From Thermodesulfovibrionales bacterium (GTDB taxonomy: Bacteria > Nitrospirota > Thermodesulfovibrionia > Thermodesulfovibrionales > UBA9159), in NCBI GenBank assembly GCA_035686305.1, contig DASRZP010000018.1:1-56253 (forward strand): a DNA stretch of 56,253 bases, read 5' to 3'. The notes below the pieces were generated by a model. It did no database searches, had not been told where the DNA came from, and saw only the letters and a list, made by a program, of their open reading frames with translations. The position numbers and the translations under genes are program-made. This document shows, in pieces, positions 1 through 56,253 of the stretch. How positions within the stretch are numbered: the first letter of the stretch is position 1; each line of letters begins with the position of its first letter.

Positions 1-97
1 GCAACTATACCCCCGAAAAAATATCCCTATATCCTGTAAGAAGACCGGAAGATTCTTATCGAAGCGCCATAATCGGCGCAGCGGCTTAGTTCTTCAC

Positions 98-131
98 GCG
101 TCATTCATCAACTCGCGCAGATGAATGACGC
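98..131. repeat. 12-bp perfect inverted repeat (hairpin)
   Basis: GCGTCATTCATC at 98-109 is the exact reverse complement of GATGAATGACGC at 120-131, with a 10-nt loop. It lies 130 bp beyond the stop of the minus-strand chimeric ORF that ends at 262, so it could serve as a transcription terminator for that strand. No clear T-run follows on either side. Otherwise 1-261 shows nothing I can call. Confidence 0.6.
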
Positions 132-261
132 TTACTCGTACAAGTTTGGCAATTTTCATGTTTGGATTACCCGATCATCTAATGTGTCCAGGGGAAACCT
201 TGCTCTTGTGACAAAAGGTCACAGTGCGGTTTTCAGGAAGAAAGGTTGCATCTGAACCCGG

Positions 262-1254
262 CTATGCTCTTACGCTTTCGGTGTCTCTTTCTATGAACCT
301 CATGCAGAGAAAACACAAGAGAGCCGCAATGAGGATGGCAAGAGGAGTTACCAGAAGGGCCCTTCTCAATCCCCAAAGATCGGAGAGCCATCCCAGAAGA
401 GTCGGCGAAACAGCGTCGCCCTGTTTGATCGCGAGTATGCCTACGCCCTTTTTGAACGACATCATTTTCCCGTCAAACGAACGCCCACCCTCCGGGAATA
501 TGCAAAGGATTCGTCTGTTTCTCAAGACATAGGAAGAGAGTCTCAGGGCGTTGCCAAGGAAAGTTCCCGGATCGATTGGGATTGCGTGTGCAAGCCGCCC
601 TAAAAGGGAAAGGCCCCATCCGGTGAAGTATGTCTGGAAGCCCTGGAAGAAGAATATCTTGAAGATCCCCCGGGGAATAGATGAGACAATAGCAAATCCG
701 TCAAGGTTGCTTACATGGTTGGGAGCGATAATAAACGGGGGCTCAGGGAGGTTCTCGACCCCATTGACGCGGAGACCGAAGAAAATCTTGAAGATAACTC
801 TTGCGATTGAAAGAAGTACCGCAACTACCGCCCGTTCAAGAGCTCCCTGCTTAAAACCGATCCGTCTCTTGTCCTTTTCGGTAATCTCTCCTGAGAAGAG
901 GTCCTCTGCCGGAGGTTTTTCGCCCTCCTCAATCCCTTTCGCCCTTAAATCTTTGATCTTCCGGACAAGTTCGTCCACACTCTGAACGTCGATTGCGAAT
1001 GCCTCGGGCAGCTTCATGGAAAAAGCCTTCTCCATCGACACGACGAGTTCTATCTTTTGCAGGGAGTCAAGGCCGAGGTCGAGTTCGAGATTATCGGACC
1101 CGCGAACGGGAACCGGCTCCTTCAGTAGTGGCATAACGCACGTCACGATTATCTTGCCGACATCGTCGCTCATTAAAATCTTATCTTCCTCTCTCTTTTC
1201 CGACGCCTGCCCTTCCTTTCGTTTCAAGAGATCTTTGATCATGTGCCGCTTCAA
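262..1254 (-). pseudogene. ACP + PlsC acyltransferase remnant fused to an MFS transporter tail
   Basis: This 330-codon ORF starts at TTG. Residues about 28-105 are an acyl carrier protein with the phosphopantetheine serine in LGLDSLQK. Residues about 135-278 are a PlsC-type glycerolipid acyltransferase with NHVSNLD (the HX4D catalytic motif) and FPEGGRSF. After FKKGVGILAIK the acyltransferase stops abruptly. The last 52 residues (GDAVSPTLLGWLSD..., then a hydrophobic helix) match the last transmembrane segments of a Spinster-like MFS transporter instead. The junction is near position 420. I infer a deletion that joined the 5' part of a PlsC gene to the 3' end of an MFS gene in frame. The upstream AMP-ligase is also broken, and the reading frame on its 5' side reads LGKLKRHMIK, so ligase, ACP and PlsC were probably one polypeptide originally. 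A functional product is unlikely because the C-terminal part of PlsC is lost. Confidence 0.75.
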
Positions 1255-1937
1255 TTTTCCGAGAGAGTTCTCGGCAGCGGATCATGGCTGATGGTAAAGC
1301 CCTTCAGTCTCATATAGGGAGGAAGCTTCGCCGAAACCTTATTTATGTCCCATCTTAGGGAATCATCTATATTGCCTATCCGTTCTTTTCGCGCATAATC
1401 GAAGTTCGGGACAATGAAGGCATGCAGAGATTCCACCGATCCTCTCTCTTCAACGCCGGTAACACATATCTCTTTGATGAGAGGGACCTTAAGATATTCC
1501 TTCTCCGTGTCCTCGGGGTAGACCTTCTTTCCCGAGCTTAAGACGATCACCTCCTTCACCCGCCCTGTAATAAAGAGATAGTTGTCTTTGTCCACGTATC
1601 CTCGATCGGATTGAAGGTCACGACCGGCGATGTCTCGGTAAGACCGTAACCCTCGAGGATCGTAAATCCGAGGGCCTCCAAATCCTCCATCACCAGGGGA
1701 TCGAGGCGCGCTCCGCCGCTTGCAAAAAACCTGAATCTCCCGCCGAACGCCCTGTGGGCTGACCCGAAAATCAGCTTTCCCACGTTTATGCCTATCGTCT
1801 TCCTCAGTCCGCCGCTTACTCTGAGAAGACCCAGAAGGAATTTGGACAGCACCGCGGGTACCTCTTGAAACTTTCTCAAGAAACCGTTTCTTATCAGCCC
1901 CCGCGAAACGGTCTTTTCTCAACACAGAACAGCGCAT
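1251..1937 (-). pseudogene. AMP-dependent acyl-CoA/acyl-ACP synthetase remnant, frameshifted
   Basis: Two overlapping minus-strand frames together give the C-terminal half of an ANL-superfamily ligase. One frame (about 1600-1879) reads SGGARLDP, then EGYGLTETSPVVTFNP, the signature adenylation motif. The other frame (1251-about 1597) reads GYVDKDNYLFITGR and SSGKKVYPED, the hinge and C-terminal lid. Between FNP and GYVDKD a functional enzyme would carry roughly 55 residues that are absent here, and the frame changes at the junction (about 1597). The first about 250 residues are also missing. A second frameshift at a CTCTCTC tract near 1262-1270 ends the ORF just before GKLKRHMIK, the usual C-terminal lysine motif, which is continued by the ACP-PlsC ORF. 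Several independent lesions make this a clear pseudogene. Confidence 0.85.
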
Positions 1938-2056
1938 AGCTCTTTCGAGGACTTCACCGACAACCCTCGTGGTTCAATTTCTCGCAAACTTCTCTGAGAT
2001 GGCTTGTTCACCTAAAGGACAGTGAACAAATACTGATATGGCACCTAATTACTAAG

Positions 2057-2194
2057 GGTCTCAGAATAGTCTGCACATTCTTGGCCGTCATTCCCGCGAA
2101 GGCGAGAATCCACTTTGAACAGAATGGATGCCCGACTAAGGCTCTCGGGCATGACCAATAATAGGGAGCACATCTGTAAATATTATTTTGAGAC
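2057..2194. repeat. MITE-like dispersed repeat, copy 1
   Basis: About 138 bp, nearly identical to 56121-56253 and sharing its right half with 52704-52771. The ends form imperfect terminal inverted repeats (GTCTCAGAATA at the left, complement of TATTTTGAGAC at the right; 11 of 14 positions match). Inside are two smaller palindromes, ATTCCCGC/GCGAGAAT and GCCCGA/TCTCGGGC. There is no ORF. It fills the gap between the broken ligase gene and the promoter of the RND operon. The rest of 1938-2309 holds the promoter below and otherwise nothing I recognise. Confidence 0.8.
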
Positions 2195-2219
2195 TGTTAA
2201 TAACTTAACAGGCTAAGAA

Positions 2220-2248
2220 TTGACATACTTTAAAGTTGCCGTTACTAT
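2220..2248 (+). promoter_or_regulatory. Sigma70-type promoter of the RND efflux operon
   Basis: TTGACA at 2220-2225, a 17-nt spacer, and TACTAT at 2243-2248. It lies 62 bp before the ATG at 2310, which has an AAGGAGGAG ribosome binding site. The -35 box is a perfect match and the -10 box matches four of six positions. The promoter sits only 25 bp beyond the MITE-like repeat. Confidence 0.6.
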
Positions 2249-2309
2249 TTGAACAGGAACTGGGCTGCTTGCAGAAACACCGCCGGAATCGATCAAGAAG
2301 GAGGAGAAC

Positions 2310-3449
2310 ATGACGAAAAGATTAAGAGCAACCTTCATCATCGCTTGCCACTCAATTTTAGCAATTTCACTGATGGCGTGTTCGGCTGATACTCACAAGC
2401 AAGCGAACAGTTATCCTGTTCCGGTTATAGTGGGCAAAGTCCAAAAAGTGCAGGAGCGCGAAACGGTATTCGTAAGCGGGACGGTCTCCACCCCAGACTC
2501 ACCGGCAGAAGTATCATTTCTCGTTTCAGGCAAAGTTATCTTCGTCGGGCCGCGAGAAGGTGACTATGTCAAAAGGGGGCAGAGACTTGCATCTATCGAT
2601 CCGATAGATTACCAGCTGGCGCTAACAACAGCCACGAAGCAAGCCGACATGGCCCGAATAGCGTTCGAACGCGCCGAAGATGAGCATCGACGGATGAAAA
2701 TGCTGTTCGACTCAAAGAGCCTGGCTCCGAACGATTATGAAAAATACAAGGCCACATATGAATCAGACAGACAACAGTACGAGCAGGCCATAGCTCAAGA
2801 AAAAATATCCCGGAAACGTCTTACCGATGCAGAGCTCCACTCGCCGGTAAATGGATTTATTTCAAAGCGGTCCATCGAACCTGGGGAAACGGCAAGCCCA
2901 GGCCGGCCGGTCTTTGAAATCGTCGAACTGGACACAGTGGAGGCGAACGTCGGCGTACCGGAAACGGATATACACCTTGTGAAAATAGGGCAAAAGGTGT
3001 TTATCACGATTCCTGCTTTTCCGAAACAAGCTTTCGAGGGCACCGTTCGCATCATCAATGTCTCAGCCGATCCGGGCACGAGGACCTATATGACCCGCAT
3101 CAGGGTGCCCAACCCTGGGCACGTGATAAGAATCGGGATGGTGGCGGAGGCGAAGATTGTAGGCGACCAGAAGATATCGATGATGACCCTACCGGGTGAA
3201 GCAATCGTCCGCGACGATCAGGGAGCGACGATGGTATTCATTTACTTTCCCAAGCAGCAGCGCGTCTATAGTAAGAGGGTGAAGATAGGCAGATTTCGCG
3301 GCACCGAAGTGGAGATTAAAGAAGGTCTCTCAGGAGACGAATCGATCGTTATTGCGGGTCAGGATCATCTCCTTGACGGGATGTCTGTTACGATAGCACC
3401 CCCCTCCTCAGAAAAGGCTTCTGACAAGCAAAGGGAATCGGCACAATGA
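2310..3449 (+). CDS. RND efflux periplasmic adaptor lipoprotein (MexA/AcrA, HlyD family)
   Basis: A 379-residue membrane-fusion protein that links an inner-membrane RND pump to the outer-membrane channel. The N-terminus is a lipoprotein signal with lipobox LMAC (C24), so the protein is probably anchored by lipid. The order is: barrel-sandwich (lipoyl-like) half around residues 50-95 (GKVIFVGPREGDYVKRGQRLA), an alpha-helical hairpin about 100-165, the second lipoyl half (LHSPVNGFISKRSIEPGE), then beta-barrel and membrane-proximal domains to the end. The ATG has a strong AAGGAGGAG site. The stop overlaps the start of the pump ORF by 4 nt, indicating translational coupling. Substrate cannot be told from sequence. 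Confidence 0.92.
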   Translation: MTKRLRATFIIACHSILAISLMACSADTHKQANSYPVPVIVGKVQKVQERETVFVSGTVSTPDSPAEVSFLVSGKVIFVGPREGDYVKRGQRLASIDPIDYQLALTTATKQADMARIAFERAEDEHRRMKMLFDSKSLAPNDYEKYKATYESDRQQYEQAIAQEKISRKRLTDAELHSPVNGFISKRSIEPGETASPGRPVFEIVELDTVEANVGVPETDIHLVKIGQKVFITIPAFPKQAFEGTVRIINVSADPGTRTYMTRIRVPNPGHVIRIGMVAEAKIVGDQKISMMTLPGEAIVRDDQGATMVFIYFPKQQRVYSKRVKIGRFRGTEVEIKEGLSGDESIVIAGQDHLLDGMSVTIAPPSSEKASDKQRESAQ

Positions 3450-6400
3450 ACCCCATCAAGAGTTCACTTCGGTATCCATCCGTTGTCCTTGTTCTTGCGG
3501 CCATGGCCGTCACTGCCGGGATTTACGCAATGATGAATATGCAGAGGACTGAAGATCCCACGGTCACCATCCGCACAGGCATTGTGATTGCTCAGTATCC
3601 TGGTGCTACCTCGGAGCAGGTCGAGAAGCAGGTTACAAAAACGCTTGAAAGACATATTTTCAAGTTTCCTGAAGTCAGGAAGGAGCTGACCTACTCCACG
3701 AGCCGGCCGGGTCTTGTCATTATCAATGTGGAACTGGAGGACTATGTCAAGAATTCGGATCTTTTCTGGGCAAAGCTCCGCCATGAAATGATTGAAACCG
3801 CAAAGACAGAACTGCCCTCCGGTGTCCGCGGGCCGATCGTGAACTCTGATTTCGGCGACACCGTCGCGCTGCTCGTCGCCATCCACGGGGAGCGGTACGG
3901 GTACAGGGAACTGCGCGATTATGTTGACACGATACAGGACCGGTTCCGGACCGTGCGTATCGTGGGCAAGATGATGCGTTACGGCGAGCAGACCGAGGAG
4001 GTGTGGGTCACAGGAAGCCTCGCCCGCCTTGCCCAGTACTTTGTGAATCCGGAGCGCATCATCCAGGCACTGGAGCAGAGGAACATGATCACGGATACGG
4101 GAAAGGCCGAGACCAGCCGTTCAAAGATCCCGATGAAGACAACGGGACCGTTCACCACGGAAGACCAGATCGCAAATGTTCTGGTCGATGTCTCAAAGAC
4201 GGGCGAGCCTGTCTATATCAAGGACTTCGCAAGGGTCGAGCGGCGCTACCAAGACCCGGTCTTCCTTGCCCGCTACGATGGAAAGCCGAGTGTGTTGCTG
4301 TCGGTCGAAATGCAGAAGGGCAAAAATGTCACCGAGTTGGGTGATCGCCTTGACGAAGTCATGACCCAGCTTCGTTCTCTGCTGCCTCCCGATTTGAAAG
4401 TCGATCTTATCGCGGATCAGCCGCATATGGTGAGGGAGCGCATTACCCACCTCGGCCGTGAATTCATGCTTGCCATTGGCTCGGTCATCCTCGTCACCAT
4501 CATCCTTCTGCCGTTTCATGTCGCCCTTATTGCGGCAGTGGCCATCCCGGTCACACTCACTACAACGATAGGGATCATGAACGCCGTCGGTATTCCCTTA
4601 CACCAGGTATCGATTGCATCGCTGATCGTCGTCCTCGGTATCGTGGTCGACGACGCCATCGTAATCGCAGACAACTACGTCGAGCTCCTCGATCATAAGA
4701 TGACAATCGCGGATGCAGCGTGGCGCTCTGCGACGGAAGTTTTCGTCCCCGTTCTCACTGCGACGGTGACCATCATCTGTTCGTTTTTGCCCCTGCTCAT
4801 CCTCACCGGCACAGCCGGTGAGTTCATCATTGCCCTCCCGCTCACCGTGACCATCGCTCTTAGCGTCTCCTTTATCGTAGCCTGCATGCTCACGCCTTTC
4901 CTCTGCAGGTCTTTTATAAAAAAGGGACTCCATGACGACGGAGGCCCGGCCAAGAAGAAATCTTTCAATCTCCTTGACAGTCTCCAGAACGTCTACGGAA
5001 AGGCGATCGTCTTATTTATGAGAAGAAAAGAGCTGGCCATGGCCGTCGGACTCGGAGCCATCTGTGCCGGCGCTTTGCTTTTCAAAATGGTGCCGCAGCA
5101 ATTCTTCCCTTCTGCCGAACGCAACCAGTTTGTGATTGATCTCTGGATGCGTCAGGGTACGCGCATCGAGGCAACGGATGCCGCCATGGGCCGGATCGAA
5201 AAGTATCTGGCCACTCGTCCTGAAGTGGTCCATTACGCGACCTCTGTCGGACAGAGCTTCCCGAGGTTCTACTACAATGTCAACCCCCAACAGCCCGATG
5301 GCGCATACGGCCAGTTCATTGTCAATACCAAATCGGCAAAAGGGACGCCTGGCTTGGTGGCAGACCTGCGAGTGAAGTTAGCCGCTGTCGTTCCCGAAGC
5401 CATGGTTATCGTGAAGGAATTGAAGCAGGGGTCGGTAGAGGAGGCCCCCATAGAGATCCGGATTTCAGGCGACGACATTGCCACGCTGAAACAGATTGGA
5501 ACGGAGGTTGAGAAAATCGTGCGGGCAGTGCCTTTTTCCAGGTATGTCCATCGTGACTACTTTAACGACTCCCCCATGGTTGATGTGGATCTGGAAAAGG
5601 AACTGGCCAATCGTCTCGGCCTGACCCATGCCGGGGTCTCTCAGGTCCTGTCAGGCGGGTTTGACGGCAAGCCGGTCTCGACCTTCTGGGAGGGAGACCG
5701 AGGGGTGACCATCCTCCTTCGCCTCAACAAGGACGAGCGCTCTTCCTTTGACGATGTCCGTGATTCGTACATGGAATCCCAGCTCACCCGTGCGAGGGTG
5801 CCATTGCGGGCGATTGCCAATGTTAAGCCTGAATGGCAGACCAGCCGCATCGTGCGCCGGAACGGCGTCAGGACATTGACGCTGCGCAGTTTCGTCAAAA
5901 AGGGGTTTTACGGCTCTGCTCTGTTTGACGCCGTTGCCCCGAAGATCGCTGCGCTCAAGCTGCCTCCAGGGTACCGCATCTACTATGGAGGAGAAAAATT
6001 CAATACGGATGACAACATGCCTCAGCTGCTCGCCGCCCTGGGGATCAGCCTGGTCGCTATTTTCCTCGTGCTTCTCATCCAATTCCGGAATGTGTCGGAG
6101 CCACTCGTCGTCATGTCATCGATACCGTTATCGCTTCTTGGTGCGGCGGTCGGATTGCTTGTGACTCGTAACCCCTTTGGTTTCATGGCATTTATAGGCC
6201 TCATGAGCGTGTGCGGTATCGTGGTGCGAAACGCAATCATCCTCGTCGATTATATTAAGGAGAAGATGGCCGAGGGGCACTCCCTCGAGCAAGCAGCGAC
6301 AGAGGCCGGGCAACGTCGTCTGCGGCCCATCTTTCTCACGACGATGGCCGCAGCGGTGGGGGTGACTCCAATGATTCTTTCCCGTTCTGCGCTTTGGAGT

Positions 6401-7858
6401 CCCCTTGCCTCCGTAATGGCCGTGGGACTTATTTTCTCCATGTTCTTCACGCTTCTCGTCGTACCGGTGCTCTACGTGGTCGTCAGATCGCGTATCAAGA
6501 AGGCTCCCGCGGCCGCCGTCGTGGTAATCTTCGCATATGCACTTTTCGGATTGGGCGGAGGGGCGTCGGCAGAAGACTCCAGGCAGCCTCTTACACTCCC
6601 CGAAGCAGTCGAAATAGCCCTGAAGCAGAATAAAGTTATAAAGATCGGCCGGGCGAAGGTGGAAGAGGGCGACCAGAAGATCTTCACCGCTCGTTCCCAG
6701 TATTTCCCCCAACTTTCCAACAGCTCGAAACTGGTCACCCTGTCGAACAGTGACCTGGTAAAGATACCGGCCGGCAGTCTGGGAAATGTAACCGGCACCG
6801 GCCCGTTCCCAAGCCAGGATGTTTCAATTAATCAAGGTTCCAACACTTTTTTCCTCAGCGAGACCACCCTCGGTCAGCCGACCACGCAGCTTTTAAAAAT
6901 CCATGAAGCCAATGAGATTGCCCGGGCAGAACGCGGCATTTCGCATGCTGAACTGAAGAAATCCGAAGATGAGATTGTTCTTGCCGTACACCAGTTGTAT
7001 TACGGATTGCTGGTAGCGTACAAGCAAAGAGAGACCGCCGAGGCCATGCTTATTGCAGCCGAGGAGAACCTCAAGGAGAATGAGGATGCTGTCAGGGCCG
7101 GCAATCTTCTCGATGTGGCGGTAACGGCAGGCAGGGCGAACCTGCTCCAGTCCAGACAAGAGCTTCTCACTGCGGAGAACAGGATTGCCGACCTGTCCTC
7201 GGAACTGAATGATCTGCTGGGCCTTCCAAGCGCCTCTCCCCTGGCAGTGGCCGAGGCCGGCCTCCCGGAGCTGTCGGTGCCGCCCAGGGAATGGTCTTAC
7301 GAGGAGGCACTGTCCAGAAACCCGGAACTGCGTGGCGCACGCGAAACCGTAGAAAAGTCGCGCCACGCGGTGAACGCCGCCCATTACGAATACATCCCCG
7401 ACATAACGCTGTTCGCCCGCCACCTCTACCAGGATGGTGCGTCGTTTCTGAAACATAATGTCGGGCTTTTTGGCGCAGAAATGACCTGGAACATTTTCGA
7501 CTGGGGCAAACGAAAAGGTGAAATCGGCCAGAGGAGCGCTCAACTCTTACAGGCAGAAGAAAACCTCGCAAGAATAGACAACCGCATCAAGGTGGAACTC
7601 GACAAGGGATATCGAAAGCTTGAACGGACCAAAACGATGCTGGACGTTACCCATGAGACCCTTCTCTTGTGGAAGGAGAATGAACGCCTCAGCGGAGACC
7701 GGCTCAAGGCGGGGACTGTGACGACAGCCAGGCATGCGGAAACTGTTGCGGCGCTAAAGAAGGCGGAAATGGAGGCGCTTCAGGCCTCCCTTGAACATCG
7801 CCTCGCGCAAACCGAGCTTAACAAAACAATTGGGCTGCTTACGCCATCCCCAGATTAG
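3446..7858 (+). CDS. RND efflux pump fused to a TolC-family outer-membrane factor
   Basis: A single 1470-codon ORF. Residues 1-about 1018 are a complete AcrB-type RND permease: an N-terminal membrane helix, two large periplasmic loops, and the TM4 proton-relay aspartates in GIVVDDAIVIADN. It ends in the usual TM12 (FFTLLVVPVLYVVV). Residues 1018-1042 then look like a signal peptide: KK, a hydrophobic run (AAAVVVIFAYALFG), and ASA before EDS. Residues 1043-1470 are a full TolC/OMF protein starting LTLPEAVEIALKQN, with the two helical-hairpin repeats. Normally pump and OMF are separate genes. The RND C-terminus is cytoplasmic, so the internal signal could be exported and cut after A1042, freeing the OMF; this is inference. 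No convincing Shine-Dalgarno site precedes an internal start. A sequencing frameshift that removed a stop cannot be excluded. Confidence 0.9.
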   Translation: MNPIKSSLRYPSVVLVLAAMAVTAGIYAMMNMQRTEDPTVTIRTGIVIAQYPGATSEQVEKQVTKTLERHIFKFPEVRKELTYSTSRPGLVIINVELEDYVKNSDLFWAKLRHEMIETAKTELPSGVRGPIVNSDFGDTVALLVAIHGERYGYRELRDYVDTIQDRFRTVRIVGKMMRYGEQTEEVWVTGSLARLAQYFVNPERIIQALEQRNMITDTGKAETSRSKIPMKTTGPFTTEDQIANVLVDVSKTGEPVYIKDFARVERRYQDPVFLARYDGKPSVLLSVEMQKGKNVTELGDRLDEVMTQLRSLLPPDLKVDLIADQPHMVRERITHLGREFMLAIGSVILVTIILLPFHVALIAAVAIPVTLTTTIGIMNAVGIPLHQVSIASLIVVLGIVVDDAIVIADNYVELLDHKMTIADAAWRSATEVFVPVLTATVTIICSFLPLLILTGTAGEFIIALPLTVTIALSVSFIVACMLTPFLCRSFIKKGLHDDGGPAKKKSFNLLDSLQNVYGKAIVLFMRRKELAMAVGLGAICAGALLFKMVPQQFFPSAERNQFVIDLWMRQGTRIEATDAAMGRIEKYLATRPEVVHYATSVGQSFPRFYYNVNPQQPDGAYGQFIVNTKSAKGTPGLVADLRVKLAAVVPEAMVIVKELKQGSVEEAPIEIRISGDDIATLKQIGTEVEKIVRAVPFSRYVHRDYFNDSPMVDVDLEKELANRLGLTHAGVSQVLSGGFDGKPVSTFWEGDRGVTILLRLNKDERSSFDDVRDSYMESQLTRARVPLRAIANVKPEWQTSRIVRRNGVRTLTLRSFVKKGFYGSALFDAVAPKIAALKLPPGYRIYYGGEKFNTDDNMPQLLAALGISLVAIFLVLLIQFRNVSEPLVVMSSIPLSLLGAAVGLLVTRNPFGFMAFIGLMSVCGIVVRNAIILVDYIKEKMAEGHSLEQAATEAGQRRLRPIFLTTMAAAVGVTPMILSRSALWSPLASVMAVGLIFSMFFTLLVVPVLYVVVRSRIKKAPAAAVVVIFAYALFGLGGGASAEDSRQPLTLPEAVEIALKQNKVIKIGRAKVEEGDQKIFTARSQYFPQLSNSSKLVTLSNSDLVKIPAGSLGNVTGTGPFPSQDVSINQGSNTFFLSETTLGQPTTQLLKIHEANEIARAERGISHAELKKSEDEIVLAVHQLYYGLLVAYKQRETAEAMLIAAEENLKENEDAVRAGNLLDVAVTAGRANLLQSRQELLTAENRIADLSSELNDLLGLPSASPLAVAEAGLPELSVPPREWSYEEALSRNPELRGARETVEKSRHAVNAAHYEYIPDITLFARHLYQDGASFLKHNVGLFGAEMTWNIFDWGKRKGEIGQRSAQLLQAEENLARIDNRIKVELDKGYRKLERTKTMLDVTHETLLLWKENERLSGDRLKAGTVTTARHAETVAALKKAEMEALQASLEHRLAQTELNKTIGLLTPSPD

Positions 7859-7911
7859 GAGAACAAGAGGACAAGGTTAGATCATAACGAATGGGGCGGA
7901 GGATGAGAACC

Positions 7912-8088
7912 ATGAAGATGAAAAACTCATTGCTGTCGTTGCTACTATTTCTTTTTGTAGCCGTAGTCGTAGGAGCTGTCATGCTGGCTATGCGCGGATC
8001 CTTGCCGCCAATCGCCTTGCCGGTTTTAGTAATTGCAGGTATAGTGACCTTGCTCTTGATATTCAGCGTCGGACAGTCGCGCGACTAA
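7912..8088 (+). CDS. Small two-helix membrane protein
   Basis: A 58-residue protein with two predicted transmembrane helices (LLSLLLFLFVAVVVGAVML and ALPVLVIAGIVTLLLIF) separated by a short SLPP turn. I chose ATG 7912 because GGAGG at 7898-7902 lies 9 nt upstream; the ATG at 7903 would sit on top of that site, and 7918 is the other option. It follows the RND-OMF ORF by about 50 bp on the same strand and may be co-transcribed. No family recognised; small membrane partners of RND pumps (AcrZ-like) are known, but similarity here is only in size. Confidence 0.6.
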   Translation: MKMKNSLLSLLLFLFVAVVVGAVMLAMRGSLPPIALPVLVIAGIVTLLLIFSVGQSRD

Positions 8089-8172
8089 AAAGTTCCTTTT
8101 CACATAGGACTCCTGATGAGAGGGACAGGACTCGTGACCAGGACATAAATTTGAGATTCAGGAGGTAGATTT

Positions 8173-8265
8173 ATGGAAGATATCAACCGAATTCCCACCA
8201 CGGGGCTGCTCGATCCTGGAAAAATACTCGCCGTTCGGTGTTCCCCAAAAGAAGACCCACTATAG
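8173..8265 (+). CDS. Possible 30-residue leader-like ORF
   Basis: ATG 8173 follows a good AGGAGGT site (8159-8165) at a normal distance and opens a 30-codon frame (MEDINRIPTTGLLDPGKILA...) ending in TAG at 8263-8265. It has no recognisable domain. It could be a genuine small protein or the 5' stub of a lost gene. Only the ribosome binding site supports it. Confidence 0.25.
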   Translation: MEDINRIPTTGLLDPGKILAVRCSPKEDPL

Positions 8266-8275
8266 GCCTCGCTCA

Positions 8276-8671
8276 CTAACCTCTTCTCAAGAACCCAGTG
8301 AGGGAAATGATCCTCACGTGCCGATACTTCCTCAACATAAGCATGGCCTTGTCGCCGGTTACAATTGCTTCGGCGTTGCCCGCAACCGCACATTCGAGAA
8401 TACGGTTATCAGAATCACCGTCGAAAACCTTCAGCCATTCAGAAGGACGCACGATCTCCCCAATGCCCACAAGGTTGACGGCCACACGGCTTAATGCCTC
8501 TGCGTCTTTGCTGAATTTTTTGGCCAGCACAGTGAGGACTTCATCGATGATCTCTCGAGAGATAATAAGGGTATCTTTGCCGTCAATGACCCTCAGCACC
8601 GCAGCGTCCCCCTTGCCGCCGGGTAGGGTCAATGCGGAGATGAAAATATTACTATCAAAGACAACCCTCAT
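8276..8671 (-). CDS. PIN-domain toxin (VapC-like ribonuclease)
   Basis: 131 residues of PIN fold. Conserved acidic residues are visible: D6 in VFDSN, E in EIIDEV, and the pair in DGDSDNRILECA and IVTGDKAML. Proteins of this family are Mg-dependent ribonucleases acting as the toxin of type II toxin-antitoxin pairs. The start ATG overlaps the stop of the upstream antitoxin by 4 nt (ATGA), the standard antitoxin-first arrangement. The sequence most resembles the COG1569 subgroup rather than classical VapC. Confidence 0.85.
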   Translation of the reverse strand: MRVVFDSNIFISALTLPGGKGDAAVLRVIDGKDTLIISREIIDEVLTVLAKKFSKDAEALSRVAVNLVGIGEIVRPSEWLKVFDGDSDNRILECAVAGNAEAIVTGDKAMLMLRKYRHVRIISLTGFLRRG

Positions 8672-8904
8672 TTCCTGAGATATCTTTCGAGGTCCTTCTC
8701 TGTCAGTACCCCCTTGTCTTTCGCCTTCTTGGACCAGTATCCCTGCATATCCCGGAATTCACCTTTCAGTCTCTTTTGCCTAGCTACCCTAAGGGCATCC
8801 TGGATGACCGCGCTTAGCGTCTTCCCCTCTTCCCTTGCAAGTGTCTCGGCATCGGCAGCGAGATCCGGTGGCAGTGATATTGTTTTCTTGACTGCTGTCG
8901 CCAT
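8668..8904 (-). CDS. Ribbon-helix-helix antitoxin
   Basis: 78 residues, with an N-terminal RHH motif (KKTISLPPDLAADAETLAREEGKT...) typical of CopG/ParD-like DNA-binding antitoxins, and a charged C-terminal tail that would bind the PIN toxin. Start at ATG 8904, preceded by AAGGAG at 8 nt; a longer frame to 8943 lacks such a site. Antitoxins of this kind usually bind their own promoter, so autoregulation is likely. Confidence 0.85.
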   Translation of the reverse strand: MATAVKKTISLPPDLAADAETLAREEGKTLSAVIQDALRVARQKRLKGEFRDMQGYWSKKAKDKGVLTEKDLERYLRK

Positions 8905-9066
8905 TGGTTTGCTCCTTTCTCTGGTATGAATAAATACTACCAACAGACGGGCTGTGGTGTCAATGAGTATCGCTCACATTGGGCGTGGAGGAAACGTAAA
9001 AACTATTTATTGCCTGCGGTACTCCGGACATGTGCAAGAGCACGAAACGGTCCGGATTTCAGTAAC

Positions 9067-9333
9067 CTATTGAACCTCCTCAAGTTTGACCGAAATAGTC
9101 ATCCTCTTTTCATCGCGAATTATTCCGAGGTCTATCACATCTCCAATTCTGTACTTGTCAAATTCGTTCCTCAAGTCATCATATGATGATACAGGCTTAT
9201 TGTTTACGCTTATAATGATATCGCCAAGTATTATCTCGCCCCCCCTCTGGCGCGTCCCTCTGAGACCAGCTGCCTCTGCGCTGGTCCCTTTCTGAACATT
9301 GATAATAAGAATCCCATCAATGCATTGTGTCAA
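9067..9333 (-). CDS. Orphan PDZ domain, likely remnant of an HtrA/DegP protease
   Basis: 88 codons encode just one PDZ domain (DGILIINVQKGTSAEAAGLRG, GDIIISVNNKPV, YRIGDVIDLGIIRD), which matches the C-terminal PDZ of DegP/HtrA-type serine proteases. The trypsin-like catalytic domain that should precede it is absent. The frame opens with TTG directly after an in-frame TGA and overlaps the stop of the upstream DUF2007 gene. Either a small free-standing PDZ protein translated by coupling, or a truncated protease. I favour truncation, because the frame begins within the domain's first strand and no signal peptide or ribosome site is present. Confidence 0.6.
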   Translation of the reverse strand: MTQCIDGILIINVQKGTSAEAAGLRGTRQRGGEIILGDIIISVNNKPVSSYDDLRNEFDKYRIGDVIDLGIIRDEKRMTISVKLEEVQ

Positions 9334-9575
9334 GCATCAGGGGGGCTCTCGTCGCCGGCGATCTCGCCTCTTATCACCTTTTCCGCAGTGTCCTGCTCTT
9401 CCTTCTTTACGAGGATTGTAATCTCGCCCATCTTCCCGATATTGACCGGATAGGGACTCACCTTTGAAGACCTCAGGACGACGGATATACCGCCGCTTTC
9501 GAGGAGATCCTTGATCATCTCGGCTTCAAGGGGATCGTAGGTTATAAAGACTTCAGCCCAGTCTTCATCCATCAA
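9330..9575 (-). CDS. DUF2007 family protein
   Basis: An 81-residue protein of the DUF2007 'putative signal transducing protein' type: WAEVFITYDPLEAEMIKDLLESGGI followed by an ITILVKKEEQDTAEKVI segment, a ferredoxin-like beta-alpha-beta fold. Its function is unknown. It overlaps the 3' end of the upstream lipoprotein gene by 4 nt, so the two are translationally coupled. Confidence 0.75.
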   Translation of the reverse strand: MMDEDWAEVFITYDPLEAEMIKDLLESGGISVVLRSSKVSPYPVNIGKMGEITILVKKEEQDTAEKVIRGEIAGDESPPDA

Positions 9576-10009
9576 TCATCATAAAACCTTTCGGAGACCG
9601 AGAAGTAAATCTTCCCGGCCCGCTCATAGAGCTCAGGCTCTATCTCCTCTTTTCCAAGAACGTACCGGGGCTGTGTAAGCAAGTATCCTATGGTCTTACC
9701 TTTATACAGAACGCTCTGGACGTCTACATTCCTGTAGCCTGCTCCATGCCGCATAAAAGTCATCGCATCGTCGAAGGAGCCCTTCGTCATCATTATGTTG
9801 GAAGAGAAAGGAACAACCTCTAAGTCGCTTTCAGGACTCTTCAGAAATACGGCCCTGTACTTGTTATCACTTCCGGAACTATAGACGTAGGTGATATAAC
9901 TCACCTTTGGTATAGCATCGATCATTCTGACGTCCTCCATCCGGATAGCCTGGGCACACGCTGTCGACAGGATCAAACAAAGAACGAACAAGGATTTCGG
10001 GCATTTCAT
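9572..10009 (-). CDS. Hypothetical lipoprotein
   Basis: 145 residues beginning with a signal peptide and a lipobox-like LSTAC (C18). The mature part is a soluble mixed alpha/beta domain with no motif I recognise (RAVFLKSPESDLEVVPFSS, SVLYKGKTIGYLLTQPRYVLG). It is the first gene of a three-gene minus-strand set with the DUF2007 and PDZ ORFs. Its start is 247 bp from the divergent gmhA start. Confidence 0.6.
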   Translation of the reverse strand: MKCPKSLFVLCLILSTACAQAIRMEDVRMIDAIPKVSYITYVYSSGSDNKYRAVFLKSPESDLEVVPFSSNIMMTKGSFDDAMTFMRHGAGYRNVDVQSVLYKGKTIGYLLTQPRYVLGKEEIEPELYERAGKIYFSVSERFYDD

Positions 10010-10115
10010 CGTATTCGCCTCCTTTTCAAAGTCTCTGTCTCAGCCATCCACAAGCTAACTATAACGCCTTATGGTAGCGCTGTCAAACGACGCAGGTGTA
10101 TCGCTGACTTGAACG

Positions 10116-10143
10116 TCGCAATCAGCTGTCAGGCAGGCATGGA
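10116..10143 (-). repeat. Partial copy of dispersed repeat B (reverse orientation)
   Basis: CTGTCAGGCAGGCATGGA at 10126-10143 is the reverse complement of the centre of the repeat at 46919-46957 (18 identical bases). Flanking similarity fades quickly, so this is a degenerate copy. Confidence 0.5.
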
Positions 10144-10256
10144 AGATTTTGGCAAGGATATTGACTTTAAAATGATGCATGATTTAGTCTAACAATACTG
10201 TTCATTCCACCGTCAAACGAACCATGGATGGGAAGTTCGCTGGAGATACTGTCCGG

Positions 10257-10841
10257 ATGGAAGAGAAGATACTCAAGTCCTTCGAAGAAAGCATAAGCGT
10301 AAAAGAAAAATTCATAAAGACACACCTCGGGGTGATCGTGGAAGCCTCAAAGATGATTGCTGAAGCCTTCAACGAAGGAAAGAAACTCCTTCTCTTCGGA
10401 AACGGCGGCAGCGCCACAGACGCCTCACATATGGCAGCGGAGTTTGTGAACCGTTTCAAGAAGGAGCGGCCAGGGCTTCCTGCAATGGCCCTGAACACGG
10501 ATGTTGCCGTCATCACCTCCATAGCAAATGATTACGACTATTCCGAGATCTTTGCCCGCCAGCTCAAGTGTCTTTCTGAGGAAGGAGACGTAGTCATTGC
10601 CATAAGCACGAGCGGCAGTTCAGCCAATGTGCTGAAGGCGATGGATGCAGCAAAACGAAAGAAGCTCAGAACGATTGTCTTCACGGGAGCAAAGGGCGAA
10701 AAGTTGGCTTCAAAAGGCGAGCTTGCCTTTATCGTTCCATCGGACAACACACCGCGAATACAGGAAACCCATTCCACGCTCGGCCATGTCCTCTGCCAGA
10801 TGGTGGAGGAAATACTCTTTGAGACCCATAGGAAGAGATAG
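10257..10841 (+). CDS. gmhA: D-sedoheptulose-7-phosphate isomerase
   Basis: A SIS-domain protein of 194 residues, the normal GmhA length. It converts sedoheptulose 7-phosphate to D-glycero-D-manno-heptose 7-phosphate, the first step toward ADP-heptose for the lipopolysaccharide core. The phosphosugar-binding loop FGNGGSATDASHMAAEF and the second loop ISTSGSSANVLKA are intact, as is the C-terminal TPRIQETHSTLGH helix that supplies the catalytic histidine. I prefer ATG 10257 (GGAG 11 nt upstream) over 10224, which would add 11 residues without a ribosome site. It lies 10 bp before ruvC. Confidence 0.92.
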   Translation: MEEKILKSFEESISVKEKFIKTHLGVIVEASKMIAEAFNEGKKLLLFGNGGSATDASHMAAEFVNRFKKERPGLPAMALNTDVAVITSIANDYDYSEIFARQLKCLSEEGDVVIAISTSGSSANVLKAMDAAKRKKLRTIVFTGAKGEKLASKGELAFIVPSDNTPRIQETHSTLGHVLCQMVEEILFETHRKR

Positions 10842-10851
10842 GGCCAATCGC

Positions 10852-11355
10852 TTGAAGGGTCTGCGGGTTATCGGCATTGACCCCGGAAGTCGTATCTGCG
10901 GCTACGGAATCGTAGAGTGCGAAACCGGATCCAATGGGAAGGACGGGTGCCGCTATGTAGCGTCAGGGAGGATCGAGATGTCGCCGGCTGACGCGCTCCA
11001 CGCAAGGTTGAACGATATCTATTCGGCCCTTGCCGAGATCATCAGGGAATACCGGCCCGTTGAGGCAGTCATCGAGCGTGTATTCTTCGCGAAAAGCGTA
11101 AAGGCAGCTCTGCATCTCGGCCACGCGCGAGGGGTCTCGATGCTTGCGGCGACGTCGCAGGGACTCAGGGTTTACGAATACTCTGCGCTGCAGGTGAAGA
11201 AGGCCCTTGTCGGTTACGGAAGGGCGGAAAAGAGCCAGGTCCAGGCGATGGTCAGGGCATTCCTCGATCTGAAGATCGCCCTCTCCCCTGACAGTGCGGA
11301 CGCACTCGCCCTCTCGATCTGCCACCTGAATACCGTGAAGTTCCCGAAACGGTGA
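10852..11355 (+). CDS. ruvC: Holliday junction endonuclease RuvC
   Basis: 167 residues of the RuvC resolvase, the nuclease that cleaves Holliday junctions moved by RuvAB. Catalytic acids are present: D in VIGIDPGSRICGYG, E in AVIERVFF, and the final pair in SPDSADALAL. The start appears to be TTG 10852, giving LKGLRVIGIDPG; a longer open frame upstream overlaps gmhA in another phase and is not coding. ruvC, ruvA and ruvB are consecutive. Confidence 0.93.
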   Translation: MKGLRVIGIDPGSRICGYGIVECETGSNGKDGCRYVASGRIEMSPADALHARLNDIYSALAEIIREYRPVEAVIERVFFAKSVKAALHLGHARGVSMLAATSQGLRVYEYSALQVKKALVGYGRAEKSQVQAMVRAFLDLKIALSPDSADALALSICHLNTVKFPKR

Positions 11356-11437
11356 TGGGAAATCCGTTATCAGTTATGAGTGAGAGAATACTCCTGAAAT
11401 ATGTTTCACATCGCACGGTGCGCCTCGCGGGGTCACG

Positions 11438-12037
11438 ATGATCGGGTCCCTGAGAGGAAAGCTCATATCGAAGAAGCCCGACAATGTCATTGTCGAGGCC
11501 TGCGGGGTCGGCTATCTTGTGAACCTGCCTGTGAACCTTCTCTCCTCCCTTCCTCCTGAAGGCTCTCAAGTATTTCTTTCGGTTTACACCCACGTCCGGG
11601 AGGATGCTTTACAGCTCTATGGTTTTCCCTCTGAGGACGAAAAGCGGATATTTACGACTCTCCTGGGGGTGACGGGCATAGGTCCGAAGATGGCGCTCAA
11701 TATCCTCTCGGGCGTAGCGTTAAAGGACTTTCTCCATGCCCTCGACACTGAGGATGTGGCGATGCTCTGCAGGATCCCCGGTCTCGGCAAGAAGACGGCC
11801 CACCGGCTCATCCTCGAACTGAAGGAGAAATTGCCAAAGGTCCAGGAACCGAAGGACAGAATATTCGAAGACACTCTTTCCGCCCTCGTGAACCTCGGGT
11901 ATAAGAAGTCAGAGGCCCAGGAATGCCTTGAGAGGGCGATGAAGAGGGGGTTCACAACGATAGAGGACCTGCTGAAGGAATCACTGAAATATCTCACGGG
12001 AGGAAGCGATTCGCAGCGCGGGGGGACACGAGGTTGA
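11438..12037 (+). CDS. ruvA: Holliday junction branch-migration protein RuvA
   Basis: 199 residues. The N-terminal OB fold starts [26 protein letters not shown]; the middle region has two helix-hairpin-helix motifs ([18 protein letters not shown] and [20 protein letters not shown]); and the C-terminal domain III ([19 protein letters not shown]) contacts RuvB. RuvA tetramers clamp the Holliday junction. The stop TGA overlaps the TTG start of ruvB by 3 nt. Confidence 0.95.
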
Positions 12038-13062
12038 AGAGGATCGACGATTCAGCTTCCGGCGGAGAGATAAGTCCGGTCAAGAGTCAGGAGGACCAGA
12101 ATTTCGAGGCTGTCATCAGGCCGAGGACCTTCGATGACTTTGTCGGCCAGGACAAGATCAAGGAGAACCTCAAGGTCTTTATCACGGCGGCGATGCAGAG
12201 GCATGAACCCCTTGACCATGTGCTCTTCGGTGGCCCGCCTGGACTGGGGAAGACGACGCTCGCCAATATCATCGCGAACGAACTGAACGTGAATATCAAG
12301 ACGACTTCCGGACCCGTGCTCGAAAGGCCCGGCGACCTCGCAGCCATCCTGACCAATCTTTCGGAGATGGATATTCTCTTCATTGATGAAATACACCGTC
12401 TGCCGAGGATCGTGGAAGAGGTCCTCTACCCTGCCATGGAGGATTATCAGCTCGATATCATCATCGGCCAGGGGCCGAATGCCAGGACCCTGAAACTCAG
12501 TCTTCCCAAATTCACCCTCATCGGCGCAACGACACGGGCAGGACTCCTCACGTCCCCGCTGCGGGACAGGTTCGGTGTCATAAACAGGCTCGAATTCTAT
12601 GGTCCCCGTGAGCTCAAGAAGATCGTCTTCCGCACCGCAGCGATCTTCTCCGTCGTGATCACCGACGAAGCAGCCCTTGAGATCGCGAGGAGATCGAGGG
12701 GAACGCCGAGGATCGCAAACAGGCTCCTAAGGAGGATAAGGGACTTTGCCCAGGTGAGGGGGAACGGTGTTATCAATATAGAAATAACGCGCCATTCCCT
12801 CGATGCCCTTGATATCGATGAGAGGGGCCTTGATGAGATGGACAGAAAATTCCTCTCGACGATCATAGAGAAATTCGGAGGAGGCCCTGTCGGCATCGAG
12901 ACGATCTCAGCGGCCCTCCGGGAAGAACGGGACACCCTCGAAGATGTGTATGAACCCTATCTGCTTCAGGAGGGCCTGATAGAGAGGACTCCCAGGGGCC
13001 GCCTCGCAACAAAACTTGCTTACAAGCACCTTGGCGCAAAAGCCCCGGAAGGTCTGTTCTGA
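12034..13062 (+). CDS. ruvB: Holliday junction branch-migration helicase RuvB
   Basis: A 342-residue AAA+ motor. Visible are the typical [18 protein letters not shown] start region, Walker [13 protein letters not shown], Walker [10 protein letters not shown], sensor [20 protein letters not shown], and the C-terminal winged helix ([13 protein letters not shown]). The start codon is TTG inside the ruvA stop, so translation is coupled. ruvCAB here is complete and uninterrupted. Confidence 0.96.
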
Positions 13063-13348
13063 TGGTACATGAGATTCGTTCCTGCGAGCGTTGATGCGTG
13101 AGGCGGTTCAATCCCGCAACCCGGCCTAACCCCTCTCTCCTTCTTCCGTCTTTCCCATCGTTATAGCAAAGTTTTCAGGTGTGTGTGGCAGGGGGTTGGT
13201 CCCTATATCCTTGTCAACCAGACGCCGGTCCCCGAAGCTCATGAACGACCAGGGGTAAAGGCGCTTGATATCCGTTGGTTGAATGATTTAGAATTCATTA
13301 AAAGCCTTGACTTATACGAGACAGCTTCTGATTTCAAGGAGGTGTGCC

Positions 13349-13594
13349 ATGCTTCTGAGACTCTACTTTAACGACCCGCCGGGCAGGACATGAAGTCATA
13401 TCAGTTCTGTGGTTGCAGAACTCAAGAAACGCTATACCTTCGACGTCGAGATCGTAAAGAAGACCGACACCGGCGTCGTAAAGAGAATCTTCGCGCTCAA
13501 ATTTCCCTCCGTCGAGATCGACGGCGAGAGAATTGCTGAAGCGCGGGACATCACTATTGAAGAGCTTGAACAATACATATGTCAACGTTGTTGA
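13349..13594 (+). CDS. Small thioredoxin-fold selenoprotein (in-frame TGA = Sec)
   Basis: ATG 13349 follows a near-perfect AAGGAGG site (6-nt spacing) and opens an 81-residue frame broken only by TGA at codon 15 (13391-13393). Reading that TGA as selenocysteine gives MLLRLYFNDPPGRT-U-SHISSVVAEL, a first beta strand, a redox loop with Sec where a thioredoxin/glutaredoxin fold has its active cysteine, and then helix 1. The remainder (FDVEIVKKTDTGVVKRIF, FPSVEIDGERI, ITIEELEQYI) completes a short thioredoxin-like fold. A second-strand start at GTG 13409 would lose the redox loop and has no ribosome site. A 7-bp hairpin begins 9 nt after the TGA. The motif TUSH lacks a second cysteine. Function is inferred as thiol/selenol redox; the exact family is unknown to me. 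Confidence 0.75.
13403..13422 (+). promoter_or_regulatory. Candidate bacterial SECIS hairpin
   Basis: AGTTCTG (13403-13409) pairs perfectly with CAGAACT (13416-13422). The loop is TGGTTG, or GGTT if the U-G wobble closes. The loop G's lie 18-19 nt after the TGA at 13391-13393. This fits what is known of bacterial SECIS elements: a short stem immediately downstream of the UGA, an apical loop with G at its start, inside the reading frame. Confidence 0.65.
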
Positions 13595-13639
13595 TGCTGT
13601 AACGGCAGCGAGTTATAACAGCCTGTTCGCCGCAACGCC

Positions 13640-14296
13640 ATGACCCAGATCGCACCGCATTTCCACGAAAAAAACAGCCCCAATCTCGGGAGATACAGGA
13701 TCACCGCAATGTTCTATGACCTCCTCGACCTCCCCTGGGAGTTGATGTATAAGAAGTGGAGGCCCGTCCTCGTCGAAGATGTGCGGGGGTCAGTGCTTGA
13801 GGCAGGAATCGGCACCGGGAGGAACCTGAGGTATTATCATCACAATGTGACCCTGACCGCCCTTGACCTGAGCGCAGCCATGCTGAAGCGGGCAAAGAAG
13901 CGGGCGAAGGATGCGGCCTGCAGTGTCAACTTTGTTTGTGATGATGCCTGTCTCATGAAATCCATTCCGTCAGTCCGTTATGACTGGATCATCTCGACCT
14001 TCCTCTGCTGTGTCATGCCTGAAGAACTTCAGCCCCTTGCACTTGCGCAGTTTTCCCGGGTTCTGAAACCCGGCGGACATTTCAGGCTTTTGGAAATCAT
14101 CTATTCGAAGACGCCCGCTCTGCGAAAACGGCAGGAGCTCTTTGCCAATTTTGTGGAAAAGGTCTATGGGGCTCGCTTTGATCGCAACACCCTTCACCTC
14201 GTCGAAAGCGCTCCGAGGCTGAAGGTTACCAAGACTCGCTTTCTCAAAGACGACACCTATCTGCTCATCGAGGGAATCAGGACTGCCGATGATTGA
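13640..14296 (+). CDS. Class I SAM-dependent methyltransferase
   Basis: 218 residues with the Rossmann-fold methyltransferase motifs: motif I VLEAGIGTGRNL, the acidic end of strand 2 TALDLSAAML, and motif post-I/III LKPGGHFRLLE. The ubiquinone/menaquinone methyltransferase (UbiE-like) and phosphatidylethanolamine N-methyltransferase families share this layout, so the substrate cannot be assigned. It follows the selenoprotein by 45 bp on the same strand and may be co-transcribed with it. Confidence 0.8.
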   Translation: MTQIAPHFHEKNSPNLGRYRITAMFYDLLDLPWELMYKKWRPVLVEDVRGSVLEAGIGTGRNLRYYHHNVTLTALDLSAAMLKRAKKRAKDAACSVNFVCDDACLMKSIPSVRYDWIISTFLCCVMPEELQPLALAQFSRVLKPGGHFRLLEIIYSKTPALRKRQELFANFVEKVYGARFDRNTLHLVESAPRLKVTKTRFLKDDTYLLIEGIRTADD

Positions 14297-14329
14297 GCAG
14301 CGCAAAAAGCCCATGACACGCCTCCTCCT

Positions 14330-15796
14330 CTAATCCCAGTCGAGCAGCCTCTGCTCGCCTTCAAGTTTCCGGATTCCCGTGACATCCTGGCTCACCTCCA
14401 TCGTCCCTCTGTAAAAGCCCTTTGCGTCACGCACGGCAAAGTATCTGATATGGATGAACCTGCCCTTCATCTGGATCCAGAAATCGGCAACGTCTCTCTT
14501 TCCGCTCCTGAACTCATCGAGAATCTTCTGGACTATATGGAAACTCTTTGGGGGATGGCACTTCTGGACCTTCCTCCCGATGACGCCGGGACTCCGCGGA
14601 AAGACCCTCTCTCGTGTTTGGGAATAGTAGACAATCTCATCGTTCTCATTCACAAAGGAGATGTCAACGGGCAGATGGGTAAGGAGGAGGTCCACCTGTT
14701 CGGGGGTCAGCCGGCCGGTGCTGAGACTCAGTTCCCCGGCCGCAACCGCTTTCTCTGCAGGGGAAACCTCAACAACAGGCATCCATCCCTTTTCCGGCTC
14801 GACCCAGGCATATCCGATCTCCTCTTCACCCTTTCTCACCTTAACCCAATCTCCTTCGCTCAGCATCTCCAAAGCCATGGGGAAGAGGATATGCTCTTCC
14901 TTGTAGATCATATCGATGATACTTTGCAGCAGGTACTTGATCGTCCCGTAAACCAGTGGCACCTGGAGCTCGGCAACCTGTCCCCTCGCGTACTTCAGCG
15001 TCTGGCGTACGTCGTCATGGATGGCCCACATGACCTCGGAGGGCCCGGTGATTTCGTGCAATTCGAGGACCGGGAACAACTGGTTCTCCTTTCTGAGGTA
15101 GTGGAGGTTGATATCAGACAATCGGTCTATGAGTTGAAGGAGACTCTTCCTATGCTGTCTGAAGACCTCTTTCTCAGGGGTATCACAGAGTTTCTCGAGG
15201 ACGCCCTTAATCTCCAGCACTATTCCCTCGGCAACCCTGTTCTCTTTCATGAAGGTATGGAGGGGATGTCCGGCGGGTGCGGTCGGCGCCTCCTGTTTAC
15301 CGAGAGCCTCCTTGAATACCTCAACGTGAACATCACAGAGGCGCTTAATCTCGGTCTCCGGCATACCCTCCGCCATGAGGTTCTGCTCCATCCTCGCTAT
15401 CTCCGAGGGATCGATATCCTTGATAAGCTCATGGAACCTTCTCTTCAGGACCTCCATATCAACGCCCTTATGAAGGTCCTTAATGATATCCTTTAAGATC
15501 TCTTGCCGTGCCTCGGCGCCTGAAACCGCTCCGACCTCCTCTCCGACTTCTCTCGCAACAGTGACCCGCTCTCCCGTCTTTGCCTTGATTTCAGCGGCGA
15601 TCTCGGCAAGCAACTCGTTGAGTTCAATTCCCCCTATGGCGGCAACATGGGACAAAGGGGCCACCTTCCCTACCGTCTTTCTCATCACCGTACTCTGCAA
15701 CATCTTGAACTTCGGCGACCTGTTGACGAAAAAGTCCATCAAGAAGGGATAATCCTTTAAGAGGTCATCGATCTTTGTCTTCCCACTCAGTTCCAT
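14330..15796 (-). CDS. DUF1858-DUF438-hemerythrin-PAS protein
   Basis: 488 residues in four modules: DUF1858 (about 1-75, IDDLLKDYPFLMDFFVNRSPKFKML), DUF438 (about 95-165), a hemerythrin-like four-helix bundle (about 175-320, with HRKSLLQLIDRL, HYLRKENQLFPVLELH, IHDDVRQTL and KEEHILFPMALEML), and a C-terminal PAS domain (about 365-485, ending YFAVRDAKGFYRGTMEVSQDVT). The histidine/glutamate pattern suggests a diiron site that could sense O2 or NO, with the PAS as a further sensor. Proteins with this architecture are common in anaerobes. It has no output domain of its own. It converges on the methyltransferase gene. Confidence 0.85.
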   Translation of the reverse strand: MELSGKTKIDDLLKDYPFLMDFFVNRSPKFKMLQSTVMRKTVGKVAPLSHVAAIGGIELNELLAEIAAEIKAKTGERVTVAREVGEEVGAVSGAEARQEILKDIIKDLHKGVDMEVLKRRFHELIKDIDPSEIARMEQNLMAEGMPETEIKRLCDVHVEVFKEALGKQEAPTAPAGHPLHTFMKENRVAEGIVLEIKGVLEKLCDTPEKEVFRQHRKSLLQLIDRLSDINLHYLRKENQLFPVLELHEITGPSEVMWAIHDDVRQTLKYARGQVAELQVPLVYGTIKYLLQSIIDMIYKEEHILFPMALEMLSEGDWVKVRKGEEEIGYAWVEPEKGWMPVVEVSPAEKAVAAGELSLSTGRLTPEQVDLLLTHLPVDISFVNENDEIVYYSQTRERVFPRSPGVIGRKVQKCHPPKSFHIVQKILDEFRSGKRDVADFWIQMKGRFIHIRYFAVRDAKGFYRGTMEVSQDVTGIRKLEGEQRLLDWD

Positions 15797-16096
15797 CTCT
15801 TCCTCCCGGACGTTATTCAGTGCTGATCAGACCCTTTGTGCCTTTCAGAAAGAGTCAGCGGATCTCACTCACTTGAATTGTATCGAAGAACCTGCTGAAA
15901 GGCAACAGAGAGAATACCGTGGCCATTTAACCCATCTGATAGAGCGCCTGTCTTTGTTGTACAATAGTCTCATAGACTAACCTTCACGTTGCATAACACT
16001 ACCTTCTCCGGGAAGGCGGGCACGCACAGGGCTTCGATCTATTCCTGCTTGACCGTTGTTTGCAACATTAAGGTAAATGTTTCCTGGAGGGATAGG
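15797..16096. other. Intergenic region carrying a copy of repeat B
   Basis: Three hundred bases between divergently transcribed genes. It holds the short repeat at 16027-16066. I see no RNA gene and no promoter clear enough to report. Confidence 0.5.
16027..16066 (+). repeat. Dispersed repeat B, copy 1
   Basis: CAGGGCTTCGATC..., about 40 bp, matching 34113-34152 and 46919-46957 with several substitutions (the most diverged of the three longer copies). It lies just upstream of the HD-domain gene. Confidence 0.65.
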
Positions 16097-16720
16097 ATGA
16101 AAAGGATTGCGAATTTCTTATTCGAGGCTGGGATGCTTAAGCGCACGCCAAGGACCGGCTTCCAGTTCCTCGGTTCCGGTGCTGAATCGGTCGCGGAGCA
16201 TATCTTCAGGACGGTCTATATCGGTTACACCCTCGGCCATCTTGCAAAGGACGTTGACACAGACAGACTCATCAAGATCTGCCTCTTCCATGATCTCTCT
16301 GAAGCGAGGACGGGCGACCTGAATTATGTGAACAAGAAATATGTGACTGCTGATGAGGAAAGGGCCGTTCATGACCTTGCAGACACATTGCCCTTTGGCG
16401 ACGAGATCAGAGAACTGATCACGGAGTTTATGGAAGGGGAAAGCCTCGAGGCCCGCCTTGCTTACGATGCAGACCAACTCGAAATCATCCTTGCTCTGAA
16501 GGAATACAAAGACCTCGGCAATACCTATGCCGACGAATGGCTCTCTTTCGCCGTCAGGCGTCTTAAAACGGACACGGCAAAGGAGCTCGCAGAGACGATC
16601 CTCGAGACAGACTCTTCCCTCTGGTGGTTTTCCGACAAGGGCGACTGGTGGATCAGAGGGGGCAAGGAAGGAAAGAAGAGCGGATCAGCAAAAAAGGCAA
16701 AAAAAAAGACCAACAAATAA
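16097..16720 (+). CDS. HD-domain phosphohydrolase (YfbR/HDDC2-like nucleotidase)
   Basis: 207 residues with the metal-binding HD signature: AEHIFRTVYIGYTL, CLFHDLSEARTGDLN, and AYDADQLEII. This is the arrangement of the YfbR/HDDC2 family of 5'-deoxynucleotidases, which dephosphorylate deoxynucleoside monophosphates. ATG 16097 was chosen for the GGAGG just upstream; a longer frame to 15989 runs through the repeat and is not supported. The C-terminal tail is a lysine-rich, low-complexity extension (GSAKKAKKKTNK). Confidence 0.8.
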   Translation: MKRIANFLFEAGMLKRTPRTGFQFLGSGAESVAEHIFRTVYIGYTLGHLAKDVDTDRLIKICLFHDLSEARTGDLNYVNKKYVTADEERAVHDLADTLPFGDEIRELITEFMEGESLEARLAYDADQLEIILALKEYKDLGNTYADEWLSFAVRRLKTDTAKELAETILETDSSLWWFSDKGDWWIRGGKEGKKSGSAKKAKKKTNK

Positions 16721-16814
16721 ATCACAGAGTCACAAGGGAACAAAGAACAAAGACTCCGCCTCGTCACCCACCTGTTCAGTCCACAAATGTCGAGACCATG
16801 GGAAAACGATTTGG

Positions 16815-18035
16815 TTAGGCTGCCCGAAGGGTCTTCGTCAACCTATCGGCAACAGCGTCAATAAACTCTTCAGTGAGCGCGTATTTGTCCACTTTCGGTT
16901 CGGCAATGAGCATGAGATCCTTTGTCATGATCCCGCTCTCGACGGTCTCGATAACGGCCTTCTCGATGGTACCGGCAAAACGGACAACCTCGGGGGTATT
17001 GTCGAGTTCACCCCTCTTCACAAGCGCGCCGGTCCACGCAAAGATCGTCGCGATGGAGTTCGTCGAGGTAGGATTCCCCTTCAGGTGCTCATAGTAATGT
17101 CTCTGCACGGTGCCATGGGCCGCCTCAAACTCATACTTTCCGTCGGGAGAGACGAGTACCGAAGTCATGAGTCCGAGGCTCCCAAAGCCCGTCGCTACCA
17201 TATCGGACATCACGTCGCCGTCATAATTCATACACGCCCACATCATCCCGCCCTCAGATTTTATGATCTGCGCGACGGCGTCGTCGATTAGGAAATAACG
17301 GTACCGGATACCCTTCTTCTCGAACTCCAGCCTGACCTTCTCGACCTCTTCTCCGAAGACATCGCGGAAAAACCCGTGGTACTGTTTCGAGATCGTGTCC
17401 TTTGTCCCGAACCAGAGATCGATCTTCTCGCTGAGGGCATAATTGATGCAAGCCTTCGCAAAGCTCCTGATGGAAGACTCCGTGTTGTGCATGCCCATGA
17501 CGACGCCGCGGCCCTTGAAAGCGCAGACCTTTACGGATTTCTTCCCATCCCCCTTTTCAGGAGTAAAAACGAGTTCAGCGGTGCCAGGCACGTCGACGAC
17601 GAACTCGGCACTCTTGTAAATATCACCATAGGCGTGACGCCCGATGATTATCGGTTTCTTCCACCTGCTCACCGCGGGAGGAATATTCTTTATGATGATC
17701 GGCTTCCTGAATACCGTGCCGTCCATGATCGAACGTATCGTGGCATTGGGGCTCTTCCATTGCTCTTTCAGACCATATTCCCTGACCCTGGCTTCGTTCG
17801 GCGTAATCGTCGCACACTTCACTCCTATGCCTATCTCCTTCGTCGCCTCGGCCGCCTCCACCGTAACCTTGTCATCGGTATCGTCACGGTGTTTGATACC
17901 CAGGTCATAATAACGGAGATCAACGTCGAGGAAGGGCGTGATAAGCTTCGCCTTTATTGAATGCCAGATGATTCTCGTCATCTCGTCGCCGTCCATCTCG
18001 ACGATGGGATTCTTCACTCTCAGTTTCGTAAACAG
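16815..18035 (-). CDS. icd: NADP-dependent isocitrate dehydrogenase (eukaryote-type)
   Basis: About 406 residues of the homodimeric eukaryote-like NADP-IDH subfamily: [16 protein letters not shown] near the start, [28 protein letters not shown] (substrate loop), [22 protein letters not shown] (metal aspartates) and [12 protein letters not shown]. It oxidatively decarboxylates isocitrate to 2-oxoglutarate, making NADPH. The start is odd: the family's initiator aligns near TTT 18032, with no ATG, GTG or TTG there. An AAAGGAGG site at 18040-18046 is followed after 4 nt by CTG 18035, which I take as the start. GTG 18017 is too far from the site and would trim the first strand. It lies 37 bp downstream of the thioredoxin reductase gene. 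Confidence 0.92.
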
Positions 18036-18072
18036 AAAACCTCCTTTGCCCGGCAAGGAGCGCTCTGATCCG

Positions 18073-19014
18073 TCATCCCCAGTCGTATCTATGCCTCCTT
18101 TTATGGTGTATATGCTGCTCGGCTGAGAGGGCGGCGACACAGCCGTTCGCCGCAGCCAGGACGACCTGTCTAACTTCCGTGCAGGTGACATCGCCGGCTC
18201 CGAAGACCCCGGGGATAGACGTCTCCATCATTCTGTTGGTAACGACGCATTCGATTTCGCTGAGCTCCACGGTGTTGCCGAGAAAATCAATAATAGGCTT
18301 GCTCCCATGGAGATAGATAAAGACCCCTGACAGCTCGAGGACCTTCTCATTCCGGTCGCTGTCGAACATCCGTAACTTTTCAACAACTTCATTCCCCTCT
18401 ATGGCTGTTACACTATGCCCTGTCAGGACCCTGACCTTTTCTGCCTTCAGAACAGGATGATCTTCTGCCACTTTCAGTTTCTTCGAAGGAGCGATGAGGT
18501 ACACAAGATCGGCAAACCCTGTGAGAAGTCCTGTCTCCTTCACCGCCTCCTCTGAATCGCCAATGACACAGACAGTCTTTCCCCGGTAAAAAGCAGCATC
18601 ACATATGGCGCAGTAGCTCACACCCCTGCCAAGAAACTCGGCCTCACCCTTTATCGCAGGCTTTCGCCCCATCGATCCCGTGGCGATAATAACCGTCCTG
18701 CCCTGATACATGCCGTCCATGGTGTAGACCTCTTTTGTCTCGCCGTCGAGTTTGACTCCCACCACCTGTTTTTCGACATACTCGGCGCCGAACCCGATGG
18801 CCTGTTTCCTGAAGATATCGAGGAGCTCCTTGCCGCTGAGAGGTTCCATGAGCCCCGGGTAGTTCTCGATCCTGCTTGAATAGGCGATGGCGCCGGCTGA
18901 TGCCGACTTATCCAGGATGATGGTCCTGAGGTTCGCCCGTGCTGCGTACTGGGCAGCAGTGAGTCCGGCCGGGCCACCTCCGACAATCACGACATCATAT
19001 ATGGTATCTGCCAT
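18073..19014 (-). CDS. Thioredoxin reductase (TrxB family)
   Basis: 313 residues. FAD-binding [19 protein letters not shown] at the N-terminus, the redox pair C135-A-I-C138, a NAD(P)-binding region with [13 protein letters not shown], and the C-terminal FAD motif [10 protein letters not shown]. It reduces thioredoxin-like partners. The NAD(P) loop reads GDSEEA rather than the canonical GGGDSA, so the cofactor or partner may differ from classic TrxB. Start ATG 19014 has GGAGG 6 nt upstream. The window also holds a thioredoxin (27959) and two Sec-containing thioredoxin-fold proteins that are possible partners. Confidence 0.88.
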
Positions 19015-19055
19015 GGAAAATCCTCCTCTCCGCAAGAAAGAGATCGACCATGAAT

Positions 19056-20093
19056 CTAGAATCGTCTCATGATGTTGTAGCAGGTGTCCCTTTGAGCAGG
19101 TCTGAACCCCGCCGATTGAATGGCGCCGATGATGTCCTTCTTCGAAACCCTGAAGCCCACCCCCGTTGAAGCAACAACATTTTCTTCGATCATGGTCGAT
19201 CCGAAGTCATTCGCGCCGAATCTCAGGGCAACCTGTGCAAGCTTCAATCCCTGGGTGACCCACGACGCCTGAATGTTCTCCACGTTGTCAAGGTAGAGTC
19301 TCGAGAGCGCAAGGACCCTCAGATAGTCGACGGCCGTTGCAGAATGGACTTTTCTTTGCCGGTTCAACTCCGTATTCCCCGGCTGAAAAGACCAGGGGAT
19401 AAAGGCGGTGAAACCGCCTGTCCTGTCCTGAAGGTCGCGTATGCTGTCAAGGTGCTCAAGAATATCTTCAGGAGTCTCGACACTCCCGAACATCATAGTC
19501 GCCGTCGTCCGCATGCCGAGACGGTGGGCCTCCCCCATGACCTTCAGCCAGACCGGCGATTTTATCTTCCGGGGACTCAGGATCTCCCTCACCCTGTCCG
19601 ACAGGATCTCTGCGCCTCCGCCCGGGATCGAATCGAGGCCTGCCTTCTTCAGGATGACGAGCGTTTCTCTGATTGTGAGGTTATGCCTGTCAGCAAGATA
19701 GGATACCTCGGGCGGTGAAAAACCATGGATATTCACTTCATACCGTTCTTTGATGACCCTCAGCAGATCGACATAATAATCGAGTCCGAGGTCAGGATGA
19801 AGTCCTCCCTGGAGGAGGATCTGCGTTCCACCGAGAGCAACCGTTTCCTCTATCTTTTTGAAGAGTTCCTCCATGGGCAGAACGTAGGCATCCGGGCTGT
19901 CAACGTCGCGGTAGAATGCGCAGAAGGTGCATCTGTTGATACAGACATTGGTGTAGTTGATGTTCCTGTCAACAACAAAGGTCACAATACCCTCGGGATG
20001 GAGGCTTCTTCTCATGGCATCAGCAAGCTCCCCGAGTTCAAGAAGGTCGGAATGCTTCAATAATCCTAAAGCTTTCTCTCTCGTTATTCTCAT
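19056..20093 (-). CDS. mqnC: Cyclic dehypoxanthinyl futalosine synthase (radical SAM)
   Basis: 345 residues. The radical SAM cluster is C-INR-C-TF-C with the following FYRDVDSPDAYVL, typical of MqnC. Other family features are GGTQILLQGGLHPDLGLDYY, HGFSPPEVSYLA and PGGGAEILSDRVR. It cyclises dehypoxanthine futalosine, a step of the futalosine route to menaquinone. This shows the organism makes menaquinone by the MqnA-D pathway; the other mqn genes are not in the window. The ORF is 42 bp upstream of the thioredoxin reductase gene on the same strand. Confidence 0.9.
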   Translation of the reverse strand: MRITREKALGLLKHSDLLELGELADAMRRSLHPEGIVTFVVDRNINYTNVCINRCTFCAFYRDVDSPDAYVLPMEELFKKIEETVALGGTQILLQGGLHPDLGLDYYVDLLRVIKERYEVNIHGFSPPEVSYLADRHNLTIRETLVILKKAGLDSIPGGGAEILSDRVREILSPRKIKSPVWLKVMGEAHRLGMRTTATMMFGSVETPEDILEHLDSIRDLQDRTGGFTAFIPWSFQPGNTELNRQRKVHSATAVDYLRVLALSRLYLDNVENIQASWVTQGLKLAQVALRFGANDFGSTMIEENVVASTGVGFRVSKKDIIGAIQSAGFRPAQRDTCYNIMRRF

Positions 20094-20434
20094 GCTTCAG
20101 TGCGGTACCGTAACTGCATGGACACGGAAATCTCCTGCATTATACCAAGCATTTCCCCGAAAATGCCATGGCAAAACGTGACACCTCCGGGCTGTCTTGG
20201 CTGATTACGTTCTTCCAGGGAGACGACAGGGGAGAGACGAGACCCGAAAAGTACCATGATTCACCGTTAACTCTTGCCGTTACAAACAACTGTCCAGTCA
20301 TGGATTGAAGCACGCCTTCCCAAAAACGCAAGAGTTTTATGCAACGAAAGGTTAATTCGCCAAGGAAGATCTTCGGTCATCGAGAGCGACACAGGCTTGA
20401 TATTAAACTCATAATGTGCTATTTTTGATGTGTC
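20094..20434. other. Divergent intergenic region
   Basis: 341 bp between mqnC and mglB-like genes. It contains the candidate promoter at 20397-20425. I see no conserved repeat or RNA gene in the rest. Confidence 0.4.
20397..20425 (+). promoter_or_regulatory. Sigma70-like promoter very close to the mglB start
   Basis: TTGATA (20397-20402), a 17-nt spacer and TATTTT (20420-20425). The expected transcription start would be within about 3 nt of the ATG at 20435, and no Shine-Dalgarno sequence precedes that ATG. Confidence 0.4.
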
Positions 20435-20926
20435 ATGGAATCCAATCTCATCATGTATGAAGATGAGTTCAGACGCATCGATGACGAACTCAAGAGACTA
20501 TATCATCAGGCCAATGCGAAGGTCCTTTTCCTTATCGACAAGAACGGTCAGCTCATCGCCTCCGCGGGTGATACGCACGATATAGACACGACAGCCCTCG
20601 CGTCTCTGACAGCGGGAAATATTGCCGCAACAGGCGGCATGGCTCGTCTCCTGGGGGAGAAGGAATTCAGCGTCCTTTTTCACGAAGGGGATAAAGACAA
20701 TATCCATATCTCCCTCGTCGGCCATAGGGTCATCCTCGTCGTAATCTTTGACCAGAGATCCTCTCTCGGTCTCGTGAGGCTGAGGGTCAGGAAATCCACG
20801 GAAACGCTCGCAAAGATCTTTGACGAAATAACCCAAAAGGCCGACAAGGACAGAAGCGAGGGGAGACTGGACGAGTCCCCCTTCGCCGAAATCAGCGATG
20901 AGGACATCGATAATCTTTTCAGGTAG
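20435..20926 (+). CDS. Roadblock/LC7 domain protein (MglB-like)
   Basis: 163 residues. The roadblock fold runs from about 10 to 125: YHQANAKVLFLIDKNGQLIASAGD, DTTALASLTAGNIAATGGMARLLGE, and HVRILVVIFDQRSSLGLVRLRV-type strands. The C-terminal tail is acidic (SDEDIDNLFR). MglB proteins are GTPase-activating partners of MglA, and the next gene is the matching GTPase, 11 bp downstream. The family acts in cell polarity or motility in some bacteria; the role here is unknown. The alternative start at ATG 20453 also lacks a ribosome site. Confidence 0.88.
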   Translation: MESNLIMYEDEFRRIDDELKRLYHQANAKVLFLIDKNGQLIASAGDTHDIDTTALASLTAGNIAATGGMARLLGEKEFSVLFHEGDKDNIHISLVGHRVILVVIFDQRSSLGLVRLRVRKSTETLAKIFDEITQKADKDRSEGRLDESPFAEISDEDIDNLFR

Positions 20927-20937
20927 GATACGGCCAC

Positions 20938-21525
20938 GTGTCTTTTATAAATTATTCCTCTCGTGAGATAAACTGCAAGATTGTCTACTATGGTCCCGGA
21001 CTCTGCGGAAAGACCACAAACCTCCAGTTCGTCTATAAACGGACAAAGCCCGATCAAAAGGGCAAACTCATATCACTCGCCACAGAGACGGAGCGGACCC
21101 TCTTTTTTGATTTTCTTCCCCTTGCCCTGGGAGATATCAAGGGATTCAGGGTAAGGTTCCATCTCTACACCGTGCCAGGTCAGGTCTTCTATGCTGCGAG
21201 CAGAAAGCTCATCCTCAAGGGTGTGGACGGTGTCGTCTTTGTCGCCGACTCCCAGATCGAGAGGATGGAGGCGAATATCGAAAGCCTCGAAGACCTTAAG
21301 ATAAATCTTGCCGAACAGGGCTATGAACTCGAAAAACTGCCTTACACGATCCAGTACAACAAGCGGGACCTGCCCTATGTGGCGCCGGCCAAGGAGATGG
21401 ATTCCCTTCTGAACCCGACCCGAGTGCCGTCCTTCGAAGGAGTTGCAGTAACAGGTGTCGGGGTCTTCGAGACGCTGAAGAGCGTCGCGAAACAGGTCCT
21501 CTTTGAATTAAAGAAGCACTATTGA
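20938..21525 (+). CDS. MglA-type small Ras-like GTPase
   Basis: 195 residues, GTG start. P-loop GPGLCGKTT, switch-I-like ATETERTLFFDFLP, the MglA-typical TVPGQVFYAASRKLIL in place of the usual DxxG motif, a base-binding YNKRDLP (NKxD), and the closing GVGVFETLKSVAKQVL. It forms an operon with the upstream roadblock gene, the conserved MglBA arrangement. Confidence 0.92.
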   Translation: MSFINYSSREINCKIVYYGPGLCGKTTNLQFVYKRTKPDQKGKLISLATETERTLFFDFLPLALGDIKGFRVRFHLYTVPGQVFYAASRKLILKGVDGVVFVADSQIERMEANIESLEDLKINLAEQGYELEKLPYTIQYNKRDLPYVAPAKEMDSLLNPTRVPSFEGVAVTGVGVFETLKSVAKQVLFELKKHY

Positions 21526-21562
21526 CAGGTTAGCGCACTTTTCTTACTGAAGGAGGTGTCCT

Positions 21563-21880
21563 ATGGCAAAGTATCCCAGGAATTACCTGATGATCCAGAA
21601 AAGGTTCTCAGCCCTCATGAAGGCCCATGAGGAGGCCGGCAGACTGGCCAAAGAGTCAGGACCCATCGATGCCAAGACAGCCAACCTCATCCAGCTCGCT
21701 GCCAGCGTTGCACAGAGGTCCGAAGGTGGTGTCCATTCCCACGCACGGAGGGCCTTGAAAGAAGGGGCAACGAAGGAAGAGATTTACCAGACCATCGCCC
21801 TCCTCATAAGCACGATCGGGTTTCCGACTGCTGCTGCAGCATTCTCCTGGGTAAGGGACATCGTCGAAAAGAAGAAGTAA
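21563..21880 (+). CDS. Carboxymuconolactone decarboxylase/AhpD-like protein without the CxxC
   Basis: 105 residues of the CMD helical family. Normally the active helix carries C-x-x-C-V-x-x-H; here the same region reads QRSEGGVHSHARRALKEGAT, so both cysteines are replaced while the histidine and the GAT turn remain. It therefore cannot be an AhpD-type peroxidase in the usual way. Its ribosome site (GAAGGAGG) is strong and it follows mglA by 37 bp. Confidence 0.75.
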   Translation: MAKYPRNYLMIQKRFSALMKAHEEAGRLAKESGPIDAKTANLIQLAASVAQRSEGGVHSHARRALKEGATKEEIYQTIALLISTIGFPTAAAAFSWVRDIVEKKK

Positions 21881-21916
21881 AATCCTCCTGCCAGGGTAAG
21901 AGCCTTACGGAGCGTC

Positions 21917-21933
21917 CCTCTCCTCGGGAGAGG
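21917..21933. terminator. Hairpin after the mglBA-CMD cluster
   Basis: CCTCTCC (21917-21923) pairs perfectly with GGAGAGG (21927-21933) across a TCG loop. It lies 37 bp beyond the CMD stop and before the next promoter. There is no U-tract, so terminator function is tentative. Confidence 0.4.
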
Positions 21934-21953
21934 AACATCTGTTCATTATTCCC

Positions 21954-21983
21954 TTGTGGATGCATCTTCTTTTATGGTAGAAT
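21954..21983 (+). promoter_or_regulatory. Sigma70-like promoter of the DsbC-like selenoprotein gene
   Basis: TTGTGG (21954-21959), an 18-nt spacer and TAGAAT (21978-21983), 22 bp before ATG 22006. GGAGG at 21996-22000 is the ribosome binding site. Confidence 0.5.
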
Positions 21984-22005
21984 CTACAAATTTCCGGAGG
22001 TGAAT

Positions 22006-22785
22006 ATGCAAAAATTCTTTCTTGCGGTCATGGTCACCTTCTTGCTCTTGCCATTCTCCAATTCCTATGGCTTCAGCGAGAAAGGCCAGGACTGTTCAAA
22101 GTGCCACACCCTGAGCAAAGACGAGGCATTATCATTGTTGAAGGAGTTGGACCCAAACCTGAAGGTCCTTGAAGTAAGGACCCTTCCTGTTCAGAGCCTT
22201 TGGGAAGTGTCACTTGAAGGTCCGAGAGGGAAAGGTGTCGTATATCTTGATTTTTCAAAAAAGTACCTTATATCAGGCCAGATTATCGCTCTCAAGGAGA
22301 AAAGAAACCTTACCCAGGAAAGGTCAGAGGAACTTAACAGGATAGTCCTGACCAAGGATGACGTATCGAAAATCCCTGTGGATGATGCCCTCGTGATGGG
22401 CGACAAGGATGCAAAACATAAAGTCATCGTCTTTGACGACCCTGAGTGACCATTCTGCGCAAGACTTCATCAGGAGATGAAGAAGGTTGTTGAAGAAAGA
22501 AAGGACATAGCATTTCTTATCAAGATGTATCCCCTGAGCATGCACCCAGGGGCATACGAGAAGGCAAAGGCGATCGTATGCGAAAAGTCGATTGCCCTTC
22601 TTGAGGACGCATTCGAGAAGAAAGAGTTGCCGAAGGCAAAGTGCGAAACAAAAGTCCTCGATGAAAATATCAAACTTGCAGAGAAATTGGGCATCAGGGG
22701 TACGCCCGCACTGATCTTCCCTGACGGTAAAGTCCTCCCCGGTGCGGTCGACGCAAAGACCATCATCTCACATTTTGATAACTGA
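22006..22785 (+). CDS. Periplasmic DsbC-like thiol:disulfide oxidoreductase, selenoprotein with UxxC
   Basis: Start ATG 22006 (GGAGG 5 nt upstream). A 259-residue frame broken only by TGA at codon 148 (22447-22449). Read as Sec, the active site is VIVFDDPE-U-PFC-ARLHQEMKK; in DsbC-like homologues this position is the first cysteine of CPFC. Both sides of the TGA belong to one protein: the N-terminal part has a signal peptide (MQKFFLAVMVTFLLLPF) and a DsbC-type N-domain, and the part after the TGA is the thioredoxin-fold catalytic domain ending in the cis-proline GIRGTPALIFPDG. A C30-S-K-C33-H34 motif after the signal peptide resembles a haem-c binding site. A perfect 7-bp hairpin begins 15 nt after the TGA. 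Expected role: isomerase/reductase of disulfides in the periplasm. Confidence 0.88.
22465..22482 (+). promoter_or_regulatory. Candidate bacterial SECIS hairpin
   Basis: CTTCATC (22465-22471) pairs perfectly with GATGAAG (22476-22482) around an AGGA tetraloop. The loop starts 23 nt after the TGA at 22447-22449 and has G as its second base, which agrees with the loose bacterial SECIS rule of a short hairpin 16-37 nt downstream with a G among the first loop bases. Confidence 0.65.
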
Positions 22786-22854
22786 CGGGCCTCGCCTGCA
22801 GAATTGATCGATAAGGATCATGGCAGGATTCACGATTGAACCTCTGTTTCTCTT

Positions 22855-22941
22855 GCCGAAGTGGCGGAACTGGCAGACGCGCTAGGTTCAGGGTCTAGTG
22901 GTCGAAAGGCCGTGCGGGTTCGAGTCCCGCCTTCGGCACCA
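22855..22941 (+). tRNA. tRNA-Leu (anticodon CAG)
   Basis: 87 nt including an encoded CCA. Acceptor GCCGAAG pairs with CTTCGGC. The anticodon stem CTAGG/TCTAG encloses the loop TTCAGGG, giving anticodon CAG. A long variable arm (GGTCGAAAGGCC region) and T-arm GCGGGTTCGAGTCCCGC are typical of a class II tRNA-Leu. A T-rich run follows the CCA. Confidence 0.95.
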
Positions 22942-22984
22942 ATTTTTTTTGCGGCATTCTCCGACCGTGAAAATCTTTCCAGCA

Positions 22985-23803
22985 TCATCCTCCAAGACTC
23001 CTGCCATAGAGTTCGTTCTTGCTCAATCCGTATTGCTGTGCGACCGTCTTCACCGCCTCTTTTCTTCCCACGCCCTTCTTCATAAGCATCTTCACCTCAT
23101 CCAATGCCTCATCAAAAGACAGGGCCTCACCTCTCTTCCCTTCAACGAGAATGACGTACTCGCCTGCGACGGTACTGCCGGCAAGGAGATCGAGGATCTC
23201 GGCAATGCTCCCTCTCAGCACCTCCTCATGCATCTTTGTTATCTCTTTTACGACTGCCGCTTTTCTTTCGCCGAATATCTCGGTCATGTCCTCGAGGGTC
23301 TCGAAGATCCTGTGCGGCGCCTCATAGAAAACGAGGACTCTCCTCTCCTTGCTCAGTTCGGCGAGTGCCTTCTGCCTCTGGCTTCTCCTGGGAGGCAGGA
23401 ACCCCAGGAAGGTGAATTCCTTGAGCGGAATCCCTGCTACCGAGATCGCGGCGATGAGGGCCGAAGGACCGGGAATTGATACGACGTCAATGCCTTCCTC
23501 CACCGCCTTTCCGATAAGGACACTACCCGGGTCTGATATTCCCGGCGTTCCAGCATCGGAGACCAATGCAACAGAGAGTCCTGCATGGAGCTTGCCGAGT
23601 ACCTCTTCGGCCCTGACTTTCTCTTTCTCGCCCCAGTAGCTTATGAGGGGTTTTGTGATGCCATAGTGATTCAGAAGCTTTAAGGAATGTCGCGTGTCTT
23701 CGGCAGCGATGACATCAACCTCCTTCAGCACCCGCAAGGCCCTGAGGGTTATGTCCTCAAGATTCCCTATGGGTGTTGAAACGATGTAAAGGGAGCCTGC
23801 CAT
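22985..23803 (-). CDS. rsmI: 16S rRNA (cytidine-1402 2'-O)-methyltransferase
   Basis: 272 residues of the tetrapyrrole-methylase-fold RsmI family. Diagnostic features are STPIGNLEDITLRALRVL at the start, AAEDTRHSLKLLNHYGI, VALVSDAGTPGISDPG, IPGPSALIAAISVAG and FYEAPHRIFETLEDM. The enzyme methylates the ribose of C1402 in the 30S P-site. It converges on the tRNA-Leu gene. Confidence 0.95.
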   Translation of the reverse strand: MAGSLYIVSTPIGNLEDITLRALRVLKEVDVIAAEDTRHSLKLLNHYGITKPLISYWGEKEKVRAEEVLGKLHAGLSVALVSDAGTPGISDPGSVLIGKAVEEGIDVVSIPGPSALIAAISVAGIPLKEFTFLGFLPPRRSQRQKALAELSKERRVLVFYEAPHRIFETLEDMTEIFGERKAAVVKEITKMHEEVLRGSIAEILDLLAGSTVAGEYVILVEGKRGEALSFDEALDEVKMLMKKGVGRKEAVKTVAQQYGLSKNELYGRSLGG

Positions 23804-23832
23804 CTCAGCTTATCAAACAAGGGGAGAATCGC

Positions 23833-24303
23833 CTACTTCGTGAAACTGCTCTTGAACTTGTTCAGCCACATGATATGGCTTCTTTCTTCATTGATTATCT
23901 CCTCAACAATCTCGTGCTCCTTCACGGCCTCCCGAATACCGTAGAAGTAGAGGAGGGTCTCCTTCTCGAAACCGATGGCGAAATTGACGGCATCTTCCAC
24001 GGTCTTTACCCCTTCCAGGGAAGGAAGGGATTTGTTCTTCCCGAGGAAAAACTCCGACTCAACGATAGCCCTGAGGTACTGCTCTGCATCTTCCCAGTTC
24101 TCCGGCTTATCATCCTCCGTGATGTCAAAGAGTTCCCTGAATCTCTTTTCATGGAGAAGCTCTTTTTGGGCAAGCTGTGTAAAAAGATCCCTGAGACCTT
24201 TGCTGTCCTTGAATTTTTCCGCTGTTACCGTATAAAACTGATACCCCAACTTTTCTGTCTGCACCGCCTGATCAATGACTTCACGAATCGAAAACCGTTC
24301 CAT
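23833..24303 (-). CDS. Ferritin-like/rubrerythrin diiron-domain protein
   Basis: 156 residues of an all-helical ferritin-like bundle. Glutamates and histidine fit a diiron site: QTEKLGYQFY, QKELLHEKRF (E..H), GFEKETLLYF and NEERSHIMWL. No C-terminal rubredoxin domain is present, so it is the short 'ferritin family' type found in anaerobes, probably in iron or peroxide handling. Confidence 0.82.
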   Translation of the reverse strand: MERFSIREVIDQAVQTEKLGYQFYTVTAEKFKDSKGLRDLFTQLAQKELLHEKRFRELFDITEDDKPENWEDAEQYLRAIVESEFFLGKNKSLPSLEGVKTVEDAVNFAIGFEKETLLYFYGIREAVKEHEIVEEIINEERSHIMWLNKFKSSFTK

Positions 24304-24340
24304 GCATCATCCTCCTGTCTCGATGAACTTTTCCTTCCGT

Positions 24341-24598
24341 TTATTCGGTCTCTACCGCGAGCAGCTTCCGCAGTTTCTTGTCTGCCCTGACGATCTCATC
24401 GACACTGTCGCCGGTGAGGTCCCACGTATACTCGCCCTTTGCGGTCCTGTGAAGTTTGATCTTCACGGGCTTTTGGGGCTTCACCTGCTGTATCTCGGGC
24501 TGCTTCTTCACCTGGAAGTCCGTCTTCTCGGCAGCAATCGCGCTGAAGGAAAGCAACAGCATTACACCAATAACCACGATCCTCATGAAAAAGGTCAT
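24341..24598 (-). CDS. Small periplasmic protein of unknown function
   Basis: 85 residues with a signal peptide (MTFFMRIVVIGVMLLLSFSAIAA) and a Lys/Gln/Pro-rich linker before a short C-terminal domain (HRTAKGEYTWDLTGDSVDEIVRADKKLRKLL). ATG 24598 follows AGGAG at 9 nt; the site lies within the end of nadE, whose stop is at 24600. I do not recognise the family. Confidence 0.6.
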   Translation of the reverse strand: MTFFMRIVVIGVMLLLSFSAIAAEKTDFQVKKQPEIQQVKPQKPVKIKLHRTAKGEYTWDLTGDSVDEIVRADKKLRKLLAVETE

Positions 24599-24599
24599 A

Positions 24600-26330
24600 T
24601 CAGTAACTCCTGTACCTGTTCGTGATGGGGAACCGCCTGTCACGGCCGAAGGCCCGCTGCGTTATCTTGATGCCCGGAGGGGATTGCCTCCTTTTATACT
24701 CGCTTCTGTCGATCATCTTGATCACCTTCTCCACACATTCAACTTCGCATTCCAGCGGCAGCATCTCCTCGAAGCTCCTGTCATCCTCGACGTAGGCCCT
24801 CAGGATCGGATCGAGGATTCCGTAAGGAGGAAGGGTGTCGGTGTCCCTCTGATCGGCCTTGAGCTCAGCAGAAGGTTCTTTCTCCATGACCCGTTGCGGT
24901 ATGAGGTCCCTTCCCTCTTGTGCATTTCTCCACCTGCTCAGCTCATAGACCATGGTCTTGGGGACATCCTTAATGACAGCGAATCCCCCCGCCATATCAC
25001 CGTAAAGGGTCGCGTAGCCGACGCTCATTTCCGACTTGTTCCCCGTCGTCAGAACAAGCCAGTTGAATTTATTTGAGAAGGCCATAAGGATGTTGCCCCG
25101 TATCCTTGCCTGGAGATTCTCTTCGGTTGTGTCCTGCCTGAGGCCCTGGAAACTTCCTTCGAGGGTCTTCAGATAGCCGTTATAGATATCGGTGATCGGG
25201 ATTTCGAAAATCCTTATCCCGAGGTTCTCGGCGAGCCTGAATGCATCTTCTCTGCTCTCCCGAGACGTGAAGGGAGAGGGCATGAAGAGGCCCACGACAT
25301 TCCCCTTTCCCAACGCATCCACCGCGATTGCTGCGACGACGCTCGAGTCAACGCCGCCGCTTAACCCGATGACGACCGCTTGAAACCTGTTCTTGCTGAC
25401 ATAGTCCGAGGTTCCGAGGACGAGGGCCTTATAGACCTCTTCGATCGGATCCAGGCTTGGTATGGTACTCCTGGTATACGGTGTCCTCTTCTTCAGTTGC
25501 TTCTCCCTCGATATGACAACCCTCTCGACCGCCGGTCCTTCGGAACTCACAATCTCATGCCTTCTCCTGGGGTCATGGAGTCTCTGCATGAAGACGGAAT
25601 CGAGGTCCAGATCGACAACAATGAGGTCTTCCTCAAACTGCTTCCCCCCGCAGACAACTTCGCCGCGTTCATCCAGGACAAGGCTCTGTCCGTCAAAGAC
25701 CAGTTCGTCCTGTCCGCCAACGGCGTTCAGATAGGCGATGATGACGGAGTTGTCCGAAGCCCTCGTGGAGAGCATCCTTTCTCTGAAGGCTGACTTGCCC
25801 ATATGGTAGGGCGAGGCATTGATATTGATAATAAACTCGGCCCCCGCAAGTGACTGGGAACGCGCAGGACCTTCAGGATACCAGATGTCCTCGCAGATAT
25901 TTACGCCGAATCTTACGTCGCCGAGGAGGTATACCGGGAATCTTGCGCCGGCCTGAAAATAGCGGAATTCATCGAAGACCCCATAATTGGGAAGGTAGAC
26001 CTTGTGATAAATATCGGTGATGGCCCTGTTATGAATGATTGCGGCAGCGTTGTAAATATCGTCCTTTCTGTCTACAAAGCCGATGACCACGGTCGTGTCC
26101 CATACTTCTTCCTTGATCTTCTGCAGGGCCTCGAGGTTGTCCTTTATGAACTGCGGTTTGAGCAGGAGGTCTTCCGGAGGATACCCTGTGACAGCGAGTT
26201 CGGGGAAGGCAATGATGTCAGGGGAATGCCCACCTGCCGTTCTGATGGCGTCTATGATCTTTTCGGTATTGCCCTCCAAATCCCCGACCGTAGAGTTAAT
26301 CTGGACGAGGGCAAGTCTCACCGTCTTCAT
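24600..26330 (-). CDS. nadE: Glutamine-dependent NAD+ synthetase
   Basis: 576 residues in two domains. The N-terminal nitrilase-like glutaminase (1-about 265) has the triad E (FPELAVTGYPPEDLL), K (KVYLPNYGVFDE) and C (GVNICEDIWYP). The C-terminal ATP-PPase synthetase domain has the P-loop VIGLSGGVDSSVVAA and TGNKSEMSVGYATLYGD. It amidates nicotinic acid adenine dinucleotide, using glutamine. ATG 26330 (MKTVRLALVQINS) is the family start; the longer open frame to 26483 is not supported. Confidence 0.95.
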   Translation of the reverse strand: MKTVRLALVQINSTVGDLEGNTEKIIDAIRTAGGHSPDIIAFPELAVTGYPPEDLLLKPQFIKDNLEALQKIKEEVWDTTVVIGFVDRKDDIYNAAAIIHNRAITDIYHKVYLPNYGVFDEFRYFQAGARFPVYLLGDVRFGVNICEDIWYPEGPARSQSLAGAEFIININASPYHMGKSAFRERMLSTRASDNSVIIAYLNAVGGQDELVFDGQSLVLDERGEVVCGGKQFEEDLIVVDLDLDSVFMQRLHDPRRRHEIVSSEGPAVERVVISREKQLKKRTPYTRSTIPSLDPIEEVYKALVLGTSDYVSKNRFQAVVIGLSGGVDSSVVAAIAVDALGKGNVVGLFMPSPFTSRESREDAFRLAENLGIRIFEIPITDIYNGYLKTLEGSFQGLRQDTTEENLQARIRGNILMAFSNKFNWLVLTTGNKSEMSVGYATLYGDMAGGFAVIKDVPKTMVYELSRWRNAQEGRDLIPQRVMEKEPSAELKADQRDTDTLPPYGILDPILRAYVEDDRSFEEMLPLECEVECVEKVIKMIDRSEYKRRQSPPGIKITQRAFGRDRRFPITNRYRSY

Positions 26331-26646
26331 GCATAAATGATATAGAAAGGGACTCGATTTGTAAAGACAATCGCGGAGCATCGTCTGGTCAACGAGGGAC
26401 AGCGGTGCATCAAGAAGGGCGTGACCATGAGATGCGGTCCTGGGTCCAGGGTGACGGCAATTCCCCCGGCCCAAACCGGTCAATTTATATTATAATGATG
26501 GACAAAGAATTTCCCAGGGAGACCTGCCACACCTTTGCGGATGCTTCCAAAACTTTTTAGTGAGTTTAAAGAGGTATAGGTTCTCTTGATCAGCGTAAGT
26601 GAGAATGCGGGGTTGAACGAGCAGATTCCCCTGAAGGAGGCATGAG
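26331..26646. other. Divergent intergenic region
   Basis: 316 bp between nadE and the AICAR transformylase gene. It contains an AT-rich patch (TATATTATAAT at 26486-26496) that could be part of a promoter, but no convincing -35 partner. The transformylase ribosome site AAGGAGG lies at its end. Confidence 0.4.
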
Positions 26647-27939
26647 ATGTCCGAACTGAAAAAGATGTATAGGACCATTATGGACGACAATTTCCCTGAT
26701 GAGATGACGATTACCTTTGGGGGACAGACACTGTTTTACCGGAAGAGGGCCTGGAAGATCCCTGACGAAAAGACCGGTGAGCTCGTAGAGAAGGGCCTCC
26801 GCTACGGGGAAAATCCTGACCAGCAAGCAGCGCTCTATGAGCTTGTGAACGGCAATCTTGTCCTCGGTGATTGCGCATTCATCGCACCGGGTAACGGCCT
26901 CGTAAGCAGCATTACCGAGGCTGATATGCTTCAGGCCGGGAAGCATCCCGGCAAGACAAATCTGACGGACCTCGATAACGCACTGAACATCCTGAAATTC
27001 CTTTCCGACAGGCCCGCGGCCGCAATCATGAAGCATAACAACCCGTGCGGAGTCGCCTATGGCAGGACCGTTGCCGAGGCCTATGGCAGGGCCAACATGG
27101 CCGACAGGATCGCTGCCTTCGGGGGCTGCCTCGTTGTGAACAGGCCCATCAATAGAGAGACTGCCGAGATGGTGAGGGACAATTACCTCGAGGTTGTCGG
27201 CGCCCCTGATTTCGAGGAAAGGACCGTTGAGATCCTGGCAGCGCGGAAAAATCTCAGGATAGTCCGTATCGGGAAGATCAGTGATCTCGAAAGATACCGC
27301 TCTCTCCGTTTTGTCGACTTCAAGTCATTGATCGATGGCGGACTCATCGTCCAGCAGTCCTCCGTTAACAGGATAAGGAGCAAGGACGATTTTCTGCCGG
27401 CCAAGGCCGTATCAAAGGCAAAGGAATATCAGATCGAACGGCAGCCTTCGGAAAAGGAGTATGACGATATGCTCTTCGGTTGGAATGTGGAGCAGGGAAT
27501 TACGTCAAATTCCGTGATCTATGTCAAGGACGGTGTTACCGTCGGTATCGGCACCGGCGAACAGGACCGTGTCGGCGTCGCTGAGATAGCGGTCTTTAAG
27601 GCATATACCAAGTTTGCTGATGCCCTCTGTTTCAGAAGGCATGGCATTCCCTATAAAACCTTTGAGCTTGAGGCATCTCAGGGCAAACGAGACATTGCAG
27701 CACTCCGTGAAATCGACGAAGAGACGAAGAAGAACAAGGGGGGACTCATAGGTTCGACCATGGTTTCCGATGCCTTCTTCCCCTTCAGAGACGGCGTCGA
27801 TGTGGGGATCAAAGAAGGCATAACCGCTATTGTCCAGCCCGGAGGTTCTGACAGGGATTTCGAGTCTATCGAGGCCTGCAACCAGGCCGACCCGAGGGTC
27901 ACGATGGTCTTCACAGGCCAGCGGGCCTTCAAACACTGA
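26647..27939 (+). CDS. Stand-alone AICAR transformylase-like protein
   Basis: 430 residues homologous to the AICAR formyltransferase part of PurH: LRYGENPDQQAALYE, MKHNNPCGVAYG (catalytic K-H), GGLIGSTMVSDAFFPFRDGV and IVQPGGSDRDFESIEACN. The N-terminal MGS-like IMP cyclohydrolase domain of bifunctional PurH is absent, and the N-terminus (MSELKKMYRTIMDDNFPDEMTITFG) is a different short segment. It should convert AICAR to FAICAR; the cyclohydrolase must be another protein. AAGGAGG precedes ATG 26647. Confidence 0.88.
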   Translation: MSELKKMYRTIMDDNFPDEMTITFGGQTLFYRKRAWKIPDEKTGELVEKGLRYGENPDQQAALYELVNGNLVLGDCAFIAPGNGLVSSITEADMLQAGKHPGKTNLTDLDNALNILKFLSDRPAAAIMKHNNPCGVAYGRTVAEAYGRANMADRIAAFGGCLVVNRPINRETAEMVRDNYLEVVGAPDFEERTVEILAARKNLRIVRIGKISDLERYRSLRFVDFKSLIDGGLIVQQSSVNRIRSKDDFLPAKAVSKAKEYQIERQPSEKEYDDMLFGWNVEQGITSNSVIYVKDGVTVGIGTGEQDRVGVAEIAVFKAYTKFADALCFRRHGIPYKTFELEASQGKRDIAALREIDEETKKNKGGLIGSTMVSDAFFPFRDGVDVGIKEGITAIVQPGGSDRDFESIEACNQADPRVTMVFTGQRAFKH

Positions 27940-27958
27940 TCCCGGCATTTCATGGTGC

Positions 27959-28411
27959 TCAAATCCCTAGGGCAGACTGGATCCATGCCTCCATCTCCTG
28001 CCTCGGCAGGGCCCCGTGAAGCTCGTTGATCTTCACTCCGTTTTGATAAACTATAAAAACCGGTGTCGATCTGATCTCAAAGCGGTTCGCAAGGAACCCC
28101 TCTCTCTCGACGTTGACCAATGCGACCTTCAGGATCCCCGCCTTACGGCCTGCCAGCTCCCGGATAAAGGGCATGATCGCCCTGCATATACTGCACTGCT
28201 CCGCCCAGAATTCTAGGAGCACGATCCCGGGCCATCTAAGGACCTCTTCTTCAAAATTTGACGCAGTCACTTCTACAGGCGTCCTCGGGAACTGGAGATA
28301 GGCCCTGCATTTGCCGCAACGCGGACGGTCGGCCAATTTATCAGCAGGCAGACGGTTTACCGTATTACACGCCTTGCATCGCAGAAATACCGGTCTTTCC
28401 GTCACAGGCAA
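27959..28411 (-). CDS. Thioredoxin with an N-terminal zinc ribbon (TrxC-like)
   Basis: 150 residues. C12-x-x-C15 and C32-x-x-C35 form a predicted zinc ribbon as in thioredoxin 2, followed by a thioredoxin domain with active site C73-S-I-C76 (WAEQCSICRAIMPF) instead of WCGPC. The cis-proline is in RSTPVFIVYQNG. Start TTG 28411 has AAAGGGA upstream; GTG 28405 is an alternative. It converges on the AICAR transformylase with 19 bp between stops. Confidence 0.88.
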   Translation of the reverse strand: MPVTERPVFLRCKACNTVNRLPADKLADRPRCGKCRAYLQFPRTPVEVTASNFEEEVLRWPGIVLLEFWAEQCSICRAIMPFIRELAGRKAGILKVALVNVEREGFLANRFEIRSTPVFIVYQNGVKINELHGALPRQEMEAWIQSALGI

Positions 28412-28494
28412 AATTCCCTTTCATTAATCAGTGGCCACGGAACAGTCTTGATCATCAGTCGCTATCTCCATAAGACCTTTTCAAACAATGAGGA

Positions 28495-29262
28495 CTAATG
28501 CTCGGCATTTGCTTTAACAGCAAAGAAGAGATACCCCATCGTAATGGCGAAGCTGATGAGCCACCACAGAGGTACCTTCACCTCAACATAATTGTAAAAG
28601 GTATCGAGGATGATCGCCGGCGTCATTGATACCATGGCGAGGCTGATCACGGCAGGATAAGACAGAGGCACCCTCAGATTCTTCGCAAAGACCATTCCCA
28701 TCACCCCAAAGATAAGGGCCTGGAGGATCCTGAAGAGAAAAGAGAAGAGAAGGGCAAAGGGGTAGAGCACGAAAGCAAAATTCTCGGTAAAGAGATCTAC
28801 CCAGTCATAGATCTTTGCCTGGTCGATGCGAAGATTATCGATTTCCGAGAGGTCCAGCGTCCTTGTCTCGGCAGGGCCCTTTCTGATGATCAGCTTTGTG
28901 GACGTCATGAGCACCATGGCCTCAGAACCGCTCAAAGAAGTGACCTGTCCGGTCGTATCAATGATGATGAGGGGGGCATTGGTTTCAGGGTCCTTTATGA
29001 CGTATGGCATGGGCTCATCAATGGAGACCTTGCCCTTGGTAATCGCAATGACAGGGACCTGCCGGATGATCCCGGGGGCCTCCCGTTTAAGATAATCTGA
29101 GACCTGGGATTGAATCTTAAACATCCCCGGTATTGAACAGACGGCCAGGAGGAGGAAGAGGTAGAGGAAAGAGGTCTTCTTCCAGTTCATCGCCACGTCC
29201 TGATAGAGGGACCTTGAATAGAAGGACATAAAGAGCGGATGTATGGTCGTGTATCGCTTCAT
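28495..29262 (-). CDS. DUF1189 membrane protein
   Basis: 255 residues. N-terminal HPLFMSFYSRSLYQDVAMNWKK then a membrane helix, a periplasmic domain (VIAITKGKVSIDEPMPYVIKDPETNAPL), and four or five C-terminal transmembrane helices. This is the layout of DUF1189 (PF06691). Function unknown. ATG 29262 was chosen because the family starts just before this segment; the upstream frame to 29403 is not supported. Confidence 0.75.
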   Translation of the reverse strand: MKRYTTIHPLFMSFYSRSLYQDVAMNWKKTSFLYLFLLLAVCSIPGMFKIQSQVSDYLKREAPGIIRQVPVIAITKGKVSIDEPMPYVIKDPETNAPLIIIDTTGQVTSLSGSEAMVLMTSTKLIIRKGPAETRTLDLSEIDNLRIDQAKIYDWVDLFTENFAFVLYPFALLFSFLFRILQALIFGVMGMVFAKNLRVPLSYPAVISLAMVSMTPAIILDTFYNYVEVKVPLWWLISFAITMGYLFFAVKANAEH

Positions 29263-29547
29263 AGATGCCCCAGTGATTTTACACGATTTGGAATAAATCC
29301 TCAAAGTGTCCCGATGAGGTCCGTCTCTCTTCCTGCGAACGATTGGGTTCCCTGATGAGGGAGGTGCGCGACGTTGCCGATATAGGGGTGCCATGCTGGC
29401 CAAGTATCCCTATGACTGAACAATGTTCTCGAGCGGCATGATCCATTGATCTCATTCTCCCAGGGCCGATAGGAATGTGCTTTTTCAGCATAGCGAAACT
29501 TTAGCACGGAGGGGCTGAACTCGGATATGTCTCTGGATATTTGGACT
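29263..29547. other. Unassigned noncoding stretch
   Basis: About 285 bp between two minus-strand genes. Two short overlapping open frames are present, but neither has a ribosome site or recognisable content. It could be a leader of the DUF1189 gene; I found no known RNA fold. Confidence 0.35.
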
Positions 29548-30375
29548 TCAGGGAATCATAAAAGTATAGCCCCCGCCAACAGAAATATTGAACTCTTCAC
29601 CAACGGAGACCGGGATTGCGAAGCCTCCAAATCTCAAATCAGGCAGGTCGAAGCTGACGGCAACACCGCCACCTATCTCGATCACGCCTTGCAACGTTAC
29701 GGCAATAAACGGCCCGCGATAATCCTCCGGAGATGAGGTATACAATCCAAGCGCCAAATTGCCGGATGCTCCGACAGAAGCTCCGAACGACAACCCCACC
29801 GAGCCATAACGCCTTACATTGGCGATTTTCTGCAACTCAGCAACAAACCCGAGCGCCCCATTCACACTCTCCACCGCAGCAACATTGCCCCCAAACTCGA
29901 CGGCGAAAGATCTTATCGACTTGCCGGCCGCGTCGCTCAGCGGCTCACGAAGTTCCGGTGATGCAGCGATTCGTCTCATCGCTTTGACGACCTTTGGGCT
30001 CATGCCCCTTTGTGAGGCCTCATGGCGAAGCACGTCGACGTCACTGCCAAGGATCGAGAGAACTTGAGGCCACGCCTTCACCAGCGACTTGATGATGCCT
30101 GCATACCCCTGAATCTTTCTCGCTGCCAAGGACTTGAGCGCTATCTCTTGACCTGAACTAATGACACTTTGAATTTCTTGCCCGGCGGCATCGAGCTCCT
30201 TTTCAGCATCCTTGACGGCGTAATGGAACACGTCGGACACAAAATGGCCGCCCGATTGCGCAACACCGGAACCGACATGGAGCATGGTTGTGGCAGCACC
30301 GGTCACACTCGACGCGACCGTCTTTCCAGCCTTTTTCACAGCATCGCTAACGCTCCTGAACGGATCAAATGCCAT
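29548..30375 (-). CDS. Hypothetical protein
   Basis: 275 residues. The first third is Ala/Gly/Ser-rich with VSDAVKKAGKTVASSVTGAATT and amphipathic helices; the middle is helical (AARKIQGYAGIIKSLVKAWPQVLSIL). From about 185 on it is beta-rich with repeated Gly (SVGLSFGASVGASGNLALGLY, GVIEIGGGVAVSFDLPDLRFGGFAIPVSVGEEFNISVGGGYTFMIP), like a small beta-barrel or lipid-binding sheet. No signal peptide. I do not recognise the family. Confidence 0.6.
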   Translation of the reverse strand: MAFDPFRSVSDAVKKAGKTVASSVTGAATTMLHVGSGVAQSGGHFVSDVFHYAVKDAEKELDAAGQEIQSVISSGQEIALKSLAARKIQGYAGIIKSLVKAWPQVLSILGSDVDVLRHEASQRGMSPKVVKAMRRIAASPELREPLSDAAGKSIRSFAVEFGGNVAAVESVNGALGFVAELQKIANVRRYGSVGLSFGASVGASGNLALGLYTSSPEDYRGPFIAVTLQGVIEIGGGVAVSFDLPDLRFGGFAIPVSVGEEFNISVGGGYTFMIP

Positions 30376-30549
30376 AATTCTTCTTTCTCTGAACTGTGCC
30401 GCGCCTCAGGACATGCTTTATGAGCCGACTGATGTGGCCGGCAGAAGAATCATTCTTCTGCAAGCCTGCAGTCGTGACATCCGCCGGGATCTGAGACGGC
30501 TTGATGGGTAAGATCCCCTGAAACATCTGTTGTCGCATGTGTTGGATCC

Positions 30550-32295
30550 TCATCCTTTCTCACCCGCGGCCTCCCTGGCCTCGGGAATGATGCCGCCAAC
30601 GCCGCGCATTCTCCCATAATCATCGGCTCTCAGCGAGCTGATGATCGTTTCGGTATCATCCGGTCCGACGCCAAGCTCACCCAGGACCGACTTCCCGAAG
30701 CTCAACGTGCCTTCGGGCGTGAGGGCGACCACCTGCGTCGCTCCCATTTTCCTCAACTCCTCTCGCTGAAACAGATAGGTCACGGCTGTCATGACCTTGA
30801 CGCTCGGATAGAACTGGCGCAGAGTGCCGGTGATCAGCTTGACCGCGGAATAATCTCTCGTCGTCACGATCACGGCGCGGGCGCGCGCGATCGCCAGGGC
30901 ATCCATCGTGGCCGGGTCGGTGACATCTCCGTAGTACACCTTGTGCCTCTCTTTCTTTGCCTCGGCGAGACGATCGTGCTTGAGCTCGAAAGCCACATAG
31001 GGAATGCTCGCCCGCTCAAGCATCATGCAGATCACCCGGCCGACGTAACTGTACCCGACCACAACGACATGATCGTGCGTCGACTCGCTCGGCGCCTTGA
31101 GAGGCTGGCCGGGTTTTGGCTCTGCAGGAAAGCGTTCGGCCAGTTTGTACCCGAGATTAATCAGTACGGGCGACACAACAAACGACAATGAGATCATTAT
31201 GAGGCCCATCGCATAGACCCGATCTGTCAACAGGCCGCTGCTATGGGCACTCGAAAAAATGATGTAGGCGATCTCGTCAAAAGGCGCCAGCAGGAGGCCG
31301 GCCAGAAGGGATGTGCGAAACCCCAGGCGAAAACCCAGGCACAGGACAACGACAATAGCGATCTTTGTCAGGAGAAACATCAGCAGGTAATACAGTAGTG
31401 GGCCGCCAAGCGCGACGACTTCCTTGAGATCGATCGACATACCTATGGCCATGAAGAACACTCCGAGCAGCAGTCCTTTTAGCGGCGAGACCGAAGCCTT
31501 TATCTGAGGGGCGAACACGGAGGCGGAAAGGATCATCCCCACCATGAAGGCGCCCAACGCGCTCGACAGGCCGACCGTGTCCATGATCCAGGCAGCCGTG
31601 AAGACGGCGGCGACGACGGTCCCATTGAACACTTCTATGCCCTGTTTCCGCGCTGCAAAGGCCAGGACCTTCGGCAGAGCGTAACGGGCGAAGAGGTAGA
31701 CGGCAGTAAGCGCAGCGCATACCTCCAGCGTCTTGAGGGCCGTTGGCGCCAGGCCGCTGGGCAGAGAGCGAGCGGCGAGGAGCGGGATCACCGCCAGCAC
31801 CGGTATGGTTAAGAAGTCCTGATAAATCTCCACGGCCATGACCGCCCGGCCGACCGGGCTCGCACTTTCGGCATGCTCCTCCAGGCTCGAGACGGCGACG
31901 GCGTCCGAGCTCATCGCAAGACCCAGGGCGATAATGAGCGCTGCTTGCCAGTGGATAGGGGCGAGTACAAGCAGCAGCCAGGCGATGGCGGCGGTCGTGA
32001 GGAAATACTGCGCCGTGCCCAAACCGAAGAAAAGACGGCGCATTGATGACAGCCGCTTCGGTTGTGTGTCGAGCCCCACGAGGAACAGCAGCAAAATCAC
32101 ACCGATCTCGCCCGCAGTCCGCAGCTCATCGATGTGACCGGTTAAAAGCGGCCTCGGAGAATAGGGACCGAGCGCCATACCGACGACGAGCAGCGCTACG
32201 GTGGGGCCCAGGCTCAGTTTCTTCGCTACGCTGCTTGCGACAATGGTCGCTGCGATCATCACCGCAACAGCCAACAGTATTCGGTCGATGTCCAT
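30550..32295 (-). CDS. Kef-type K+/H+ (CPA2) antiporter with TrkA-N domain
   Basis: 581 residues. The N-terminal monovalent cation:proton antiporter domain spans about 12 membrane helices (LGPTVALLVVGMALGPYSP, LLLFLVGLDTQPKRL, ALGLAMSSDAVAVSSLEE). The cytoplasmic Rossmann RCK/TrkA-N domain starts near 405 (HVVVVGYSYVGRVICMMLER) and includes YYGDVTDPATMDALAI. Typical of KefB/KefC-like potassium efflux or YbaL-type proteins. ATG 32295 begins the first helix region; the longer upstream frame is not coding. Confidence 0.9.
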   Translation of the reverse strand: MDIDRILLAVAVMIAATIVASSVAKKLSLGPTVALLVVGMALGPYSPRPLLTGHIDELRTAGEIGVILLLFLVGLDTQPKRLSSMRRLFFGLGTAQYFLTTAAIAWLLLVLAPIHWQAALIIALGLAMSSDAVAVSSLEEHAESASPVGRAVMAVEIYQDFLTIPVLAVIPLLAARSLPSGLAPTALKTLEVCAALTAVYLFARYALPKVLAFAARKQGIEVFNGTVVAAVFTAAWIMDTVGLSSALGAFMVGMILSASVFAPQIKASVSPLKGLLLGVFFMAIGMSIDLKEVVALGGPLLYYLLMFLLTKIAIVVVLCLGFRLGFRTSLLAGLLLAPFDEIAYIIFSSAHSSGLLTDRVYAMGLIMISLSFVVSPVLINLGYKLAERFPAEPKPGQPLKAPSESTHDHVVVVGYSYVGRVICMMLERASIPYVAFELKHDRLAEAKKERHKVYYGDVTDPATMDALAIARARAVIVTTRDYSAVKLITGTLRQFYPSVKVMTAVTYLFQREELRKMGATQVVALTPEGTLSFGKSVLGELGVGPDDTETIISSLRADDYGRMRGVGGIIPEAREAAGEKG

Positions 32296-32324
32296 AGCTT
32301 CTCGTCCCGGGTTCGTCCCTTTTG

Positions 32325-32777
32325 CTAAGGTGTCTGCTTCATCCCGATCCGGAGGTTCTTGACAGCGATAAATATCTCTCCCAGAAATGCCAATAGCGCT
32401 CCTATGAAAGCCAACATGGCGGCCACAAAGAGAAACGCGACCACGTCGGCGGCGAGATCGATCGAGAGAAATACCCCCGCAAACATGGAAGCGATCACCC
32501 AGCATATCAAGAGTCCGCCTACAGTACCCAGAGTGAGTGCATGGTTGACAAATTTGGCACGGCGGGAGAGCACAGATAGTTCCGAACGGATTTCGGCCTC
32601 TATATTCTTAGGCACTGATGTGAGACGTTCTTCAAGAATGCGCGCCCGGTCAACGATGCGGTTTAATCGACCGGTAAGGACGGCAAGCACCGTCCCGATT
32701 CCCGTAAGCAGGAAGACAGGCGCGACCGAGAGCTGGATTGTTTTGGCGATAAGGCTAAGATGGGGCTCGGGGTTCAT
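32325..32777 (-). CDS. DUF2721 membrane protein
   Basis: 150 residues with one N-terminal membrane helix (LSVAPVFLLTGIGTVLAVL), a conserved RLNRIVDRARILEE linker, and two C-terminal helices. This is the DUF2721 signature. Function unknown. ATG 32777 follows GGAGG. It sits 29 bp upstream of the antiporter gene on the same strand, so the two probably form an operon. Confidence 0.8.
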   Translation of the reverse strand: MNPEPHLSLIAKTIQLSVAPVFLLTGIGTVLAVLTGRLNRIVDRARILEERLTSVPKNIEAEIRSELSVLSRRAKFVNHALTLGTVGGLLICWVIASMFAGVFLSIDLAADVVAFLFVAAMLAFIGALLAFLGEIFIAVKNLRIGMKQTP

Positions 32778-33033
32778 GAGGGACACCTCCAATAACCGTT
32801 ATATTCCATGGAATTTGGTCTCGACGCCTTCACGATGAAGACGTAAGAGTATGAGTTTGTATTCCAACGACTTCCTGAAGAAATTATAACAGAAGGAAAG
32901 CGCCGTGACGAGGCCCGTGCGGGGCCAATCCGAGAACAGACCAGCAGGACATTTTCTCCACCCCTGATCGGCTCTTACATTCGATGCGATTGACAATGAG
33001 AGGCGTTATGATATAGTGGGTTCAGGAACTCCC

Positions 33034-34077
33034 ATGACAAGTGATCCCCTGACAGTAACATCTCAGATAATCATTCCCTTCGCCGTCATAGTCGGTGGAA
33101 TCGTCCTCGGCATTGTTCTCGAGATATTGGTAGTAGGGGAGCTCAGAAAAAAAGTCGCAAGAAGTGAAGACAAGGCCAGCAAAGTTGCTCTCATGGCGTT
33201 TCGATACATGATGATTCTCTCATGCTCTATTCTCGGTGTTTATGGATCGATACATCTCTTCCCCATGAACGCGACTCTTTTCAATCTTTTGAAAAAAATC
33301 CTTCATGTGCTGATGATAGTGACTGGAACCATCATTGCGTCAAGGTCTGCGGCTGCTTTCATCAACATATACATAGAAAAAACAAAGGTAGCTGTTGCCG
33401 GATTTACTATTTTTATCAACATCATAAGACTATTGGTTTACCTGATTGGCTTCATGACGATACTCGATTCTATCGGGGTATCTATCGCGCCGATACTCAC
33501 CGCAATGGGCGTGGGAGGGCTGGCAGTAGCCCTGGGCCTTCAGAGCACGCTTGCCAATCTTTTTTCAGGTCTTCATATTATCGCCTCAGGCAAGCTCAGA
33601 GTCGGCGATTATATCAAAGTGAGCACCGGCGAGGAAGGATATGTCAGCGATATGACTTGGAGGGAAACGGAAATCAGAACGTCTTTGGATAATATTATCG
33701 TCATCCCGAATTCCAAGCTCGCCTCTGCGAGCGTCACGAACTATACTCTTCCTCACAAAGAAAGTTTTATGATCGTTCAAGTTGGTGTCAGTTATGACAG
33801 TGATTTGAAGAAAGTGGAAGCAATAACCGTTGCAGTTGCAAAAGAGGTAATGCGCGAGGTGCCCGGCGGTGTCCCGGAATCTGAACCCTTGATACAGTAC
33901 AGCAGATTTTCTGACTCACGCATTGAGTTTTCACTGCAGCTGCGCGTCAGAGATTATGACAGTCAGTCCCGCATTCAGCATGAATTGATCATGCGGCTTC
34001 ACAAAAAGTACGAGCAGGAAGGAATAGTCATTCCGTATCCTATCAGGACAGTGTTCATGAAGGAATTGCAGGCATAG
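33034..34077 (+). CDS. MscS-family mechanosensitive channel
   Basis: 347 residues. Four predicted N-terminal membrane helices; the pore-lining helix is GVGGLAVALGLQSTLANLFSGLHIIASGKLRVGDYI, with the Gly/Ala packing of MscS TM3. The beta domain follows (EGYVSDMTWRETEIRTSLDNIIVIPNSKLASASVTNY) and then the C-terminal alpha/beta vestibule. It releases solutes during hypo-osmotic shock. ATG 33034 is preceded by AGGA; GTG 33016 is possible. Confidence 0.9.
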   Translation: MTSDPLTVTSQIIIPFAVIVGGIVLGIVLEILVVGELRKKVARSEDKASKVALMAFRYMMILSCSILGVYGSIHLFPMNATLFNLLKKILHVLMIVTGTIIASRSAAAFINIYIEKTKVAVAGFTIFINIIRLLVYLIGFMTILDSIGVSIAPILTAMGVGGLAVALGLQSTLANLFSGLHIIASGKLRVGDYIKVSTGEEGYVSDMTWRETEIRTSLDNIIVIPNSKLASASVTNYTLPHKESFMIVQVGVSYDSDLKKVEAITVAVAKEVMREVPGGVPESEPLIQYSRFSDSRIEFSLQLRVRDYDSQSRIQHELIMRLHKKYEQEGIVIPYPIRTVFMKELQA

Positions 34078-34101
34078 AGGATTTCCTCACTGCAGGAATC
34101 T

Positions 34102-34152
34102 CATCGTATGTTCAGGGCTTCGATCCATGCCTGCCCGACAGTTGTTTGCAAC
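34102..34152 (+). repeat. Dispersed repeat B, copy 2
   Basis: CATCGTATG then CAGGGCTTCGATCCATGCC..., about 50 bp, very close to 46908-46957. It lies between the stops of convergent genes (mscS-like and the OMF gene). Confidence 0.7.
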
Positions 34153-34195
34153 AAACACCACAAGCTATTCCTGGCTCACAAGCTGTCCGCCTTTG

Positions 34196-35641
34196 TCACT
34201 CAGCAGAGGGAGGTTGGGGCGCTTCCGCTGTCAGAGCGTCTGCCTTCACTACCCATCCGCCCCCCATCGCCTTATAGACGTTCACGGATGCCTGGAAAAG
34301 GGACCCCTGTGTCTGGGCTTGCGACAGTTCCGAATCGTAAAGTCTGCTTTGAGCATAGAGCACTTCAAGGTAGCTGGCGTATCCATTGTCGTAACGCACT
34401 TTGGCAAGGCGCACATAATCGCTAAGGGCCGCAACCTCCTCATCTTGCGACGCTATCTGCTCCCTCGTCCGCTTCTGAGCAACGAGCGCGTCCTCTACCT
34501 CTCCGAAGGCCGTCTGGATGGCTTTTTGGTAGCTGATCAGCGCCTGTTGCTGCACTGACTCGGCAGACTTGACCTGGCCGGCAATGGCTCCCGCCGTAAA
34601 GATCGGCATGGAGACGGGCACCGCCCAGCTCCAGGTCTTCGCTTTCCCCTTAAAGAGATCGTCGAGATCATTGCTCGCCCATCCGAAGAGACCGGTAAGG
34701 GAAATGGTGGGGAAATAAAGCGCCTTTGCAACGCCGATATTGGCATTGGCAGCGATAAGGTCCTGTTCGGCCTGGCGAATGTCGGGACGGTTCACAAGGA
34801 TGTCCGAGGGCAGACCCGCAGGCACGGCAGGAAGCGCAAGTTCATCGATCGTCTTCCCGCGGGGAATGGGGCCGGGGTTCCGCCCGAGAAGGACATTCAG
34901 GGCGTTCTCCTGCTGGGCGATGGCCTTCTCGAAGAACGGAATATTCGAGAGGGCCTGTTCATACTGGGATTTCGACTGGCTTACCTCTATCTCCGAGACA
35001 GTCCCGTACCGAAACCGCAGCGTGAAGAGATCGAAAGACTCCTTGAAATTCTGTGAAGTCCGTTTCGTCAATTCAAGCTGTTTGTCAAGGTCACGCAAAT
35101 TGATATAGGAATTCGCGACGGACGTGACAAGGGTGAGGATGACCGTTCTGCGCGCCTCTTCGGTGCTCAAAAGTTGAGCCCGTGCCGCCTCTGTTGCACG
35201 CCGCAGCTTCCCCCACAGATCGATCTCCCAGCTCGCATTGAGAAATAACTCGGAACTATTGAACGTCGGAGTGGTCCCGGGGGTGTTTTCGATGGGACTC
35301 GGCCCTGCCAGCTCGCTCACTCGCTGTCTTCCGTAGCTTGCGCCTGCGCCCACCTGGGGGAAGAGCGCGGCACGTGTTGTGCCGTATTGTCCGGCGAACT
35401 GCTCCACTCTCGCGGCAGCGATTTTCACATCCTTGTTCTCCTGAAGGGCGATCTGGATGAGTTCGTTGAGGACGGAGTCGTTGAACTGCTCCCACCAGGC
35501 GGTGTTGGCAACGTCCTTTGCCTCTTTTTCTTCGAAACGCCATGTCTGAGGAGTGTCGATCTCAGGGCGCTGATAGTTCGGTCCCATCATGCAACCGAAA
35601 AAGCTGAGCAAGAAGAATGCTGACAGAATTAGCTTACGCAT
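34196..35641 (-). CDS. NodT/OprM-family outer-membrane factor lipoprotein
   Basis: 481 residues. The signal peptide ends in a lipobox-like FFGC (C17), followed by MMGPNYQRPEID and the paired OMF helical repeats (NKDVKIAAARVEQF and ANANIGVAKALYFPTISLTG). Such proteins form the outer-membrane channel of a tripartite pump. Its start overlaps the pump gene by 8 nt, and together with the adaptor gene they form a complete efflux operon. Confidence 0.92.
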   Translation of the reverse strand: MRKLILSAFFLLSFFGCMMGPNYQRPEIDTPQTWRFEEKEAKDVANTAWWEQFNDSVLNELIQIALQENKDVKIAAARVEQFAGQYGTTRAALFPQVGAGASYGRQRVSELAGPSPIENTPGTTPTFNSSELFLNASWEIDLWGKLRRATEAARAQLLSTEEARRTVILTLVTSVANSYINLRDLDKQLELTKRTSQNFKESFDLFTLRFRYGTVSEIEVSQSKSQYEQALSNIPFFEKAIAQQENALNVLLGRNPGPIPRGKTIDELALPAVPAGLPSDILVNRPDIRQAEQDLIAANANIGVAKALYFPTISLTGLFGWASNDLDDLFKGKAKTWSWAVPVSMPIFTAGAIAGQVKSAESVQQQALISYQKAIQTAFGEVEDALVAQKRTREQIASQDEEVAALSDYVRLAKVRYDNGYASYLEVLYAQSRLYDSELSQAQTQGSLFQASVNVYKAMGGGWVVKADALTAEAPQPPSAE

Positions 35642-38600
35642 GGCCTTCTCCCTCCTTCTTCGGACCTTCGCTTTTTACCGGTTCATGTTTTCCCCCGCGG
35701 TGCGAAAGTTTTTCGACCACATAGAAGGTGACCGGTATGATGAATATAGCGATAGCCGTCGCCGCGCCCATGCCGCCGATGACCGCAGTACCCATGACCT
35801 GACGAGAGATTGCACCCGCCCCCTTGGCGATAGCCAGAGGCACGCAGCCCAAAAGGAAGGCAAAGGATGTCATGAGGATCGGCCTCAGCCTGAGTTTGGC
35901 GCCGTTAAGGGTCGCATCCATAAGCGACTCACCCTTTTCGTACTCCATCTTCGCGAACTCAACAATGAGAATGGCATTCTTGGCAGCCAATCCGATCAGC
36001 ATGACCAGGCCTATCTGGGCATAAACGTTATTTTCGAAAGACCGCCACATCAAGCCGGCGAAAGCCCCGGCAACGGCGATGGGGGTGCCGAGGAGGACCG
36101 AAAAGGGAAGGGACCAGCTTTCGTACTGTGCCGCAAGAATCAGGAAGACGCAGAGGAAGGAGAATCCGAAGATCGCTGCAGGTGACACCCCTTGCTGGGC
36201 CTTCTTCTCCTGGAATGACATACCGCTGTAGTCGTAACCCATCTCCCGCGGCATGGTCTGGCTGAAGACTTCCTCGAGGGCCTTCATGGCCTGTGTAGAG
36301 CTGTACCCGGGAGCGGCACTGGCGTTGATCTGCGCGGACCGGTAGAGGTTATAGCGCATGGTGAATTCAGGGCCGGAAATATTTCGCACCGAGGTGAGCG
36401 TCGAGAGCGGGACAGTTTCTCCCACACTATTGCGCACGTAGAATTGGCCGATGTTGCTGATGTTGGTCCGGTAGTCGCCCTCAGCCTGGAGGAACACCTG
36501 CCACTGGCGGCCGAAGCGGTTGAAGTAGTTGATGAAGCCGCTCCCCATGAAGCATTGAAGGACTTTATACACGTCCGATATATTGACCCCCTGCTTGAGG
36601 ACCTTGTCACGGTCCACGTCCACGAAAAGCTGCGGCACCGTGGGGCGGAATGTTGAGCTGACAGATGCGAGTTCGGGGCGCTTTCTCGCGGCTTCCATAA
36701 ACTTTTGAGTATTGGCCGCGAGAAACTCGATGTCCTTGCCGGCCCGGTCCTCGAGGATGAAGGTGACTCCGCCCGAGGTGCCTACTCCCATAATGGCAGG
36801 GGGCGGGAAGGCAAAGCCGATGGCCCCCGGGATGCCGGCCATCTTCTTCGAGATCGAGGCCTTGATCGCCTCGTACTTCTCTTCAGGCTTCTTCCGCTTG
36901 GACCACTCCTCCAGGGAGATGAAGAAGAAGGCGCTGTAGGTATTCTGGACCTGACTCAGCATGCTGTAGCCGATGATCGAGGAACAGTACTTGACGCCCG
37001 GCGTCTTCGTGATGATCTCCTCGGCCTGCCTGGCCACTTCGCTCGTCCTCTGCAGAGAAGAGGCGTCTGGAAGCTGGATGCCGGCGAAGATGAACCCCTG
37101 GTCCTCGTCGGGGAGGAAGCTGGAGGGAAGCGTCTTGCCGAGGAAGCCGGCTGCTACCGCGACCCCTGCAAGGAAGATGAGACTGATCATACTCTTTCGA
37201 ATAGCTGCGCCGCAAAGCCCGACATAGCCGTCGGTAGCCCGACCAAAGACCCGGTTGAACCAGTCAAAGAACTTCTGGAGCGGACCTCTCCCCTTCTTCT
37301 TGGGCTTCAGCAGGAGCGCACAGAGGGCCGGGGATAGTGAGAGGGCGTTGAAGGCCGAGATGATGACCGATACGGCAATGGTCACCGCGAACTGCTGATA
37401 GAGCTGGCCGGTAATCCCGGGGATGAAGGCTGTCGGTATAAAGACCGCCGCCAGGATGATGGCAATGGCGATGACCGGGCCCGAGACCTCCTCCATCGCC
37501 TTGAGTGCAGCATCCTTGGGTGACAGTCCTTTCTCGATATGGTGCTCAACAGCCTCGACCACCACGATGGCGTCGTCCACCACGAGGCCGATGGCCAGGA
37601 CGAGTCCGAAGAGGGAGAGGGTGTTGATCGAGAAGCCCAGCATGGGAAAGAGGGCGAAGGTCCCCACGAGAGAAACCGGCACTGCCAAAAGTGGAATCAG
37701 GGTGGCCCGCCAACCCTGGAGGAAGATAAAGACCACGAGAACAACAAGGAAGAGGGCCTCGAAGAAGGTCTGCTTGATCTCCTGCATCCCTTCGGTAACC
37801 GCCAGGGTGGTGTCCAGCGCCACGACATACTCCAGATCCGGCGGGAACCTCTTCTTCACCTCCTCCATCAGCCTCTTGGCGCCGTTGGCTGCGTCAAGGG
37901 CATTGGACCCCGGCATCTGGTAGAGGGCGATGAGGGCGCAGGGCTTTCCATTCAGACGCCCCTCCAGGTTATAGGTCTGGGCGCCCAGTTCGACGCGGGC
38001 CACATCCCTGACCCTTACAAAGGAGCCGTCCGGGTTGGCGCGGAGCACGATATCACCGAACTGCGCCTCGGTCTGGAGCCGTCCCTGAGACCGGACGGAT
38101 AAGGTGAACTCCTGCCCCTTCGGTACAGGCTGTGAGCCGACCTGGCCCGAGGGGTTCACGGTATTCTGGGCCTTGACGGCGTTCATGATCTCCGGGATAG
38201 TGATGTTGAGCTTGGCGAGCTGATCAGGATTCACCCAGAGCCGCATGGCGTATTGCCCGGCGCCGAAGATCGTGACGCTGGCGATCCCCGGTATCCGTGT
38301 CATCTGGTCGTTGATGTTGATGTAGGAATAGTTGGCGAGAAAGATATTGTCATACGTGCCGTTCGGGGAGTAAAGGGCGAACATGATGAGGGGGGACGAG
38401 GTGGATTTCTGCACCGTTATCCCGTAATTAATGACATCCGTCGGGAGCTGTGACTGCGCCTGGTTCGTCCGCATCTGGGAGAGGATCTGGTCGGTGTTGA
38501 CGTTAGTCTTCAAATCGAAGTAGTTATAGAGGGTCATGAGCCCATTGTTGGTGTTGATGGAGTACATATAGTCCAGGTAGTCGACACCGGACATCTGCTG

Positions 38601-38798
38601 CTCAATGGGAGTTGCCACCGACTGCTCAACAGTGAGGGCATCGGCTCCGGTGTAAGTCGCGTTTACCTGGATCGCCGGAGGGACGATATTGGGGAACTGG
38701 GCGATGGGAAGCCTTGCAGCGGCGACGAGGCCGCCGATGACCATGAGAATTGAGATGACCATGGCGACTATGGGTCTGTTGATAAAGAATTTCGACAT
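35634..38798 (-). CDS. RND multidrug efflux pump (HAE1, AcrB-like)
   Basis: 1054 residues, the usual HAE1 length. N-terminus MSKFFINRPIVAMVISILMVIGG, periplasmic porter domains, the TM4 aspartates in GLVLAIGLVVDDAIVVVEAVE, the TM10-12 segment LIGLAAKNAILIVEFAK, and a C-terminal basic tail. It exports hydrophobic substrates using the proton gradient. Six bp separate it from the adaptor gene. Confidence 0.95.
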   Translation of the reverse strand: MSKFFINRPIVAMVISILMVIGGLVAAARLPIAQFPNIVPPAIQVNATYTGADALTVEQSVATPIEQQMSGVDYLDYMYSINTNNGLMTLYNYFDLKTNVNTDQILSQMRTNQAQSQLPTDVINYGITVQKSTSSPLIMFALYSPNGTYDNIFLANYSYININDQMTRIPGIASVTIFGAGQYAMRLWVNPDQLAKLNITIPEIMNAVKAQNTVNPSGQVGSQPVPKGQEFTLSVRSQGRLQTEAQFGDIVLRANPDGSFVRVRDVARVELGAQTYNLEGRLNGKPCALIALYQMPGSNALDAANGAKRLMEEVKKRFPPDLEYVVALDTTLAVTEGMQEIKQTFFEALFLVVLVVFIFLQGWRATLIPLLAVPVSLVGTFALFPMLGFSINTLSLFGLVLAIGLVVDDAIVVVEAVEHHIEKGLSPKDAALKAMEEVSGPVIAIAIILAAVFIPTAFIPGITGQLYQQFAVTIAVSVIISAFNALSLSPALCALLLKPKKKGRGPLQKFFDWFNRVFGRATDGYVGLCGAAIRKSMISLIFLAGVAVAAGFLGKTLPSSFLPDEDQGFIFAGIQLPDASSLQRTSEVARQAEEIITKTPGVKYCSSIIGYSMLSQVQNTYSAFFFISLEEWSKRKKPEEKYEAIKASISKKMAGIPGAIGFAFPPPAIMGVGTSGGVTFILEDRAGKDIEFLAANTQKFMEAARKRPELASVSSTFRPTVPQLFVDVDRDKVLKQGVNISDVYKVLQCFMGSGFINYFNRFGRQWQVFLQAEGDYRTNISNIGQFYVRNSVGETVPLSTLTSVRNISGPEFTMRYNLYRSAQINASAAPGYSSTQAMKALEEVFSQTMPREMGYDYSGMSFQEKKAQQGVSPAAIFGFSFLCVFLILAAQYESWSLPFSVLLGTPIAVAGAFAGLMWRSFENNVYAQIGLVMLIGLAAKNAILIVEFAKMEYEKGESLMDATLNGAKLRLRPILMTSFAFLLGCVPLAIAKGAGAISRQVMGTAVIGGMGAATAIAIFIIPVTFYVVEKLSHRGGKHEPVKSEGPKKEGEGHA

Positions 38799-38804
38799 GG
38801 CCGA

Positions 38805-40022
38805 TTACCTCTTTTCAGCGGGAGCAGAGGCAGGTTTTGCCTCTGTCTTGCCGGACCCCTCTGGAGAACCAGCCGGTTTCCCGGGCTCATAAGGCTTCGG
38901 TGCGACCACCTGTCCCTCTTTCACCTTCTGGACACCTTCGATAACCACCTTCTCTCCGGGCTTCAGCCCCTGAGTAATGATGTAATCAGAGCCAACCTGT
39001 TCGGCCACCGTCACCGGTTTGATTGTGGCTTTATTGTCCTGCCCAACGACCGCAACGAGGTTTCTCCCCTGCATTTCAGCCACTGCCCGCTGAGGTACGA
39101 GCAGGGCGCCGATCCTTTCATCCACCACCGCACGGACCTTGCCAAACTGCCCCGGCCTGAGAAGGTTGCCCGGATTGGGGAAGAGGATGCCAACCTTTAT
39201 GGTCCCTGTCCTGACATCGACCTGGCGGTCTGCAAAGGCAAACTCGCCTTTGTGCGGATAGACTGCTCCGTTGGCAAGGATCAGCTCAATCGGCCCGCGC
39301 TGTTGGTTCTTCTTTCTCGCTTCAGCAAGACGCAGGTACTCCTGCTCGCTGATCTGAATATAGACTTTTATGGGGTCCACGGTCGAAACCGTGGTCAACT
39401 CCTCCATCGCACCCGGACCCACGAGATTGCCGATCTGTGCCTTGGCAATGCCTGCGATGCCGTCAACGAGGGAGGTGACCTTTGTGAAGCCGAGCTCCAA
39501 CTGCGCCTTGTCGACGCTCGCCTGTGCGCCAAGGACCGCCGCGTGCGATTCCTGCTCGAAACCGGTGGCGTCGTCAAGGTCCTTCTGGCTCACCGCATTT
39601 TGCTCAGCAAGGGGTTTTATGCGCTTCAGATTTGCCTTGGCAGTGTCCCACCGCGCCTGCTGTGCCCCGAGTGCTCCCTTAGCCTGTTCAAGGGCCGCCT
39701 CAAAGGTCCGTGGGTCGATCTCGAAGAGGACCTGTCCTTTCTTTACGATATCGCCCTCCTTGTAATTCTGCTTGATGAGATAACCCTGGACCTGTGCCCG
39801 GATGGTTGCATTGATAAACCCGTCGGTAGTGCCGACCCATTCAGCAGAGATAGGGACATCTTTCTGAACGACATTCGCCACTTCAACAACCGGAGGAGGA
39901 GGCGCTACCTTCTCTTCCTTCTTGCAGTCGCTGAGGAGCACTGCTGAGCACAAGACCACGGCCGTCGAAAAAGACGCAAACGATGAGACCCTCGCAGATA
40001 CCTTTGCCCAATCGAGTTTCAT
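38805..40022 (-). CDS. RND efflux periplasmic adaptor (MexA/AcrA-like)
   Basis: 405 residues. N-terminal hydrophobic segment with a lipobox-like LLSDC; then the lipoyl half (AQVQGYLIKQNYKEGDIVKKGQVLFEID), a coiled hairpin (GALGAQQARWDTAKANLKRIKPL), LVDGIAGIAKAQIGNLVGPG and C-terminal beta domains, ending in a Pro/Ala/Lys-rich tail. ATG 40022 has AAGGAGG 9 nt upstream; the longer frame to 40067 is not needed. Confidence 0.92.
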   Translation of the reverse strand: MKLDWAKVSARVSSFASFSTAVVLCSAVLLSDCKKEEKVAPPPPVVEVANVVQKDVPISAEWVGTTDGFINATIRAQVQGYLIKQNYKEGDIVKKGQVLFEIDPRTFEAALEQAKGALGAQQARWDTAKANLKRIKPLAEQNAVSQKDLDDATGFEQESHAAVLGAQASVDKAQLELGFTKVTSLVDGIAGIAKAQIGNLVGPGAMEELTTVSTVDPIKVYIQISEQEYLRLAEARKKNQQRGPIELILANGAVYPHKGEFAFADRQVDVRTGTIKVGILFPNPGNLLRPGQFGKVRAVVDERIGALLVPQRAVAEMQGRNLVAVVGQDNKATIKPVTVAEQVGSDYIITQGLKPGEKVVIEGVQKVKEGQVVAPKPYEPGKPAGSPEGSGKTEAKPASAPAEKR

Positions 40023-40162
40023 GAGAGAAAGCCTCCTTATTTCAGATCGTTCTTCAGGACCAAGCATTTTCCATCCCTCTCTATCGTTGTCAAACTGCGC
40101 GCCCTTTTGGTAAGAGCAGGCAGACCGACTCAGCGCGATTTTTCCATCAGGCTCCCCGCGCC

Positions 40163-40513
40163 CTACTCTTCAACTCTTATCTCCTCTCTCACGGCAGTTC
40201 TTGCCTTTTCTATGGTCTCGACGCCGGTGGCGTTCAGTATCGAATAGAACTTGATCTCGGGCGGGGCGGATGCCATTTCAACAACAAGGAGTATCTTCTG
40301 GTACTCACTCGATCGGAGATGACTCGCAAGGTCTTTTTCATCGTTCCAAATTTCTTCGATCATAACATCATTCTCCGAATCCACGTCCCGGTAAACATTG
40401 CAGCTGAGACATCCCGAATCAAACCTGACACGCTGAACAACGGAACCGAGAATTTCAAGCGCTTCATCGAGCTTCTTGAACGGGATCGTCATCCTCGCCA
40501 TCGCATAGATCAA
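40163..40513 (-). CDS. Antibiotic biosynthesis monooxygenase-fold (ABM) protein
   Basis: 116 residues of the dimeric alpha/beta ABM fold: ARMTIPFKKLDEALEILGSVVQRVRFDSGCLSCNVYRD, then EIWNDEKDLASHLRSSEYQKIL. Members are quinol or small-molecule monooxygenases or haem-binding proteins; which applies is unclear. It is 140 bp upstream of the adaptor gene and may be the first gene of the efflux operon. Confidence 0.8.
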   Translation of the reverse strand: MIYAMARMTIPFKKLDEALEILGSVVQRVRFDSGCLSCNVYRDVDSENDVMIEEIWNDEKDLASHLRSSEYQKILLVVEMASAPPEIKFYSILNATGVETIEKARTAVREEIRVEE

Positions 40514-40739
40514 TGTCTCGCTCCTTCCCCCTGTGGCTTCCTTATCGTGTAACGGCTTCTCTGAACATCCTGTTCGAACAGATGAACCGCTTGATCGCTC
40601 ATCATGCAGTGATCCCCTCTTCCAGAAGCAATTCGCCTGCCGTCGCCAAGACGTGGTAAGTTTGTTGAACTAACTCAGCTTTATAGAAGGGTTTTCATGC
40701 AAAGGCTAACGGCAGAAGGAATCCGACAGGGATTCACCG

Positions 40740-40777
40740 TTGCCGATATTTCGGTAAAGCTGCCGATATTTCGGCAA
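40740..40777. promoter_or_regulatory. Two tandem palindromes with 20-bp period
   Basis: TGCCGATATTTCGGTA (40741-40756) and TGCCGATATTTCGGCA (40761-40776) are 15/16 identical and each is a near-perfect palindrome (TGCCGA/TCGGCA). The 20-bp spacing puts them on one face of the helix, as paired operators often are. They lie about 230 bp upstream of the ABM-efflux operon and 10-45 bp beyond the stop of the preceding minus-strand gene, so a terminator is the other reading. The rest of 40514-40785 holds nothing I recognise. Confidence 0.55.
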
Positions 40778-40785
40778 AACGTCCC

Positions 40786-41070
40786 CTACTGCCTGGTATA
40801 TCGTCTTCCCGTTGCGTCTATGCAAATTTGTGAGCCATCCTCAGAGATATAGCAGCCCGTACAGTTTCCTTTGCAGTCATCGTAGACCGTGTTGCACGTG
40901 CCTGCCGCAACGGAACCGGTAAAGACTTCCACATCGCCCACCTGGTGGTTGTCGTCAGGGTCACCGACATAACAAGATACCGATATACTCTCTTCACCCT
41001 GAGCAGAAACGGGATACCCCGACAGGAGGCACAGGAAAACGGCCCCAAAGATGAGGACCTTCTCTCTCAT
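40786..41070 (-). CDS. Small secreted Cys-rich protein
   Basis: 94 residues: a signal peptide (MREKVLIFGAVFLCLLSGYPVSAQG) and a mature domain of about 70 residues with six cysteines (SVSC, GTC, DDC, GNC, TGC, QIC), suggesting three disulfides. No family recognised. Its start overlaps the stop of the PqiC-like gene by 4 nt, so it is the last gene of the lipid-transport operon. Its role there is unknown. Confidence 0.7.
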   Translation of the reverse strand: MREKVLIFGAVFLCLLSGYPVSAQGEESISVSCYVGDPDDNHQVGDVEVFTGSVAAGTCNTVYDDCKGNCTGCYISEDGSQICIDATGRRYTRQ

Positions 41071-41717
41071 CCCTTCTTCCTCATTTCATCGTCACGCTGA
41101 ACAACAGCCTTCATCTCCTCCGCGATATTCCGACTCAGGCTCTCGAGGGCCTTGCTCATAGCATCAATGAGGTCATCATAACTGCTGCCGCTCACCTGTT
41201 CGCTGATGCCGAATTCTCTGTGGAATAACAACCCTCTGTCCTTTCCGAAAATCCCGCTGAGCGCCCGCAAGGTCACTGAGCCCCCCGGAGTTCCCTCGAA
41301 ACGGATTATCTGCACTTCGATCCTGTATGAACTTGGCACCTTACTCTCAAGGAGCGGTGACCAGCGCATAACGGAAAAACGGTCCCCCGGGAGTTGCGAT
41401 GAGATGCCATCCACAAGGGCCAGAATGATATCGTTCTCGAGCGAACCCGCCCACCGGTCGAATTCGGAGAGTTTAAGCTCGTTCTGTCCTGAACGGGTTA
41501 CGATCTGGGGGCGGTCCAGATAGTCTGGTATGCGAATAGGACCTACGGCAACGATCACATTGCCCTGGCTTGGGCTATCCTGCTTCGCCACAGTCTGAGG
41601 GTTTACCGGATTCAACTGATAAAACCTCGACGGCGGTGAACTTGCACATCCGGTCAGGACGATCAGGAAGGCCCCGAGGATAGATGATGAAAGCCGGCAA
41701 GAGAGCATTGTTCTCAT
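41067..41717 (-). CDS. PqiC/YmbA-family outer-membrane lipoprotein
   Basis: 216 residues with lipobox LTGC (C24) and the ABC-type transport auxiliary lipoprotein domain: RFYQLNP, VAVGPIRIPDYLDRPQIVTR, WAGSLENDIILALVDGIS. PqiC-like lipoproteins are the outer-membrane partner of MCE-based phospholipid transport. One base separates it from the MCE gene. Confidence 0.88.
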   Translation of the reverse strand: MRTMLSCRLSSSILGAFLIVLTGCASSPPSRFYQLNPVNPQTVAKQDSPSQGNVIVAVGPIRIPDYLDRPQIVTRSGQNELKLSEFDRWAGSLENDIILALVDGISSQLPGDRFSVMRWSPLLESKVPSSYRIEVQIIRFEGTPGGSVTLRALSGIFGKDRGLLFHREFGISEQVSGSSYDDLIDAMSKALESLSRNIAEEMKAVVQRDDEMRKKG

Positions 41718-41718
41718 T

Positions 41719-42723
41719 TCATTCTCCTTTAGAAGGATTTTTCCCTTTTATGAAGGCTTCAGGATGGCGGTCGATGTAGTCCGTCAGAGAACGGAGGGAG
41801 CGGGAAAGGGCGGTCATCTGTTCGGCAGACCTGTTGATCTCATAACCGAGATTTGCATTCTGTGCAGTGATCTCCTTCACCCCACGGACTGCCTGCTGCG
41901 TCTCTTCCAGCGCGAGTCTGGCCGCCTTCAGGGTGTCCTTTATGCTGGATGCGATCTCTCCCGGAACCCCCTCTTTGAAGGCAAGGGTCTTTTCTGCCTG
42001 GGCAAAGGTGCCCCGGGCAGCATCAGACGTGCTCGTTAAGCTCGCAGTGAGGGGACCTATCTGGGTGTCAATATTCTTCACGAGCTTATCGACGCTCTTG
42101 AGCGTCTGGTTCAAAGACTCAAGACTTCCATGGAGTTCAGGGGAACGGACTATCTCGTTTATCCCAGCAAGCGTCCTGTTGAGGTTCTCCGTTATCTCCT
42201 TCAACGGCAGATTTTGGATCGTCTTCTGCAATTCCTCCATTTGCGTAGGGATTGTCGGGATCTCGTGATATTTCTTATCGAGGCCGACCAGTCTGATCGG
42301 CTTTTCAGGATAGAAATCGACGCCTATCATGAGCAGCCCGGTCACGAAGCTCTGCAGTTCGAGCCTCGCCTTCAGACCCTTGTCCAGGAGGGCCCGGTAA
42401 TACTGATAGGGTTTCGTCTTTTTCTGTTCGCTAATTCCTGAGAATTTTTCAGGATCGATTTCGACGTAGACAGGGGTCACGACGGACAGGGTCTGGGGAT
42501 CGAAACGGAGAGCGATATCGGTAACTTCGCCTATCTTTACTCCACGGAAGGTCACCGGAGCGCCCACCTGAAGCCCTTTCACCGATGCATCGAAGAACAT
42601 AACATACTGCATCGTTTTGCGCAGGAATTTCCCGGAACCGAAGATGAGGACACCGGCGACAACCAGGGCTATGGCGCCCACAACAAAGGCCCCGATGAGA
42701 GTCTTGTTCGTTTTCTTGCTCAT
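41719..42723 (-). CDS. MCE-domain (MlaD/PqiB-like) lipid-transport protein
   Basis: 334 residues with an N-terminal membrane anchor (LIGAFVVGAIALVVAGVLIFG) and one MCE domain (FFDASVKGLQVGAPVTFRGVKIGEVTDIAL). A long C-terminal helical region follows (NLNRTLAGINEIV, LNQTLKSVDKLVKNI, TLKAARLALEETQQAV), which in PqiB-like proteins forms a periplasmic needle or tunnel. It shuttles phospholipid between the membranes together with the ABC unit encoded upstream. Confidence 0.92.
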   Translation of the reverse strand: MSKKTNKTLIGAFVVGAIALVVAGVLIFGSGKFLRKTMQYVMFFDASVKGLQVGAPVTFRGVKIGEVTDIALRFDPQTLSVVTPVYVEIDPEKFSGISEQKKTKPYQYYRALLDKGLKARLELQSFVTGLLMIGVDFYPEKPIRLVGLDKKYHEIPTIPTQMEELQKTIQNLPLKEITENLNRTLAGINEIVRSPELHGSLESLNQTLKSVDKLVKNIDTQIGPLTASLTSTSDAARGTFAQAEKTLAFKEGVPGEIASSIKDTLKAARLALEETQQAVRGVKEITAQNANLGYEINRSAEQMTALSRSLRSLTDYIDRHPEAFIKGKNPSKGE

Positions 42724-42753
42724 ATCATTTCTCCTTGAACGTGTTGCCCTTTG

Positions 42754-43527
42754 TCACTTCACCGCTGCTTCAGCCTCTCCCCTTGCGAGAAAATTTCTCA
42801 CCCGCATGTCCGGCGAATGGTCGCGCAGCCACTTCGGGTCCCCTGTCGCTATCATCGTCTTTGTAACGGGGTCAAGGAAGACCGAGTTGTTGCCGATGGC
42901 AAAGATGCTTGCCAGCTCATGGGTCACAACAACGACCGTTGATCCGAGACTCTCCCGTAGTTCGAGGATCAGGTCGTCGAGGAGCTTTGCGCTGAGCGGG
43001 TCGAGTCCGGCCGACGGCTCATCGAAGAACAGGATGTCCGGGTCCAGCGCCATGGCCCTCGCAAGCGCGGCCCGCTTTTTCATGCCGCCGCTGATCTCGG
43101 AGGGGTAGAAGTCCTCAAAACCTGAAAGGCCGACAAGGGAAAGCTTGAGCGAGACGAGTTCCTTTATCGGGTCTTTGCTCAAGTCCGTATACTCCTCAAG
43201 GGGAAGTGCAACATTTTCTGCAAGGGTCAGAGAGCTCCAGAGCGCGCCGCTCTGGTAGAGTATCCCGAAGCGCTTCATGATGCGCTCCTGCTCCTCGCTC
43301 TCGGCGTCCCAGAAACTCACGCCGTCATAGAACACCTTTCCTTTTGCGGGCCTTACGAGCCCAACCATATTCCGAAGGAGGGTGGACTTGCCGCAGCCGC
43401 TCCCACCCATGATGATGAAGATATCCCCTTTATTGATCGTAAAGTTCAGGTCGTGCTGGATGACGAAATCTCCGTAGGCCATCGTCATTTCCTCTACCAC
43501 AATCTTTGCCTCTCCCTTTTCCATCAT
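42754..43527 (-). CDS. MlaF-like ABC transporter ATPase
   Basis: 257 residues: Walker A GGSGCGKST, signature ISGGMKKRAALARAMALDPD, Walker B ILFFDEPSAGLDP and switch VVVTHELASI. The GMKKRAALARA signature is typical of the MlaF/Ttg2A family. It powers the MlaE-type permease encoded next to it. Confidence 0.93.
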   Translation of the reverse strand: MMEKGEAKIVVEEMTMAYGDFVIQHDLNFTINKGDIFIIMGGSGCGKSTLLRNMVGLVRPAKGKVFYDGVSFWDAESEEQERIMKRFGILYQSGALWSSLTLAENVALPLEEYTDLSKDPIKELVSLKLSLVGLSGFEDFYPSEISGGMKKRAALARAMALDPDILFFDEPSAGLDPLSAKLLDDLILELRESLGSTVVVVTHELASIFAIGNNSVFLDPVTKTMIATGDPKWLRDHSPDMRVRNFLARGEAEAAVK

Positions 43528-43535
43528 CTCTTCCC

Positions 43536-44696
43536 CTATATCCCGATAACATTACAGACAACGGTGATGATCGCCGTTGCAACGATGATGCTCACGATCG
43601 ATGTGACGACCGCCGATGTCGTTGCGTCTCCAACGGCAGAAGCGCTTCGACCGCACTGTATTCCCCTAAGACATCCCGACAACGCAACAATGACGCCGAA
43701 GACAGCTCCATGAAACAGCCCGATCCAGAGATCATTCAACCTCACCGATGCCTTGGTCTGGTTGAAATACTCCATCACCCCGAGGTCGAGCATACCGACG
43801 CCAACAAGAAATCCCCCTAAAATGCCCATAAGGTCGGCGTAAAGGCAGAGGAGCGGCATCATGAAAACGAGGGCCAGCATGCGCGGCAACACAAGAAACT
43901 CCATCGCAGAAAATCCCATGGTCTGCAATGCGTCGATCTCCTCATTCACCTGCATCGTTCCCAGCTGGGCAGCAAAGGCTGCGCCCGTCCTGCCCGACAT
44001 GATGATCCCGGTCATGACGGCGCCCATCACGCGGACCATGGCGATACCGACGAGACTGGCGACATAAATCTGGGCGCCGAATATCTTGAGCTGTATCGCG
44101 CCCACAAAAGCAAGAATGAGGCCGACGAGAAGACTGATCAACGATACAATGGGGAGTGCCTGAGCGCCGCATTCCTGCATGGTAAGAAAGAGGTCCGACC
44201 GCTTAAACCTCGCCTTGCCTGCAAAGAAACGCAGGACGGCAATAAGCGCTTCTCCGATAAAGGCGAGCATTTCTTTGGTCGCTTTCCAGAAAGCGACTGC
44301 CGACCCGCCGACTCCCTCCAGAAAAGAGATCTTGGCTGCCTCCCTCCTTGCCCCTTTCCTTTCAGGCACCGCAGAGGCGAGGTCGAGCAGTCTTCGCACT
44401 CCCTGTGGGAGTCCTTCTTTTTCAACAGGGATATTGCTCCCTGAACAGAGACCTATGATATGAGTGAGGAAGGTCAACAGACCGCTGTCCCAGCCTCCGA
44501 GCCCCTCCGTGGCAAAAAGAAGGCGCTCCACAGGGGTCCCGGAGCCGATCTGTTTCTGGACCTCATCAACGGAGGGAAGCTTATTTTCGATCTTCCAGTC
44601 TCCCGAAAGAGCGACGACAAGGCTCTTTCCGTCGGGCCTTTGAAACCTCAGTTCAGGCACCGCTCTTTTCTCCACATCGTGCTGCACTGCTGACAT
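43536..44696 (-). CDS. MlaE-like permease with N-terminal STAS domain
   Basis: 386 residues. The first about 110 form a STAS-like domain (ALSGDWKIENKLPSVDEVQKQI, EGLGGWDSGLLTFLTHII), and the rest is an MlaE permease with five helices and the diagnostic VRVMGAVMTGIIMSGRTGAAFAAQLGTMQVNEEIDALQTMG. In E. coli the STAS protein MlaB is separate; here it is fused to the permease. ATG 44696 was chosen; the frame is open to 44738. It lies 8 bp upstream of the ATPase gene. Confidence 0.92.
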   Translation of the reverse strand: MSAVQHDVEKRAVPELRFQRPDGKSLVVALSGDWKIENKLPSVDEVQKQIGSGTPVERLLFATEGLGGWDSGLLTFLTHIIGLCSGSNIPVEKEGLPQGVRRLLDLASAVPERKGARREAAKISFLEGVGGSAVAFWKATKEMLAFIGEALIAVLRFFAGKARFKRSDLFLTMQECGAQALPIVSLISLLVGLILAFVGAIQLKIFGAQIYVASLVGIAMVRVMGAVMTGIIMSGRTGAAFAAQLGTMQVNEEIDALQTMGFSAMEFLVLPRMLALVFMMPLLCLYADLMGILGGFLVGVGMLDLGVMEYFNQTKASVRLNDLWIGLFHGAVFGVIVALSGCLRGIQCGRSASAVGDATTSAVVTSIVSIIVATAIITVVCNVIGI

Positions 44697-44734
44697 GGTT
44701 AATTCTCTCAGTGCTCTCCTTGCTCGTCGAGAAC

Positions 44735-45175
44735 TCACTTCTGCTCAATCGTGCACTGCACCTTGAGCCGCTCGCAGAGACGATTCATAATGCGCTGTCC
44801 CAGTTCCTGTTCCTGCTCTTTCTTCTTTTCCTTTTCCTCTTCCGTTTTGATGGAGGTGATGACCGTCACCTTGCTGTTGTAGGTTCCCGATTCCTCAGCC
44901 TTTAATGAGGCTGTCTGCACACCATCCGTCACTTCGAGATAGCGTTTATCTTCTTCCTTCTTAAGTATCTGCACATTCTTTTCCTCTGCCATTTCCACCG
45001 CCATGTTGAAGACCTTTTCCGGCGGCGCGGGCATCTCAGCCGTCAGCTTGGACTGGTTTGCCTCTCTGACCTTCATTACAATAATGGGGACAGCGGCGAT
45101 ACAGGACAGCATCGAGAGCGCGGTTACGAGGATGACCGCCAAAGACAGTCTTTTCTTCAATTCACGTTTTCTCAT
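44735..45175 (-). CDS. Lipoprotein of unknown function heading the MCE operon
   Basis: 146 residues with lipobox MLSC (C25), a domain with KVFNMAVEMAEEKNVQILKKEEDKRYLEV (DUF3568-like) and a highly charged helical stretch (IKTEEEKEKKKEQEQELGQ). It precedes the permease gene by 38 bp and is probably the first gene of the operon. Confidence 0.7.
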   Translation of the reverse strand: MRKRELKKRLSLAVILVTALSMLSCIAAVPIIVMKVREANQSKLTAEMPAPPEKVFNMAVEMAEEKNVQILKKEEDKRYLEVTDGVQTASLKAEESGTYNSKVTVITSIKTEEEKEKKKEQEQELGQRIMNRLCERLKVQCTIEQK

Positions 45176-45330
45176 TGAGAAATCCTCCTTTTCTGTTTTG
45201 ACTGCACCCAGTCATTCATTTCGGGCATCAAATGCCACCGTGCGATCACCGTTCATATCTTCTTCATGACTCCTCCTTAATCTTTCTTGCACACTTTATT
45301 AAAGCCTATCACAGAATTTTGACAAGTCAA

Positions 45331-46683
45331 TCAGAAAATCACCTGGAGCCTCAGGCCGGGGACGACTGCCGTATCTATGTCCTCCCTGACAACCGTCGGC
45401 ACCGGTCTTCCAAGGATGTCCCCTGTTCTGAGCTTGATGACCTCTTTCTGGCTAGGCCTTATTACCTGTATGTCGGGGCTCAGCTTCATCCACGGCGTTA
45501 TGGCGAAACTGTAGTATGCCTCAAAACCCTGCTCATCCCTCAGAAACTCTCTGGTCTCACGGGGACCGGTGAAGTTCGGATTCTTGACATCCATATAGTA
45601 GTATCCAAGTCCGAATTCATCAAGGGGCCGGCGGGGAATTACGCCCTTTCCACCCAAGCCTATGCTGAAGAAATAGTGAACGGGGTTCGGATTACCGTCC
45701 GAAGCCCCAAAGCGGCCGAACATGCCGATTCCCTGACCCGAACCTTTTCTCGGCTCATACACGTACTGGTCGAAGTTATAGAAGAACGACCAGGAGTTGT
45801 CCTTTTCCTGAATGCTGCGATTCTCTACAAACAAGCGCAGGCTCTGACTAATAGAGGTGTAGTTCTTGGTCGAATAGGTTGCAGTGACTGATTGGTGCCC
45901 CGTCATCCCGAAGAAGTCAGTCCTCAACCGCCCTGACGCTGCATAAGTGGTGTTGCCCTTGAAGAGGTCATTGAAGCCGTCGGAGTTTGCCCTCCCGTCA
46001 CTGCTCATAGCCATCACCGTTATGAGGGCAGCATTGGGGTCGCTGGTTGGGAGTACTATGAGGCCCGCACCGAGTGTGGAATACGGTACGGTCACGAGTG
46101 CTACCGGGTTTATGTTGAATGCAAGGTTGAAGAACTGGGTGTCCCCTTTGCCGTGGGCAAACTCGTTTGCATCTCCTGAGGTGGTGTCCATTTTCCCCGT
46201 TGTCACTCCGACATAATGCGAAAAGAACTGGGTGAAGGTCACATTGGGAATATTGAACTGATCGCTGTTGGGCATCGGATATATCTGATTGCTGTTGACA
46301 GCCATGAGCGAACCGGTCTTGGCGTTGATGGAATTGCCGAAAGTGCCCTCCGCCTCCACCGTCAAGAACCCTCCCGGCCACAACCCCATTTTCTGCGTAT
46401 CCAGGTTGAGCGTGAGATTCCCCCGGCCTCCGTACTCCCATCCTATGCTCTTCCCCCCGCTGACGTTGCCCTGACCGATCTGGGTGAGATTCAGATCGAG
46501 GGTCACGCCCTTCTTGGCCAGATCATTACGGGCCCCGCCCCAATCGCCGGTCAGGGTCGATCTCGACCACAGGTCACCGGAGTAAGTCTGGACCCCTTCC
46601 TGTGCAAATGCCTGAGTGCAGAAAAAGATCCCCAACGATTGGAATACGATTGTCACAATAAATGCTTTCTGCCGTCTCTTCAT
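45331..46683 (-). CDS. OprB-family carbohydrate-selective porin
   Basis: 450 residues with a signal peptide (ending TQAFAQEG), the OprB start WSRSTLTGDWGGARNDLAKKGVTLDLNLTQ, and alternating amphipathic strands typical of a beta-barrel. It ends ...GLRLQVIF, with a C-terminal Phe for barrel assembly. OprB porins admit sugars and other small solutes. It is a single gene, 156 bp upstream of the MCE operon on the same strand. Confidence 0.9.
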   Translation of the reverse strand: MKRRQKAFIVTIVFQSLGIFFCTQAFAQEGVQTYSGDLWSRSTLTGDWGGARNDLAKKGVTLDLNLTQIGQGNVSGGKSIGWEYGGRGNLTLNLDTQKMGLWPGGFLTVEAEGTFGNSINAKTGSLMAVNSNQIYPMPNSDQFNIPNVTFTQFFSHYVGVTTGKMDTTSGDANEFAHGKGDTQFFNLAFNINPVALVTVPYSTLGAGLIVLPTSDPNAALITVMAMSSDGRANSDGFNDLFKGNTTYAASGRLRTDFFGMTGHQSVTATYSTKNYTSISQSLRLFVENRSIQEKDNSWSFFYNFDQYVYEPRKGSGQGIGMFGRFGASDGNPNPVHYFFSIGLGGKGVIPRRPLDEFGLGYYYMDVKNPNFTGPRETREFLRDEQGFEAYYSFAITPWMKLSPDIQVIRPSQKEVIKLRTGDILGRPVPTVVREDIDTAVVPGLRLQVIF

Positions 46684-46907
46684 GTTCTAGTCTCCTCTTG
46701 AGATGTGGATGTACGCCCCAGGGGCGCACTATTTTCCAAGACTGCACGAAAATTATCCCTACAGTCGCAAAACCATTATGTTAGGTAAGGCAGGAGTGGT
46801 GAGAAGCCTTGTATTGCGATACCTTTGATGGTTACCGACTGCCGCCGGTTGCTCAATACAAGAGTCACTTTCGGTGAAGACCTCTGAGTGCCGCACCGCC
46901 GGAAGCC

Positions 46908-46957
46908 CATCGCATGTGCAGGGCTTCGATCCATGCCTGCCTGACAGTTCTTTGCAA
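46908..46957 (+). repeat. Dispersed repeat B, copy 3
   Basis: CATCGCATGTG then CAGGGCTTCGATCCATGCC..., about 50 bp, nearly identical to 34102-34152. It lies 15 bp beyond the stop of the large repetitive secreted protein gene. Confidence 0.7.
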
Positions 46958-46971
46958 TACTACGGTTATCC

Positions 46972-49257
46972 CTAGCGACGACCACGACCGCCTCCGCCAA
47001 AACTTCTTCCGCCTCCGTCGCCCCAGCCTCCGCTGGACCGCTGAAATTGCTGGAATCGCTCGCTCGACTGCGCACCCCTCTGTCGGTTCTGCGCCTCTTG
47101 TTGCAGTCGCTCCATCTGCTGACTGCCTTCAGAACGCTCGGAGGACGAAGGGTGTTGCTGCGCAGAGGTTCCCTGAGTAGAGGTCGGTTTCTGCTGCGTC
47201 GTGCTTGTCGGGGTAGCTGGTTTCTGCACGCTGCTCCAGCTTCCGTTGTCATATTTTTCCCATCCGGAACCTGTATTCTTATAAACGTTGCCGTCATGGC
47301 CGGCATACATGTCGCCGCTCGCGGTCTTGCCCGCGGCGGTTGTTCCGTATGCAGTAGATGCGCCCGCTGCTTTCCCTCCTGAGGATGTCTGCACTGATCC
47401 GGTCGTCCCTTGAGCAGTGGTGTAGTGCTGCGTGTATGCCGTCTGGCCTCCCTTAGACACTACGGAGCTGCCCCACTGGGCATAGGCATTGGAGCCCTGC
47501 TTCGTAGCGCCATAGGTGCCGGTGTACGGGTTATACGCCTGCCCGACAGCAGCGCTGCCATAGGCGGTCGAAGCAGAGGCGGTGCGTGCGTACGTCCCTG
47601 TATACGGGTTGTACGATGCCGTTCTCGTAGCCGACCCATACGGGCCGTATGCCGTCTGAGAGACACCATAGGCGCCTGTCGCCGAATTGTAGTAAGACCC
47701 CGCGCCATAGGTGTACGGGGTCGGGTAGTACGCGGGATACCCATAGACAGGATAAGCGCCGACGTAAGGAGGATAGTAGTACCCCGTCCCTCCGGCGATA
47801 ATGGCTCCCGTCGCTACCCCCATCACAAAGGCACCCGTGTATCCGGCGGTATAGCTGGCCTGCACGCTGCCATCTGTGGTAGTGACCTGCGTAACATAGG
47901 TTACGTTGTAAACCGGCGAACTGGGGGGAATGGTGTATATCACCTGAGGAACGGATTGGGCAGTCTGCCAGGGACCCTGGGGAGTCGTCGATACAAACCA
48001 GATGCCCTGAAGGCAAAGGTAGTAGAGGTCGCCCACCTGGATCACCTTTTGTGACGTGTTCGTGGCGTAATAGAGCGACGTCCCTTCGATGGGAACAAAC
48101 TGAGGAGTCCCGTCATAGGTCACTTTGGCATTTGCCGCCGCAGCCGCAGGGTCCACGGTCACCGTCGTAGGGATCTGGGCCATCAGCACCGCGTCTTTTG
48201 CCTCCTCGGTCCCGGGGACTGATGCCAGCACCTGCGCGGCAGGACTGTTCGGCGGAATTTGGGCAAAGTCCACCGGAAGATTCGGCGTAGCAAAGGTCCA
48301 CGGGCCGTCGAGGCTGTCGGCGCTGAACCAGCGGCCTGCGGTGAGATAGTAATATCTGTTCGCCGAGGTGTAAAGAAAGAGATAGCTCATGGTGTTCGTG
48401 GCATACTGGAGCAGGGTCCCCGGGATTTGGGCATAGGCAGGTTTCCCATTAAAGAGAATGATATCCGCAGGGCTGGTGCTGTAGTATACCGCCGGCACTA
48501 CAGAATCGGATTTTGGAGGGGGCGGCGGGACAAATGCCTTCAGGGCGTTCCACTGTTCCTCTTTCACCACCCTCTTCATGTCTTTCGGCAATTTCTTCGC
48601 CCCCGCCCACGGCCCCTCAAGTGTCGGCGATGCAAGCCACTGCTCGCCCGCAAACAGATAGAACATGGAGTTCGTCGGGTCGAAAAACAGCGGCCAGCGT
48701 GTGTTGACGACATATTCGAGAGAAGTATTCCGGATTGCTCCGCGGACCGGCTGGCCGTCCACATCCAGGAGGATCGCCGGTTTATAGCTGACGAAGATTA
48801 CCGGTGGATCATTTCTCAGTCGCATACCGGGCACGGATTCCTTTTTGGGAACGCACGCCACGAGCCGCTGAAGGGAAATGGAGACGGTCTGCGGCAGGAA
48901 AGTCCTTGCCAGTTCATTCATCCGTGCGGTGGTTTCGGCGTCCAGAGAGGGAAAGTGGAGCTGCACGATCTTTATGTTTGTGAGCAGCACCATCTTGTTG
49001 ACGGTGTCGACTTCTGTGTGGGCTGTCATCACCCCCACGCCGACAACCTGCTTCCCGCCTTGAGGAGTGAGCGTGAAGGCCTGTCGCCAATCGAGCTCCG
49101 TGAAGTTCTTCCAGTCATCAACCTGCGGCTGGTACAGGATAAGCGTGTTTCCGTTTTCGATGCGTTGGCGGGGCCACCCCGGGTCCTGGGCAAAACTCGT
49201 TACCGCTGCAAACAGAATCAGTACCAAACAAGTGATTATGCATTCAATTGTTCTCAT
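46972..49257 (-). CDS. Large repetitive secreted protein with GPW modules
   Basis: 761 residues. Signal peptide (ending VTSFAQD). Residues about 60-440 contain three related modules with the pattern 'Tyr-rich strand, then WF/WL x(4-7) GPW' (EQWLASPTLEGPW, GRWFSADSLDGPW, GIWFVSTTPQGPW). From about 470 the sequence is low complexity: a Gly/Tyr/Pro-rich stretch (YYYPPYVGAYPVYGYPAY), two YNPYTGTY repeats, a Ser/Thr/Ala-rich stretch, and a Gln/Arg/Gly-rich tail (GGGRSFGGGGRGRR). Proteins like this are sometimes labelled carbohydrate-binding family V/XII. Likely surface or extracellular. Function unknown. Confidence 0.8.
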   Translation of the reverse strand: MRTIECIITCLVLILFAAVTSFAQDPGWPRQRIENGNTLILYQPQVDDWKNFTELDWRQAFTLTPQGGKQVVGVGVMTAHTEVDTVNKMVLLTNIKIVQLHFPSLDAETTARMNELARTFLPQTVSISLQRLVACVPKKESVPGMRLRNDPPVIFVSYKPAILLDVDGQPVRGAIRNTSLEYVVNTRWPLFFDPTNSMFYLFAGEQWLASPTLEGPWAGAKKLPKDMKRVVKEEQWNALKAFVPPPPPKSDSVVPAVYYSTSPADIILFNGKPAYAQIPGTLLQYATNTMSYLFLYTSANRYYYLTAGRWFSADSLDGPWTFATPNLPVDFAQIPPNSPAAQVLASVPGTEEAKDAVLMAQIPTTVTVDPAAAAANAKVTYDGTPQFVPIEGTSLYYATNTSQKVIQVGDLYYLCLQGIWFVSTTPQGPWQTAQSVPQVIYTIPPSSPVYNVTYVTQVTTTDGSVQASYTAGYTGAFVMGVATGAIIAGGTGYYYPPYVGAYPVYGYPAYYPTPYTYGAGSYYNSATGAYGVSQTAYGPYGSATRTASYNPYTGTYARTASASTAYGSAAVGQAYNPYTGTYGATKQGSNAYAQWGSSVVSKGGQTAYTQHYTTAQGTTGSVQTSSGGKAAGASTAYGTTAAGKTASGDMYAGHDGNVYKNTGSGWEKYDNGSWSSVQKPATPTSTTQQKPTSTQGTSAQQHPSSSERSEGSQQMERLQQEAQNRQRGAQSSERFQQFQRSSGGWGDGGGRSFGGGGRGRR

Positions 49258-49735
49258 GTTCTCCCAATCTCCTTAGTTTGGTGGATCAAAACATTTCACT
49301 CCTCCTATTTCGGAAAAAGGAGCTGCACCTGAAAACTCAGGGAATGCTGGTACAACGTTTTTTCTTCTCATCTACGTCCTCCTCTCCTGTCGGAAACCCT
49401 CGCCAGGCTCGTCGCAAAAAATAAGAGTTGCTTCACCGTCTCCACTGACTAAAATTTCTGTGTGTCGTCAATGATCGAATGTACTCTATTCTTCTTTTAT
49501 CATGAATCATGGGGCTAGTCAATTAAGATATTTGGTATTGCAGTTATCTTATGTCCTCTGCGGATAAGACATGAAACTGAGATGTCGGTTCTTCTCTCTC
49601 ACGTTAGGTAGTTTGGAATAACAGGGCCCTCCTAATAATCGAAACCGACTCACGTGGGCAACGATTTCTAAATGACATTGCATGTGATATCATGTAGGGT
49701 ATAATAGTAGTAATCATCAAAACTGGAGGCTGAAA
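49258..49735. other. Divergent intergenic region
   Basis: 478 bp between the repetitive protein gene and the DUF4239 gene. It contains the promoter at 49678-49705. No RNA or repeat recognised. Confidence 0.4.
49678..49705 (+). promoter_or_regulatory. Sigma70 promoter of the DUF4239 gene
   Basis: TTGCAT (49678-49683), a 16-nt spacer and a perfect TATAAT (49700-49705). The ATG at 49736 has GGAGG 8 nt upstream. Confidence 0.6.
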
Positions 49736-50500
49736 ATGAGCCCGATTGCAATCTTTTTGATCGCTCTTGCAAGCGTCTTCGGTAGCGCGCTTCTCGGCAT
49801 GATCCTTCGCGCCTATCTGCCCGAACATCATCTGACCGCTGATTCGAGGGATGTCATGAAGATGGGGACCGGCATGATCGCGACGATGGCCGCTCTTGTC
49901 CTCGGCCTGCTCATCTCCTCGGCAAAGGGTACGTTTGACACGATGAACAACGGGCTCAGGCAGACCGCATCGAAGGTCATCCTGCTTGACCGCACCATGG
50001 CCCGTTACGGACCGGAGGCGAGGGAATCCCGCGCTGTTCTGCGTCGTACAGTCACAAACGCGATCAAGCGGATCTGGCCTGAAGAGAAGAACGAGATAGC
50101 ATTTGAAAAGGCCGGCCATGTAGAGGGCGACGTAGAAAGTCTCGATGATAAGCTCCGACAACTATCCCCACGGAACGACGACCAGCGCCGACTTCTGGCG
50201 CAGGCCTTGCAGATCAGCGGTGACATCCAAGAAGGGCGTTGGCTCCTTATCGCCCAGGCAGGGCAGAGCTCAATCCCCATGCCGTTCCTCGTGCTGTTGA
50301 TTTGCTGGCTCACCATCATCTTCTTTAACTTTGGGCTCTTCACTTCTCGCAATACATCGGTGATTATTGTTCTGTTTGTCTGCGCGGTGTCGGCCGCGAG
50401 TTCGCTCTTTCTGATTCTGGAGTTGGACCAGCCTTACGCAGGGTTGATCAAGATCTCCAGTGCTCCGCTGCTCAACGCCCTCGCACTTCTCGGCCAATAG
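49736..50500 (+). CDS. DUF4239 membrane protein
   Basis: 254 residues. Two N-terminal helices (IAIFLIALASVFGSALLGMIL and GTGMIATMAALVLGLLISSAKGTFD), a soluble middle with a conserved LDRTMARYGPEARESRAVLR, and two to three C-terminal helices. This is the DUF4239 layout (bestrophin-like). Function unknown. Confidence 0.85.
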   Translation: MSPIAIFLIALASVFGSALLGMILRAYLPEHHLTADSRDVMKMGTGMIATMAALVLGLLISSAKGTFDTMNNGLRQTASKVILLDRTMARYGPEARESRAVLRRTVTNAIKRIWPEEKNEIAFEKAGHVEGDVESLDDKLRQLSPRNDDQRRLLAQALQISGDIQEGRWLLIAQAGQSSIPMPFLVLLICWLTIIFFNFGLFTSRNTSVIIVLFVCAVSAASSLFLILELDQPYAGLIKISSAPLLNALALLGQ

Positions 50501-50542
50501 ACCCGGAGACATGGTGGTTCTTTTTTGCCTGCTTCATTTCTC

Positions 50543-51271
50543 CTATTGCTTTATGTAATTCAAGGTATTGATAGTAATCTGAAGCCCCTTTGACGGGACA
50601 TTGATCGTCGTCTGCGCAAGGTAGTCCAGGCCTGTCGGCAGCGTCTGAAACACGGCGTTGATCGTCAATGGTGTCCCGTTTGAAACAGCCTGTACCTGGG
50701 CCTGCATCCGGTTCTTCGTCATCCCGTCACAGTTCATGGTCATGTGATCGCCCGGCTGCAAGAAATTTGAAACGTCAACGCGAACGCTACCGGAGCCCGG
50801 ATTCACCCACACCTGTCCCTGCTGGATGAGCTGCTGGATCTGCGCTCCTTTTAACATAAGATAGCCGTTGGCTAATTGGGCCAGCTGCTGGACCTCTTCC
50901 TTCATCTCCTCCGCCTTCTCTCTCTTGATCCGGCCTCGCAGACCTCGTCCGGTGTCCTCTGACGGCTGTGAGCTGATCGGCGTGATCAGCGGCTGCTTAT
51001 CAGGTCCAAAGGCGACCTGCGCGAGCTGTACGCTCTTGGTCTCCCCATTCACCTGCACCTCGGTCCGCTGCTGATAGGAATAACCGGTAAGGGCCTGCAT
51101 GCTCTGACCTATCTGCTGACCGACGGCCGCGAGGATCTGCTGGTTCGCCCCGGGCTCCTGCGCAGAGGCCAAAGGACCGCTCAGGAGAAGAATTCCCAGC
51201 AGACAAAGAATACCACGAACCAGATGCTCCATTTTTCTCGCTTGCTGAACTTCACCGTTTTTCGCTCTCAT
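50543..51271 (-). CDS. Secreted protein of unknown function
   Basis: 242 residues: N-terminal signal (LVRGILCLLGILLLSGPLASAQ), a middle helix rich in Lys/Glu (REKAEEMKEEVQQLAQLANGY), and a beta-rich C-terminus (VSNFLQPGDHMTMNCDGMTKNRMQ, LDYLAQTTINVPSKGLQITI). M14 (51232) is an alternative start closer to the signal peptide. Family not recognised. It converges on the DUF4239 gene. Confidence 0.65.
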   Translation of the reverse strand: MRAKNGEVQQARKMEHLVRGILCLLGILLLSGPLASAQEPGANQQILAAVGQQIGQSMQALTGYSYQQRTEVQVNGETKSVQLAQVAFGPDKQPLITPISSQPSEDTGRGLRGRIKREKAEEMKEEVQQLAQLANGYLMLKGAQIQQLIQQGQVWVNPGSGSVRVDVSNFLQPGDHMTMNCDGMTKNRMQAQVQAVSNGTPLTINAVFQTLPTGLDYLAQTTINVPSKGLQITINTLNYIKQ

Positions 51272-51329
51272 TGTGTCCTCCTTATGGTGTTATTCATGAT
51301 GCTGCGTGCCTTGCCCCTTGAAGCGTCTC

Positions 51330-52634
51330 TTACTTTTCATCAAGTTTTATCACCAGCGGCCCCTTTGCCGCGTCCATGATATACGATACGGGAAGCCCGT
51401 TTCCTAACAACTGCGTCATCGCATGCAAATACTTCCGGATGTGGAGAAAGAACTTCTTGTATCCTGGGCAAAGATAATGGAGACCCGGCTCATTGTAGTT
51501 GGTCCTTGCAAAGCGGTGCTTGGGGCATCCGCCCTGGCAGGCCGCCAAGACCTTACACTCCCTGCACCAGCGCGGCAACGCCGTTTCCTTGCTCACGCCG
51601 AAACCAGAGTGCAATGATCTCTCCACCATCTGTGACAGCGAATCAGTGACGACATTACCCAGTCTGTATCCGGGATAGACACAGTGATCACAGGCATAGA
51701 CATCGCCGTTGTGCTCCATCACGACACAACGGCCGCACTGCTTTGCATGGATGCAGACCGGCGAAGGGTTGCCGATCCATGCGTTGAGCGCCCATTCGAA
51801 GTTCATGACAAAGACCTTGCCCACGTCGTGGCGCACCCATTCTTCATAGATCGCGATAAGAAAGTCGCCGTACTCTTCCGGGATCACAGTCCAGCGAGTG
51901 ACCTCAGTCTGCTGCTCTTCTCTGTCAAGCGCTGCCGGCCCTGCAAGGCGAAGGCCATGGGGCGTACCGCATGCATCGGACATGCGCTCCACAACCGGTG
52001 TGAACTGGATGAACTCCACTCCCTCATTCCTTAAGAATCGGTATACCTCAAGCGGGTATTTAGCCGTCTCACGGGCAACACAAGTCAGCACATTATGTTC
52101 AACCCTGTGTTTCTGCAATAACCTCAGTCCCCGCCTGACGTCATCAAAAGTACCTTTTCCTTTGCGGTTCCGGCGGTAACGGTTGTGGACTTCCCTTGGA
52201 CCGTCAAGGCTGATCCCCACCATGAAATTGTGCTTCTTCAGGAAGTGGCACCACTCGTCCGTGAGCAGCGTTCCGTTGGTCTGGAGGGAATTGGTGATCG
52301 TTTTTTGTCTCATAAAAGGCTTCTGCAACTCAATCACCCTCCTGAAGAAATCTATCCCCAGAAGGGTCGGTTCCCCACCCTGCCAGACGAATTCGACGAC
52401 CGGAGCTGGCTGGGACGTGATGTAGTTCTTTATGAATGCGGAAATTACATCATCAGACATCCGGTATTGCTCTCCCGGACCGAAGAGGGCCTGCTTTTCG
52501 AGATAGAAGCAGTACACGCAGTCGAGATTGCAGAGCGGCCCGATAGGCTTTGCAACGACATGGATACCCCGGCCTGCGCCTTTGTGCTCTCTACCGGCAT
52601 TTCCTTTCTTATCAGTCATAGTCCTACTATTCAT
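51330..52634 (-). CDS. Anaerobic sulfatase-maturating enzyme (radical SAM-SPASM)
   Basis: 434 residues. The radical SAM cluster is C-NLD-C-VY-C in PIGPLCNLDCVYCFYLEKQ. EFVWQGGEPTLLGIDFF is the SAM-binding region, and the SPASM auxiliary clusters follow (CIHAKQCGRCVV, ACDHC, CRECKVLAACQGGCPKHRFA). The enzyme oxidises a Ser or Cys in sulfatases to formylglycine without oxygen. The sulfatase it would mature is the next gene upstream (52897-55404), which has a Ser in the key position. Start ATG 52634 chosen; the upstream frame crosses a repeat. Confidence 0.93.
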   Translation of the reverse strand: MNSRTMTDKKGNAGREHKGAGRGIHVVAKPIGPLCNLDCVYCFYLEKQALFGPGEQYRMSDDVISAFIKNYITSQPAPVVEFVWQGGEPTLLGIDFFRRVIELQKPFMRQKTITNSLQTNGTLLTDEWCHFLKKHNFMVGISLDGPREVHNRYRRNRKGKGTFDDVRRGLRLLQKHRVEHNVLTCVARETAKYPLEVYRFLRNEGVEFIQFTPVVERMSDACGTPHGLRLAGPAALDREEQQTEVTRWTVIPEEYGDFLIAIYEEWVRHDVGKVFVMNFEWALNAWIGNPSPVCIHAKQCGRCVVMEHNGDVYACDHCVYPGYRLGNVVTDSLSQMVERSLHSGFGVSKETALPRWCRECKVLAACQGGCPKHRFARTNYNEPGLHYLCPGYKKFFLHIRKYLHAMTQLLGNGLPVSYIMDAAKGPLVIKLDEK

Positions 52635-52703
52635 CTCATCTTCTTCTATTATTAGGTTTGTTTCTCCACCGCCTGGAAATAGGTGCCGATCAACTAACCA
52701 AAA

Positions 52704-52771
52704 GGGATGCCCGACTAAGAACCTCGGGCATGACGGATAAGGCGCAGAACCTGTAAATATTATTATGAGAC
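52704..52771. repeat. MITE-like dispersed repeat, copy 2 (right half only)
   Basis: GGATGCCCGACTAAG... to ...TATTATTATGAGAC, corresponding to the right half of the elements at 2057-2194 and 56121-56253; the left half with the TTCCCGC palindrome is absent. It lies in the gap between the sulfatase and maturase genes. Confidence 0.7.
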
Positions 52772-52896
52772 GGTTCATGACCAATCATCGAATTGGTGAG
52801 ATCCTTTCGCTCTCGTGTATTCCTCATTGGCGTACCCAAATGCAATGATACAGGCAGTCCCGGACACATTCGAGACTGCCCGCATTCTTCATGATG

Positions 52897-55404
52897 CTAA
52901 TCGCCCATCTTCTTGTCCCGCTGCGCCTGTTCGAGTTTCTTGATGTCCTCGGGCGAGAGCTTCGGCCGGTCGATGGTCAGGGTGATCTTGTTGATCTTGC
53001 CGGTGAAGGTAAAAGGCACCTGGTAATCCGCATCGTTGACCGGCGTTCCAGTATCGGAACCAATGTCAAGGCTCTCGTCCCACTGTAGAATGAACGGGAC
53101 TGTGCGCTCCATCTTCTGATTCGCGACCTCCTTTCCGTCCACTTTCAGGACACCGGTGCCGCCCTGTCCGAGGCCGACTGGGCTGCCGAACGCCAGCGTC
53201 GCCGCACCGAGCCCGGCGTACTTGAAGTCGAACTCAATCATGTGATTGCCGGGTGTAAGTTCCGGCCCTTCCCACTTTATCCGCTTAAGGTCCACCAGGT
53301 TCCAGAGAAACACCGGCTTGCCCTTAAGCACATAGAAGCCGTAACCGCCAAAGCGGCCGCCTTGAGTGATAAGCATGCCTTCAGCGCCGCCCTGCGGGAT
53401 CTCGACCTCGGCCTTGAAGTTATACGAACTGTTCAGGAGGTTCGGCGCGTCGCCGTTGGGGATTCCGGTAAGGGGGCGTGTCCATGTGAAAACGTTCCGG
53501 CCTGCGGTTAGGCTGGGCCGCGGCGTGATGATGCGCGTCTGGACCGAATTGTCGAGCGGCAGCACCTGGTACTTCTCCGCCTCCTTCCAGAAGAGATCCT
53601 GGAGCTCCTTCAATTTAGCCGGGTACTTGGCCGCTACGTCGTCGGCCTGCGTCCAGTCCTTCGAGAGGTCGTACAGCTCCCACGGGTATTCGAGGACGTT
53701 AAACTTCGGTGTAGCAACGTCCCAGGGTGGACGTACAACCTTGGTGCTGGCGATCCAGCCGTCGTGATAGAGTGCCCGGTCTCCGAACATCTCGAAGTAC
53801 TGGGTCTTGTGAGTTGATTGCGCATTCTCATTCTTCTTGTCGAAAGTGTAAAGCATGCTGACGCCTTCGATAGGGCTCTGCTTGATGCCGTCCACGTATT
53901 CCGGAGCCGCGATACCGGTAGCTTCAAGGATCGTCGGGACGATGTCGATCACATGGTGGAACTGGTGACGGATGCCTCCCTTATCCTTGATTACCTTCGG
54001 CCAGGAGATCGCCATTCCTTGCTTAGTGCCGCCGAAATGTGAGACGATCTGCTTGGTCCAGGAGAAAGGCGTATCGAAGGCCCAAGCCCAGCCTATCGAC
54101 ATGTGGTTGTAAGTGCGGTCGGTACCCCAGACGTCATAAAAGTACTTAAGCTGGAGTTCAACCCCAGGGTTGGCGCTATTAAACATCGCGACCTCGTTGG
54201 GGGTGCCGTTGGGTTGCCCCTCGGCGCTTGTGCCATTGTCGCCCTCGATGTAGATGATCAGCGTATTGTCGAGCTTGCCCATGTCCTCGATTGCTTGAAT
54301 CACACGGCCGATCTCGTAGTCAGCATAGGCCACGTAGGCCGCGAAGACATCCACCTGTTTGATGAACAGCTTCTTTTCATCAGGCGTGAGCTGATCCCAC
54401 TTCTTGATAAGGTCGTCTGGCCAGGGGGTCAACTTGGCGTCCTGCGGGATTACGCCGAGCTTTTTCTGGTTGGCGAAGATCGTCTCGCGCAGCTTGTTCC
54501 AGCCCTGATCGAACAGGTGCATGGTGCTGATCTTGTCCACCCATTCCTTGGTCGGATGGTGTGGTGCGTGAGTCGCGCCAGGGACGTACTTGATGAAGAA
54601 GGGCTGATCGGGAGCCAGGGCGTTGATGCGGTTCATATAGTCGATGGCATCGTCCGCCATGGCGGTCGTCAGGTTCCAGCCCGGCTTGCCGACATAAGGG
54701 TAGATAGGCGTGGTATTGCGGACGAGGTTGCCCGGCTCCCATTGATTGGTGTCCCCTCCCATGAAGCCGTAGAAGTACTCGAATCCCATGCCGATGGGCC
54801 ACTGGTCGAAGGGACCTGCCTGGCTCGACTGGAACTCAGGAGTGTTGTGGTTCTTGCCGAACCAGGCTGTGCTGTAGCCATTGTCCCTGAGGATGCGGCC
54901 GATGGTAGCCTTGTCTTTAGTGATAACGCTGTCGTAGCCTGGGAAGCCGGTAGCCTGCTCAGCGACGACGCCGTAACCTGTGGAATGGTGGTTGCGACCG
55001 GTGATAAGTGCAGCTCTGGTCGGTGAGGAGAGCGCGGTCGAGTGAAAATTGGTATAGCGCAGGCCGTCTCTTGCGATGCGGTCGAGTGCAGGAGTCGGGA
55101 TTACGCCGCCGAAGGTACTGGCGACGCCGTAGCCCGCATCATCGGTCATTATCAAAAGGATGTTCGGCGCTCCCTTGGGCGGCACTACCCGCGCCGGCCA
55201 GTATGGCGTTGACTCCTGCGCGGTCTTCCCGATCTTTCCCTCGAACTTTTGCGGCGGCGGCGGGAGCTGCTTGCCGTCGATGGTGGTTGTGGCGCTGGGC
55301 GAACCCGGCACGCCAGTGGTCTCGACAGACAAGGCCGGCGATGCTGCTAACAGAACAGCACCGTTTAGGGCCAGGACTGCTGGTACAACTGTCTTTGTCT
55401 TCAT
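52897..55404 (-). CDS. Arylsulfatase (Ser-type type I sulfatase)
   Basis: 835 residues. Signal peptide (MKTKTVVPAVLALNGAVLLAASPALS), metal site MTDDAGYG (D88, D89), and the formylglycine motif S126-S-P-T-R130 followed by AALITGRNHHSTG. Position 126 is Ser, so conversion needs the anaerobic maturase, encoded downstream on the same strand. Further conserved parts are FAAYVAYADYEIGRVIQAIE and IYIEGDNGTSAEG. The last about 180 residues are a beta-rich domain. It cleaves sulfate esters in the periplasm or outside; the substrate is unknown. Confidence 0.93.
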   Translation of the reverse strand: MKTKTVVPAVLALNGAVLLAASPALSVETTGVPGSPSATTTIDGKQLPPPPQKFEGKIGKTAQESTPYWPARVVPPKGAPNILLIMTDDAGYGVASTFGGVIPTPALDRIARDGLRYTNFHSTALSSPTRAALITGRNHHSTGYGVVAEQATGFPGYDSVITKDKATIGRILRDNGYSTAWFGKNHNTPEFQSSQAGPFDQWPIGMGFEYFYGFMGGDTNQWEPGNLVRNTTPIYPYVGKPGWNLTTAMADDAIDYMNRINALAPDQPFFIKYVPGATHAPHHPTKEWVDKISTMHLFDQGWNKLRETIFANQKKLGVIPQDAKLTPWPDDLIKKWDQLTPDEKKLFIKQVDVFAAYVAYADYEIGRVIQAIEDMGKLDNTLIIYIEGDNGTSAEGQPNGTPNEVAMFNSANPGVELQLKYFYDVWGTDRTYNHMSIGWAWAFDTPFSWTKQIVSHFGGTKQGMAISWPKVIKDKGGIRHQFHHVIDIVPTILEATGIAAPEYVDGIKQSPIEGVSMLYTFDKKNENAQSTHKTQYFEMFGDRALYHDGWIASTKVVRPPWDVATPKFNVLEYPWELYDLSKDWTQADDVAAKYPAKLKELQDLFWKEAEKYQVLPLDNSVQTRIITPRPSLTAGRNVFTWTRPLTGIPNGDAPNLLNSSYNFKAEVEIPQGGAEGMLITQGGRFGGYGFYVLKGKPVFLWNLVDLKRIKWEGPELTPGNHMIEFDFKYAGLGAATLAFGSPVGLGQGGTGVLKVDGKEVANQKMERTVPFILQWDESLDIGSDTGTPVNDADYQVPFTFTGKINKITLTIDRPKLSPEDIKKLEQAQRDKKMGD

Positions 55405-55421
55405 TCCTACGTCCTCCTTTC

Positions 55422-55799
55422 TTATTTCATCTCCTCCTTTGTCTTAAACAGTTTCGCCTTACACTTTAATGAGAGATGAGATTTATTCGCCTTCAGGCAT
55501 TCCATTATCCGTCCGCCTCCTGGTTGAACCCCCGGACAATACATCATGATATCGTCCTCACAGGCTTGATGCGCTTCCTTGACGGCCTCTTTCGCCTGCG
55601 CAAGATGCATCTTGCAAGCCGGCGAAAGTTGGGTCTCATTTTGCTTCAAACATCCTGCAATTCGTCCCTCACCTTGTTTCACATTCCCGCAGAACTTTGC
55701 TACGTCCCCCGCACAGGGTTTAGCTTCCTGTGCAAATGCTCCTGATGCCATCACAAATATTACGCACAATACCTAGAAAACGACTGACGACCTTTTCAT
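55422..55799 (-). pseudogene. Cys-rich (GLG1-type) repeat secreted protein with amber codon in signal peptide
   Basis: The natural start is ATG 55799, with AAGGAGG just upstream, giving MKRSSVVF, then TAG (55773-55775), then VLCVIFVMASGAFA, a normal signal-peptide core and cleavage site. The mature part has two cysteine-rich GLG1 repeats (PCAGDVAKFCGNVKQGEGRIAGCL and ACEDDIMMYCPGVQPGGGRIMECL). A single change in the TAG (for example from TGG) would restore a 125-codon gene. It could be a new nonsense mutation or a sequencing error. An internal TTG (55769) leaves a shortened signal without a ribosome site. It sits 17 bp upstream of the sulfatase gene. Confidence 0.75.
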
Positions 55800-56120
55800 G
55801 TCTGGCCTCCTTACTTTCTTGAGTTAACGCCCAAAGGGTGTTCTATAACGGCAATCTTCGTGTATGCGGTCAGAGCCCAGCAATCGCGACGTGGTCTCCT
55901 TTCTTTCTCCAAAGGGCGGCGTCCTTGGAGCGTTGGGTTTTTTGATTCCGCCACTGTTATGTCAACCTACTTCTCTCATAGCAGTCCGTTTCATAACAAC
56001 CGCCGATGCACCAGCCTAAATGCATTCGTTTATCGCAGTCGGCCCATCATACGCACTAAAGATGTCCGGAGAAGTTTAGGAGTGAGGCAAGTAATTCTTC
56101 CTATCGCGCTGTATTATTAA
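55800..56120. other. Noncoding stretch
   Basis: Upstream of the Cys-rich gene, about 320 bp without a supportable gene. One plus-strand open frame (55860-56120) lacks a ribosome site and recognisable content. Confidence 0.4.
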
Positions 56121-56253
56121 TGGTCTCATAATAGTCTGCACATTCTTGGCCGTCATTCCCGCGAAGGCGGGAATCCACTTTGAACAGAATGGATGCCCGA
56201 CTAAGGATCTCGGGCATGACCAATAATAGGGAGCACATCTGTAAATATTATTT
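56121..56253. repeat. MITE-like dispersed repeat, copy 3 (cut by window end)
   Basis: Begins GGTCTCATAATAG and is nearly identical to 2057-2190, in the same orientation. The TTCCCGC/GCGGGAA palindrome is perfect in this copy. The right terminus lies beyond the window. Confidence 0.8.

Follow-up and report, generated by a model that had tools for sequence, protein, structure and literature searches.

The window, a 56,253-nucleotide stretch of DNA from a Thermodesulfovibrionales bacterium, was found to carry a small gene that almost certainly encodes a selenocysteine (Sec) protein of the TsoC family. Taken as a whole, the explanation that we favour with good confidence is that of a functional tsoC-type selenoprotein gene working together with the SAM methyltransferase encoded downstream of it. 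As judged from the sequence, the selenoprotein gene is real and its family is already known; the new part may be its setting, as this TsoC does not belong to a Tso operon and has a methyltransferase gene beginning 45 nt behind it. The methyltransferase pairing and fusion, together with a sister clade of the family, are the parts that deserve follow-up. The features discussed below are collected in Table 1.

Table 1. Positions of the tsoC-type gene, its predicted signals and the methyltransferase in the window, with the fused homologue at locus L112.
Feature	Position	Strand	Basis or remark
Promoter-like site TTGATA-18-TAGAAT	13265-13294	+	10/12 consensus positions; candidate by consensus match alone
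Ribosome-binding site AAGGAGG	13336-13342	+	6 nt 5' of ATG 13349
tsoC-type selenoprotein gene	13349-13594	+	81 residues; translation with UGA as Sec, NF045708 match, homologues
In-frame UGA, codon 15, predicted Sec	13391-13393	+	UGA/Cys at the same codon in homologues; Sec machinery encoded by the host
bSECIS hairpin, stem 13403-13410/13415-13422, apical loop GGUU 13411-13414	13403-13422	+	Folding and covariation
Class I SAM-dependent methyltransferase, 218 aa	13640-14296	+	45 nt 3' of tsoC; elsewhere, orthologues lie 3' of TsoC-type genes or share an ORF with one
Codons of the invariant Cys123-Cys124 pair	14006-14011	+	Motif F(L/I)CCV(M/L)P
Natural TsoC-methyltransferase fusion	L112:1498-2427	+	Single 310-codon ORF, UGA included

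Codon 15 and the hairpin behind it

The preliminary description of this DNA had pointed to a ribosome site, an ATG at 13349, a TGA at codon 15 and a reading frame that stays open to 13594, and all of these were confirmed by translation with UGA as Sec. GGAG-type sites were also present upstream of many homologues. The UGA is followed by 66 further open codons, a length with a chance probability of about 7%, and then by the stop UGA at 13592-13594. The predicted product is MLLRLYFNDPPGRTUSHISSVVAELKKRYTFDVEIVKKTDTGVVKRIFALKFPSVEIDGERIAEARDITIEELEQYICQRC, in which U stands for codon 15. The terminal UGA (codon 82) was considered as a second Sec codon and rejected; it was read as a stop because the homologues gave no support and the 3' RNA folded no better than shuffles (z 1.07). 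Past this stop, the frame would run CCNGSEL to a TAA (13592-13618), a CUCC-like tail without homologue support.

Matches were obtained in 10 of the 61 searched genomes; some of them had a single in-frame TGA at the corresponding codon, others Cys. Genome contigs supplied extra loci from Nitrospiraceae and other Nitrospirota, and the closest named homologue records were Nitrospirota MAGs. Within the phylum, a TsoC-type gene was present in 49 of 396 genomes, while no copy of the gene was found in viral contigs. In the tree, the window's clade of 18 (12 UGA and 6 Cys) was separate from the five canonical NEPxGxTU members, all with UGA (support 90), and a sister clade comprised 23 UGA and 7 Cys members; three changes between the Sec and Cys states were required. 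Homologues with Cys at residue 15, proposed earlier as a check, thus exist, and 13 homologues carried an in-frame Cys in place of the UGA.

Codons 1-14 were conserved as protein, with 9-10 of 14 residues identical and the changes mostly in third positions; the 42 nt upstream of the ATG, unlike these codons, matched in just 11-16 positions. This rules out GTG 13409, within the frame, as the start of the gene. The homologues began at the same ATG, so that two of the refuting conditions named in the preliminary description, homologues starting at this GTG only and a lack of conservation before the TGA, do not apply. Among 49 aligned sequences, the invariant core consisted of P10, G12, U/C15 and P53. 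Since the residues flanking U vary, the "TUSH" named in the preliminary description is not a motif; what is conserved is N-[DE]-P-x-G-x-x-U.

According to the published criteria, a bSECIS has a loop of 3-9 nt, a stem of 4-16 bp, a G within the first two loop positions, a distance of 16-37 nt from the UGA and an MFE of at most -7.5 (PMC13188914, Fig. 2). The hairpin of the window, with the 4-nt loop GGUU placed 17 nt from the UGA, a stem of 8 bp and -9.1 kcal/mol, falls within all four bSECIS criteria. It had been described as a perfect 7-bp hairpin with a GG-containing loop; its site, the GG loop and the seven Watson-Crick pairs were right, but the stem is 8 bp long, with a closing U-G pair.

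By itself, the hairpin of the window was unremarkable, as 48 of 200 dinucleotide shuffles folded equally well (z -0.74) and the comparison with a synonymous-codon null gave p = 0.14. The stem TCCGTGGTCACGGA was found repeatedly across 13 UGA homologues from the window's clade. In these 13 sequences, both-side changes occurred in four of the eight stem pairs, a count reached by none of 500 shuffles; the covariation was far above slid controls, and the signal was lost when the partners were slid. A C-G pair replaced by U-A is a compensatory change in the window stem. Against the synonymous-codon null, the UGA members of the window's clade plus canonical TsoC had a mean z of -1.6 (p < 0.05 in 8/18), compared with -0.1 for the Cys members of the window's clade (p < 0.05 in 0/6). 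In the sister clade, the same null gave mean z values of -1.7 for UGA and -1.4 for Cys, and UGA was not separated from Cys. The alignments thus indicate a predicted hairpin that is subject to compensatory changes in the UGA versions; the Cys versions within the window's clade do not have it.

The host genome (G000), a 3.2-Mb draft, contains the Sec machinery whose presence had been left to be checked: SelA (522 bits), a SelB-like start adjoining selA (the first 221 aa, read by eye), a Sec-type SelD (360 bits) and tRNA-Sec (70.6 bits). The host SelD gene (L106, G000:C57:7793-8716) has an in-frame TGA of its own and is predicted to encode a Sec-containing selenophosphate synthetase. With the hairpin 17 nt past the UGA as their guide, SelB and tRNA-Sec would insert Sec at codon 15, and UGA readthrough is predicted there. 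It is the homologues, rather than the hairpin or the open frame alone, that raise the selenoprotein reading above chance. That UGA 13391 is an ordinary stop, leaving a 14-codon peptide and then a separate 61-residue protein from GTG 13409, is extremely improbable: table 11 does list an ORF at 13409-13594 and the window's hairpin alone is not unusual, but the upstream start is common to the homologues with N8, P10 and G12 conserved, Cys replaces the UGA in frame in 13 of them, the hairpin covaries, GTG 13409 falls within it, and a protein begun there would be without the first strand of the AlphaFold model and without its active-site loop. Ordinary gene calling would end at the UGA, or annotate the 61-residue remnant alone.

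The TsoC family and its sister clade

The predicted protein exceeded the cut-off of the NCBIfam model NF045708, "NEPxGxxU motif selenoprotein TsoC" (57.2 bits against 45), over residues 2-80 and profile positions 2-84 of 87, and this model was matched by all 13 aligned members. The family is therefore a curated one, and the suggestion of an undescribed small selenoprotein family does not hold. The protein resembles canonical TsoC in its length, GxxU motif, Sec position and thioredoxin-like fold. It differs in having NDPPGRTU, with D for E and otherwise matching NEPxGxxU, the UGA lying at U; it differs further in its methyltransferase neighbour and in a host without TsoA or full-length TsoB.

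TsoC is listed with the motif GxxU in Table 1 of PMC13188914, where it is credited to Haft & Tolstoy 2025, and the Tso operon is a three-selenoprotein operon (PMC13188914). No TsoA was found in the host genome, and no full-length TsoB either; partial TsoB domain matches, below the cut-off, occurred elsewhere. Since the host is without TsoA and full TsoB, the TsoC of the window stands outside the Tso operon, and membership in that operon was ruled out.

The sister clade, characterized by 'NDPMGKRU...CPSV', comprises L086-L105, L046-L054, L009:1914-2165 and L034:435-686. Six of its members were scanned with the TsoC model; five scored 31-40 bits, below the cut-off of 45, and L048 scored 50. No other NCBIfam model naming this clade was found. 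GxxU selenoproteins are thus more widespread in the phylum than the named model captures.

Several loci showed further arrangements. At L009 and L034, sister-clade and window-clade genes lie close together on the same strand, so both types coexist in two genomes. At L015, two canonical TsoC genes stand in tandem (1471-1794 and 1872-2201), with a UGA in both. At L005/L011 (G002), a TsoC-type frame, VVIKLYFNDPPGRSU..., is broken by TAA codons after about residue 55, which would mean that the gene has decayed or that the assembly is wrong there.

The downstream methyltransferase

The methyltransferase of the window matched Methyltransf_25 with 65.5 bits and reached none of the named NCBIfam families at cut-off; for the ArsM arsenite methyltransferase (NF008823), it scored 22.5 bits against a cut-off of 263. 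Close orthologues (56-66% identity) were found in 12 of the 396 genomes of the phylum, set apart by a sharp score gap. The motif F(L/I)CCV(M/L)P was invariant among the methyltransferases (alignment of 15 rows from 13 genomes), and its Cys-Cys pair would suit a soft substrate.

The methyltransferase gene lies directly 3' of a TsoC-type gene in the window, at L080 (window's clade) and at L087 (sister clade), and 2.8 kb from one at L093. At L112, the two are fused; the TsoC part scored 135 bits to NF045708 and is joined by a flexible linker to a methyltransferase 66% identical to that of the window. The fold of this fused protein resembled generic class I methyltransferases, the nearest solved one being phosphatidylethanolamine N-methyltransferase. 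A TsoC-type gene was present in 8 of the 12 methyltransferase genomes compared to 49 among all 396 (Fisher p = 1.1e-5, relatedness ignored). In the other four none was detected, and at most TsoC-type genes the methyltransferase was missing from the adjacent position. Conservation of the gene order with ruvAB was also considered and rejected, as ruvAB was nearby at one other locus alone (L081), in the opposite orientation.

From these arrangements, the methyltransferase is probably a partner of TsoC. A Tso-independent TsoC with a recurrent, once-fused methyltransferase partner provides a concrete, testable hypothesis on TsoC chemistry. In MduS (NF045649), ArsM/AhpD (NF041537) and ArsM/DUF2284 (NF041536), a SAM methyltransferase domain is likewise combined with Sec chemistry, a feature shared with the L112 fusion. 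However, the window methyltransferase scored 26.9, 25.9 and 19 bits against their respective cut-offs of 380, 510 and 575, and in the system of L112 and the window the Sec sits on the TsoC thioredoxin domain.

Proposed function, neighbourhoods and fold

TsoC has been named as a family but, to our knowledge, has no known function. Most likely, the TsoC of the window serves the methyltransferase as a thioredoxin-fold partner that bears a selenol. Sec insertion would yield a protein of 81 residues with a thioredoxin fold and one selenol in its active site (GxxU), and this protein would probably cooperate with the methyltransferase. The selenol may bind, reduce or carry a sulfur, selenium or metalloid group; the group held by the selenol may then be methylated by the methyltransferase, whose Cys-Cys pair is invariant. 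A chalcogen or metalloid chemistry has about even chances, and that such a substrate would be methylated is less likely. This substrate class was proposed because relatives adjoin genes for ArsR, TauE/SafE, DsrE/F/H carriers and sulfide:quinone-reductase-like (SQR-like) enzymes. We put forward, as a tentative joint proposal, that TsoC-type proteins and the Cys-Cys methyltransferase make up a hitherto undescribed module of two parts, at times fused, for selenol-dependent methylation (sulfur/selenium/metalloid) independent of the Tso operon, and that the 'NDPMGKRU...CPSV' clade, with its link to ArsR and TauE/SafE, represents a second family, still without a name, within this superfamily.

ArsR-type regulators were neighbours at 10 of the 22 loci compared (window-type plus canonical TsoC), TauE/SafE at 6, SQR-like flavoproteins at 6, DsrH/TusB-like proteins at 5 and YeeE/YedE-type transporters at 3. 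Many sister-clade loci had ArsR upstream and TauE/SafE directly downstream, and three of them contained SelD-like genes (AIRS domains). Among the papers searched, none joined a selenoprotein with TauE and ArsR. These neighbours point to sulfur or selenium handling, and they are also what favours another function, in which TsoC would be a persulfide relay, that is, a selenol carrier of sulfane sulfur between a sulfide-oxidising flavoprotein, DsrE/F/H and a TauE/SafE-type exporter, with the methyltransferase incidental. We regard this relay as unlikely. Within the window, tsoC is flanked by no ArsR, TauE/SafE, SQR-like, DsrE/F/H or YeeE/YedE gene, so that the link to sulfur comes from the relatives; moreover, distant lineages also have the methyltransferase next to a TsoC-type gene, and in L112 the two are one fusion.

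Returning to the selenol partner of the methyltransferase, its AlphaFold model (pLDDT 89) had a thioredoxin fold, with thioredoxins as the nearest solved folds (TM about 0.7). Together with the UGA/Cys homologues and the bSECIS-type hairpin, the model bears out the earlier proposal of a small thioredoxin-fold selenoprotein. The same fold, along with the low-scoring resemblance to Thioredoxin_3 and to the MTH895/ArsE family, would also suit a general small thiol-disulfide reductase of the thioredoxin/glutaredoxin type. This role is more doubtful still, since the redox loop is without a second Cys and the gene is sparse in the phylum, with specialised neighbourhoods, unlike a housekeeping reductant.

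Thioredoxins have two redox residues in the loop (CxxC), whereas the window protein has GxxU. The MTH895/ArsE family (TIGR00412; PF13192 Thioredoxin_3; PDB 1ilo) shares the same small thioredoxin fold, and residues 14-77 align with it, but that family has CxxC too; the window protein was below the cut-offs of TIGR00412 (17.4 against 62 bits) and PF13192 (13.1 against 24.8). The Sec aligned to the second Cys of CxxC in 1ilo (MTH895) and in 8xyw, a designed thioredoxin, and Gly12 replaced the first, standing in all 49 aligned members where the attacking Cys would sit. The protein should therefore have one active-site selenol, and the earlier statement that it has no partner cysteine was right for the redox loop.
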